From: a virus
IMG/VR virus record: IMGVR_UViG_3300023174_008937
Coordinates: 1-29,205 of that record
Length of the DNA stretch: 29,205 nucleotides
Reading direction: 5' to 3' (one strand)
The notes under the pieces: generated by a model
The model's input: only the letters and a program-made list of their open reading frames with translations
Database searches by the model: none
What the model was told of the DNA's origin: nothing
Part shown: piece after piece, positions 1-29,205 of the stretch
How the letters are laid out: every line of letters starts with the position of its first letter
Numbering within the stretch: position 1 is the stretch's first letter
Translations under genes and position numbers: made by a program

Positions 1-94
1 TAAATTGTGCATTGCACACACATATTATATATGCAAGGAAAACTATTAATCAACAGAAATCAATAGGTTTTGCTTATGTTATTTTTCTATAGGT

Positions 95-1231
95 TTAATA
101 GAATTTTTTTATATGGTTCCATACCCATTGTCTGGCAGGTGCCATAAAATACTCTCTATTGTTGATCAAATTTTGATTGTGTGTTAGAACACCATCAATT
201 TTTGCTAAAACTTTTTGAGGATCATTTTTAGATAATGCTACCACCTGTTCAAATGCCATTTGGTGTCGTTTTCTGGTATTGGGTTCTAAATCATACGACT
301 CATCAATTACGCTGTCAAATGTTTCAAACCCAAACCTGCGCAATTTTTCTAATTGTCTGTGTGCGCCAAACAAAACAAATAACCGGTGGGCCAACAAAGG
401 TTTAGCAGTCTTTTCAGTAAAAAAACATTGTTCCGTGCCAGTTTCTGCCACTATGCTATAGTAACTGGTGTCATAGATTTTACAAGGAATTAGATTCGAT
501 GCCGAATAATACAAATTTTTAAGACCTAAAATAGGAATATAAGAATCAAAACCTTGATCAATGGAATTCATTGCAGGCTCAACAAGCGGCATTTCTAATT
601 CTTGTAATCCCGGAGATTTATAATAATTCAATTTTGGGTGTTGATCAAATCTAACGGCTGCAGACAGAGAAACCCAAGATTTGTCTAATAAATTAGAATC
701 TTTTAAAGAATCAAAAATAAACTTCCGATGCGGTTTGTTAATTCCTAACAATGCATCAAATAGTTTGGGTTTTGTCACTGATTTTCTAAAAAAATTTAAA
801 CCAAGTCGTTGATTAGCCAATTGAGTGTTTATAAAAAACCAAGGCACCGTCAAGGCTCTGCCCTGCGATTCAAATGATTGCAGTGCACAACCATTGAGCA
901 CAATAATATTAGGATTAGACCATTTTTGTGTTAGAACTTCAAAATAATTATCTACGACCATCGCTTCACAATCAATGTTTATAATTAGATCAAAAACACT
1001 AAGATTTTGGTCGGGCAAAACACAATATTGCCCAGGATAACTAGCAGAAACAATAGCAATTTTTATAAAATTATCTCCGCGATTTTTTAAAAATTCATCA
1101 GCATCAAATAAGATATACGGCATACTATCATCAATGATGTGCGGATAATCTGGACGACCCAAAAACTCGCCAATTTGATCTTCATAGCGGCGCAAGGCCC
1201 AATCAAACTGTTGTATTGCGATTTTTTTCAT
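95..1231 (-). CDS. putative glycosyltransferase-like protein
   Basis: A 378-residue protein starting MKKIAIQQFDW. I do not recognise the N-terminal two thirds. Near residues 255-285 there is a stretch reading SIVAETGTEQCFFTEKTAKP followed by LLAHRLFVLFG. It resembles the 'E...(F/Y)xTEKxxKPL..g.pfvlfG' sugar-nucleotide-binding region of GT-B glycosyltransferases (fucosyltransferase/GT10-like), which recurs in uncharacterised phage proteins. No signal peptide or membrane segment is evident. A late-promoter box lies about 40 nt upstream. It is the last minus-strand gene before the left edge, downstream of the acyltransferase and ahcY. The family assignment rests on one motif and is an inference; it could be another nucleotide-sugar-binding phage protein. 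Confidence 0.5.
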   Translation of the reverse strand: MKKIAIQQFDWALRRYEDQIGEFLGRPDYPHIIDDSMPYILFDADEFLKNRGDNFIKIAIVSASYPGQYCVLPDQNLSVFDLIINIDCEAMVVDNYFEVLTQKWSNPNIIVLNGCALQSFESQGRALTVPWFFINTQLANQRLGLNFFRKSVTKPKLFDALLGINKPHRKFIFDSLKDSNLLDKSWVSLSAAVRFDQHPKLNYYKSPGLQELEMPLVEPAMNSIDQGFDSYIPILGLKNLYYSASNLIPCKIYDTSYYSIVAETGTEQCFFTEKTAKPLLAHRLFVLFGAHRQLEKLRRFGFETFDSVIDESYDLEPNTRKRHQMAFEQVVALSKNDPQKVLAKIDGVLTHNQNLINNREYFMAPARQWVWNHIKKFY

Positions 1232-1271
1232 TAGCTGTTTTATGTTTTATGTTATTGCGAAGTGCAAAAGA

Positions 1272-1279
1272 TATTTATT
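1272..1279 (-). promoter_or_regulatory. late-promoter box AATAAATA
   Basis: The minus strand reads AATAAATA about 40 nt upstream of the glycosyltransferase-like gene, close to the T4 late consensus TATAAATA. It lies in the 79-nt gap between that gene and the acyltransferase gene. Confidence 0.45.
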
Positions 1280-1310
1280 AAAAAAATAACAGCAGTGCAC
1301 GTCTATTGCT

Positions 1311-1979
1311 CTATTGTGTTAGTCGATCTAGCCACCGCTGATTGACTCTGTCCACATCCAGTACTGTCATAAAGTCCGCAGTGCCAAACACCGGATCGAT
1401 GCTGGGATCTCCTGCAATTTCTGCGCCCATTTTGAGGTAAACTTTGATCAGATTAGGGATCTGAAAATCATCAAATCCCCGAGAGTTTACTAGCAAGGGA
1501 TTTTTTGGGATGACATGAGATTTATTCGGATAATCAAACTCTTGTTGCCAATGATGTCTGAGAGAACTCAATCTGTCAGCACCTTGACTCAGGCTGATGC
1601 TACTGGGCCCCAGAATGAATCGGCAGCCCTGTTGATCTGCCAGTTCCATCAGAGCAGACCAGAGCTTGGTTATGACCATCATGCTTTTGGTATCAGGGGC
1701 TACTGCAGCTCGACCCACTTCCAGAATCTGATTCCTGGGGATATTCAAGTTACTGAAATCGAACTCAGTTTCAGAATAGAACCCCAGCTCAGTGTCTTGA
1801 ATGGCTCGATAGCAACCATAAATTTTATCGTTGTCTGTGGCAATGACATGCCAACAGACATCGTCCCAGGCGTCCTGATCCTGCTCGGGAGCAATGCCAT
1901 AGACTTCAGAAAAAATCTGACCTCTAAATTCTAGGACCCGATCTCGCCAGACCGGATCCTGTGTGATGATCACATTCAC
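1311..1979 (-). CDS. OlsB-like GNAT N-acyltransferase
   Basis: A 222-residue GNAT-fold protein. The OlsB/hemolysin-like signature is visible: GFYSETEFDFSNL (about residues 66-78), then LEVGRAAVAPD (about 86-96), then an LW helix, and finally IPNLIKVYLKMGAEIAGDPS with D..FGTADFMTVLD (about 175-210). In OlsB the last segment reads P.LlkgYlrlGA...G.p..D..FnT.DF. OlsB transfers an acyl chain from acyl-ACP to the alpha-amino group of ornithine, making lyso-ornithine lipid. The amino acceptor here cannot be read from the sequence. The start lies 8 nt after the ahcY stop, so the two are probably co-transcribed. Length fits the core domain. Autoinducer synthases share the fold but lack this C-terminal pattern. 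Confidence 0.72.
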   Translation of the reverse strand: MNVIITQDPVWRDRVLEFRGQIFSEVYGIAPEQDQDAWDDVCWHVIATDNDKIYGCYRAIQDTELGFYSETEFDFSNLNIPRNQILEVGRAAVAPDTKSMMVITKLWSALMELADQQGCRFILGPSSISLSQGADRLSSLRHHWQQEFDYPNKSHVIPKNPLLVNSRGFDDFQIPNLIKVYLKMGAEIAGDPSIDPVFGTADFMTVLDVDRVNQRWLDRLTQ

Positions 1980-1987
1980 TTTATAAA

Positions 1988-3274
1988 TTAATACCTATAT
2001 GTTTCCAACTTGTAAGGCCCAGTAACAGACACATTGATGTAGGCGGCCTGTGCAGCAGTGAGTTCAGTCAACTCAGCGCCAATCTGACCCAGATGCAGTC
2101 TGGCTACTTTTTCATCCAGATGCTTGGGCAGCAGGTACAACTGTCCTGATTGATATTTTTCAGGATTACCAAACAATTCAATCTGTGCCAGAACCTGATT
2201 GGTAAAACTGTTGGACATGACATAACTGGGGTGACCGGTGGCACAGCCCAGATTGACCAGGCGGCCACGGGCTAGGATAATGATCTTTCGACCACTGCTC
2301 ATGGTCACATGATCCACTTGCGGTTTGATTTCGTCCCACACACAATCACTTAGACCAGCAACGTCAATTTCGCTATCAAAGTGTCCAATGTTACAGACAA
2401 TGGCGTTGTGCTTCATGTGTTCCATGTGTTCACGAGTAATAACATTGATGTTGCCAGTGGCAGTGACGAAGATGTCTGCTTTGTCGGCTGCGTAATCCAT
2501 GGTCACCACTTTGTAGCCTTCCATGGCCGCTTGCAGTGCGCAGATCGGGTCGATCTCGGTGACCCACACCTGTGCCGACAGCGCACGCAAGGCCTGTGCT
2601 GAACCCTTGCCGACATCGCCATAGCCCGCCACTACCGCGACCTTGCCAGCGATCATGACGTCGGTGGCACGCTTGATGCCGTCGACCAGGCTCTCACGGC
2701 AGCCGTAGAGGTTGTCGAACTTGCTCTTGGTCACGGAATCGTTGACGTTGATGGCTGGTATTTTCAGTGTGCCTGCAGCAATACGTTCCAGTAGCTTGTG
2801 AATGCCGGTGGTGGTTTCTTCAGTGACCCCAATGATGCCTGCTAAAAGATCTGGATGGTGATCATGGACATATCCGGTCAAATCATGCCCATCGTCTAGC
2901 AGCATGTTGGGTGTCCAGCCATCAGGCCCGCGCAAGGTCTGCTGGATGCACCACCAGTATTCTTCTTCAGTCTCGCCCTTCCAAGCAAACACCGGTATAC
3001 CTAGATCTGCCAGTGCGGCTGCAGCATGGTCCTGAGTGGAAAAAATGTTACAGCTGGACCAACGCACACTTGCACCCAGAGCCACCAAGGTCTTAACTAA
3101 CACCGCAGTTTGCACTGTCATGTGCAAACTGCCAGCAATTCTAGCTCCCCGCAGTGGTTGTGCTGTCCGATATTCTTCCAAAACTGTCATGAGTCCTGGC
3201 ATTTCTGTTTCTGCAATGGCAATTTCCTTGTGGCCCCATGCAGCAAGACCAATGTCTCGAACTTTATAATCCAT
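1988..3274 (-). CDS. ahcY: adenosylhomocysteinase (S-adenosylhomocysteine hydrolase)
   Basis: A full-length 428-residue SAH hydrolase, which splits S-adenosylhomocysteine into adenosine and homocysteine using bound NAD. The family landmarks are intact: an N-terminal [16 protein letters not shown] segment, the active-site stretch [18 protein letters not shown] (about residues 177-194) containing the conserved K, D, N and C, the Rossmann motif [13 protein letters not shown] (about 215-227), [12 protein letters not shown], and the C-terminal YKLETYRY, equivalent to the usual KPDHYRY lid. The ATG overlaps the stop of the small upstream gene (TAATG). The middle (about 2560-2740) is visibly more GC-rich than the neighbouring AT-rich phage DNA, which suggests relatively recent capture from a bacterium. 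I see no inactivating change. Confidence 0.97.
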
Positions 3275-3447
3275 TATTCGGTCCCTGGGGTATCTTTTTC
3301 ACCCACACGACGGTTCCTAAATGCATACAGACTCTTTTCAGCATCTATCATCATCTTCTTGTAGGTGGTCTTTACTGCAGAACTTTTCATCAATGCCATT
3401 TCACGTTTGACTGCGGTGGGCAATTTGAAATTAATTTTACTAGCCAT
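3274..3447 (-). CDS. small basic hypothetical protein upstream of ahcY
   Basis: A 57-residue Lys/Arg-rich protein beginning [20 protein letters not shown]. An in-frame ATG lies 11 codons further upstream, but it falls inside the adjacent tRNA-Gly. The chosen ATG has the Shine-Dalgarno-like AAGGAAAA just upstream. The stop overlaps the ahcY start (TAATG), so translation is probably coupled. The segment [24 protein letters not shown] is likely helical. I do not recognise a family. Confidence 0.6.
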
Positions 3448-3469
3448 GTTTTTCCTTGTATTAAAAAAT

Positions 3470-3543
3470 TGGAGCGGCATGCCAGAATCGAACTGGCGAC
3501 TTTAGCTTGGAAGGCTAAGGTAATACCATTTTACGAATGCCGC
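3470..3543 (-). tRNA. tRNA-Gly (anticodon UCC), CCA encoded
   Basis: A cloverleaf on the minus strand: acceptor GCGGCAT pairs with ATGCCGC, the T-loop is TTCGATT, and the anticodon loop CTTCCAA has anticodon TCC. Discriminator T, encoded CCA. Confidence 0.95.
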
Positions 3544-3557
3544 AGATGTTTTATTAC

Positions 3558-4145
3558 TTATAACTTGTCTTTTACTAATTCAGGATAATCTTTGTACAGG
3601 TCTTCCATGTTATATCCGTGTTTGTCTAAAAAAGCAATTGAAAAAAAACTTCTGGTTGCTTCTATATTTTCAACACTGTGACATCTCCAGACATCATAAG
3701 CATACCAGGTATCTAATTTTAGACGATGCCTGTTTATTTCCTGAACGTCTTGATATCTTAGATTCTGTGCAACTTCCCCAGCAACACTGGTCTTATCATA
3801 AAAAACGGTGTCCACTGATTCGCCGCCAAGTTCTAAATAATAATTGACGGCCAATGCTCGACCACGGTCTATGTGGGGTGGCTGACAGGCCGGGGCAGAT
3901 CCACTATTTTTCATGATGCCAATTACCAAACATATTTTCCTGTTGGGGAAAAATTTTTGATACTCGATGCAAAGTTTGTCATCCAAAAACTCCGCACGGT
4001 CAAATATATGTAGTGTTGAGTTAATACCATTATGAAATTCATCCAACCAACGTTTACGATCTGGATCCAAATCTATACCATCTATACGTGTCTGTATTTG
4101 AGATTTTAGTTCCGCCGAAGGCGGTGGTAATTGTAAAACTAACAT
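3558..4145 (-). CDS. 2OG-Fe(II) oxygenase-like phage protein
   Basis: A 195-residue protein with a plausible double-stranded beta-helix iron site: H-x-D in QPPHIDRGRALAVNYYLELG (about residues 88-107) and a distal histidine and arginine in CHSVENIEATRSFFSIAF (about 155-172). Small 2-oxoglutarate-dependent-oxygenase-like proteins of this layout are common in T4-like marine and freshwater phages, mostly with unknown substrates. Two other proteins in this window (4343-5011 and 7823-8437) share the layout. The gene lies between tRNA-Gly and tRNA-Leu. The motifs are seen; the family is inferred from them; the substrate is unknown. Confidence 0.6.
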   Translation of the reverse strand: MLVLQLPPPSAELKSQIQTRIDGIDLDPDRKRWLDEFHNGINSTLHIFDRAEFLDDKLCIEYQKFFPNRKICLVIGIMKNSGSAPACQPPHIDRGRALAVNYYLELGGESVDTVFYDKTSVAGEVAQNLRYQDVQEINRHRLKLDTWYAYDVWRCHSVENIEATRSFFSIAFLDKHGYNMEDLYKDYPELVKDKL

Positions 4146-4181
4146 GTCAACTCACTGTATTTTTGAAAATATACTTGATCC

Positions 4182-4265
4182 TGGTGGGCGGGGAGAGACT
4201 CGAACTCTCACGCCTCGCGGCACTGGCTTCTAAGACCAGCGTGGCTACCATTACACCACCCGCCC
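4182..4265 (-). tRNA. tRNA-Leu (anticodon UAG), CCA encoded
   Basis: A class II tRNA with acceptor GGGCGGG/CCCGCCC, anticodon loop CTTAGAA (TAG), a long variable arm and T-loop TTCGAGT. Encoded CCA. Confidence 0.95.
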
Positions 4266-4342
4266 GTTGTTTTTTATATATCCCCAAATGATAGTTTATT
4301 GTTAGACTTATGGATATTTATTGAGGAAATAATTTACAAATT

Positions 4343-5011
4343 TTAATGCCTTGGATTCCTCATATGCTTCTTTTTTAATTCTTCAAAGGGTGCGCAGGGA
4401 AGAAATCTTAGACTGAGTGTTACTCTAATGCTATTTGAAAAATTAACTGCTGTGTGCAATTTGTTGATATTAAAAATTACAGGGTCTGTCATAATAAAAC
4501 TTGCAACTTCTTTTACGTCCGACAATTCTGCCACATGATAATAGGCACCCTGGTGTGTCTGCAGAAGATAAGTGACTCGTTCGGGGCACAGTTCATAAAA
4601 ATAACTGACACTGTTTTCGCAATTGTGCAACGGCAAAAGAATTGTGTCTCTTTTTACAGTGGGGTGTTTAAGAATCTCGTATTCTTCACACAATGTCTGG
4701 GCCTTTTGATTAAAGTCCTCAGGGGTCCATTTGTGATCAAAATTATAGTCCATGTGAATGGGAATGGCTTTGTACGGCCCAGTGGTAATAATTGGCCCAG
4801 GTTGCCAATATTCATAAAGACCTAGATCTTTTACCATTTTGACCAACGTTGGAGACGTTGACAATTCTTTGACCGTAAACATGGTAAAGGAATCTTCTCG
4901 AGTTATGCCTGCTCCGGTTGGAATCTTGCTCTTATAGATTTCTACAAGTTCACCATATATATTTTCACAATCAATTGTGCTAATTGGTATGTAATAATCA
5001 TCTAGGTTCAT
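4343..5011 (-). CDS. 2OG-Fe(II) oxygenase-like phage protein
   Basis: A 222-residue protein starting MNLDDYYIPISTID. The open frame extends further upstream with a hydrophobic leader-like stretch. I chose this ATG because a late-promoter box (CATAAATA) lies exactly 5 nt before it, which would leave the upstream codons untranscribed. The putative iron site is IPIHMDYNF (H-x-D, about residues 82-90) and the distal KLHTAVNFSNSIRVTLSLRF (H...R, about 185-205). The C-terminal 'H-A-V-N...R-x-(T/L)-(L/V)-S-x-R-F' stretch is shared with 7823-8437 (HAVINPTDKVRFLVSTRF), so these two are likely paralogues. Substrate unknown. Confidence 0.58.
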   Translation of the reverse strand: MNLDDYYIPISTIDCENIYGELVEIYKSKIPTGAGITREDSFTMFTVKELSTSPTLVKMVKDLGLYEYWQPGPIITTGPYKAIPIHMDYNFDHKWTPEDFNQKAQTLCEEYEILKHPTVKRDTILLPLHNCENSVSYFYELCPERVTYLLQTHQGAYYHVAELSDVKEVASFIMTDPVIFNINKLHTAVNFSNSIRVTLSLRFLPCAPFEELKKKHMRNPRH

Positions 5012-5016
5012 ATACA

Positions 5017-5024
5017 TATTTATG
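5017..5024 (-). promoter_or_regulatory. late-promoter box CATAAATA, 5 nt before ATG
   Basis: The minus strand reads CATAAATA, then TGTAT, then the ATG at 5011. A T4 late box normally sits about 5-6 nt before the transcription start, so the mRNA would begin at or next to the start codon. Confidence 0.6.
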
Positions 5025-5082
5025 GAAACGCCTATAACCAAAATAATTAGCAACAACAATAGATAATAATTGCCAAACTATC

Positions 5083-5090
5083 GATAAATA
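5083..5090 (+). promoter_or_regulatory. late-promoter box GATAAATA
   Basis: GATAAATA lies 20 nt upstream of the ATG at 5111. The leader in between carries the Shine-Dalgarno-like GGGGG at 5101-5105. This is a conventional late promoter plus RBS. Confidence 0.6.
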
Positions 5091-5110
5091 CTTGTGTACT
5101 GGGGGCCGTT

Positions 5111-5605
5111 ATGAAAAAATTGTTTTTTTTCTTGAGCTTACTGGCCCCAGTGGCCTGTATGGCGGCGGATATCAATAAAACACCGCTGCCACCCATACTG
5201 TATCAGAATCTAATCGAACGTCTGATACCTGAAGTCACTGAAATAACCCGACTGCCTGTGCCCGATGAAAAACCCCAGGTGTTTGTGGCCGACAGAAATC
5301 AGATTGAGCAAGCCTACTGCCGAGATCAACGACACGATTGTCATGTGGCGGCCATCACTGACGACAAAACTGGTGAAATCATACTCAGCCCCGCACTGTT
5401 ACAATTGAATGTGTTCACAGCCAGTGTGGTGTTCCATGAACTGGTGCACTGGGCTCAGGTTAAAAACGGCATGTTCACTGATGAGCCCGACTGTATACAC
5501 TGGGCCAAAAGTGAAATGCATGCCTACACTGCACAGAGTAGATTTTTAGAAAAACAAGCGGGTCGAGGATTTCCAGTACCTGACTTGCTGGCACAGTGCA
5601 GATAG
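5111..5605 (+). CDS. secreted HExxH putative metallopeptidase
   Basis: A 164-residue protein with a Sec-type signal peptide (MKKLFFFLSLLAPVACMAA, likely cleaved after MAA or slightly earlier). The mature part carries VVFHELVHWAQ (about residues 107-117), an HExxH zinc motif. Downstream acidic residues in DEPDCIHWAKSEMHAYTAQ may supply a third ligand (gluzincin-like E). Four cysteines (YCRDQRHDC, DC, QC) could form disulfides, in keeping with the periplasm. It resembles short secreted HExxH proteins of unknown function. A second protein of the same design is at 11046-11549. It is one of the few plus-strand genes and has its own late promoter and RBS. Proteolysis itself is an inference. Confidence 0.65.
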   Translation: MKKLFFFLSLLAPVACMAADINKTPLPPILYQNLIERLIPEVTEITRLPVPDEKPQVFVADRNQIEQAYCRDQRHDCHVAAITDDKTGEIILSPALLQLNVFTASVVFHELVHWAQVKNGMFTDEPDCIHWAKSEMHAYTAQSRFLEKQAGRGFPVPDLLAQCR

Positions 5606-5611
5606 TCTGGT

Positions 5612-6085
5612 TTAAAATCCAATAACTGTCTTGAGCCGATCAGCAGCACAACTGGCAGCAAATGCTCGAGGTTTGATGAATGGCACCACATTGCACATGC
5701 CTTTGATGTAGCCCACTGCTTCGTTGATCACACAGTTGGATGCATACATCTCATCAGGGTTGATATCCAGGTGCACTTCAAATTCACGATCTTCCAGAAC
5801 TTCGTGTAGTTTCAGGTACAATTCTGCAACCTTGTAGACTTCGGTCATCAGACGCATTCTAGGCCGATCGCGGTTCTGATCATAATCGCGTTCACGATGC
5901 ACTTCACCAAAAATCTTGCAGCCGTGGCGGCCGTCAATATGCACCACAATGGCCAGGGTATAATCAGCCCACCATTGTTCTTTCAAACGAAATCTTTCAC
6001 TATCACCGCCGATGTAGATCCGGGTGTTGGGTCCTTGAGCAAGGATGAATTCTCTTACTTCGTCGATGTCGATTTTTTTAAACAT
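5612..6085 (-). CDS. YkuK-like RNase H-fold protein
   Basis: A 157-residue protein starting MFKKIDIDEVREFI; a TTG two codons earlier is less likely. The pattern IYIGGDSERFR (about residues 24-34), a long strand pair ending KIFGEVHRERDYD, RMRLMTEVYKVAELYLKL, then VHLDINPDEMYASNCVINEAVGYI and KPRAFAASCAADR matches the YkuK/DUF458 family, described as RNase H-like. The acidic residues in GGDSE and HLDIN would be the metal ligands. Phage homologues occur in T4-like genomes; the function is not established. Upstream, GTTAAATA lies 7 nt before the ATG, another late-box-like sequence. Its stop faces the convergent HExxH gene 6 nt away. Confidence 0.72.
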   Translation of the reverse strand: MFKKIDIDEVREFILAQGPNTRIYIGGDSERFRLKEQWWADYTLAIVVHIDGRHGCKIFGEVHRERDYDQNRDRPRMRLMTEVYKVAELYLKLHEVLEDREFEVHLDINPDEMYASNCVINEAVGYIKGMCNVVPFIKPRAFAASCAADRLKTVIGF

Positions 6086-6126
6086 GCTCAAGTATTTAAC
6101 AAACTAACGTTACAGGATTATTAAAC

Positions 6127-6160
6127 TGGCCTGCCCAGAGGGATTCGAACCCTGGGCTAC
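6127..6160 (-). pseudogene. 3' half of a split tRNA (probably tRNA-Arg): T-arm, acceptor, CCA
   Basis: The minus strand shows a T-arm (CAGGG, loop TTCGAAT, CCCTC), then TGGGCAG, discriminator G and CCA. The acceptor strand is exactly complementary over 7 bp to CTGCCCA at 7055-7061, which begins a matching tRNA 5' half. The anticodon arm is missing here: the sequence directly upstream is the end of the endonuclease ORF, whose TAG stop (6157-6159) abuts the variable loop. Confidence 0.7.
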
Positions 6161-6900
6161 AACCTAAATTCTTTACATTTTTCCAACGTATCTATTATAA
6201 CAATATTTTTATATTGTTTCAATAAACAATTCAATTTTTTTTGCTGGACCTTTATTGCTTGTGGGTTTTTGGGATCCAGAAATAAATCGTGTTCAGTTAA
6301 ATAAAAGTCTGGAAAATAGTTGTGATACACACCCGCGTCATCCACCCAAGATATTGGGTCTGGTCTTATCCAAGCTATTTTTAGTTCATCCAGCCGTTTT
6401 GCTAATTCTAATTCCCAACTAGAATCCAACATAATTCCATTATATTCAACTATGCCTTTTCTCAATCTTCTATGAGGAGAAGCCAATGCTTTTTCTCTTA
6501 GATGCCGTTTTGTTTCTTCAGTATGGGGCTTGCCCTTGCCTCCGGTCATTCCTTTTTTTGGATGCACGGGAATTTCTTTACCTTCAATCTTTGCTTTGGT
6601 ATACTGATTAGTAATGCCGGTCCTCTTTCGTGCTTCATTCATTGCTTGAACTGCACTCAAAGACCCATTTTTATTTCCATAATCCGATCTCTTTGGATTT
6701 TTAATACACCAGCGAGAGTGATTAGCTATTTGACTAGTATCCCAAAGACCAAATTCTAAGTCGCAATATTTACAATTTTTGAGCTTTGCATGCGGCCTAT
6801 ATGAGCCATCGCAAGATGCATAGTGTTTTTTGTAATTGCCACCTTTGGCAGAGAATTCATAATTGCATTTATCACATGTTATTTTAGTTTTTGTTTTCAT
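6157..6900 (-). CDS. free-standing homing-type endonuclease with zinc-finger N-terminus
   Basis: A 247-residue protein starting MKTKTKITCDKCNYEF. The frame runs upstream into the tRNA-Arg gene, so this ATG, preceded by GGGTAAC, is preferred. Residues 8-75 carry two Cys/His clusters (CDKC...H...C and CKYC...H...C), likely DNA-binding zinc knuckles. A central KGKPHTEETKRHLREKA helix is NUMOD-like. The C-terminal domain has LDSSWELELAKRLDEL, then HNYFPDFYL and DLFLDPKNP with a following Q and K, a PD-(D/E)XK/Vsr-like nuclease arrangement seen in phage homing endonucleases. It lies between two tRNA halves and just downstream of tRNA-Arg, so it probably moved in as a mobile gene. The cleavage target is unknown. 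Confidence 0.72.
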   Translation of the reverse strand: MKTKTKITCDKCNYEFSAKGGNYKKHYASCDGSYRPHAKLKNCKYCDLEFGLWDTSQIANHSRWCIKNPKRSDYGNKNGSLSAVQAMNEARKRTGITNQYTKAKIEGKEIPVHPKKGMTGGKGKPHTEETKRHLREKALASPHRRLRKGIVEYNGIMLDSSWELELAKRLDELKIAWIRPDPISWVDDAGVYHNYFPDFYLTEHDLFLDPKNPQAIKVQQKKLNCLLKQYKNIVIIDTLEKCKEFRL

Positions 6901-6921
6901 AATAGTTACCCATATGTTAGG

Positions 6922-6996
6922 TGGCGCGCCTGCCTGGATTCGAACCAGGAATGAGGGTTTAGAAGACCCTAGTGATATCCCTTTCACCACAGACGC
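6922..6996 (-). tRNA. tRNA-Arg (anticodon UCU), CCA encoded
   Basis: Acceptor GCGTCTG pairs with CAGGCGC (one G-U), the anticodon loop is CTTCTAA (TCT), the T-loop TTCGAAT, discriminator G, CCA encoded. It sits inside the interval separating the two halves of another tRNA, with its own late-promoter box upstream. Confidence 0.93.
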
Positions 6997-7006
6997 ATAA
7001 TACTAT

Positions 7007-7014
7007 TATTTATA
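7007..7014 (-). promoter_or_regulatory. consensus late-promoter box TATAAATA upstream of tRNA-Arg
   Basis: TATAAATA on the minus strand, 10 nt before the first base of tRNA-Arg(UCU). Transcription would start a few bases before the tRNA and continue into the endonuclease gene. Confidence 0.6.
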
Positions 7015-7024
7015 CAACTATAAA

Positions 7025-7061
7025 CTAAAACCAATGCTCTATCCAGCTGAGCTATGGGCAG
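7025..7061 (-). pseudogene. 5' half of a split tRNA (probably tRNA-Arg): acceptor, D-arm, start of anticodon arm
   Basis: The minus strand reads acceptor CTGCCCA, TA, D-stem GCTC, loop AGCTGGATA, GAGC, A, then TTGGT and TTTAG. After this the tRNA pattern stops; no ACCAA follows to close the anticodon stem. The D-loop AGCTGGATA and the G discriminator of the partner half are typical of tRNA-Arg. The partner 3' half lies at 6127-6160. Confidence 0.7.
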
Positions 7062-7123
7062 GTAACAAAATAATTATAGTATGGTTTGGGGAGGATGTCA
7101 ATGACTTTGGAATGACGAGAATT

Positions 7124-7199
7124 TGGTGGAGGTGACAGGACTTGAACCCGCTACCTTGACCTTGCAAAGGTCCTGCTCTACCAGATGAGCTACACCCCC
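7124..7199 (-). tRNA. tRNA-Ala (anticodon UGC), CCA encoded
   Basis: Acceptor GGGGGTG/CACCTCC, D-arm GCTC...GAGC, anticodon loop TTTGCAA (TGC), T-loop TTCAAGT. The first pair of the anticodon stem (27-43) is a G-A mismatch; otherwise the fold is sound. Confidence 0.92.
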
Positions 7200-7233
7200 C
7201 AGAGACTGTTTGATAACAATCTTGACAAACTTA

Positions 7234-7307
7234 TGGTGCCCCCACACAGAATCGAACTGCGAATTGAAGATTACAAATCTACCGTTATACCATTTAACTA
7301 TGGGGGC
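7234..7307 (-). tRNA. tRNA-Thr (anticodon UGU), CCA encoded
   Basis: Acceptor GCCCCCA/TGGGGGC, anticodon loop TTTGTAA (TGT), T-loop TTCGATT, discriminator A and encoded CCA. Confidence 0.94.
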
Positions 7308-7329
7308 AAAAACTGTTTGGCGTTAAACT

Positions 7330-7707
7330 TTACACCGACTTCTTTGCACGTGGTTTACGTGCAGGTTTTTCTACAACTGCCACTGTGACCTGTTCTGCCA
7401 ATGGGGCAGCTTTGGGTTGACGTGGCTTACGTGTTTTTTTGACTTCCGGGACCACTTCTACTGCAACTGTTTCTGTCACTGGAGTTTCAGGCACCGCCGC
7501 TTCTGTGGTCTTGGCACGTGACTTCTTGGCGACAACTTTGGCAATTCCCTGTTCCACCATGGCGATAGCAGCCCTAACTTCCAGTACGAGCTTGTCCCAG
7601 TGCGTGACAAATTCAATACGACCGTCTGAATAATCAGTGCGTGTACTGTGGTTGCCTTGTGTTACCTGAGGTTTAGTTTGTTTGGTGGAACGTTTAGTTG
7701 TCTTCAT
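7330..7707 (-). CDS. basic protein with Lys/Pro/Ala-rich tail
   Basis: A 125-residue protein. The N-terminus is basic and polar (MKTTKRSTKQTKPQVTQ). Residues 28-65 (IEFVTHWDKLVLEVRAAIAMVEQGIAKV) form a plausible small helical core. The last 60 residues are low complexity with repeated K-P-R/K-x-R-K clusters (KKTRKPRQPKAAP, EKPARKPRAKKSV), like the tails of bacterial histone-H1-like proteins. A role in binding or packing DNA is a guess from composition only. A consensus TATAAATA lies exactly 5 nt before the ATG. The gene sits between tRNA-Asn and tRNA-Thr. Confidence 0.6.
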   Translation of the reverse strand: MKTTKRSTKQTKPQVTQGNHSTRTDYSDGRIEFVTHWDKLVLEVRAAIAMVEQGIAKVVAKKSRAKTTEAAVPETPVTETVAVEVVPEVKKTRKPRQPKAAPLAEQVTVAVVEKPARKPRAKKSV

Positions 7708-7712
7708 AAAAA

Positions 7713-7720
7713 TATTTATA
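7713..7720 (-). promoter_or_regulatory. consensus late-promoter box TATAAATA, 5 nt before ATG
   Basis: TATAAATA, TTTTT, then the ATG at 7707 on the minus strand. No Shine-Dalgarno sequence fits between them, consistent with a leaderless late mRNA. Confidence 0.65.
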
Positions 7721-7745
7721 CTCGAAATACAATACTACTATTTTT

Positions 7746-7821
7746 TGGCTCCCCGACCTGGGCTCGAACCAGGGACACACGGATTAACAGTCCGTTGCTC
7801 TACCGACTGAGCTATCGGGGA
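7746..7821 (-). tRNA. tRNA-Asn (anticodon GUU), CCA encoded
   Basis: Acceptor TCCCCGA/TCGGGGA, D-arm GCTC/GAGC, anticodon loop CTGTTAA (GTT), T-loop TTCGAGC, discriminator G. Confidence 0.95.
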
Positions 7822-7822
7822 A

Positions 7823-8437
7823 TTAAATTTGTATATATGGTTGTTTGATACCCAATCTCAATAAATCTGCTTCATCTAATTCTGGATTAAATCTGGTGCT
7901 TACTAAAAATCTTACTTTATCAGTGGGATTTATCACTGCATGAGGCAATGTAACATTAATTATCATTGGTTTAGTTGCAGTGACTCGACAACGCTCTTTG
8001 GCGGATTTAGCATCACACATCACAGAAGTATTTAGTGTTTTATCTACATGCCCCCATAAATTTCCCCAGATGGATCCCAATATCTTTGCATCATACCAAA
8101 CGGTATATGTATTTTCGTAGTTCTCGATGGGTATATTCAATGCCTGACTACGAAAAGATGCGTCAATGGAATCAATATGCGGAGGATAACTTTGATTTGG
8201 GGGCACAAGAGCAAATGCTGTTGCATGCCATCGATGGTAAAGATCCATGTCCTTTAAAAACTGCACAAAAACGGGTACTTGCTCTTGGAATTGCTCTTTC
8301 TTTTTGGGAGTAAAGACAATTTCTCGTTGATTGAAAGTTTTGGCAAATTTAACGAATTCTTCTTGAATATCTTTTAGATTTTCTATTTGAAATTCACTAT
8401 AAAACCAATTTTCATTAAAAGGTTTATAAATTGACAT
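7823..8437 (-). CDS. 2OG-Fe(II) oxygenase-like phage protein
   Basis: A 204-residue protein with the motif SYPPHIDSID (H-x-D, about residues 83-92) and a C-terminal TLPHAVINPTDKVRFLVSTRF (distal H and R, about 163-183), the iron and 2-oxoglutarate site of the dioxygenase-like fold. The C-terminal block closely matches the protein at 4343-5011. The 3' end lies 1 nt from tRNA-Asn. The structured non-coding stretch at 8489-8740 lies immediately upstream, so it may be part of this gene's leader if transcription reads through from tRNA-Lys. Substrate unknown. Confidence 0.6.
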   Translation of the reverse strand: MSIYKPFNENWFYSEFQIENLKDIQEEFVKFAKTFNQREIVFTPKKKEQFQEQVPVFVQFLKDMDLYHRWHATAFALVPPNQSYPPHIDSIDASFRSQALNIPIENYENTYTVWYDAKILGSIWGNLWGHVDKTLNTSVMCDAKSAKERCRVTATKPMIINVTLPHAVINPTDKVRFLVSTRFNPELDEADLLRLGIKQPYIQI

Positions 8438-8488
8438 GGGTCATCGCTAAAAAATTGCCAATGATGTTATTGGGGTGTAAATTTACTT

Positions 8489-8740
8489 ATACCAGACCAG
8501 TGTCAGTAATAATTTTACACTTCTGGTATTGGGAATAGGTGTCAGGCCACCTGCACCACCAGGCCCCTGACTGAGCTGTTACTCTGTCCAGATGTTCACT
8601 ATAGAGGAACATCACACCTGTCAGCCGTTCTCGTAGGGTCCGACTGCTACGCTGTTCCTCAAGGTGGACAGAGCACCTGAGAGTTTCTGGAAGTTCCGGC
8701 CGGAACTGGGACTCACAACCTCCTGATTGAACCGTCAGGA
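8489..8740 (-). ncRNA. candidate structured non-coding RNA
   Basis: A gene-free stretch with an unusual density of perfect inverted repeats. They are 8721-8726/8735-8740 (6 bp, loop 8); 8693-8706, a 14-nt palindrome GTTCCGGCCGGAAC; an outer 9-bp stem 8582-8590/8665-8673 enclosing 8591-8597/8607-8613 (7 bp, loop 9) and 8632-8636/8647-8651 (5 bp); 8541-8546/8566-8571 with an inner 8550-8553/8560-8563; and 8489-8496/8522-8529 (8 bp) with an inner 8499-8503/8517-8521. It starts right after the CCA of tRNA-Lys. The strand is inferred from the flanking minus-strand genes. It lacks group I core motifs and I do not match it to RNase P RNA, tmRNA or 6S RNA. Confidence 0.6.
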
Positions 8741-8751
8741 TCGGTAGTGTT

Positions 8752-9031
8752 TGGTACGAGTGGCGAGATTCGAACTCGCGACCATCGGATTAACTTACCA
8801 CTATAGTTTTCACTACCAATCCTGAGATTGTTTGTGGTCTGGACTTTATCTTCACCATGGCATAAAGCGTTAGGTGGTTCCTGTTAAGTCTCTACACCTT
8901 CCCATTGCTGGGCTTGGCTCGGTATTGCCATTTTACAGGGTTCACCGAATTTAAGAACATTCACACTGGAAGTTTCCTATCCAGGTGCTCCACACTAAAG
9001 TCCGGTGCTCTACCAACTGAGCTACACTCGC
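8752..9031 (-). tRNA. tRNA-Lys (anticodon UUU) interrupted by a group I intron
   Basis: The exons are 8998-9031 (acceptor GCGAGTG, D-arm GCTC/GAGC, first part of the anticodon arm) and 8752-8793 (rest of the anticodon arm, T-loop TTCGAAT, acceptor CACTCGT, discriminator A, CCA). Joined, they give a 76-nt tRNA whose anticodon loop is CTTTTAA, anticodon TTT. The intron splits the anticodon between positions 34 and 35. Confidence 0.9.
8794..8997 (-). ncRNA. group I intron in tRNA-Lys(UUU), 204 nt
   Basis: The minus strand carries the conserved group I core: GGCAATACCGAGCCAAGC (8912-8929), GGTGTAGAGACT (8887-8898, strand R of P7) and AAGATAAAGTCC (8841-8852, strand S). The last base is G (omega-G, 8794) and the 5' exon ends in U, as required for splicing. 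An internal GAG just downstream of the 5' splice site can pair with exon CUU, with the usual U-G wobble. There is no ORF inside. It resembles the intron at 19194-19394 in core and size but differs in its peripheral stems. Confidence 0.9.
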
Positions 9032-9039
9032 ATAAAATC

Positions 9040-9130
9040 TGGCGGAGAGTCAGGGATTCGAACCCTGGATACAGCTTAACTGTATGCCGGTTTAGTAGAC
9101 CGGTGCAATCGACCACTCTGCCAACTCTCC
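9040..9130 (-). tRNA. tRNA-Ser with unusual anticodon ACU, CCA encoded
   Basis: A class II tRNA with acceptor GGAGAGT/ACTCTCC, a long variable arm (ATACAG...CTGTAT), T-loop TTCGAAT and discriminator G. The anticodon stem CCGGT/ACCGG is perfect and its loop reads CTACTAA, giving anticodon ACT where GCT is expected for AGY serine codons. Confidence 0.88.
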
Positions 9131-9180
9131 CAACGTTCAACAAGTATACACAGTTTCTGATGTTGAGTCAATAAAAATAT

Positions 9181-9256
9181 TGGTGGGTCGTGACGGGCTC
9201 GAACCGCCGACATTCGCCTTGTAAGGGCGACGCTCTACCAACTGAGCTAACGACCC
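9181..9256 (-). tRNA. tRNA-Val (anticodon UAC), CCA encoded
   Basis: Acceptor GGGTCGT/ACGACCC, D-arm GCTC/GAGC, anticodon loop CTTACAA (TAC), T-loop TTCGAGC, discriminator A. Confidence 0.95.
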
Positions 9257-9266
9257 AATAAATTTG

Positions 9267-9351
9267 TGGTGCCCGGGGCCGGAATCGAACCGGCACGCCT
9301 TGCGGCGGGGGATTTTGAGTCCCCTGCGTCTACCTATTTCACCACCCGGGC
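9267..9351 (-). tRNA. tRNA-Leu (anticodon CAA), CCA encoded
   Basis: A class II tRNA with acceptor GCCCGGG/CCCGGGC, anticodon stem GGGGA/TCCCC, loop CTCAAAA (CAA), variable arm GCCGCAAGGCG, T-loop TTCGATT. Confidence 0.94.
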
Positions 9352-9354
9352 CGG

Positions 9355-9428
9355 GGTTGCGGAGACCTGGATTTGACCCAAGAACTCAGGCTTATGAGAC
9401 CTGTGTGATGCCATTTCACTATCCCGCG
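9355..9428 (-). tRNA. tRNA-Met-type (anticodon CAU), degenerate
   Basis: The anticodon arm CAGGT, CTCATAA, GCCTG is perfect with anticodon CAT. The T-loop reads GTCAAAT (G instead of T54). The acceptor strands CGCGGGA and TCTCCGCA pair well only with one bulged base. The 3' end GCAACC looks like an initiator tRNA (C1-A72 mismatch), but the anticodon stem lacks the three initiator G-C pairs and CCA is not fully encoded. It may be a decaying tRNA-Met or tRNA-fMet. Confidence 0.65.
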
Positions 9429-9552
9429 ACGGTATTTTACAACTGATTTGTTAATGAACACATCTACTATTTAACTAGTATACCATCGTTCAAAACAATT
9501 GTCAAATGAAAACCGTATTAGATAAGATAATAATCGATATTTTAAGAAAAAA

Positions 9553-9566
9553 TGTGCAGGTGCACA
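9553..9566. promoter_or_regulatory. TGTGCA-GG-TGCACA dyad
   Basis: A perfect 6-bp inverted repeat with a 2-bp spacer in the 215-nt gap before the small plus-strand genes, about 20 nt upstream of their late-promoter box. A similar dyad (TGTGCA-T-TGCACA) lies at 6-18. It is a possible operator; no protein is known. Nothing else was found in 9429-9552. Confidence 0.3.
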
Positions 9567-9584
9567 ATTTTTGTTGCAACCGCA

Positions 9585-9592
9585 CATAAATA
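9585..9592 (+). promoter_or_regulatory. late-promoter box CATAAATA
   Basis: CATAAATA on the plus strand, 51 nt upstream of the first small plus-strand gene (9644), giving a leader of about 45 nt that ends in the AGGAG ribosome-binding site. Confidence 0.55.
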
Positions 9593-9643
9593 ACTGTATA
9601 CTAGTTTTTAGTAACACAGTAATTTAACCAACAGGAGACAGCA

Positions 9644-9715
9644 ATGAACAATTGGCAGCCCATGACCGAGGAAGATTTTGCCTGGCTCGGTAGTTTAAAT
9701 AAAAAATCTCAGTGA
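9644..9715 (+). CDS. 23-residue peptide gene
   Basis: A short ORF with a strong, well-placed Shine-Dalgarno sequence (AGGAG, 6-10 nt before the ATG). It encodes MNNWQPMTEEDFAWLGSLNK followed by KSQ. It is followed after 11 nt by the ATG of the next small gene and ends just before that gene's GAGGA ribosome-binding site, so the two form a tight pair under one late promoter. I do not recognise the peptide. The strong ribosome-binding site and promoter are the reasons for calling it. Confidence 0.55.
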   Translation: MNNWQPMTEEDFAWLGSLNKKSQ

Positions 9716-9726
9716 GGACCACCCAT

Positions 9727-9903
9727 ATGAATAACTTATACAGTCTTATTGCATCGATTTTGATTTTTGTCACCAACGCCGCCTGGGCCGTCGAAACTGC
9801 CACAGACAAGTTGGTGGTGACTCCACCGATCATCATGCCCCAGGAGTTGGTCCTGGTAACTGAACAAGTTCTACCCCCACCAACACCAGTGATATTTAAA
9901 TAA
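9727..9903 (+). CDS. small secreted proline-rich protein
   Basis: A 58-residue protein starting MNNLYSLIASILIFVTNAAW with a clear signal peptide, likely cleaved at AWA. The mature part of about 36 residues is rich in Val and Pro (VVTPPIIMPQELVLV, VLPPPTPVIFK) and has no cysteines. The ATG is preferred over an in-frame GTG five codons upstream because GAGGA lies properly spaced before it. A rho-independent terminator follows 7 nt after the stop. It is probably a periplasmic or membrane-associated phage peptide of unknown role. Confidence 0.6.
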   Translation: MNNLYSLIASILIFVTNAAWAVETATDKLVVTPPIIMPQELVLVTEQVLPPPTPVIFK

Positions 9904-9909
9904 AAACAA

Positions 9910-9933
9910 GGGCACTCAGTGCCCTATTTTTTT
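9910..9933 (+). terminator. rho-independent terminator
   Basis: Stem GGGCAC/GTGCCC with loop TCA, followed by TATTTTTTT, directly after the small secreted protein gene. Confidence 0.85.
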
Positions 9934-10011
9934 AACCATACGCAACAAATTACTCAATCCATAAAATCAAAAACTCAAAACAACAGTTTCATTTGTTGAC
10001 ACAGTTAAAAA

Positions 10012-10019
10012 AATAAATA
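10012..10019 (+). promoter_or_regulatory. late-promoter-like box AATAAATA, 4 nt before ATG
   Basis: AATAAATA, ATTT, then the ATG of the desaturase at 10024. No Shine-Dalgarno sequence is visible. It mirrors the box-to-ATG spacing of several minus-strand genes. Confidence 0.45.
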
Positions 10020-10023
10020 ATTT

Positions 10024-10767
10024 ATGGTTGAAATTTTGTCAACATTGGTATATTTCTTTGTAATAGAATGTGTGGGATATTTGATCTACAGCATTTATAT
10101 TCATAGAGAAATTATACACAAGTACTGGGTTTTTCATCCAGCGTTATCCAGTCTGTTTAGATTTTATCTTTGGCTCAAATCTGGGCATGGCCACTGGGAA
10201 AGTTGGCAAAAGCAACTAGCCGCTATACATAGAAAGCATCATCGTTTCAGCGACACCGAACACGACCCCATCAGTGCCAAAGTGCATTCTATTAAAAAAG
10301 TTTTATCGGGAAAACCGCAAGCCAACGGAGTTCATTGGGTATCCCCCGAAGACATTGAAAAATATGCTTCAGACGTACCAGTCGATAACAGTTGGGCACA
10401 AAGAAAAATCTACAAGCATAAAAATTTAGGAAAAATTCTTTTTTGGGCAATTGTTACATTGATTTTTAATTTTCTAGGATTTATCTACGGACTACTTAAT
10501 TTTTTCTTTGTTGACCGTCTAGGAATTTATCTATCAACGGTATGGTTGCATCGACATGGTAACCTGCCAGCCAATCGAAACAAAAATAATTTAGATTTAA
10601 GTAAAAATTCTTATCCCTGGGGAAGTTTTTTGGCAGGGGAAGAACTACATTCCAACCATCACGATGACCCAACCAATCCCAATTTTGCAAAAAAATGGTA
10701 TGAGATTGATATTGGGTTTTGTTTCACGAAATTTCTCTCATGGTTTGGATTGGTGAAGTTTCATTAA
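10024..10767 (+). CDS. membrane fatty-acid desaturase
   Basis: A 247-residue membrane protein carrying the three histidine boxes of the acyl-CoA/acyl-lipid desaturase family: HREIIH (about residues 28-33), HRKHHRFSDTEHDP (about 69-82; compare HRxHHxxSDT..DPH) and GEELHSNHHDDP (about 205-216; compare GE..HNnHH). Hydrophobic segments at the N-terminus (LVYFFVIECVGYLIYSIYI) and centre (ILFWAIVTLIFNFLGFIYGL) fit membrane anchoring. Such enzymes use a di-iron centre, O2 and electrons from a carrier to place a double bond in an acyl chain. It is slightly shorter than typical bacterial DesC/Ole1-type enzymes but has all boxes. It stands alone on the plus strand. Substrate and position of desaturation cannot be read from sequence. 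Confidence 0.82.
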   Translation: MVEILSTLVYFFVIECVGYLIYSIYIHREIIHKYWVFHPALSSLFRFYLWLKSGHGHWESWQKQLAAIHRKHHRFSDTEHDPISAKVHSIKKVLSGKPQANGVHWVSPEDIEKYASDVPVDNSWAQRKIYKHKNLGKILFWAIVTLIFNFLGFIYGLLNFFFVDRLGIYLSTVWLHRHGNLPANRNKNNLDLSKNSYPWGSFLAGEELHSNHHDDPTNPNFAKKWYEIDIGFCFTKFLSWFGLVKFH

Positions 10768-10778
10768 TTTAATTTTGC

Positions 10779-10803
10779 AATACACCGAGCAGCTCGGTGT
10801 ATT
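10779..10803. repeat. 11-bp stem-loop after the desaturase gene
   Basis: AATACACCGAG, loop CAG, CTCGGTGTATT: a perfect 11-bp inverted repeat 12 nt after the desaturase stop. There is no immediate T-run on either strand, so it may end or protect the transcript without being a classic terminator. A second perfect inverted repeat (10831-10849) overlaps the stop codon of the converging small gene. Confidence 0.5.
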
Positions 10804-10838
10804 CGATATTAAAAAACCCAAACGCAAGTCAACCCAAT

Positions 10839-11018
10839 TTAATTGGGTTGCCCTGTGACTTTTTGTAACGCATCCTTGCGCATCAAGAATGTTCTGTTGG
10901 TGTTTTCCTGATGTCTAACTACCAGATATTCAATGCCTTCGATCAGGCGAATATCTCTGACATCATCGCACACCACACGCTCGTTATTGAATCGATTCTT
11001 CATCGTCACTGCTTTCAT
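10839..11018 (-). CDS. small hypothetical protein, 59 residues
   Basis: It encodes a protein beginning MKAVTMKNRFNNERVVCDDV and ending ALQKVTGQPN. The ribosome-binding site CAGGGGGC is well spaced before the ATG. The sequence (DIRLIEGIEYLVVRHQEN, RTFLMRKDAL) reads as a small beta-barrel-like or regulatory protein, but I recognise no family. Its TAA lies inside the perfect inverted repeat 10831-10849. It lies 27 nt downstream of the secreted HExxH gene, so the two are probably co-transcribed. Confidence 0.65.
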   Translation of the reverse strand: MKAVTMKNRFNNERVVCDDVRDIRLIEGIEYLVVRHQENTNRTFLMRKDALQKVTGQPN

Positions 11019-11045
11019 GTTATCGCCCCCTGTTAAATTACATAC

Positions 11046-11549
11046 TTATTGTTTTGTTAATCGATTCATCTGGTTAATACAACTGTTCCTGGAACTGGCG
11101 CTGGCCAATTCCATTACTGGCAGACGAATTCGGCCGTTTCTTTTCTTTAACCAGGCATTCTGAATATCATATGCTTCCTGCTCAAGTCGCATATGTGACT
11201 CGCACGATTCGGCGCCGTGTTTATTGGTTTTTCCTGACAGGTCCTGAAGATAATGTACTACCTCGTGAACATACAAACTTTTGCTGTAATCGTCCCAGTC
11301 GGTGATATTATCGTTTAAATAAATTGTCTGTTGATAGTAGACACCACGAGGAGACACCGCGCCACATTCTCCCCGACACATCCATTCTCGTAACTCCCTG
11401 TCAGTAATACGCTCTATTCTGGGAGCAGAATACTCTAATTTGGCCGGGTATAAGTCAAATACTTCTCTGGTCAACTCAGAAAAATTTACTGATGTCTGTG
11501 CCTGTGCGTCAGCACAAATCATCACCAACGTTAAAAAAAGTTTTTTCAT
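11046..11549 (-). CDS. secreted HExxH putative metallopeptidase (second copy type)
   Basis: A 167-residue protein. The start at MKKLFLTLVMICADAQAQ gives a clean signal peptide cleaved near AQA; an upstream in-frame ATG would bury it. The zinc motif is LYVHEVVHYLQ (about residues 80-90), followed by GAESCESHMRLEQEAYDIQN, where a glutamate could be the third ligand. Cysteine pairs (CRGEC, SC, SC) fit a periplasmic, disulfide-bonded protein. Its design matches 5111-5605: signal peptide, HE(L/V)VH, an E-x-x-A-Y/H-A-Y helix and a C-terminal Cys. The two are probably distant paralogues. It lies just downstream of the RTX protein gene. Confidence 0.65.
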   Translation of the reverse strand: MKKLFLTLVMICADAQAQTSVNFSELTREVFDLYPAKLEYSAPRIERITDRELREWMCRGECGAVSPRGVYYQQTIYLNDNITDWDDYSKSLYVHEVVHYLQDLSGKTNKHGAESCESHMRLEQEAYDIQNAWLKKRNGRIRLPVMELASASSRNSCINQMNRLTKQ

Positions 11550-11598
11550 AAGAAAATTTTTTAAAAATTTAGGATCTGACCTGAGTTCGTCAATACTA

Positions 11599-13725
11599 TT
11601 AGAATAGCACAAAGTCGGTAGAAGTCAATTTGGTAACACCCACTGTAGAGACTTCAGCAAATTGAACAGGTGCAATTTTTCCAGTACCATCTGCATCATA
11701 GTAGAGTTTGTTGGCAGCACTGTCATAAATGATTCTGTCGTACTTGTCCAGAGCCTGTGTACCAACGACAAACTGATCTGAGAACTTGAGTGAACTGGAT
11801 ATCTTGAACGTGGATTTAGACAAACGAATTTTATCTAATCCAACTTCAAAATCAGTGATTATATCAGTGTTGCTGTTGCTGGGTGCGGTATCAAACACAA
11901 AATAATCTGCAGCGGCGCCGCCAGTTAGCAGATCATTACCTAGACCACCAGATATCAGATCCGATCCACCAATGCCCTGGATTGTATCATCACCGGCAAG
12001 TCCAGTCAGGGTGTCAGCCCCCAGTGATCCCACAATTTTATTATTCAAAGTGTTTCCAATACCTTTGAATGCTGTTTGACCAGTATAGATCAAATTCTCT
12101 ACATTGCTACCCAAGGCGTAACTTATCAGCGAAGTTTTTACTATATCTGTGCCTTGATTAGCCAACTCCGTCACCTTGTCGCCGGTGCTGTCCACATAAT
12201 AGGTGTCGTCGTCCTGACCTCCCACCATGGAGTCGTTGCCCGCGCCGCCGTCCAACATGTCGTCGCCCGCCAGACCCACCAGTGTGTCGTTGCTGGCCAA
12301 ACCTTGAATCAAATCTGCTCCACCGGTACCTGTGAGTTTATTGGCTGCCGATGTCCCAATAATTTGTGTAGAAGTACTTGAAAAATTATCATAACTGATG
12401 GCAGTGGTATAAACTGCAGTTTTTGTGACTGCGCCATTGTTTTCTGTGTAGTCAACGTTGGTAAATACATACCAAATACCATCATCTCCTTTAACAAGAT
12501 GCATGGGTTTGCCATGTTCTTTAAAAACATAACCGCTAACACTTTTGGTGGTCGCGGTCAGTGATTCCAACCAAATATCATTAAAAAACTCTCTACCCAT
12601 TTCTACAAATGTGCCGTCGCTCTGCTGAATCAAAAGTGCAGTCGAATCATAGGTAGTGTAATCGCTGTCAGTTACAAAGATGTCCAGCAAGCCGTCGCCG
12701 TTAAAGTCCAAAATTTGAGAGTTGTACGATGTGCAAGTGTGCGAGTTGTGACCCACCAAAACGCTGTCGGTGACGTCTTCAAATTGGCCTGCTCCTTTAT
12801 TTTTGAGAAATTGAATCTCGGAATATTCTGGCCACTCGCCACGAGTGTAATTGGGTCTACTCATAATCAAAACATCTAATAGACCGTCTCTATTAAAATC
12901 AAACGGAATGGCTCTGACATCGTGTGACGTCGGACTGGTAAAGTTGTAGTTCGACCATTTGGGCAAACTGAATCTAGATGCTGGTAGCTCTGATATTTGA
13001 ACGAAGGACAATTTTCCATTGTCGATGCTGTAACTCAGAAGTCGAGTATCCGGACCAGCCTGTCCGGTGGCATCGTAATAACCAACACCGTCAGTTACAA
13101 TAAATGTAACGGTGCCGTTGCCCAAAAAATCGGCAGCGCAAATTCCAGATGCACCCCACGGCAAACCTCGGCCCTCCGAACTAAAAAATGTGAGCCCATT
13201 TTTACCGCCGAAGAAAATGCCAGAATTTTGACTGTGGTTATCACTTGGGTAGTCAGTGACTAAAATGTCACAGTACCCGTCTTTATTGATATCGTAGGCA
13301 AAAGTACCATGCTGCCAATGGTCGCCGCCATCGACAATGGACGGAACTAAAGTTGTGCCGGTGTTGTCAAATACATAACTTGGCAAAAAATAATTAAAAT
13401 CGGTGTAAGTGGCCGAATATAGATCTACTTTGCCGTCACCATTGAAATCTCCAAATTCTATACCTTCTGTCCCGGGGATTTTATTGTCTGGCATTACTGT
13501 GGTGGTTACATCGGACCAGCGCCCTGATTTAAACTGGAAAACATGCATATAGGAATTCTGCCATGGCAAGTGAGCACCGTGTCTGCAAGTAAAAAAAGTC
13601 TCCTCGGCGCCAGACCGATCCAAATTTACAGAATAAAAATTAGATGACGACGATTCAAAGTAACCAGTGCCTTCAAATATTGTGAATTTTGACACTAGCA
13701 CAGTTGATTTAGCAGTCAGTGCCAT
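11599..13725 (-). CDS. FG-GAP/VCBS plus RTX calcium-binding repeat protein
   Basis: A 708-residue protein. The N-terminal half has FG-GAP/VCBS-type calcium loops: FGDFNGDGKVDL (about 91), YDINKDGYCDIL, FDFNRDGLLDVL and LDFNGDGLLDIF, typical of integrin-like beta-propellers. From about residue 460 there are RTX nonapeptides (GGADLIQGL, GLAGDDMLDGGAGNDSMVGG), an LGSNVENL spacer, a second RTX block (GSDLISGGLGNDLLTGG) and a C-terminal DIITDFEVGLDKIRLS domain like the end of type I secreted proteins. No Sec signal. The start is supported by GGGGGT before the ATG. Possible roles: virion adhesin, host-surface binding, or an enzyme secreted by the host type I system. Seen: repeats. Role: not determined. 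Confidence 0.85.
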   Translation of the reverse strand: MALTAKSTVLVSKFTIFEGTGYFESSSSNFYSVNLDRSGAEETFFTCRHGAHLPWQNSYMHVFQFKSGRWSDVTTTVMPDNKIPGTEGIEFGDFNGDGKVDLYSATYTDFNYFLPSYVFDNTGTTLVPSIVDGGDHWQHGTFAYDINKDGYCDILVTDYPSDNHSQNSGIFFGGKNGLTFFSSEGRGLPWGASGICAADFLGNGTVTFIVTDGVGYYDATGQAGPDTRLLSYSIDNGKLSFVQISELPASRFSLPKWSNYNFTSPTSHDVRAIPFDFNRDGLLDVLIMSRPNYTRGEWPEYSEIQFLKNKGAGQFEDVTDSVLVGHNSHTCTSYNSQILDFNGDGLLDIFVTDSDYTTYDSTALLIQQSDGTFVEMGREFFNDIWLESLTATTKSVSGYVFKEHGKPMHLVKGDDGIWYVFTNVDYTENNGAVTKTAVYTTAISYDNFSSTSTQIIGTSAANKLTGTGGADLIQGLASNDTLVGLAGDDMLDGGAGNDSMVGGQDDDTYYVDSTGDKVTELANQGTDIVKTSLISYALGSNVENLIYTGQTAFKGIGNTLNNKIVGSLGADTLTGLAGDDTIQGIGGSDLISGGLGNDLLTGGAAADYFVFDTAPSNSNTDIITDFEVGLDKIRLSKSTFKISSSLKFSDQFVVGTQALDKYDRIIYDSAANKLYYDADGTGKIAPVQFAEVSTVGVTKLTSTDFVLF

Positions 13726-13810
13726 AGTTACCCCCAGTTACAAAAGTTAATAATATTTAATGTATAAAATATCACGCTTTAAACTGTAGTTTACTATAAT
13801 TTGGGTATTC

Positions 13811-13828
13811 TTGTCAAGATCTTGACAA
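13811..13828. promoter_or_regulatory. 18-bp perfect palindrome TTGTCAAGATCTTGACAA
   Basis: A perfect dyad in the 148-nt gap between the RTX gene and the radical SAM gene, about 85 nt upstream of the RTX start. It has operator-like symmetry and contains TTGACA on both strands. I see no other element in 13726-13873. Confidence 0.45.
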
Positions 13829-13873
13829 CTGTTGAGAGAGCAGCTCGATTTAAAATTGCACGCCAACGCAAAC

Positions 13874-15067
13874 TTAAATTTCGCCAAATACATCAATAAA
13901 TGAAGTTTGCCGAATTTCATCCATCAAATTGATGTGATTCTTAAATTTTGTATGTTCTTCCAAATTATAGTTGTAATTTTCCAAAATACCCGTGGCATAG
14001 TTTATCCACTCTCGGACTGTTACGTTATTCTTGTAGATTTTCTGGTATGCCTGTACCTCAGTTAAAAATTTCTGATGTAGTTTGGGAGGCAAACTGTTGA
14101 TGGTCAAGTGAGTGGGATGCGTCAATCTAATTAAAACCAAATGCAGATTTTGTTCTATGCAGTAATCGAGGACCGGCAAGAAGGTTTTGTAACTGGTACA
14201 CTGAAAAACATGATTAATGCTAAACGATTCTAGATTTTTAAGAGTTTTGAGTTTCTTAATATTTAGGTCAACATCTGACCAACTGCAGCCATATCTGACA
14301 TATTCTGCGTGTTCGCCTGTGCCATCCAAACTCACATTCAATTGAATTGATTTAAATTTGGATAATAATTCAAAAACGTCATCTTTGATGACACTGGCAT
14401 TGGTTATTACATTTAACGCCACTCTACTAGGATCGGGAATACTGTTCAAAAACTTAATTGCTTGCGGGGTAATTAACGGTTCGCCGCCGTACAACTGTAT
14501 TCGATCTAAATTGCTAATTAGTTCTGGCTTCAATTGTTCAAACTCTTGGGTTTGATACCATTTTCTTTCTGAATTTCTAAGAGTCAGCAATTCCAAAGCA
14601 GCAAATTTTTCTTTATGTTGTTTTTCTTCTGTCTCGTGACTGGAAGAATACATGGAATTACATTGAATACATTTTAAATTACAGTAGTTGCCAAACTGCA
14701 CTGACAAATATCTGACATCATCTAACTTGTTGGGATCAAATTCTTTGGCAATATAATCCTTGTATTGCCTATTATACTCTAATCTCAATGAACCATGCCA
14801 CTTACTGACGGACTCCCGTTCCCAACAAACATTGCAGCGGTCGTGTTTAATTCCGCCCATCAACTCATTTTTTAAAGGAGATAATACATTTTCTCGCCAA
14901 TTTTTAAAATTTCTGAAATTATGCAAGGGAAATTCGTTGGGAAGTCTCCGCATCTCTTCATCTACTTTATACATACAGCAAGGTTGCAGTGTGCCATCAA
15001 TGGTAATTTCGGCTGCAATAAATGGTGCTGCACAAAAAGTATCAGGATGTTTTATTTGATCGGACAT
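13874..15067 (-). CDS. radical SAM protein (twitch/SPASM-like)
   Basis: A 397-residue protein starting MSDQIKHPDTFCAAPF. This ATG is chosen over an upstream TTG because a late-like box lies 5 nt before it. The radical SAM cluster motif is CNLKCIQC (C-x3-C-x2-C, about residues 128-135). Extra cysteines upstream (FC, PCC, CNVCW) and the N-terminal 'FC.aPf....i...G...pCC' pattern match twitch-type radical SAM proteins found in T4-like cyanophages. LYGGEPLITP is the SAM-binding GGE motif. The protein should carry one 4Fe-4S cluster, perhaps a second. Substrate unknown; phage relatives are uncharacterised. Confidence 0.85.
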   Translation of the reverse strand: MSDQIKHPDTFCAAPFIAAEITIDGTLQPCCMYKVDEEMRRLPNEFPLHNFRNFKNWRENVLSPLKNELMGGIKHDRCNVCWERESVSKWHGSLRLEYNRQYKDYIAKEFDPNKLDDVRYLSVQFGNYCNLKCIQCNSMYSSSHETEEKQHKEKFAALELLTLRNSERKWYQTQEFEQLKPELISNLDRIQLYGGEPLITPQAIKFLNSIPDPSRVALNVITNASVIKDDVFELLSKFKSIQLNVSLDGTGEHAEYVRYGCSWSDVDLNIKKLKTLKNLESFSINHVFQCTSYKTFLPVLDYCIEQNLHLVLIRLTHPTHLTINSLPPKLHQKFLTEVQAYQKIYKNNVTVREWINYATGILENYNYNLEEHTKFKNHINLMDEIRQTSFIDVFGEI

Positions 15068-15072
15068 GTCAA

Positions 15073-15080
15073 TATTTACG
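15073..15080 (-). promoter_or_regulatory. late-promoter-like box CGTAAATA, 5 nt before ATG
   Basis: CGTAAATA, TTGAC, then the ATG at 15067. It differs from TATAAATA at the first two positions but keeps the 5-nt spacing seen at four other genes. Confidence 0.45.
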
Positions 15081-15121
15081 CTCAAAAAAGATTTGAATTT
15101 TATTTCAATTTTAATTCATAA

Positions 15122-15154
15122 CCCAGCATAATATTTGATATCATTTTTGCTGGG
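15122..15154. repeat. 7-bp inverted repeat upstream of the radical SAM gene
   Basis: CCCAGCA and TGCTGGG enclose 19 nt of AT-rich sequence. It lies in the 229-nt gap 15068-15296. The rest of that gap holds no gene I can support, although 15215-15275 vaguely resembles decayed tRNA sequence. Confidence 0.35.
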
Positions 15155-15296
15155 GCCAACTGCAATATCCAATTATTCGCCTTCAACATCATTGGTGCTT
15201 CTTTATGTTGGTGCCTAACGAGACTATCAAATTAAGGCGCGCAAAGATGGACGATTTGGAGAGGAAGGCAAGATCAAACTCGCAACCCACAACGTT

Positions 15297-15370
15297 TGGC
15301 TCCGGAGGAGGGAATCGAACCCCCACTTGCGGTTTTGGAGACCGCAGCACTGCCATTATACTACTCCGGA
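15297..15370 (-). tRNA. tRNA-Trp (anticodon CCA), CCA encoded
   Basis: Acceptor TCCGGAG/CTCCGGA, anticodon stem GCGGT/ACCGC, loop CTCCAAA (CCA), T-loop TTCGATT, discriminator G. Confidence 0.95.
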
Positions 15371-15375
15371 ATACA

Positions 15376-15452
15376 TGGTGCCTCGACCTGGGCTCGAACC
15401 AGGGACCCCCGCCTTATCAAGACGGTGCTCTAACCGACTGAGCTATCGAGGC
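15376..15452 (-). tRNA. tRNA-Ile (anticodon GAU), CCA encoded
   Basis: Acceptor GCCTCGA/TCGAGGC, anticodon loop TTGATAA (GAT), T-loop TTCGAGC, discriminator A. Together with tRNA-Ile(CAU) at 19154-19431 it covers all three isoleucine codons. Confidence 0.95.
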
Positions 15453-15472
15453 CAGACTTTGTAGTTATATTT

Positions 15473-15480
15473 ACTAAATA
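15473..15480 (+). promoter_or_regulatory. late-promoter-like box ACTAAATA upstream of speD
   Basis: ACTAAATA 20 nt before the speD ATG; the leader contains the Shine-Dalgarno-like GGAG at 15490-15493. Confidence 0.4.
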
Positions 15481-15502
15481 TTTGTTTGCGGAGCACAAAT
15501 AT
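15478..15502 (+). promoter_or_regulatory. hairpin over the speD start: SD in the loop, AUG in the stem
   Basis: ATATTTGT (15478-15485) is the exact reverse complement of ACAAATAT (15495-15502). The loop TTGCGGAGC exposes the ribosome-binding site and the 3' strand ends inside the start codon. It would form only in transcripts starting upstream of 15478. Confidence 0.4.
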
Positions 15503-15863
15503 GTCACACTGGGGATATCATCTGACTCTGGACTGTCATGATTGCCATCGTGCGTTGATCAAAGAACGCGTAAATGTTCAGAATTTCATTAAAGAATTGG
15601 TGAATCGAATAGACATGCAGCCCATTGGCGAACCTTGGATCGAATACACTGCTGCAGATATTCCTGACAAAGCCGGGTTTACAGCAGTGCAAATTATTGT
15701 TACTTCCAGTATTGTGGCGCACTTTATCGACAGTACCGGCGACATCTATCTGGATGTCTTTAGTTGCAAGGAATTTAGAATCAGCACTGTCCGAGAGGTG
15801 GTGCAGGAATATTTCAAACCTCAAAACATGCGTATGAATTTCCTGACACGCCAGGCTGGGTAA
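15501..15863 (+). CDS. speD: S-adenosylmethionine decarboxylase, phage type
   Basis: A 120-residue protein starting MSHWGYHLTLDCHDCHRALI; an upstream non-ATG extension of the frame lacks a ribosome-binding site. It matches the short SpeD-like proteins of T4-like cyanophages: WGYHLTLDC at the N-terminus, FIKELVNRIDMQPIGEP (about residues 30-46), DKAGFTAVQIIVTSSIVAHF (about 57-76) with the SS pair at the expected proenzyme cleavage site, and DIYLDVFSCKEF (about 81-92). SpeD cleaves itself to create a pyruvoyl group and decarboxylates SAM to the aminopropyl donor for spermidine. The residue before the serines is Thr (TSS), where classic SpeD has Glu-Ser, so self-processing cannot be taken for granted. 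It lies between tRNA-Ile and tRNA-Ser on the opposite strand. Confidence 0.85.
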   Translation: MSHWGYHLTLDCHDCHRALIKERVNVQNFIKELVNRIDMQPIGEPWIEYTAADIPDKAGFTAVQIIVTSSIVAHFIDSTGDIYLDVFSCKEFRISTVREVVQEYFKPQNMRMNFLTRQAG

Positions 15864-15888
15864 TCAGGACATTATACAAAGCAAACAC

Positions 15889-15978
15889 TGGCGGAAGAGG
15901 TGAGATTCGAACTCACGGTAGAGTCGCCCCTACTTCAGTTTTCAAGACTGACGCCTTAAGCCGCTCGGCCACTCTTCC
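15889..15978 (-). tRNA. tRNA-Ser (anticodon UGA), CCA encoded
   Basis: A class II tRNA with acceptor GGAAGAG/CTCTTCC, anticodon loop CTTGAAA (TGA), a long variable arm, T-loop TTCGAAT, discriminator G. Confidence 0.95.
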
Positions 15979-15981
15979 ATT

Positions 15982-17589
15982 TTATGTTGGAGACCAAAAC
16001 ATACTACATTGTTGTGATTTCCAGTCAAGATATTTACGCATTGCTGTAGTAGTAGATTTATTGCCGGTTACCTCTAAAGTATTATCAATAAATTTTTGTT
16101 TGGATAAAAAATACTCAAATTGAATTTTATGTAAAAGTTTTTCTTTGGTTTCCTTATCAAATTTAATCTTAATTAAATCGGTTAATTCTAAATTAAACTT
16201 TTTAGCTTTGGCTAGAAATCCCGGAACATCAAAAGGTGAAAGATGTGCTCCTAGATGTCCTAGATGATTAAAATAATTTTTAAATTTAAGCGAATATTCT
16301 GCTGCCTGCGCTTGCGTTACACCCATTTGATTGGTCCACATATAATAATGTAATTTTTGATCTTCTAATTTGTATTGATATTTTGTAAAATTTGATAAAT
16401 TTCCGCTATGAAGATACAACGGTTTAAAGGAATTAGAAGTTATGACATCTTTGATATCCGGTCTGTGCAGGAATTCGAAAAGCTCATTGAAATAGTCGAT
16501 GGTATCATATGGGAGCCCCAAAATCCACTGGGCACAAATAAACATCTCATTGTTGGTTAATTCAGATATAGAATGCAGTGCTTCGATGGTCCTAGTTTTA
16601 CCCAATCCTTTTCCTACTGCACTGCCACTTTTGTCATTGATTGTTTCAATTCCCAAATCCCACGCTACAAATCCTGCATCTTTAAGGGATTTAATCATCC
16701 ATGGCCATTTCCAAAACAAATCCAATCTAGCATAAGATGCTATTTTTACTTTAAATGGTAAACTTTCTAGCACATCTACGATAAAATTGACTTTATCTTC
16801 GCTATCATTTATGATTTCATCAGTGCACCAATAATGACTAATATTGTGTTCTTCATAATTTCTTATTAGCTCGGAACGTATAATTTCTTTAGTTCTGGTG
16901 TAGTCTCCGGCTTTTTTTCCTAGTAATTTATAGGTGCAATAGCCACATTTAAAAATGCAACCTCGTGCAATTTCTATACCTATACTTTCATGTTCAGACA
17001 GTTCGTCAAATTTCGACCATTTAATTGAATTTGACGAAAAATTTTCAAAAGGATATAATGAGTCTGAAATTACAGTTGTTTTATATTTACTACTCAATAA
17101 AATATCTTTTTTAAGATTTGTAGAGTTTTGTGTTTCGTAATCTAATATATTCTTAAGAATTTCTTCGCCTTGGCCAATAGTGACGTAGTCAAATTTTTCT
17201 AAAATTCCATTACGATTTATGGAATCTAGATACTCTGGCACAATCGACCCGCCTCCAAGTATTAACTTAACATGGGGCGCAAAATTTTTTATATATTCCA
17301 AACGTTGCCTAAATTGTTCTTCGCTTAACCCAAAAAATTCTATCCCGTTTGTGGTCCCAGTTGATTCGGATCGAGGTAAAACAGTGGATGAAAAACCAAC
17401 AAGAAGTGTGTGGTTTTTTATAACTGTTTCTACAATTTTAGTAAATTCATCATCTGTTTGAAACAAAAAATAATTGATTACTCTGGTTTCATAAGAAAGA
17501 TCAGTCAGATAACTGGCCAACACATTTGCACCAATGGGACGTTCGCTACATTGATTGGCAATATCAGTAAAAATTATAACAGCAGACAT
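15982..17589 (-). CDS. B12-binding-domain radical SAM protein
   Basis: A 535-residue protein. Residues 1-160 look like a cobalamin-binding-type Rossmann domain (GANVLASYLTDLSYETRVINY, LVGFSSTVL, VKLILGGGSIVPEY, DYVTIGQGEE). The radical SAM motif is ARGCIFKCGYCTY (C-x3-C-x2-C, about residues 213-225), followed by the TIM-barrel region (YARLDLFWKWPWM, WDLGIETIND, WILGLPYDTIDYF). This architecture is that of B12-binding radical SAM methylases and related enzymes. The usual DxHxxG cobalamin motif is not evident, so B12 binding is uncertain. Similar proteins occur in T4-like marine phages without assigned substrates. A consensus late promoter lies exactly 5 nt before the ATG. Confidence 0.85.
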   Translation of the reverse strand: MSAVIIFTDIANQCSERPIGANVLASYLTDLSYETRVINYFLFQTDDEFTKIVETVIKNHTLLVGFSSTVLPRSESTGTTNGIEFFGLSEEQFRQRLEYIKNFAPHVKLILGGGSIVPEYLDSINRNGILEKFDYVTIGQGEEILKNILDYETQNSTNLKKDILLSSKYKTTVISDSLYPFENFSSNSIKWSKFDELSEHESIGIEIARGCIFKCGYCTYKLLGKKAGDYTRTKEIIRSELIRNYEEHNISHYWCTDEIINDSEDKVNFIVDVLESLPFKVKIASYARLDLFWKWPWMIKSLKDAGFVAWDLGIETINDKSGSAVGKGLGKTRTIEALHSISELTNNEMFICAQWILGLPYDTIDYFNELFEFLHRPDIKDVITSNSFKPLYLHSGNLSNFTKYQYKLEDQKLHYYMWTNQMGVTQAQAAEYSLKFKNYFNHLGHLGAHLSPFDVPGFLAKAKKFNLELTDLIKIKFDKETKEKLLHKIQFEYFLSKQKFIDNTLEVTGNKSTTTAMRKYLDWKSQQCSMFWSPT

Positions 17590-17594
17590 ATTGT

Positions 17595-17602
17595 TATTTA
17601 TA
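17595..17602 (-). promoter_or_regulatory. consensus late-promoter box TATAAATA, 5 nt before ATG
   Basis: TATAAATA, ACAAT, then the ATG at 17589. There is no room for a Shine-Dalgarno sequence in the predicted mRNA. Confidence 0.65.
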
Positions 17603-17620
17603 TGTACTAGCTATCTCATT

Positions 17621-17701
17621 GTAAAGTATCAGATTTGAACCAGTACGTCTACTTTCTTAAACAAGAGATTAATAATCCGTCCAATTACCAGTTTAGTTAA
17701 C
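17621..17701 (-). pseudogene. degenerate tRNA-like sequence (Asn-like)
   Basis: The minus strand has a TTCAAAT T-loop with a weak stem, an anticodon-like loop TTATTAA (ATT) with a poor stem ACGGA/TCTCT, and acceptor strands GTTAACT/ACTTTAC with two mismatches. It looks like a decayed tRNA. A TATAAATG sequence (17702-17709, minus strand) lies just upstream. The stretch 17702-17755 otherwise shows only a CCGCC/GGCGG hairpin at 17719-17735. Confidence 0.35.
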
Positions 17702-17755
17702 ATTTATACAGTATGGCACCGCCCAATGATGGCGGCAACCCATGCTCTGCACTAA

Positions 17756-17788
17756 AACAAAAACCCCCAAGATGTTTAGTCCTGGGGG
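17756..17788 (-). terminator. rho-independent terminator
   Basis: On the minus strand, CCCCCA and TGGGGG form a strong stem (17764-17788, with an internal A-C mismatch and two further pairs), followed by TTTTTGTTTT. It ends the short transcript from the promoter at 17936. On the plus strand it is followed by only a short T-run. Confidence 0.85.
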
Positions 17789-17862
17789 CGTTTTCGTATA
17801 GTTATATCATCACACATTATGTCTTCATCTATACGTTGATACTCAAACACTACAATTCCCAT
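17776..17862 (-). CDS. possible 28-residue peptide in a short promoter-terminator unit
   Basis: The ORF encodes a peptide beginning MGIVVFEYQRIDEDIMCDDI and ending TIRKRPQD. The stop lies inside the terminator stem. There is no good Shine-Dalgarno sequence, so this could equally be a non-coding RNA. It is listed because it nearly fills the interval between a consensus late promoter and a strong terminator and has an ordinary amino-acid composition. Confidence 0.35.
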   Translation of the reverse strand: MGIVVFEYQRIDEDIMCDDITIRKRPQD

Positions 17863-17935
17863 CGACAATTGGTAGTTGTATGCGCATCATAGTCGTATAG
17901 TATAAAAAATTGTATAATCAATCTTTTAGCAATTT

Positions 17936-17943
17936 TATTTATA
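17936..17943 (-). promoter_or_regulatory. consensus late-promoter box TATAAATA of a short transcription unit
   Basis: TATAAATA on the minus strand, about 150 nt upstream of the terminator hairpin at 17764-17788, and 38 nt downstream of the tRNA-Leu(UAA) 3' end. Confidence 0.6.
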
Positions 17944-17981
17944 CTCTTTAATGTCTGTCAGCCAATTAACTATCCAAATAA

Positions 17982-18069
17982 TGGTGCCCGAGGCCGGAAT
18001 CGAACCGGCACACCTGTTTAGGGTGGCAGATTTTAAGTCTGCTGTGTCTACCGATTTCACCACTCGGGC
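17982..18069 (-). tRNA. tRNA-Leu (anticodon UAA), CCA encoded, no intron
   Basis: A class II tRNA with acceptor GCCCGAG/CTCGGGC, anticodon stem GCAGA/TCTGC, loop CTTAAAA (TAA), T-loop TTCGATT. This is the tRNA that carries a group I intron in cyanobacteria; here it is continuous. Confidence 0.95.
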
Positions 18070-18078
18070 CGTTGACCT

Positions 18079-18288
18079 TTACTCGCTGACCTGGTCCTCA
18101 ATGGCACCATCGTCATCATCAAATGCTTCCTGGAAGTCATGTACGGTGTCTTCCATAAATTCTTCCACTTCGTGCGCAATGTCTGACACCAGTTCCACAA
18201 CATTTTCTGTCAAGGCACCAGCAAATTCTCCCACATTTTCCACCACGTCCTGCATCTGCTCCAACAAATTCTTTTTTGGGTCGGTCAT
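18079..18288 (-). CDS. small acidic helical protein
   Basis: A 69-residue, strongly acidic protein starting MTDPKKNLLEQMQDVVENVG. Heptad-like hydrophobic spacing (LLEQMQDVVENV, LTENVVELVSDIAHEVEEFM) predicts one or two amphipathic helices, and the tail is Asp-rich (FDDDDGAIEDQ). AAGAGGAAAA upstream is a good ribosome-binding site. It lies between tRNA-Leu and the HNH endonuclease gene. No family recognised. Confidence 0.65.
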   Translation of the reverse strand: MTDPKKNLLEQMQDVVENVGEFAGALTENVVELVSDIAHEVEEFMEDTVHDFQEAFDDDDGAIEDQVSE

Positions 18289-18328
18289 GATAAATTTTTC
18301 CTCTTAAGTTTCAAATGATTATATAGTG

Positions 18329-19138
18329 TTAAGCCAGTCCAGTCAATCTTTTTTCGTATTCATCAACCTGATACACCAATTCCTCATAGGTCATACTTGA
18401 TACTTTGTGTTTTTTAGCATTGTCACTGTTCAGTAGCAACTCACAATTAAGAGGATGTTTTATGTAATAGGGATCGTAATTATTTCTAATAGCATCTGCC
18501 ACACTAACCTTGTGATCTCTTACAACTCCATTAATATTGTTCTTACCTCTACTACGCATACCATACGTTTTTAACAAAGTAAAATCAAACAAATCTGGAT
18601 AATCTGACAATTTAAAAGTAAACCAATAATTGGCTCTACCATTATGGCTGTAATTGTTGCTGTGTTCTGCACAAAACTTTTTGTAAAATCTTAAAATAGT
18701 TTCTTTTCCACAAATTTTGCATTTGCATCGGTAAACCGCAGAGTATGGCCCAACAATATTTTTGTTTAATTTTTGTTTTTCATATTTTGTAAGATTACTT
18801 GATTTAACAGGACCATACTTTCTCTTGCCTACCAATTTTAGATTGTTGTGAGTTGCCGAACACGAATGGCTGCAAAATTTATTTTGTCTATTTTCGTAGG
18901 ACATCGCCGCAGAACACTGAAGACAGTGTTTGGGTGCGGTCAGATATTTTTCTACATTTTTTCTTTTAGTATTTGTTCCAAATTCTTTACCAAAAACTCC
19001 ACCTTTGTCTCCACTTTCTTTCCACTTTTGTTTGCCATCGACAGTATGGCTCGCAATATAATGTGTATGGATCCCTTTTACAGATAGAGTTTTCTTACAG
19101 TAAACACAACTAACTTGTATAGATGTATATTGATTCAT
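18329..19138 (-). CDS. HNH homing endonuclease next to tRNA-Ile(CAU)
   Basis: A 269-residue protein starting MNQYTSIQVSCVYCKKTLSV. This ATG is chosen because TATAAATA lies exactly 5 nt before it; the frame continues into the tRNA. Several Cys clusters (CVYC...H, CLQC...C...H, CKCKIC...C) suggest zinc-binding DNA-contact modules. The C-terminal region VVRDHKVSVADAIRNNYDPY followed by HPLNCELLLNSDNAKKHK is an HNH nuclease motif (DH...N...N..K). It begins 15 nt after the CCA of the intron-bearing tRNA-Ile(CAU). The intron itself has no ORF, so this free-standing enzyme may mobilise the intron or the tRNA region in trans; that is an inference. Confidence 0.8.
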   Translation of the reverse strand: MNQYTSIQVSCVYCKKTLSVKGIHTHYIASHTVDGKQKWKESGDKGGVFGKEFGTNTKRKNVEKYLTAPKHCLQCSAAMSYENRQNKFCSHSCSATHNNLKLVGKRKYGPVKSSNLTKYEKQKLNKNIVGPYSAVYRCKCKICGKETILRFYKKFCAEHSNNYSHNGRANYWFTFKLSDYPDLFDFTLLKTYGMRSRGKNNINGVVRDHKVSVADAIRNNYDPYYIKHPLNCELLLNSDNAKKHKVSSMTYEELVYQVDEYEKRLTGLA

Positions 19139-19143
19139 ACAAC

Positions 19144-19151
19144 TATTTATA
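19144..19151 (-). promoter_or_regulatory. consensus late-promoter box TATAAATA, 5 nt before ATG
   Basis: TATAAATA, GTTGT, then the ATG at 19138. It lies only 2 nt beyond the 3' CCA of tRNA-Ile(CAU). Confidence 0.65.
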
Positions 19152-19153
19152 AT

Positions 19154-19431
19154 TGGTGCGCCCACCTGGACTCGAACCAGGAACCAACGGATTCAAGTTT
19201 GTGTGACTTTCGCCACTCCTTGGACTATGCCTTCACCATTGCTTGCGCTTTAGGTGGGTGCCGTCTAGTCTCTACACCTTCAACAGTGTTTCCACTGAAG
19301 CTTGGCTCGGCATTGCCATATGCTTTCGCACTTAGGTTTCACCGAATTTGACACCATCCCTTATGCAGTTTCCACGCATAAGGCACTCTTTTGAATGAGT
19401 CCGCTGCTCTAACCAATTGAGCTATGGGCGC
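19154..19431 (-). tRNA. tRNA-Ile2 (anticodon CAU) interrupted by a group I intron
   Basis: The exons are 19395-19431 (acceptor GCGCCCA, D-arm, anticodon arm up to CAT) and 19154-19193 (AATCCG, T-loop TTCGAGT, acceptor TGGGCGC, discriminator A, CCA). Joined, they give a 77-nt tRNA with the anticodon loop CTCATAA, as in bacterial tRNA-Ile2. The neighbouring tilS gene (gap 19 nt) supports isoleucine rather than methionine identity. The intron lies directly after the anticodon (position 36). Confidence 0.92.
19194..19394 (-). ncRNA. group I intron in tRNA-Ile(CAU), Azoarcus type, 201 nt
   Basis: The core motifs are GGCAATGCCGAGCCAAGC (19300-19317), GGTGTAGAGACTAGAC (19263-19278) and AAGGCATAGTCC (19222-19233), with terminal omega-G at 19194. 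The 5' exon ends CAU and the intron has a GUG guide shortly downstream (in GAGTGCC), the CAU/GUG pairing known from the 205-nt Azoarcus tRNA-Ile(CAU) intron. From memory, much of the remaining sequence (GGATGGTGTCAAATTCGG, GAGTGGCGAAAGTCACACAA) is also nearly the same as Azoarcus. It has no ORF. Confidence 0.93.
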
Positions 19432-19450
19432 AAAACCTTCCACTGCTTAA

Positions 19451-20098
19451 CTACTCAACAAAACAATTGTAATTGATCTCAGTCTGATTGTCAACAGATT
19501 CTAGAAACTTTTTCTCTACAATTCTGCGCACAACTTTGTGAATGCCCGGGTTGACTTCCAAAATTCTGGGCATGACATCGTGTCTGACCCTGTTACGAGT
19601 GTATTTGGTGTCCCAGTTACTGGTATCGTCGTGCCAACTGACCTGATGCCGCTGACACCATGACACTAATTCTGCTTTGGTGTTAAGCAAAAATGGTCTG
19701 ATTGTCCGATGTCGACGATGGGGGATTACTTTGGCAGTGCCGTGGCACATGCTCCAGATGTAGGTTTCTACACAGTCATCCAGATGATGCGCAGTCACTA
19801 CCGTCTGTCCCAAACGATCAAATTCCGCATAGCGTTGTTCACGCCAAAACTCTTCTGGACTTTGTTCCGCTGCCTTTTTTCGATGGTCGATGTTGGTCAC
19901 AAACATGGCGATGTCATGTTGATTGCAGTACTCAGCCACAACTTGTTGACCCGCAGTGCTGTTTTCGGTGCCGTGATGAACAAACACTGCTGTGACCTCG
20001 TGTCGTCGACGCAAGAAGTCCAGCGCAGCCATGCTGTCTGCGCCGCCGCTGCAGGCCACAAATACGTTGTCTGGAACTCTGCCTAGCAATTTAATCAT
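19451..20098 (-). CDS. tilS: minimal tRNA(Ile)-lysidine synthetase
   Basis: A 215-residue protein with the N-type ATP-pyrophosphatase P-loop VACSGGADSMAALDFL (about residues 14-29), FVHHGTENSTAG, FWREQRYAEF, TAHHLDDCVETYIW (about 101-114), RPFLLNTKAELVSWCQ, and DDTSNWDTKYTRNRVRHDVM (about 157-176). These are the catalytic-domain signatures of TilS, which attaches lysine to C34 of tRNA-Ile(CAU) so that it reads AUA and is charged with isoleucine. It consists of the catalytic domain only; E. coli TilS has about 430 residues with extra C-terminal domains. It ends 19 nt upstream of the tRNA-Ile(CAU) gene in the same orientation, so enzyme and substrate tRNA are probably co-transcribed. Confidence 0.93.
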   Translation of the reverse strand: MIKLLGRVPDNVFVACSGGADSMAALDFLRRRHEVTAVFVHHGTENSTAGQQVVAEYCNQHDIAMFVTNIDHRKKAAEQSPEEFWREQRYAEFDRLGQTVVTAHHLDDCVETYIWSMCHGTAKVIPHRRHRTIRPFLLNTKAELVSWCQRHQVSWHDDTSNWDTKYTRNRVRHDVMPRILEVNPGIHKVVRRIVEKKFLESVDNQTEINYNCFVE

Positions 20099-20129
20099 CT
20101 AATAATTGTACTGCCAGCCAGCTGAAATG

Positions 20130-21689
20130 TCAACGTTTTTCGCGTGGTTCAGAAATTTTGCGATCTGATTGTGTAGATACTAAGGCACCGGTTGGCCTGA
20201 TGCCTCTTTGTGGCCTGCCAATATCAGAAATCTTTTGTTGAATCGCTGTCACTCGTTCCTGACTTCCAATTTGGTCTTCCGTGTCTTTTTCTAGAACATC
20301 TGAAGATTTGGCTCCGTTATGTAGAATATTAAAAACAAAATTGCCTTTGCCACCTGTACTATAATAGGTCTTTTGGGCAGAAAATTCAACACTGGTCACT
20401 GATGCGCTAGGATAAACTGCTCGAAATTGTTTGATAACAATGGTATCATTGACTTGCTGGGCATCGGTGTAGATCTGCACCAACGCACTATGGTTAAGAA
20501 TATCTGATGCAGCTTTACTAAAATTGGTATTTTTGTTCACATAGTCTGCAACCTTATATGCTATGGCTGCAGTTAAATGCTCTCTAGGAATAATTCTACT
20601 GGGATCCTGCACAGATCTCTTTGCATACAAGGATTCCAATTTGGAACTGAGTATGCCAGTGCCGATAATTTTATCTTTGGCATTGTAGTTTTTAAGATTG
20701 GTAACCATGGGAACATCACTAGCATCAATGATTCCGTATATCACCGCCAACTGCAACGGAGCCATAAAATGCCCATAATCTTTGACAATTTGTACTATGC
20801 TGATTTCTTCTTTGTATTTGGCAATTAGTTTATCGCCTGCATCAGTTGATTTTAATTCTTCAATGGCGTTTAGGAGATTAGTTGCACTGGCTCTAGCGCC
20901 TGTTTTGCCTTTACTACTCAATTTGATTTGTCGGCCATCTGCATTGGTCAATAAACTGTCAGATAGTCCATCAGTGGATCCGGTATTGAATGATATTTTG
21001 CAGGTGGTGAATCCAACATCACCAAAAAACGCTTTCTCTGCTGACTCGGCATCCCCAGTAACGGGCATGCCTTTTACCAATGCTATGGGATGCAGTAATT
21101 CACAAAAATAGTCTCTGAATCCCGAAACATCGATGTCTCCCAATGGTACTATTATGGGGAATGTGTCAGACTCGATAAAAATTTTAGCCGCTTGGCCAAT
21201 GGCACTGGTAACTCCAAATTTCTCAACTATCTGTTGATATATGGTGTCGGGAGTATTGTTCTCAAATTGGGTCAGTATATCCGACGGTTTGTACCCAACA
21301 TGCTCTTTTTGTGCAGCAGGAGCACGATATTGATAACCGCCCGGGACTGCGTTGTTAGGAAAATTGTTATTTGTTGGGTTGGGGCTCACTTGGCGCAAAT
21401 ATCTGCCAAAATATAGATCATCGCCAGTGGCATCATCAGTAAAGTGGGCAATGCCAAATCCGCCCATACCACGATTATATCGGTTGGACCAAATAATCTG
21501 ATCAGCAAATTCAAACTTGCTAACTGCTGCGTGTAATTCTTCTGGTGAATTGTACTTGCCTTGTGCTGGATTCCAGCTCAATGACTGAAAAGTTATTGTT
21601 TTGCCTGTGTTGGATTGAATGAACTTCTCGCCTGGAGTTCGATTGCTTAAACCAACACTTTCTGACAATAATTCAATTAATTCACGCAT
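20130..21689 (-). CDS. large phage protein of unknown function
   Basis: A 519-residue protein starting MRELIELLSESVGLSNRTPG. The ATG is preferred over a GTG two codons upstream. I do not recognise the family. Visible features: a soluble, mixed alpha/beta composition; RYNRGMGGFGIAHFTDD; a low-complexity asparagine/proline stretch (PNPTNNNFPNNAVPGG); LLTNADGRQIKLSSKGKTGA, which may bind nucleic acid or phosphate; and a basic tail (RKISEPREKR). The first residues (LIELLSE) resemble the short, LxE-ended leader of some T4-like proteins trimmed by prohead protease, but this is speculative. The gene lies between the nucleotidyltransferase-cupin gene and tilS. A late box (AATAAATA) lies 7 nt upstream. 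Confidence 0.6.
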   Translation of the reverse strand: MRELIELLSESVGLSNRTPGEKFIQSNTGKTITFQSLSWNPAQGKYNSPEELHAAVSKFEFADQIIWSNRYNRGMGGFGIAHFTDDATGDDLYFGRYLRQVSPNPTNNNFPNNAVPGGYQYRAPAAQKEHVGYKPSDILTQFENNTPDTIYQQIVEKFGVTSAIGQAAKIFIESDTFPIIVPLGDIDVSGFRDYFCELLHPIALVKGMPVTGDAESAEKAFFGDVGFTTCKISFNTGSTDGLSDSLLTNADGRQIKLSSKGKTGARASATNLLNAIEELKSTDAGDKLIAKYKEEISIVQIVKDYGHFMAPLQLAVIYGIIDASDVPMVTNLKNYNAKDKIIGTGILSSKLESLYAKRSVQDPSRIIPREHLTAAIAYKVADYVNKNTNFSKAASDILNHSALVQIYTDAQQVNDTIVIKQFRAVYPSASVTSVEFSAQKTYYSTGGKGNFVFNILHNGAKSSDVLEKDTEDQIGSQERVTAIQQKISDIGRPQRGIRPTGALVSTQSDRKISEPREKR

Positions 21690-21696
21690 GATCACT

Positions 21697-21704
21697 TATT
21701 TATT
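21697..21704 (-). promoter_or_regulatory. late-promoter-like box AATAAATA
   Basis: AATAAATA lies 7 nt before the ATG at 21689 and overlaps the stop codon of the upstream nucleotidyltransferase-cupin gene. Confidence 0.45.
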
Positions 21705-22464
21705 CTAAGCGTTCAATGTCTTCTTCAACGCAATTTGTGCCGTATTGGATTTCAACGATTTTTAATGGTTCATCGCATTCATTGGCTAGGCGATGCCATT
21801 GATTTTTTTTGATTTCTAAACTATGATGCGGTCGAAAACATCCCATCAATGATTCTGCATTGCTGCTGTTATCAATGGTATAAACTGTAGCATGCCCTTC
21901 TGACACCGACCAAAATTCGCAACGATGTTGGTGACGTTGCATGCTGAGACTGCATCCGGGATTTACAGTGAGTTCTTTGACTTTGGTGTGGTTCCCAATG
22001 GTATGCAATACTCTATAATATCCCCAAGATCGTAACAACTTAGGTGATTTCCATTCTTCAAGTATCCAACTACTCGAATTCGCTTTGTTGTCGCCACCAA
22101 TTCCAAAAACAAATTCTACATCATCAAAGATCATTTCGGGAATGTTGTCTTTGTTTCTGTCGCCTCCATTGGCAAAGATTATTTCGTCGTTGGGAAACAT
22201 CTCTTTGACTTTACGAATAGCATCGCATGCTGTGCCATCGCTATCATCGAATTCAATCACCCGATCTACCATATGAAGATTATCTAATATGATCATACGT
22301 TCTTGCCAAGGCATAAACGGTTGACCTTTTTTGCGTGCGAGCCAGGCATCCGAATTAAGGGCCACTATTAACCAGTCGCCCAAATGATCAGCATGATTTA
22401 ACAAAGATATGTGCCCGGAATGTAAAGGATCAAACCCCCCCGACACAACAACAATCTTAGTCAT
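21700..22464 (-). CDS. nucleotidyltransferase-cupin fusion (sugar-phosphate activation)
   Basis: A 254-residue two-domain protein starting MTKIVVVSGGFDPLHSGHIS. Residues 1-140 are a cytidylyltransferase-like domain: GGFDPLHSGH is the (H/T)xGH nucleotide-binding site, and the segment around NSDAWLARKKGQPFMPWQER resembles HldE/TagD-type enzymes that activate heptose or glycerol phosphates. Residues 150-254 are a cupin like the C-terminal part of type II mannose-6-phosphate isomerases: RSWGYYRVLH, VKELTVNPGCSLSMQRHQHR, EFWSVSEGHATV, HRLANECDEPLKIVEIQYG and EEDIERLE. The ATG overlaps the end of the methyltransferase gene, suggesting translational coupling. It probably makes or modifies an activated sugar; the substrate is unknown. 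Confidence 0.82.
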   Translation of the reverse strand: MTKIVVVSGGFDPLHSGHISLLNHADHLGDWLIVALNSDAWLARKKGQPFMPWQERMIILDNLHMVDRVIEFDDSDGTACDAIRKVKEMFPNDEIIFANGGDRNKDNIPEMIFDDVEFVFGIGGDNKANSSSWILEEWKSPKLLRSWGYYRVLHTIGNHTKVKELTVNPGCSLSMQRHQHRCEFWSVSEGHATVYTIDNSSNAESLMGCFRPHHSLEIKKNQWHRLANECDEPLKIVEIQYGTNCVEEDIERLE

Positions 22465-23362
22465 AATTTTTCTTAGGAGGCTGCGCCGAAACAACTGGCT
22501 TCAAATCAGTTCCTATAATTTTTTTGCTGGCTTGTTTAACACTGCGCTTTCTCGATTTTTTGAGTTCATTAAACACCCCGGCATCGATGGGAACCCCTGC
22601 TTCTGTAGGAACTTCAGTGGCCGGCATAACATAATCAACAAAATAATTTTCTCTGTCCAGCCAAGGATAGAGTATTTCTTCCTGACGAATAAAATTATTT
22701 CTATTGATAGATTCCGCCACTGTGGGATTTAGCAGCCCCTGATCTATCAGGTCTGCTAGTGAAGTTTTACTAGGATCCATGGGCGGAATTTCTGATTTAT
22801 ACACTGCCATGTGAATCCAGGTATCATTAAACTTTTTTAACAGATATGCATCTTTGCAATCAAAACCATTGACAGCCAGCATATAAATTAGATTGGTGGG
22901 AGTGTAATGAAAATAACACCCGCTGTGTGTGGTGCTGTAGTATCGGTTGTATTCCACCCCGCTGTGCTGCGGCACAGTAATCACCAGCATGCCATTGACA
23001 TTCATCTGCTCGTTCCAGACACGCAGAGTTTCCAATGGATTGGTACTGTACTGCAAACTATCGTGTGCCCACATCAGATCAATTTCCACTGGAAAAAGTT
23101 GTGGTTCTGAAAAGTCTCGATTTATCTTGGTGATATTGGGCATTTCAGGCACTAGAGCAAGTTTTCTGGTGTCAACGTCAACCGCAAAACAGTTGTAGTT
23201 GTGTGGCACTGGTGGGTCATCTCGAGTGGTAAGTGTTGCCCACCAGGCAATGTCTTGTCCGGTACCGCAGCCCATGTCTGCAACATTTCGCAGACTATCT
23301 AGGAAACTGTCGTACTCGTAGAGTTGATTTAAAATATGTTGACTGTGTCTCTGATTATCCAA
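22457..23362 (-). CDS. class I SAM-dependent methyltransferase
   Basis: A 301-residue protein. The SAM-binding motif VADMGCGTGQDIAWWA (about residues 27-42) is followed by FAVDVDTRKLALV (motif II), IDLMWAHDSLQYSTNPLETL (motif IV, about 93-112) and GMLVITVPQHSG. The C-terminal third is charged, ends in a Lys/Arg-rich tail (KKSRKRSVKQASKKI) and has no recognisable domain. It overlaps uvsY upstream and the nucleotidyltransferase-cupin gene downstream by 8 nt each, so all belong to one operon. The layout (HDSLQY, VPQHSG) is that of small-molecule or sugar methyltransferases. Substrate unknown. Confidence 0.82.
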   Translation of the reverse strand: MDNQRHSQHILNQLYEYDSFLDSLRNVADMGCGTGQDIAWWATLTTRDDPPVPHNYNCFAVDVDTRKLALVPEMPNITKINRDFSEPQLFPVEIDLMWAHDSLQYSTNPLETLRVWNEQMNVNGMLVITVPQHSGVEYNRYYSTTHSGCYFHYTPTNLIYMLAVNGFDCKDAYLLKKFNDTWIHMAVYKSEIPPMDPSKTSLADLIDQGLLNPTVAESINRNNFIRQEEILYPWLDRENYFVDYVMPATEVPTEAGVPIDAGVFNELKKSRKRSVKQASKKIIGTDLKPVVSAQPPKKNYD

Positions 23363-23810
23363 TTGTTGAATCCTCCATGCCTGCTGTTCTTAGTCGGGTT
23401 ATATGGCCTAACATGAAATTTTTACTTTCCAAACCCTTCATTACTCCCAACCACTTGTTGCGAAGCAATGCTACTTCATTGATGATGGTCTCAAAGTCAA
23501 TGACTTCATCTTCACCGTCTACATATTTCTCGGCATCTCTGCTGGTCAATGCACGATTATAGCCTTCCAAATATTTTTGAAAATGCTTGCGTCGTATCTT
23601 ACGTAGTTGGATGTTGAGATAATTTAGCACCGCTTCAATTTCCTGTAGTTGATTAAAGCGGTGCTCGGTCAGACCTGGCAAATGAGCTAAACTTTTTTCA
23701 ATGTTGCCGTAGATTACGACTTCCCGTTTGGCTGCATCCAGTTCCTGTTCGTAGTACTGAATAAAATCAGGAATAGCAGCCAGACTGGCCACAACACGGC
23801 TATACCACAT
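23355..23810 (-). CDS. uvsY: UvsY-like recombination mediator
   Basis: A 151-residue helical protein. The T4 UvsY pattern is visible in the C-terminal half: KYLEGYNRALTSRDAEKYVD, then EDEVIDFETIINEVALLRNKW and GLESKNFMLGHITRLRTAGM, corresponding to T4 'Y....M..VLSADKDVL...' and 'IKSRGFAIKHIQDMRAFEAG'. UvsY loads UvsX on gp32-covered single-stranded DNA. The gene sits one small gene downstream of uvsX, its ATG overlapping the previous stop (TAATG). Length is close to T4 UvsY (137 residues). The call combines similarity and context. Confidence 0.82.
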   Translation of the reverse strand: MWYSRVVASLAAIPDFIQYYEQELDAAKREVVIYGNIEKSLAHLPGLTEHRFNQLQEIEAVLNYLNIQLRKIRRKHFQKYLEGYNRALTSRDAEKYVDGEDEVIDFETIINEVALLRNKWLGVMKGLESKNFMLGHITRLRTAGMEDSTIG

Positions 23811-24049
23811 TAATAATTTTCGTCCTCTTCATCGCCGTCGTCGATAAATTCTTCGTCGCCCATGTATTCATTTACTGCTCGCTCTAACCAACTATCGATG
23901 CCAGCCAAGGCACGAAGATCGTGCTCTGTAACGTCATGATCAGCAATGACACTAATCACGTGATCTGCGGCGGCCTGTCGATCTTTACTGGCAATATATT
24001 GCTTACAGGTACTCCACATTTCTCCTAAAACATCAACTTCTATGGTCAT
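23810..24049 (-). CDS. small acidic protein between uvsX and uvsY
   Basis: A 79-residue protein starting MTIEVDVLGEMWSTCKQYIA, with a helical core (AADHVISVIADHDVTEHDLRALAG) and a very acidic tail (GDEEFIDDGDEEDENY). It overlaps uvsX by 4 nt (ATGA) and uvsY by 1 nt, so the three are translated together. An acidic tail of this kind is often found on proteins that mimic or compete for DNA; a role in the UvsX/UvsY system is suggested by position only. Confidence 0.75.
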   Translation of the reverse strand: MTIEVDVLGEMWSTCKQYIASKDRQAAADHVISVIADHDVTEHDLRALAGIDSWLERAVNEYMGDEEFIDDGDEEDENY

Positions 24050-25116
24050 TCTGCAATCTCCTCTTCAGTTTCATTGCTGTCATTACTTAGTTTAACCTTG
24101 TTAGAGGATATTTCTTTCATAACTGTGTCCAAACATCCTGCTTCGTTGGATTCCCACGCCTTACGAAATTGTTTGATTTCCTGGCCATCAGAGGTTTTGT
24201 ATGCTAGACGATTGCCTTCTTTGACTAGTAGCCCTTTGGCTTCAATCATATCAGTGAGCCCACTGTAGGGATTCATGCCCGTGCTATAAGGAATTTTAAT
24301 TTGAACACTTTCAAATGGTTTGGCATACCTAGTCTTCATAATCTTGCATGCACTTCGAATACCTTTGACATCTGATGTTTTGTTGCCGTCGTCGTCTTCT
24401 TTCAACTTCAACTTACGCATAGCAACAACAATAGAGCTGGCGTAAATAAACCCTTGCCCGCCTGAGATTTTGTCATCTGGATCAAACATATCCTGACTGG
24501 CATAGGTATGATTAGTTGCAACTAACCCCACATTGTAACTACCAAACATGTTGACACAATTACGAACCAGCGCAGTCAGTGCCTTGGGCTTGCGACCCAT
24601 GTCGCCCTTCATATCACCGGACTCAAATTGATTGACATCTGTGGGAGTCAGCATCATACCTAAACTGTCAATTACGAACAGAACCTTGGGGCGATCTTCC
24701 GCCGGCAGCAATTTATATTCCTTCATAAACTCACTGATGGTCTTGGCTACATCGTCGATCATGGCTACGTTGAGTTTCAGCAGCTGATCTTCGCTGGTTT
24801 TCACGCCCAAGGCATGTAACCAGGATTCATCCAATGCGTTTTCAGTGTCAATAAGAATGACATAAATTCCTTGGGACTGAGCATTGCGAATCAGATTGCC
24901 CGAACAAATAAAACTTTTACCAGCACCACTTTCACCGGCAAACACTGTGACTTTGCCCAGGGGCACGCCCTTGTGAAAGTCACCGCTGATGAGATAATTT
25001 AGAGTATAATTACCAGTACTGATCCAATCAGTGGGGTCGTTAAACCCAATTCCCAAACCGTCAATACTTTTGGTAATTGACTTTCTAAACTTACTAATAT
25101 CAAAAGGCTTCGCCAT
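24046..25116 (-). CDS. uvsX: UvsX, RecA-family recombinase
   Basis: A 356-residue protein. Walker A is AGESGAGKSFI (about residues 60-70). Walker B is PKVLFVIDSLGMM (about 143-155). A RecA/UvsX-type L2-like region reads NHTYASQDMFDPDDKISGGQ (about 202-221), followed by the FIYASSIVVAMRKLKL core strand. The protein forms filaments on single-stranded DNA and drives strand exchange and recombination-dependent replication. The ribosome-binding site GAGGA is well spaced. It has an acidic C-terminus (SNDSNETEEEIAE), as in T4 UvsX. It lies 52 nt downstream of the gp32 gene with an intervening hairpin. Confidence 0.95.
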   Translation of the reverse strand: MAKPFDISKFRKSITKSIDGLGIGFNDPTDWISTGNYTLNYLISGDFHKGVPLGKVTVFAGESGAGKSFICSGNLIRNAQSQGIYVILIDTENALDESWLHALGVKTSEDQLLKLNVAMIDDVAKTISEFMKEYKLLPAEDRPKVLFVIDSLGMMLTPTDVNQFESGDMKGDMGRKPKALTALVRNCVNMFGSYNVGLVATNHTYASQDMFDPDDKISGGQGFIYASSIVVAMRKLKLKEDDDGNKTSDVKGIRSACKIMKTRYAKPFESVQIKIPYSTGMNPYSGLTDMIEAKGLLVKEGNRLAYKTSDGQEIKQFRKAWESNEAGCLDTVMKEISSNKVKLSNDSNETEEEIAE

Positions 25117-25138
25117 AGTAATCCTCGATTAAAGAAAT

Positions 25139-25157
25139 GGGGGGCTTTTCGCCCCCC
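25139..25157 (-). promoter_or_regulatory. GC-rich hairpin between gp32 and uvsX
   Basis: GGGGGGC and GCCCCCC form a 7-bp stem with a 5-nt loop. On the minus strand it is followed by ATTTCTTT rather than a clean T-run, so it may be a leaky terminator or attenuator setting the gp32 to UvsX ratio. Confidence 0.6.
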
Positions 25158-25168
25158 TAGATGCATTA

Positions 25169-26161
25169 TTAAGATGCCTTCTGGCGATTACGAATCATTG
25201 CCAGAATGTCTTCTGCACGTTGACCGCCATTGTTGGGGGTGGTCACTGGCGATGTGACGGCTGCTGTTTGAGCTACAGATTTGGAAGGCTCGAACGGCAC
25301 ATCTTCATCCGAACTCAATGCAGGTTCGCTGGGCAAAGCCGCTGGTGTTGCTGCTGCAGTATTACTAGCCGCCGATACTCCTCGTGGCTTGTAGTATGCA
25401 CCCCAACGTTCAGTGTCGTATGCTTGTCCATCTACGCTGGCCTCGAACATTTCCTTGATGACCTTGAGCTCAACATCTGATGGCTTCTTGGGCAGGAAAT
25501 CTGCTAGATTGTACAGGCCATACTGCTCAATGGCCGCTGCTTCGTCAGCAGTCAGTGCTGATTCCTTGCGAGCCCACTTGCTGGTGTTGTAATCGGCATA
25601 ACCGCCCTTGCTGGTCTTGGTGATGACAAAGTCAAGACCGCCCTGATAATCAGTGGGCAGATTTTCTAGTTCTGGGTCTAACAACGCTGCCTTGACCAGA
25701 TTAAAAATCTGAGGGCTGATGATAAAGCGACGAATTGGATTCGCCGGTGTTTCGTCGTCCTTCATGGGATTCTCGCGCACAAAGCCTTGGAACAGATATG
25801 ACTTCTTCTTCCAATACTTGCGACCCATGTCTTCTAGACTGGGATCTTTAAACCAAGTACGTACTTCCGCTAGAATTGGGCAGGCTTCGCCCCACATTTC
25901 CACGCAAGGGACCTGAACAGTTACCGGTTTGGAATCAGCTTGTCCTTTAACGCCAGCAAATGGCAAGTTAATCATTGCGCGTTCTACCCAGAAAAAAGTG
26001 TTCTTGGGATCTGCATCCGGAAGGAAACGCACTCTTGCGTTGGTGCCTTCTGCAATGTTCCAGTGTGCGTAAATGGCATTGTCGCCAGTTGATACGCCGC
26101 CCGATTGACGGTTTTCTTGTGCTTGTAGCTTTGCTCGAATTTCTGCTAGTGATGTGGCCAT
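25169..26161 (-). CDS. 32: gp32-like single-stranded DNA-binding protein
   Basis: A 330-residue protein starting MATSLAEIRAKLQAQENRQS, like the basic, cooperative N-terminus of T4 gp32. The OB-fold core has ARVRFLPDADPKNTFFWVER, VPCVEMWGEACPILAEVRTW (about residues 85-104) and GRKYWKKKSYLFQGFV (about 113-128), the aromatic/basic pattern of cyanophage gp32. Two Cys are present (C-x7-C), but I do not see the complete HxnCxnCxxC zinc set of T4 gp32. The C-terminus is long, Ala/Pro/Ser-rich and acidic in part (SSDEDVPFEPS), then ends AEDILAMIRNRQKAS. A strong ribosome-binding site (AAGGAGAAA) and a late box 77 nt upstream precede it. It works with UvsX and UvsY, encoded next. Confidence 0.85.
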   Translation of the reverse strand: MATSLAEIRAKLQAQENRQSGGVSTGDNAIYAHWNIAEGTNARVRFLPDADPKNTFFWVERAMINLPFAGVKGQADSKPVTVQVPCVEMWGEACPILAEVRTWFKDPSLEDMGRKYWKKKSYLFQGFVRENPMKDDETPANPIRRFIISPQIFNLVKAALLDPELENLPTDYQGGLDFVITKTSKGGYADYNTSKWARKESALTADEAAAIEQYGLYNLADFLPKKPSDVELKVIKEMFEASVDGQAYDTERWGAYYKPRGVSAASNTAAATPAALPSEPALSSDEDVPFEPSKSVAQTAAVTSPVTTPNNGGQRAEDILAMIRNRQKAS

Positions 26162-26238
26162 AATGTTTCTCCTTGATTGTTAAGATGGTCTTTAATGTGC
26201 CTAAACGTAATATGCACTCTAACATAATACGCTATTAT

Positions 26239-26246
26239 TATTTATG
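26239..26246 (-). promoter_or_regulatory. late-promoter box CATAAATA of the gp32-uvsX operon
   Basis: CATAAATA on the minus strand, just downstream of the terminator hairpin of the preceding gene and 77 nt before the gp32 ATG, leaving a normal leader with a strong Shine-Dalgarno sequence. Confidence 0.55.
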
Positions 26247-26255
26247 TAGTCAAAC

Positions 26256-26281
26256 AAAAAGGCACCAAAAAGTGCCTTTTT
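26256..26281 (-). terminator. rho-independent terminator, likely bidirectional
   Basis: AAAAAGGCAC and GTGCCTTTTT form a perfect 10-bp inverted repeat with loop CAAAAA, 19 nt after the stop of the giant repeat protein. On the minus strand the GC part of the stem is followed by TTTTTG. Confidence 0.85.
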
Positions 26282-26300
26282 GACAAAACTGCTGCTGGGA

Positions 26301-29205
26301 TTACTTCAAGCCTGCCAGTCGTCTCAGTTCTGCAACATCGGCGTCTGAGTCGTTGGCTTCTGCGCTTTCCTTTAACGGTGCCGTAGCAGCCACAGGCGAT
26401 TTGATCTTGTCCATCATTCTACGCATCATACCAGGGCGTTCCTGGGACAAGTCTGTGAAGTGTGCTATTTCTAGATCGCCGTTGTCCAAGTCGACTATCA
26501 GGCTATTTCTGTGTCCCGCTGAAACATCAGACACTGTGCCCATCTCACCCACGCTCTTGACATACACTCGCTGGCCTATCAGGGATTCCAAACTTTCCAG
26601 GCCCTCTGTCACACCTGTTTTATGTGACCCGTCTTTAAGGCTCATTTTCATTTTGCCACGGGGTGTCATAAAAGTCTCGGGTGGCGGAAATCTATTGGCC
26701 TTCAAATGGTCCAATACAGCCATGATTTGGTCGCGTTTTAAATTTGTATGAAAACGTAACTCGCCGGGCGTGTGTGTGACTTTCCAGGGGACGTCGTTTA
26801 CTGTGCCCTTGTGTATGATCATTTCTCCGAACGGCGCATAATCTGGGCTTAGGGCGTCATCGGAGTGGGGATATATAGCACTTTGTACTCTAATGCCTTT
26901 GTACTCGGTTGGCCGTAGTTCTTCTTCAGGAATTTCACGTGCTTGACTTTTTTGCACAATGTTGCCCATCATGGTGTCAAACTTTGTATCACCAGTGGCC
27001 TCCGCCACACCTTGCTCATTAAGATCACCCATACTGATTCCACCTTCTTCTTCAGATTCCTCGGGCAAGCGGCCAACTAAATCTTCAATCTCTACAGCAA
27101 TTTGCTCAAGATTGTCAATCAATCCTGGCTCAAGCCCATGCTCGTGGCCGTCTGCTAAGAGATCTACATTTTGAATAATTTCTTGCAATAACTCGTGAAT
27201 ATGCTGACTAGCATTTCTAAATTCATTTGCCAATAGTGCTTGTTGCTGACCGTCAATTATATCTAAAAGTTCAACAGCAGGACCAAACATACCTTGATCA
27301 ATCGCTGCTGCTGCCTGATCAATGTGCAAATAAAGTTGTTGAGCCTTGGCATCAATTCCTGTGCTTTCACGGAGATTATGTCTGCCATCTCTGCCTTCAG
27401 ATATTGAATCCAAATTTCTGGCATAATCAGCCAGCATATTTTCAGCCACAGTGCCAAGTCTGGCCAGACCCTGTTGACGTTTGTTTATGATATTTTTAGC
27501 CATGTCTCGATATTCTCCTGTACGTGCGTGTGGCATTAGATCCTGCACTTGTTTTTGGGCTTGTTTCTGATAACTTGCTTTGGTCTTGTCACTGATTTCA
27601 TTAACGCCTTCATACTGTTCCTGTCTGTCATACAACTGATTCAGGATGTATTCATAGGTGTCTTTGTCCAGAATGGATAAAATTTCTGCACCAGTGTCAG
27701 TGCGTCGAACACTGTCAATGATGATTTCTGGGTATGATGCTGGTTCCAGACGAGTGGCAGGATAATAGTCACCTTCGGTGTGATAGCCCACTTCCAGATC
27801 TATATCACCAGTATCATCGGGATTTTCGATGGTAATGGTGGCAAAGTCTGTGGGTCTTCTGGCTTCTGCTACTTGTTCCGATTCTTCGCCCATTATTTTT
27901 CTAAGGAATGGTATCACATACTTGCCTATGAGATCTTCAGCCTTTTGATTTAGTTCATCAAAAGTTGATCCCTCACCCAGGGCCCGTTCCAGTGCAGGTA
28001 TCACATACTTGCCAATGGCATCTTCGGCACGTTGGTTTAGGCGGTCAAAGGCACTGTCCTGTCCCAGAATCTTTTCCAGTGCAGGCAGCACGTAACGATG
28101 GAAGATGCTTTGGTCATGGTCTTCGGTCACACTTTGGCGTGGTTGTCTTTGCTTGCGAATAACAGCAATGGCCTGCCGGATGGTCTTTTGCGACAATTTG
28201 CCCTCACCTGCCATTAGACGTATATCCTGCATGGTGATACCATCTGCAGTTGGGATCTTGATCTCGGAGCCTTCCATCACGCCTTTTTTTACTACCTTTG
28301 CTACACCAACCATCTGATCCTTGGGTTCAATCACCGGCTGTTGGTCATAGTATTTTTTACTTTGTCGAGCCATTTGGTCACGCAGACTGCCCCGGCGAGG
28401 TTTCTTAGCACCGTATGAGAAAGGGCCTGCTTCCGCCACACCTTGCTCTTTATTTTGCTTAATCCATGATTTTAATTGTTTACCAGGACCATCAAGACCT
28501 CGATGCAGTCTTACTCGTTTGTCTGTGGGTTCTTTATCGCGAAACCCAATAAGTTTGTGCGTAGGGATAGATGAATCTCCATATTCTTTTTTTAGACTAT
28601 CATATGCTGAACGCCCAAATCGTCGAATAATTTCGTCATCTTCCATTCCCGAGTTCCAAGCATGCATAACATTGTTATGATAGCCTTCCGCCACACCTTC
28701 TGACATATCATGATCAATTCTGTCAAAAGTATCATCATGGTCAAATGAACCCCAAGATTCATATGCATCAACTACATATTGGGGATGTGTATTATGTTTT
28801 TTAGCAACTAGTTTAACTGCTTTGATATAATCAACTCCGTTATTTAACATACTATCAAGTTCTAAAGCGATTGTAGTATCATAATTCATATCAGGCTTAT
28901 CACCTGTGCCTTCCGCCACACCTTTCTTTTCAATTTTACCTAATAATTTTTTACCAGGTTCAGCAGCATTATCTTTTGCCATTTTTTCTTTTTGCTTTTC
29001 TACTGCTGCCTTATATTCTGGGCTATTGATATCGCGATATGGAGTCTTTTGTTTTTCTTTAGAAGTAGAGCCTTCTGTCACACCTTGCGATTCTTCAAGT
29101 TCCCACACCACATTGCCGTTTTCATCTTGTATTTCCATTTTGAGGTTAGGAAACATTTCGTGTTGGTCAGCATAATCCTCTGCCCAATACACAGCATCAT
29201 CTTCT
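26301..29205 (-). CDS. giant protein with GVAEG/GVTEG repeat motifs (5' end outside window)
   Basis: Open to the right edge; the C-terminal 967 residues are present and end DVAELRRLAGLK. No start codon is needed inside the window: the frame stays open (EDDAVYWAEDY...). A short motif GV(A/T)EG/A recurs between otherwise unlike segments: ESQGVTEGS, KKGVAEGTG, SEGVAEGYH, EQGVAEAGP, KKGVMEGSE, SEQVAEARR, NEQGVAEAT, KTGVTEGLE. Many linkers are Lys/Gln/Glu-rich and look unstructured. A 29-residue tandem repeat lies at 27879-28094. The motif resembles the small-x-Glu cleavage sites of T4-type prohead protease, so this may be a head or internal protein cut into many pieces; that is inference. Similar motifs occur in uncharacterised phage proteins from aquatic metagenomes. 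Confidence 0.75.
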   Translation of the reverse strand, partial: EDDAVYWAEDYADQHEMFPNLKMEIQDENGNVVWELEESQGVTEGSTSKEKQKTPYRDINSPEYKAAVEKQKEKMAKDNAAEPGKKLLGKIEKKGVAEGTGDKPDMNYDTTIALELDSMLNNGVDYIKAVKLVAKKHNTHPQYVVDAYESWGSFDHDDTFDRIDHDMSEGVAEGYHNNVMHAWNSGMEDDEIIRRFGRSAYDSLKKEYGDSSIPTHKLIGFRDKEPTDKRVRLHRGLDGPGKQLKSWIKQNKEQGVAEAGPFSYGAKKPRRGSLRDQMARQSKKYYDQQPVIEPKDQMVGVAKVVKKGVMEGSEIKIPTADGITMQDIRLMAGEGKLSQKTIRQAIAVIRKQRQPRQSVTEDHDQSIFHRYVLPALEKILGQDSAFDRLNQRAEDAIGKYVIPALERALGEGSTFDELNQKAEDLIGKYVIPFLRKIMGEESEQVAEARRPTDFATITIENPDDTGDIDLEVGYHTEGDYYPATRLEPASYPEIIIDSVRRTDTGAEILSILDKDTYEYILNQLYDRQEQYEGVNEISDKTKASYQKQAQKQVQDLMPHARTGEYRDMAKNIINKRQQGLARLGTVAENMLADYARNLDSISEGRDGRHNLRESTGIDAKAQQLYLHIDQAAAAIDQGMFGPAVELLDIIDGQQQALLANEFRNASQHIHELLQEIIQNVDLLADGHEHGLEPGLIDNLEQIAVEIEDLVGRLPEESEEEGGISMGDLNEQGVAEATGDTKFDTMMGNIVQKSQAREIPEEELRPTEYKGIRVQSAIYPHSDDALSPDYAPFGEMIIHKGTVNDVPWKVTHTPGELRFHTNLKRDQIMAVLDHLKANRFPPPETFMTPRGKMKMSLKDGSHKTGVTEGLESLESLIGQRVYVKSVGEMGTVSDVSAGHRNSLIVDLDNGDLEIAHFTDLSQERPGMMRRMMDKIKSPVAATAPLKESAEANDSDADVAELRRLAGLK
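27879..28094 (-). repeat. 87-nt (29-residue) tandem repeat, 2.5 copies, inside the giant protein gene
   Basis: Units start with the Tyr codons at 28094, 28007 and 27920, exactly 87 nt apart. The consensus begins YVIPALERALGEGSTFDELN and ends QKAEDLIGK. The last unit is cut after about 14 residues. Each unit is probably an amphipathic helix pair. Confidence 0.85.

Follow-up and report, generated by a model that had tools for sequence, protein, structure and literature searches.

A mobile endonuclease unit in phage tRNA-Arg(UCU) genes carries a differently written tRNA-Arg(UCU)

Introduction

Free-standing homing endonucleases are described in a 2026 preprint (PMC13405050) as generally confined to intergenic sites, sparing host genes, in contrast to the endonucleases of introns and inteins. 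In fungal mitochondria, LAGLIDADG or GIY-YIG endonuclease ORFs lie inside protein genes and replace the C-termini that they displace, at 3' ends only, sometimes leaving the old part behind; examples are Allomyces atp6 and Glomus atp6, atp9, cox2 and nad3 (PMC3630166). In the tRNA clusters of phages T4 and T6, the free-standing GIY-YIG endonuclease SegB favours the inheritance or amplification of tRNA genes. Its target is listed in a review as a tRNA intergenic region (PMC2988022), and another report has it drive tRNA-Tyr amplification from a site between tRNAs, in a tRNA neighbourhood with no isotype preference reported (PMC13096335). Two further phage systems are comparable. The endonuclease genes of HEG-islands mobilise neighbouring useful cargo genes, two or more endonucleases flanking essential operons with no discrete boundaries (PMC10448857). 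In the collaborative homing of F-CphI, a free DHHRN endonuclease is paired with another element, the intron in psbA, which shields the target from cutting (PMC6083498).

The locus analysed here lies in a stretch of viral DNA of 29,205 nucleotides (positions 1 to 29,205 of IMG/VR record IMGVR_UViG_3300023174_008937; hereafter the window). Like the fungal ORFs, it has a free endonuclease ORF inside a gene, bringing a replacement of what was displaced, but the cassette brings a whole tRNA gene, resides in phages and has a PD-(D/E)XK enzyme. It shares with SegB its place in a phage tRNA cluster, but is inserted inside tRNA-Arg(UCU) and comes with a UCU replacement. Unlike HEG-islands, it has definable ends and comprises a single endonuclease plus a single tRNA, lodged within a broken tRNA; whereas an intron gives protection in the F-CphI system, the second element here is a replacement gene. 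Fractured genes with Vsr-like (EDxHD) endonucleases, reportedly described by Dassa in 2009, are said to have their halves joined by split inteins. They likewise have an endonuclease gene between the halves of one gene, and perhaps a similar nuclease fold, but the cassette contains nothing to join the halves, and a replacement takes the place of the broken gene. SegB itself was reportedly the subject of a 2008 study by Brok-Volchanskaya. Synthetic cleave-and-rescue and home-and-rescue drives cut a resident gene and carry a recoded copy of it; they differ in being engineered CRISPR systems in insects. Among the titles and abstract openings of the open-licence PMC literature we found no report of an endonuclease cassette with a replacement tRNA. 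What is new here is a phage endonuclease that is tied to a single tRNA isoacceptor and carries a whole substitute gene.

Results

The interrupted tRNA gene of the window

The locus occupies positions 6127-7061 and is read on the minus strand throughout. Two pieces of a tRNA frame it, with acceptor strands CTGCCCA (7061-7055) and TGGGCAG (6137-6131) that are exact complements. The resident tRNA-Arg(UCU) has left a 5' remnant (7034-7061) with the acceptor 5' strand (7055-7061) and the D-arm, as far as base 27. The 3' remnant (6127-6152) contains most of the T-arm, the acceptor 3' strand (6131-6137), the discriminator G at 6130 and CCA at 6129-6127. Both remnants equal the uninterrupted gene of a related contig, L003. 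Between them, junction comparison delimits an inserted unit of 881 bp (6153-7033) that replaces 23 bp of L003.

The unit starts with a left edge unlike L003 (7022-7033), which is what remains of the loop and 5' strand of a foreign anticodon arm (TGGTTTTAGTTT) and is similar to cassette left edges elsewhere, for example in L019 and L033. It continues with TATAAATA (7007-7014), a T4-type late promoter motif. An intact replacement tRNA-Arg(UCU) follows (6922-6996; ARAGORN; Rfam 56.9 bits), and then a gene for a predicted homing endonuclease of 247 aa (6157-6900; PHROGs, T7 endonuclease I profile match and model fold). The replacement tRNA is the sole tRNA-Arg among the 14 tRNAs that ARAGORN finds in the window. 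Of the 314 Arg codons in 21 window genes, 90 are AGA, more than any other.

Most of this layout had been recognised in an initial annotation made from the letters alone: the complementary acceptor strands with their D-arm and T-arm, and the late promoter, intact tRNA and endonuclease ORF between the halves. It had also placed the endonuclease stop codon in contact with the 3' half. The TAG is indeed near, at variable-loop positions, but four bases away from the stretch that matches L003. Its statement that the interval holds no group I core agrees with Rfam, which at the gathering score gives no match to a group I intron, and no group I catalytic core for the insert, within 6127-7061.

Empty alleles and insertion junctions

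A pattern made from both window tRNA halves matched four viral contigs, among them L003, which is syntenic with the window and has an uninterrupted tRNA-Arg(TCT) at the same place. In BLAST alignments, window 5041-6152 is 95.6% identical to L003 3310-4420, and window 7034-7830 is 86.2% identical to L003 4444-5230. The 23 bp displaced in the window are the anticodon arm and adjacent bases. Gone are the entire anticodon loop, the 3' anticodon strand and the variable loop, while the 5' anticodon strand of the window is insert-derived except for one base. The broken tRNA had been thought to lack only its anticodon 3' side, which understates the loss; the view that it is Arg-like is supported by its uninterrupted counterpart, a tRNA-Arg(UCU). 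L003 is the kind of related phage sequence that had been sought, and it fixes the insertion ends at 6153-7033.

A second pattern scan identified L099 as the empty partner of L019. Here 755 bp stand in place of 16 bp (ACGGACTTCTAATCCG), all of the 17-nt anticodon stem-loop but its last base, a T common to both contigs. There is 1 mismatch in 1866 positions upstream of the insert and 15 in 2000 downstream, with zero in the first 1244. The TAG of the L019 endonuclease spans the end of the anticodon strand and the variable loop. In both pairs the unit entered the resident tRNA-Arg, which lost its anticodon arm.

The third pair involves a distant relative of the endonuclease, with Acinetobacter phage AM101 (L018) occupied and MD-2021a (L100) empty. 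In AM101, 666 bp have been inserted cleanly into a tRNA-CAU at its anticodon loop, between flanks 99% identical; the insertion point adjoins or falls inside the anticodon, and two bases are common at the joint. The tRNA-CAU of AM101 (L018 2429-3171) is split with both halves intact, in a region annotated only as an endonuclease. In AM101 and HEMP5 (L017), the endonuclease stop is the TAA of an anticodon loop. ARAGORN finds no other CAU tRNA across 60-100 kb of the AM101 genome, and this insertion lacking a replacement tRNA, in the distant subfamily, counts against the replacement model set out below.

All three pairs are presence/absence alleles with otherwise matching flanks, the pattern looked for in homing endonucleases. 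A scan aimed at L029 gave no empty allele. Since excision would be unable to recreate the missing anticodon arm, the empty tRNA-Arg state is most simply taken as ancestral. L003 and L099 contradict the two outcomes named in advance as fatal to an insertion, namely that the halves belong to unrelated tRNAs or that the intact gene never existed.

The endonuclease

The window protein has two zinc-finger-like Cys/His clusters, a linker and a C-terminal PD-(D/E)XK nuclease domain, with predicted active-site residues E163, P197-D198 and D209-x-K211. Across 54 aligned rows, P197, D198 and K211 are invariant and D209 and E163 are kept at 90% or more, and the PD...(D/E)xK signature lies on the corresponding fold. 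Members have in common a CxxC...H...C cluster and the motif W-E...H-x-Y-F-P-D-F...(D/E)-x-K. The PHROGs match of the window protein is to endonuclease/resolvase, and the family profile matches T7 endonuclease I in the PDB (3cae, E=0.0029). Domain matches among the 54 members are to NUMOD3 in 13 and to Phage_endo_I in 6, the window protein itself having neither.

The AlphaFold model (pLDDT 88.2, pTM 0.52) was compared with known folds mainly over residues ~132/137-247, that is, the C-terminal part. The match to TnsA is modest (Z 8.3; 108 residues, 3.2 Å), and those to the homing endonuclease I-Bth0305I (Z 6.9; 79 residues, 3.0 Å) and to Vsr (Z 6.5; 84 residues, 2.7 Å) are below it; Z values near 8 may mean a common arrangement only, and a fold is no proof of function. 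The C-terminal domain of the model is restriction-enzyme-like. With the whole model, Foldseek gave nothing at E 0.001 or better. The dN/dS ratio is 0.07-0.29 in eight of nine pairs, the remaining pair being saturated, and the endonuclease is under purifying selection.

Recurrence across viral contigs

A search of viral contigs with the window protein gave six loci. With an alignment of nine members as the query, we took the best 80 of 131 relatives. After removal of duplicates, the survey comprised 60 non-identical loci, including 6 of the 58 phage records that the protein search matched. L014 and L096 were excluded because the motif was not found in them, and eight loci were passed over because they repeated contigs already included.

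A UCU anticodon arm adjoins the endonuclease in 46 of the 60 loci, compared with 11 of 953 windows drawn at random from these loci. Five of the 14 remaining loci have, by eye, a UCU loop that the test missed (L037, L063, L067, L068 and L080), and L094 and L097 have tRNA-Arg(tct) on the opposite strand; within the test distance there is no UCU arm in L012, L013, L015, L016, L018, L047 and L093. ARAGORN alone places an intact tRNA-Arg(tct) immediately upstream of the endonuclease in 30/60 loci and immediately downstream in 3/60. tRNA-Arg(UCU) has been chosen repeatedly. TATAAATA is found upstream of the endonuclease in 32 of the 60 loci and in 85 of 2131 control windows. Among the seven T4 free-standing endonuclease genes covered by one review, dedicated promoters are middle or late (PMC2988022).

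The motif scan detects a 5' tRNA half in 29 loci and none in 31. The 29 include L068, where a tRNA-Arg carrying ~50 nt of extra sequence gave the hit, and the loci L015, L016 and L018 of the tRNA-CAU/T4 type; they omit L087, caught by another scan, and the partial half of L017, seen by eye. Nine loci, including the tRNA-CAU case L018, have both halves, and of their 63 acceptor-strand positions 60 are paired. Shuffled half partners give a mean of 40.7 and a maximum of 58, and 0 of 20000 shuffles reach 60. L041 and L080 were left out of this test as false or intact-tRNA halves (3 and 4 of 7). The halves of L030 have 4 of 7 acceptor pairs left.

We considered a chimeric assembly and rejected it, because the layout recurs in many contigs. 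A pattern scan of bacterial genome contigs returned 231 stretches and zero confirmed relatives. The L019 unit, used as a DNA query against phage records, gave one weak match, to Aeromonas phage phiWae14.

Joint movement of tRNA and endonuclease

Pairs of related units in different surroundings indicate that the tRNA and the endonuclease have moved together. Background identity has a mean of 45% and a maximum of 47% (20 pairs). L072 and L075 share 99% of their endonuclease DNA and 97% of their tRNA region; their upstream flanks are no more alike than background (47%), their downstream flanks reach 70%, and the broken tRNAs differ in their acceptors, GGCCTCG and GGTCACA. L029 and L030 agree at 86% in the endonuclease and 90% in the tRNA; both flanks are at background, and the acceptors are GCGACTG and GGACACG. 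For L037 and L063, the values are 92% and 93%, again with both flanks at background.

Over longer times, sequence comparison suggests that the two are not always kept together. The endonuclease DNA of L034 is 73-76% like that of L029, L030, L033 and L039, yet the tRNA region is 40-49% identical, at or near background; the tRNA therefore appears to be exchangeable on this scale. Near-identical left edges (ACTTARTTTATATAAATA) stand behind different resident tRNAs in L019, L020 and L033, which would fit crossovers within the conserved D-arm.

Cassette tRNAs and their targets

The insert tRNA and the tRNA of the empty allele L003 are the same isoacceptor, UCU, with different gene sequences. By the measure applied to the fungal mitochondrial ORFs, the insert thus carries an equivalent of the disrupted gene, at the level of the isoacceptor. 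The 46 anticodon loops are CTTCTAA in 29, CTTCTAC in 16 and TTTCTAC in 1.

From the 60 loci and their duplicates we selected 16 cassette-bearing records, 20-382 kb long, and searched them for a narrow target-type pattern, GAGCA-N5-CTTCTAA. It occurs in two of them, each time in the tRNA adjoining the endonuclease. An unbroken target-type tRNA-Arg beside the endonuclease, in L055 and L098, counts against the model of a destroyed and substituted gene set out below. The converse scan gave at least 119 loci, 1-14 kb long, with an intact target-type tRNA-Arg(UCU). Among the 119 loci listed, L147 and L201 have endonuclease relatives at E 1e-6 or better, with best matches to L016 and L017, distant tRNA-CAU/T4-type members. 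A third match, in L177, has E 2e-4 over 28 residues, with a query ORF that includes translated tRNA.

A C31-G39 pair is present in 3 of 33 cassette tRNAs and in 24 of 38 targets, counted as distinct arms (Fisher p 2e-6), in sequences that are related and with a target set picked by pattern. Both known tRNA-Arg recipients have A31-T39, outside the majority type. The scarcity of C31-G39 is therefore no proof of immunity, and we dropped the closing-pair difference as a sign of it.

Thirteen cassette tRNA-Arg(UCU) genes are odd in form. Their acceptor, anticodon and T arms are present, the D-arm is absent from its usual place and a D-loop-like segment lies 3' of the anticodon arm. They are L036 1889-1972, L052 1893-1976, L065 1897-1980, L033 1895-1979, L039 1886-1970, L063 1859-1938, L080 2547-2625, L037 1957-2035, L064 1901-1980, L007 2894-2976, L072 1900-1982, L076 1901-1983 and L083 2475-2557. 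ARAGORN detects one of the 13, without a full anticodon, and Rfam at gathering score matches six at 29.2-35.5 bits over roughly their own span; an additional match in L052 (29.4) is longer than the tRNA. In a shuffle test, a helix around the anticodon arm scores 0.009 in L036, 0.0135 in L052, 0.084 in L065 and 0.24-0.93 in the other ten. We treat this enclosing helix as a lead only, because its shuffle support is confined to L036 and L052.

Discussion

We favour, with a probability of roughly 0.75, the reading that these units are homing-endonuclease cassettes, carried by tailed phages, that destroy resident tRNA-Arg(UCU) genes and supply a differently written substitute. The endonuclease would cut the resident gene in its anticodon stem-loop, and repair from a cassette-bearing genome would install the cassette, destroying the resident tRNA gene. 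The cassette's own tRNA-Arg(UCU), differently written, is presumably left uncut by the enzyme. An AGA-reading tRNA would be useful to the phage, and hence the cassette would carry a substitute; since the cassette tRNA would supply the function, the recipient would retain AGA decoding yet now depend on the cassette. The leftover D- and T-arms would probably serve as homology arms in the next transfer. We infer cleavage, immunity and rescue along these lines, and likewise the timing of expression. A mobile unit in a tRNA-Arg with a replacement tRNA-Arg had been one of two hypotheses of the initial annotation, and two occupied/empty pairs, the recurrence of the layout and units in different surroundings speak for it. 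So do the tRNA-CAU pair, the purifying selection on the endonuclease, the frequency of AGA in the window genes and the rarity with which an intact target-type tRNA-Arg(UCU) and the endonuclease occur together (2 of 16 cassette-bearing records; 2 of the 119 target-type loci listed). Against it stand the unbroken tRNAs of L055 and L098, the 31 loci in which the motif scan detects no 5' half, the apparently exchanged tRNA region of L034 and the AM101 insertion with no replacement in 60-100 kb.

Its other hypothesis was a truly split tRNA, with both halves transcribed, joined in trans and functional. The pairing of the acceptor strands in several loci agrees with this, but we regard it as highly improbable, because the two pieces retain neither an anticodon nor strands that could form a matching arm for it: the loop and the 3' strand are absent, and a full arm cannot be rebuilt from them. 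An intact isoacceptor also lies between the halves, the interval has no group I match, L030 is down to 4 of 7 acceptor pairs and the motif scan detects no 5' half in 31 of the 60 loci; other loci have a single half or diverging halves. Descent from a tRNA-Arg group I intron with an endonuclease, whose ribozyme disappeared and was superseded by a nearby tRNA, would concern the origin of the cassette rather than its present action. The group I intron that the window does contain also sits in an anticodon loop, of a tRNA-CAU, and L067 has by eye a tRNA-Arg with an apparent group I intron beside the endonuclease; against this, the window interval has no intron match and the replacement tRNA is a distinct gene rather than a repaired version of the old one, and we think such an origin unlikely.

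Alternatively, the unit might owe its spread to a tRNA-Arg(UCU) that withstands host anticodon nucleases or other tRNA-cutting defences, the endonuclease being mainly a vehicle. SegB-driven tRNA-Tyr amplification overcomes Septu (PMC13096335), and several cassette tRNAs are structurally odd. Yet the anticodon loop itself is conserved (CTTCTAA or CTTCTAC in 45 of 46), and both checkable tRNA-Arg recipients lost the same isoacceptor, whereas mere addition of a tRNA needs no loss; this explanation seems to us rather unlikely. Destruction of the resident gene with supply of a substitute would apparently make the system resemble a natural 'cut and rescue' gene drive. A bolder form of this reading, which we put forward tentatively and consider possible rather than probable, is a family of natural cleave-and-rescue drives that imposes dependence on its phage hosts through loss of the resident tRNA-Arg(UCU), with rescue tRNAs rewritten to evade the enzyme, some of them beyond the normal cloverleaf; the odd form in question is the D-loop-like segment after the anticodon arm, with a helix around that arm.

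The cassette family contrasts with the confinement to intergenic sites described in PMC13405050, in that it breaks a gene inside the anticodon arm and brings a substitute. It would provide a natural, testable model for cut-and-rescue drives. It may also help to explain the swapping of tRNA-Arg(UCU) genes among phages, and adds a further candidate mechanism for change in phage tRNA clusters.

Additional observations

At window 19154-19432 (minus strand) there is a tRNA with anticodon CAU and a group I intron directly after the anticodon (Rfam 19201-19406). It is followed by an ORF of PHROG 23051 (18329-19138), and just upstream of it lies a PP-loop ATPase gene (Pfam ATP_bind_3, 19451-20098), whose product is presumably TilS-like. 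Such an enzyme would be in keeping with a tRNA-Ile2(CAU) identity for the intron-bearing tRNA. The window also encodes an S-adenosylhomocysteine hydrolase and two radical SAM proteins (1988-3274, 13874-15085 and 15982-17589, all on the minus strand).

Upstream of the endonuclease, the tRNA-Arg(UCU) genes of L067 and L068 have, by eye, an apparent group I intron and an insert of ~50 nt, respectively, in the anticodon loop. In L007, a second ORF (3733-4404), with a GIY-YIG-like motif, lies directly 3' of the endonuclease, its end overlapping a tRNA-Leu. In the Acinetobacter phages, the adjacent tRNA is annotated as tRNA-Pyl (L018 2345-2419, L100 946-1020 and L101 946-1020), with anticodon CUA in L018 and L100, and is possibly an amber-reading tRNA.

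Follow-up and report, generated by a model that had tools for sequence, protein, structure and literature searches.

Known viral TilS proteins, phage tRNA introns and tRNA-linked endonucleases

Bacterial TilS reaches its tRNA via appended C-terminal domains, of which type II enzymes have one and type I enzymes two (PMC12514573), and the enzyme from E. coli uses the acceptor-stem base pairs C4:G69 and C5:G68 as identity elements (PMC12514573). In phages, TilS genes are already known from Pseudomonas phages MIJ3 and PA5oct (PMC6892783), from pelagimyophages (PMC7029224) and from Ralstonia phage RsoM2USA, where the protein comprises 349 aa (PMC8504454); the passages on TilS in these three papers discuss neither a tilS-tRNA pair nor missing domains. 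For chloroviruses, a role of TilS in AUA decoding, alongside viral tRNAs, has been proposed (PMC7589089). Lysidine has been reported on a phage tRNA(CAU) (reviewed in PMC13191261), and a lysidine-type tRNA-Ile is kept by T4-like phages (PMC1524935).

A review from 2014 that names the Azoarcus pre-tRNA-Ile ribozyme stated that no introns were known in phage tRNA (PMC3984707). Introns were then reported in 2019 for tRNAs of Lak megaphages and described as enigmatic (PMC6784885). SegB of T4 and T6 is a homing endonuclease of the tRNA region (PMC13096335), and F-CphI mobilises the psbA intron of cyanophage S-PM2 (PMC6083498). Phage TilS, lysidine on phage tRNA, phage tRNA introns and tRNA-linked homing endonucleases are already known separately. 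In the open-licence literature we found no description of a tilS-tRNA pair, of a domain-minimal TilS class or of the whole assembly reported here, which is weak evidence of novelty.

Layout of the locus

The window, i.e. the whole stretch of DNA that was analyzed, is an IMG/VR record of 29,205 bases from a T4-like phage and encodes UvsX, UvsY and a single-strand-binding protein. On its minus strand, tilS is followed by an intron-split gene for tRNA-Ile(CAU) and then by an open reading frame for a putative HNH-type endonuclease:

19451..20098, minus strand: tilS for a protein of 215 aa that has just the catalytic N-terminal domain (TIGR02432, motifs, AF2, Foldseek)
19450-19432: gap of 19 nt between tilS and the tRNA gene
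19431-19154, minus strand: whole tRNA-Ile(CAU) gene, CCA encoded
19395..19431, minus strand: 5' exon of tRNA-Ile(CAU), the last letters being the anticodon CAU (position 36); C4-G69, C5-G68
19194..19394, minus strand: group I intron of Azoarcus type (tRNA-Ile family), length 201 nt, without an ORF, terminal G (RF00028)
19384..19386, minus strand: internal guide sequence GUG, P1 partner of the anticodon CAU (from sequence)
19154..19193, minus strand: 3' exon of tRNA-Ile(CAU), CCA encoded
19153-19139: gap of 15 nt between the tRNA gene and the endonuclease ORF
19144..19151, minus strand: TATAAATA, T4-late-promoter-like, 5 nt before the endonuclease ATG (consensus match only)
18329..19138, minus strand: putative free-standing HNH-type endonuclease, phrog_23051 family, 269 aa (conserved motif)

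An earlier note on this DNA had given the two spacings as 19 nt and 15 nt, and the coordinates confirm both. Elsewhere in the window, a cytidylyltransferase-cupin (mannose-6-phosphate isomerase-like) fusion protein of the T4-like phage is encoded at 21700-22494 and a B12-binding-type radical SAM protein at 15982-17589 on the minus strand.

Gene order, recurrence, domain content, intron class, the empty site and the tRNA association of the endonuclease family were all observed directly. We read the locus as a phage AUA-decoding gene pair, consisting of tilS and its substrate tRNA-Ile(CAU), that has been colonised by mobile elements, and assign this reading a probability of roughly 0.8.

A TilS protein that ends with the catalytic domain

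The window protein scores 126.6 bits against the NCBIfam model TIGR02432 (lysidine_TilS_N), above the curated cut-off of 93.6, and matches Pfam PF01171 at 8.9e-35. When aligned to 1NI5, 3A2K and 1WY5, it contains the PP-loop SGGxDS and the TilS motifs DxSN and RNxxR. The SGGADS P-loop, HHLDDCVET and DDTSN...YTRNRVRH are largely invariant across 28 phage TilS proteins; the key residues, whose loss the earlier note considered fatal to its proposal, are kept. An AF2 model (pLDDT 91.7, last 10 residues disordered) finds its best Foldseek matches in 2E21, 1WY5 and 1NI5, all of them TilS. It spans just the N-terminal domain of these structures, where the sequence stops, bearing out the claim of a catalytic-domain-only tilS. 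CTD1 and CTD2 are absent from the window protein and from all 88 distinct viral TilS proteins examined, and the size of the latter is 195-217 aa in 88 of 88 cases, below that of either known TilS type. These proteins were fetched by three scans of viral contigs and represent best-scoring relatives rather than a random sample; the records searched are metagenomic and mostly fragments.

TilS activity cannot be assumed for the window protein because the tRNA-contacting C-terminal domains are missing. It could be another PP-loop enzyme or a decayed TilS with a different role, and PHROGs indeed gives just weak matches, to other PP-loop families. This is improbable in view of the score above the curated TIGR02432 cut-off, the ranking of TilS structures ahead of TtuA, MnmA and LarE, the conserved motifs and the observation that any tRNA within 120 nt downstream is always CAU. 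The uniform length across the 88 viral proteins argues against decay in particular. As judged from its sequence, the window protein is a TilS variant that is a member neither of type I nor of type II. The existence of a large viral TilS family without appended domains means that the minimum for lysidine formation is testable in an enzyme of about 200 residues, the natural substrate tRNA of which is encoded next to it.

The tilS-tRNA(CAU) pair recurs in diverse phages

A tRNA gene on the same strand and within 120 nt downstream of tilS is present in 10 of the 88 distinct viral loci (the window, L002, L021, L027, L042, L051, L064, L144, L145 and L148). All ten are CAU, compared with 10 of the 131 other tRNAs of the same loci. 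About 1.2 paired loci were expected from tRNA density. The pair is spread over three distinct regions of the TilS tree, L051 being a phage of 518 kb, and in most paired loci the paired tRNA is the sole one in 8-12 kb. About three quarters of the TilS loci feature no tRNA in the stretch examined; among 22 of these contigs that were scanned whole, 12 have tRNA-like matches, only some of these CAU, and the other contigs may be fragments. The tilS-tRNA(CAU) combination is a real recurrent gene pair in diverse phages, and the earlier statement that enzyme and substrate are carried together holds.

Regarding the same gene order in other phages, it is this pair that recurs, while the endonuclease is not constant. 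L002, the closest relative, shows the same arrangement of tilS, tRNA and intron and lacks the window's endonuclease. In L003 and L004, the intron-bearing tRNA is gone and a different endonuclease and a different tRNA(CAU) are found in its place. A remnant of tRNA positions 8-27 (D-arm) is still discernible after tilS (0 of 2000 shuffles match as well), and the remnant and the new tRNA(CAU) together indicate that tilS retained a CAU tRNA at its side despite the exchange. Intronless (L021), intron-bearing (window and L002) and endonuclease-replaced (L003 and L004) alleles of one gene pair are therefore at hand, a system for studying the invasion of phage tRNA genes by introns and homing genes with function kept. 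Two huge-phage records of 634 and 642 kb (L013 and L014) that contain tilS also encode a tRNA-Ile with the anticodon UAU, which would need no lysidine to read AUA.

Exon boundary and isotype of the tRNA

A default ARAGORN run on the window reported 14 uninterrupted tRNAs and missed tRNA-Ile(CAU). With introns allowed, the program placed a gene at 19154-19431 with a 201-nt intron, set the splice site two nucleotides off and named the tRNA Gln. We rejected this tRNA-Gln(ttg) call as a splice-site shift that is corrected by L021. This 202-kb phage contig, the TilS of which is 59% identical to that of the window, contains the same tRNA with one nucleotide changed and no intron, starting 26 nt after its tilS. 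It is a natural empty site, which independently fixes the exon boundary in the window. The intron is inserted exactly after the anticodon, between U36 and A37, in agreement with what had been claimed from the window. The spliced tRNA, GCGCCCATAGCTCAATTGGTTAGAGCAGCGGACTCAT joined at the exon junction to AATCCGTTGGTTCCTGGTTCGAGTCCAGGTGGGCGCACCA, folds into a complete cloverleaf with the CAU anticodon in a CUCAUAA loop. Standard tRNA finders miss such intron-split genes, and phage tRNA sets are under-counted as a consequence.

A CAU anticodon next to tilS could also be that of an elongator tRNA-Met residing there by accident. ARAGORN names the intronless relatives Met, and several paired tRNAs lack the identity pairs of E. 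coli TilS: C4-G69 and C5-G68 are present in the window and L021 tRNAs and absent in L042, L051, L064 and L145. Yet the exons match bacterial tRNA-Ile(CAU) with the same intron, both identity pairs are found in the window tRNA, another, different CAU tRNA is encoded elsewhere in the window and likewise in L021, and the adjacency to tilS is far above chance. We consider tRNA-Met highly unlikely. Assignment of the paired tRNAs to Ile instead of Met rests on sequence similarity and, in the window, also on C4-G69 and C5-G68. The tRNAs without identity pairs would fit a viral TilS that recognises nothing but the anticodon arm.

An Azoarcus-type group I intron that pairs with the anticodon

The intron is matched by RF00028 at 19406-19201 with 55 bits (gathering score 50, E 1.5e-11). 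It starts with UCAAAAGAGUG, the GUG of which pairs with the anticodon CAU (C-G, A-U, U.G) and forms P1, and its last base is G. The combination of a CAU/GUG P1 and a terminal G is present in 41 of the 41 tRNA-Ile introns gathered. A 26-nt core pattern of the intron was found in 6 viral contigs and in 40 bacterial contig stretches, the majority from Betaproteobacteria. Nearly all bacterial copies reside at the same point of tRNA-Ile(CAU), those in L118, L121 and L129 being located in another tRNA. Over about 200 nt, the window intron shares 88-89% identity with copies from a Neisseriaceae bacterium and from Pseudoduganella/Duganella. It can be assigned to the Azoarcus-type group I introns akin to those in betaproteobacterial tRNA-Ile, the family of the Azoarcus pre-tRNA-Ile ribozyme. 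In the few flanking kb, none of the 40 bacterial introns was seen to be accompanied by a TilS gene. A sister intron in L011 and L018 is 97.6% identical over 164 nt to that of the window and differs from it in P1-P2; its 5' part looks as though it had been swapped.

The proposal that modification of C34 has to wait for splicing is supported, as the intron splits the anticodon loop and P1 covers the anticodon: C34 would be hidden until splicing because P1 pairs CAU with the GUG of the intron. Tentatively, one may go further and consider phage TilS as a third class that tells tRNA-Ile2 from tRNA-Met without C-terminal domains, with splicing and lysidine formation coupled in the locus studied here. 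In several phages, this TilS class is paired with tRNAs without acceptor-stem identity pairs. If coupling were true, the use of CAU as a P1 strand would make C34 unavailable before splicing and constitute a built-in order. In turn, lysidine, being unable to pair with G, would keep the intron from reverse splicing into the mature tRNA, such that splicing and modification would be linked, one rendering the other irreversible.

The window contains a second intron, overlooked in the earlier reading, in a tRNA-Lys(UUU) gene at 9031-8752:

8998..9031, minus strand: 5' exon of tRNA-Lys(UUU), ending at U34 (ARAGORN with introns)
8794..8997, minus strand: group I intron in tRNA-Lys(UUU), 204 nt, after U34; RF00028 50.0 bits, equal to the gathering score of 50
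8752..8793, minus strand: 3' exon of tRNA-Lys(UUU)

This intron is 84-86% identical over 159 nt to introns in tRNA-Leu(UAA) of the sister phages L011, L019 and L020, which also sit after CUU. This suggests spread of the intron between tRNA genes that share the P1 target (Lys and Leu). A looser scan of viral DNA for related introns yielded about 80 copies, 55 of them inside a tRNA, most often tRNA-Leu(UAA). Group I introns of this kind are common in viral tRNA genes (L330-L408), including those for Leu, Tyr, Arg, Lys and others. As intron-split viral tRNAs are common, standard phage tRNA annotation misses many.

The putative endonuclease belongs to a family of tRNA arrays

In PHROGs, the 269-aa ORF falls into phrog_23051 (3e-45), the function of which is given as unknown. 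An RDH...HPxNC...NxxK motif and zinc-knuckle cysteines are conserved in the family, and D208-H209, N231, N240 and K243 (window protein numbering) are invariant in 22 members. No Pfam family matched the ORF, a PDB sequence search with it returned nothing significant, and in Foldseek the best E was 0.56, HNH entries appearing just at E of about 2-3. A single-sequence search of viral contigs retrieved no relatives; an alignment query was needed to find them. The designation as an HNH endonuclease is backed by the conserved HNH-type residues, but neither by a Pfam match nor by a significant fold match, and we retain it as putative.

Relatives in the jumbo phages GAP32, Vibrio phage 2.275.O, an Erwinia phage, a 735-kb phage and Lak are all located in tRNA arrays. 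In 80 viral loci with a phrog_23051-family gene, the distance to a tRNA is at most 100 nt in 55 loci, at most 300 nt in 63 and at most 1 kb in 78; in random segments of TilS loci, used as a control, the value is 5% at 300 nt. The nearest tRNAs are those for Cys, Ala, Trp, His, Met, Asn and others, and given this variety the family is not specific for tRNA-Ile. For the 269-aa protein, the most fitting description is that of a putative HNH-type homing endonuclease from tRNA arrays, and phrog_23051 could receive the annotation of a putative endonuclease associated with such arrays.

The earlier note had counted the endonuclease as third member of a self-contained AUA-decoding module, which would imply that the three genes were selected as one unit. 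They are indeed contiguous and on one strand in the window. However, the presence of the endonuclease beside the conserved tilS-tRNA locus is patchy: it is absent from the otherwise alike L002, which already contradicts such a unit, and an unrelated endonuclease is carried by L003 and L004. Together with the general habit of the family to adjoin tRNAs for Cys, Ala, Trp, His, Asn and other amino acids, this led us to reject a place of the endonuclease inside the decoding module, a reading to which we give very little probability.

The same note had equipped the endonuclease gene with its own late promoter. The motif TATAAATA is present in five copies in the window, all on the coding-rich minus strand and three of them at the same 5-nt spacing before an ATG:

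7014-7007, minus strand: TATAAATA
7720-7713, minus strand: TATAAATA
17602-17595, minus strand: TATAAATA
17943-17936, minus strand: TATAAATA
19151-19144, minus strand: TATAAATA, before the endonuclease ORF

While the motif is there, it is situated just 5 nt before the ATG, so that a transcription start spaced as in T4 would coincide with the start codon or lie beyond it. At all three sites with this spacing, the distance is too short for a leader. Possibly, leaderless late transcripts arise from these sites. The sequence ATAAATA is also found just before the endonuclease start in L003, L008 and L021.

The endonuclease of L003 and L004 is phrog_15137-like, exhibits a PD-(D/E)XK-type motif and has family members in 28 viral loci, in 26 of which a tRNA(CAU) starts within 0-39 nt:

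L003:4660-5409: phrog_15137-like gene
L008:1724-2359: phrog_15137-like gene
L302-L327: loci with further phrog_15137-like genes

In L008-L010, the tRNA(CAU) beside the phrog_15137-like gene carries an Azoarcus-type intron. This family, not that of the window, is the stronger candidate for a tRNA-Ile-specific intron partner.

It is conceivable that the window endonuclease cuts intronless tRNA-Ile(CAU) and mobilises the ORF-less intron, in analogy to F-CphI. The anatomy is the same as that of F-CphI and psbA (PMC6083498), an empty-site allele exists in L021, and the phrog_15137-like genes offer a case in which an endonuclease beside tRNA(CAU) co-occurs with the same intron. On the other hand, the family of the window's endonuclease is not tRNA-Ile-specific and L002 and L006 have the intron without either endonuclease. 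We regard such collaborative homing as possible but less likely than not; it would be compatible with a gene pair colonised by mobile elements.

AUA use is ordinary

Carriage of enzyme and substrate had been explained by the need to read AUA in an AT-rich genome. The GC content of the window is 41.7%, and AUA accounts for 118 of 8015 codons, i.e. 14.7 per 1000, and for 22% of the Ile codons. In tilS, uvsX and the gene for ssb, the codon is almost absent. TilS-bearing loci show no excess of AUA over comparison phages; at equal GC it is slightly rarer in them than in endonuclease-family loci, a crude control that may include AUA-reading phages. A special need for AUA is not borne out, and high AUA use as a signature of TilS phages was rejected. 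Rather than from unusual codon demand, the benefit may come from providing modified tRNA where phage tRNA-Ile2 outstrips the capacity of host TilS, or from replacing a host tRNA that has been damaged.

Proposed course of events and comparison with known systems

If tilS and the tRNA gene are co-transcribed, one transcript would yield both TilS mRNA and pre-tRNA. The Azoarcus-type intron would splice itself out between U36 and A37, and a normal anticodon loop would exist in the joined tRNA only. TilS would then convert C34 to lysidine, and the lysidine-bearing tRNA would be charged with Ile and read AUA. The endonuclease gene would be selfish and free-standing, from a family typical of tRNA arrays, and may move itself and the flanking tRNA and intron by cutting tRNA loci of co-infecting phages.

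With bacterial TilS, the window protein shares the catalytic N-terminal domain, the PP-loop and the TilS-specific motifs. Type I enzymes consist of NTD, CTD1 and CTD2 and type II enzymes of NTD and CTD1 (PMC12514573), whereas the viral proteins lack both CTDs. TilS of MIJ3 is a short homologue, 38% identical to that of the window, but the tRNAs of MIJ3 are located 5-10 kb from tilS and none is recorded as interrupted, while the window tRNA adjoins tilS and is intron-split. Chloroviruses are viruses of eukaryotic algae with 12-13 times the AUA use of their host (PMC7589089), in contrast to the ordinary AUA use of the window phage. Bacterial Azoarcus-type introns in tRNA-Ile(CAU) share the insertion point, the CAU/GUG P1, the length of about 200 nt and up to 89% identity with the window intron, which differs in residing in a phage gene and beside tilS. 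For the Lak tRNA introns, the class is not given (PMC6784885), whereas the tRNA-Ile intron of the window is of group I and its bacterial relatives are visible. SegB resembles the window ORF as a free-standing endonuclease gene beside phage tRNAs, and F-CphI is likewise encoded by a free-standing gene that adjoins an intron-bearing one (PMC6083498). The nuclease families differ, SegB being of the GIY-YIG type and F-CphI carrying an Endo VII motif.
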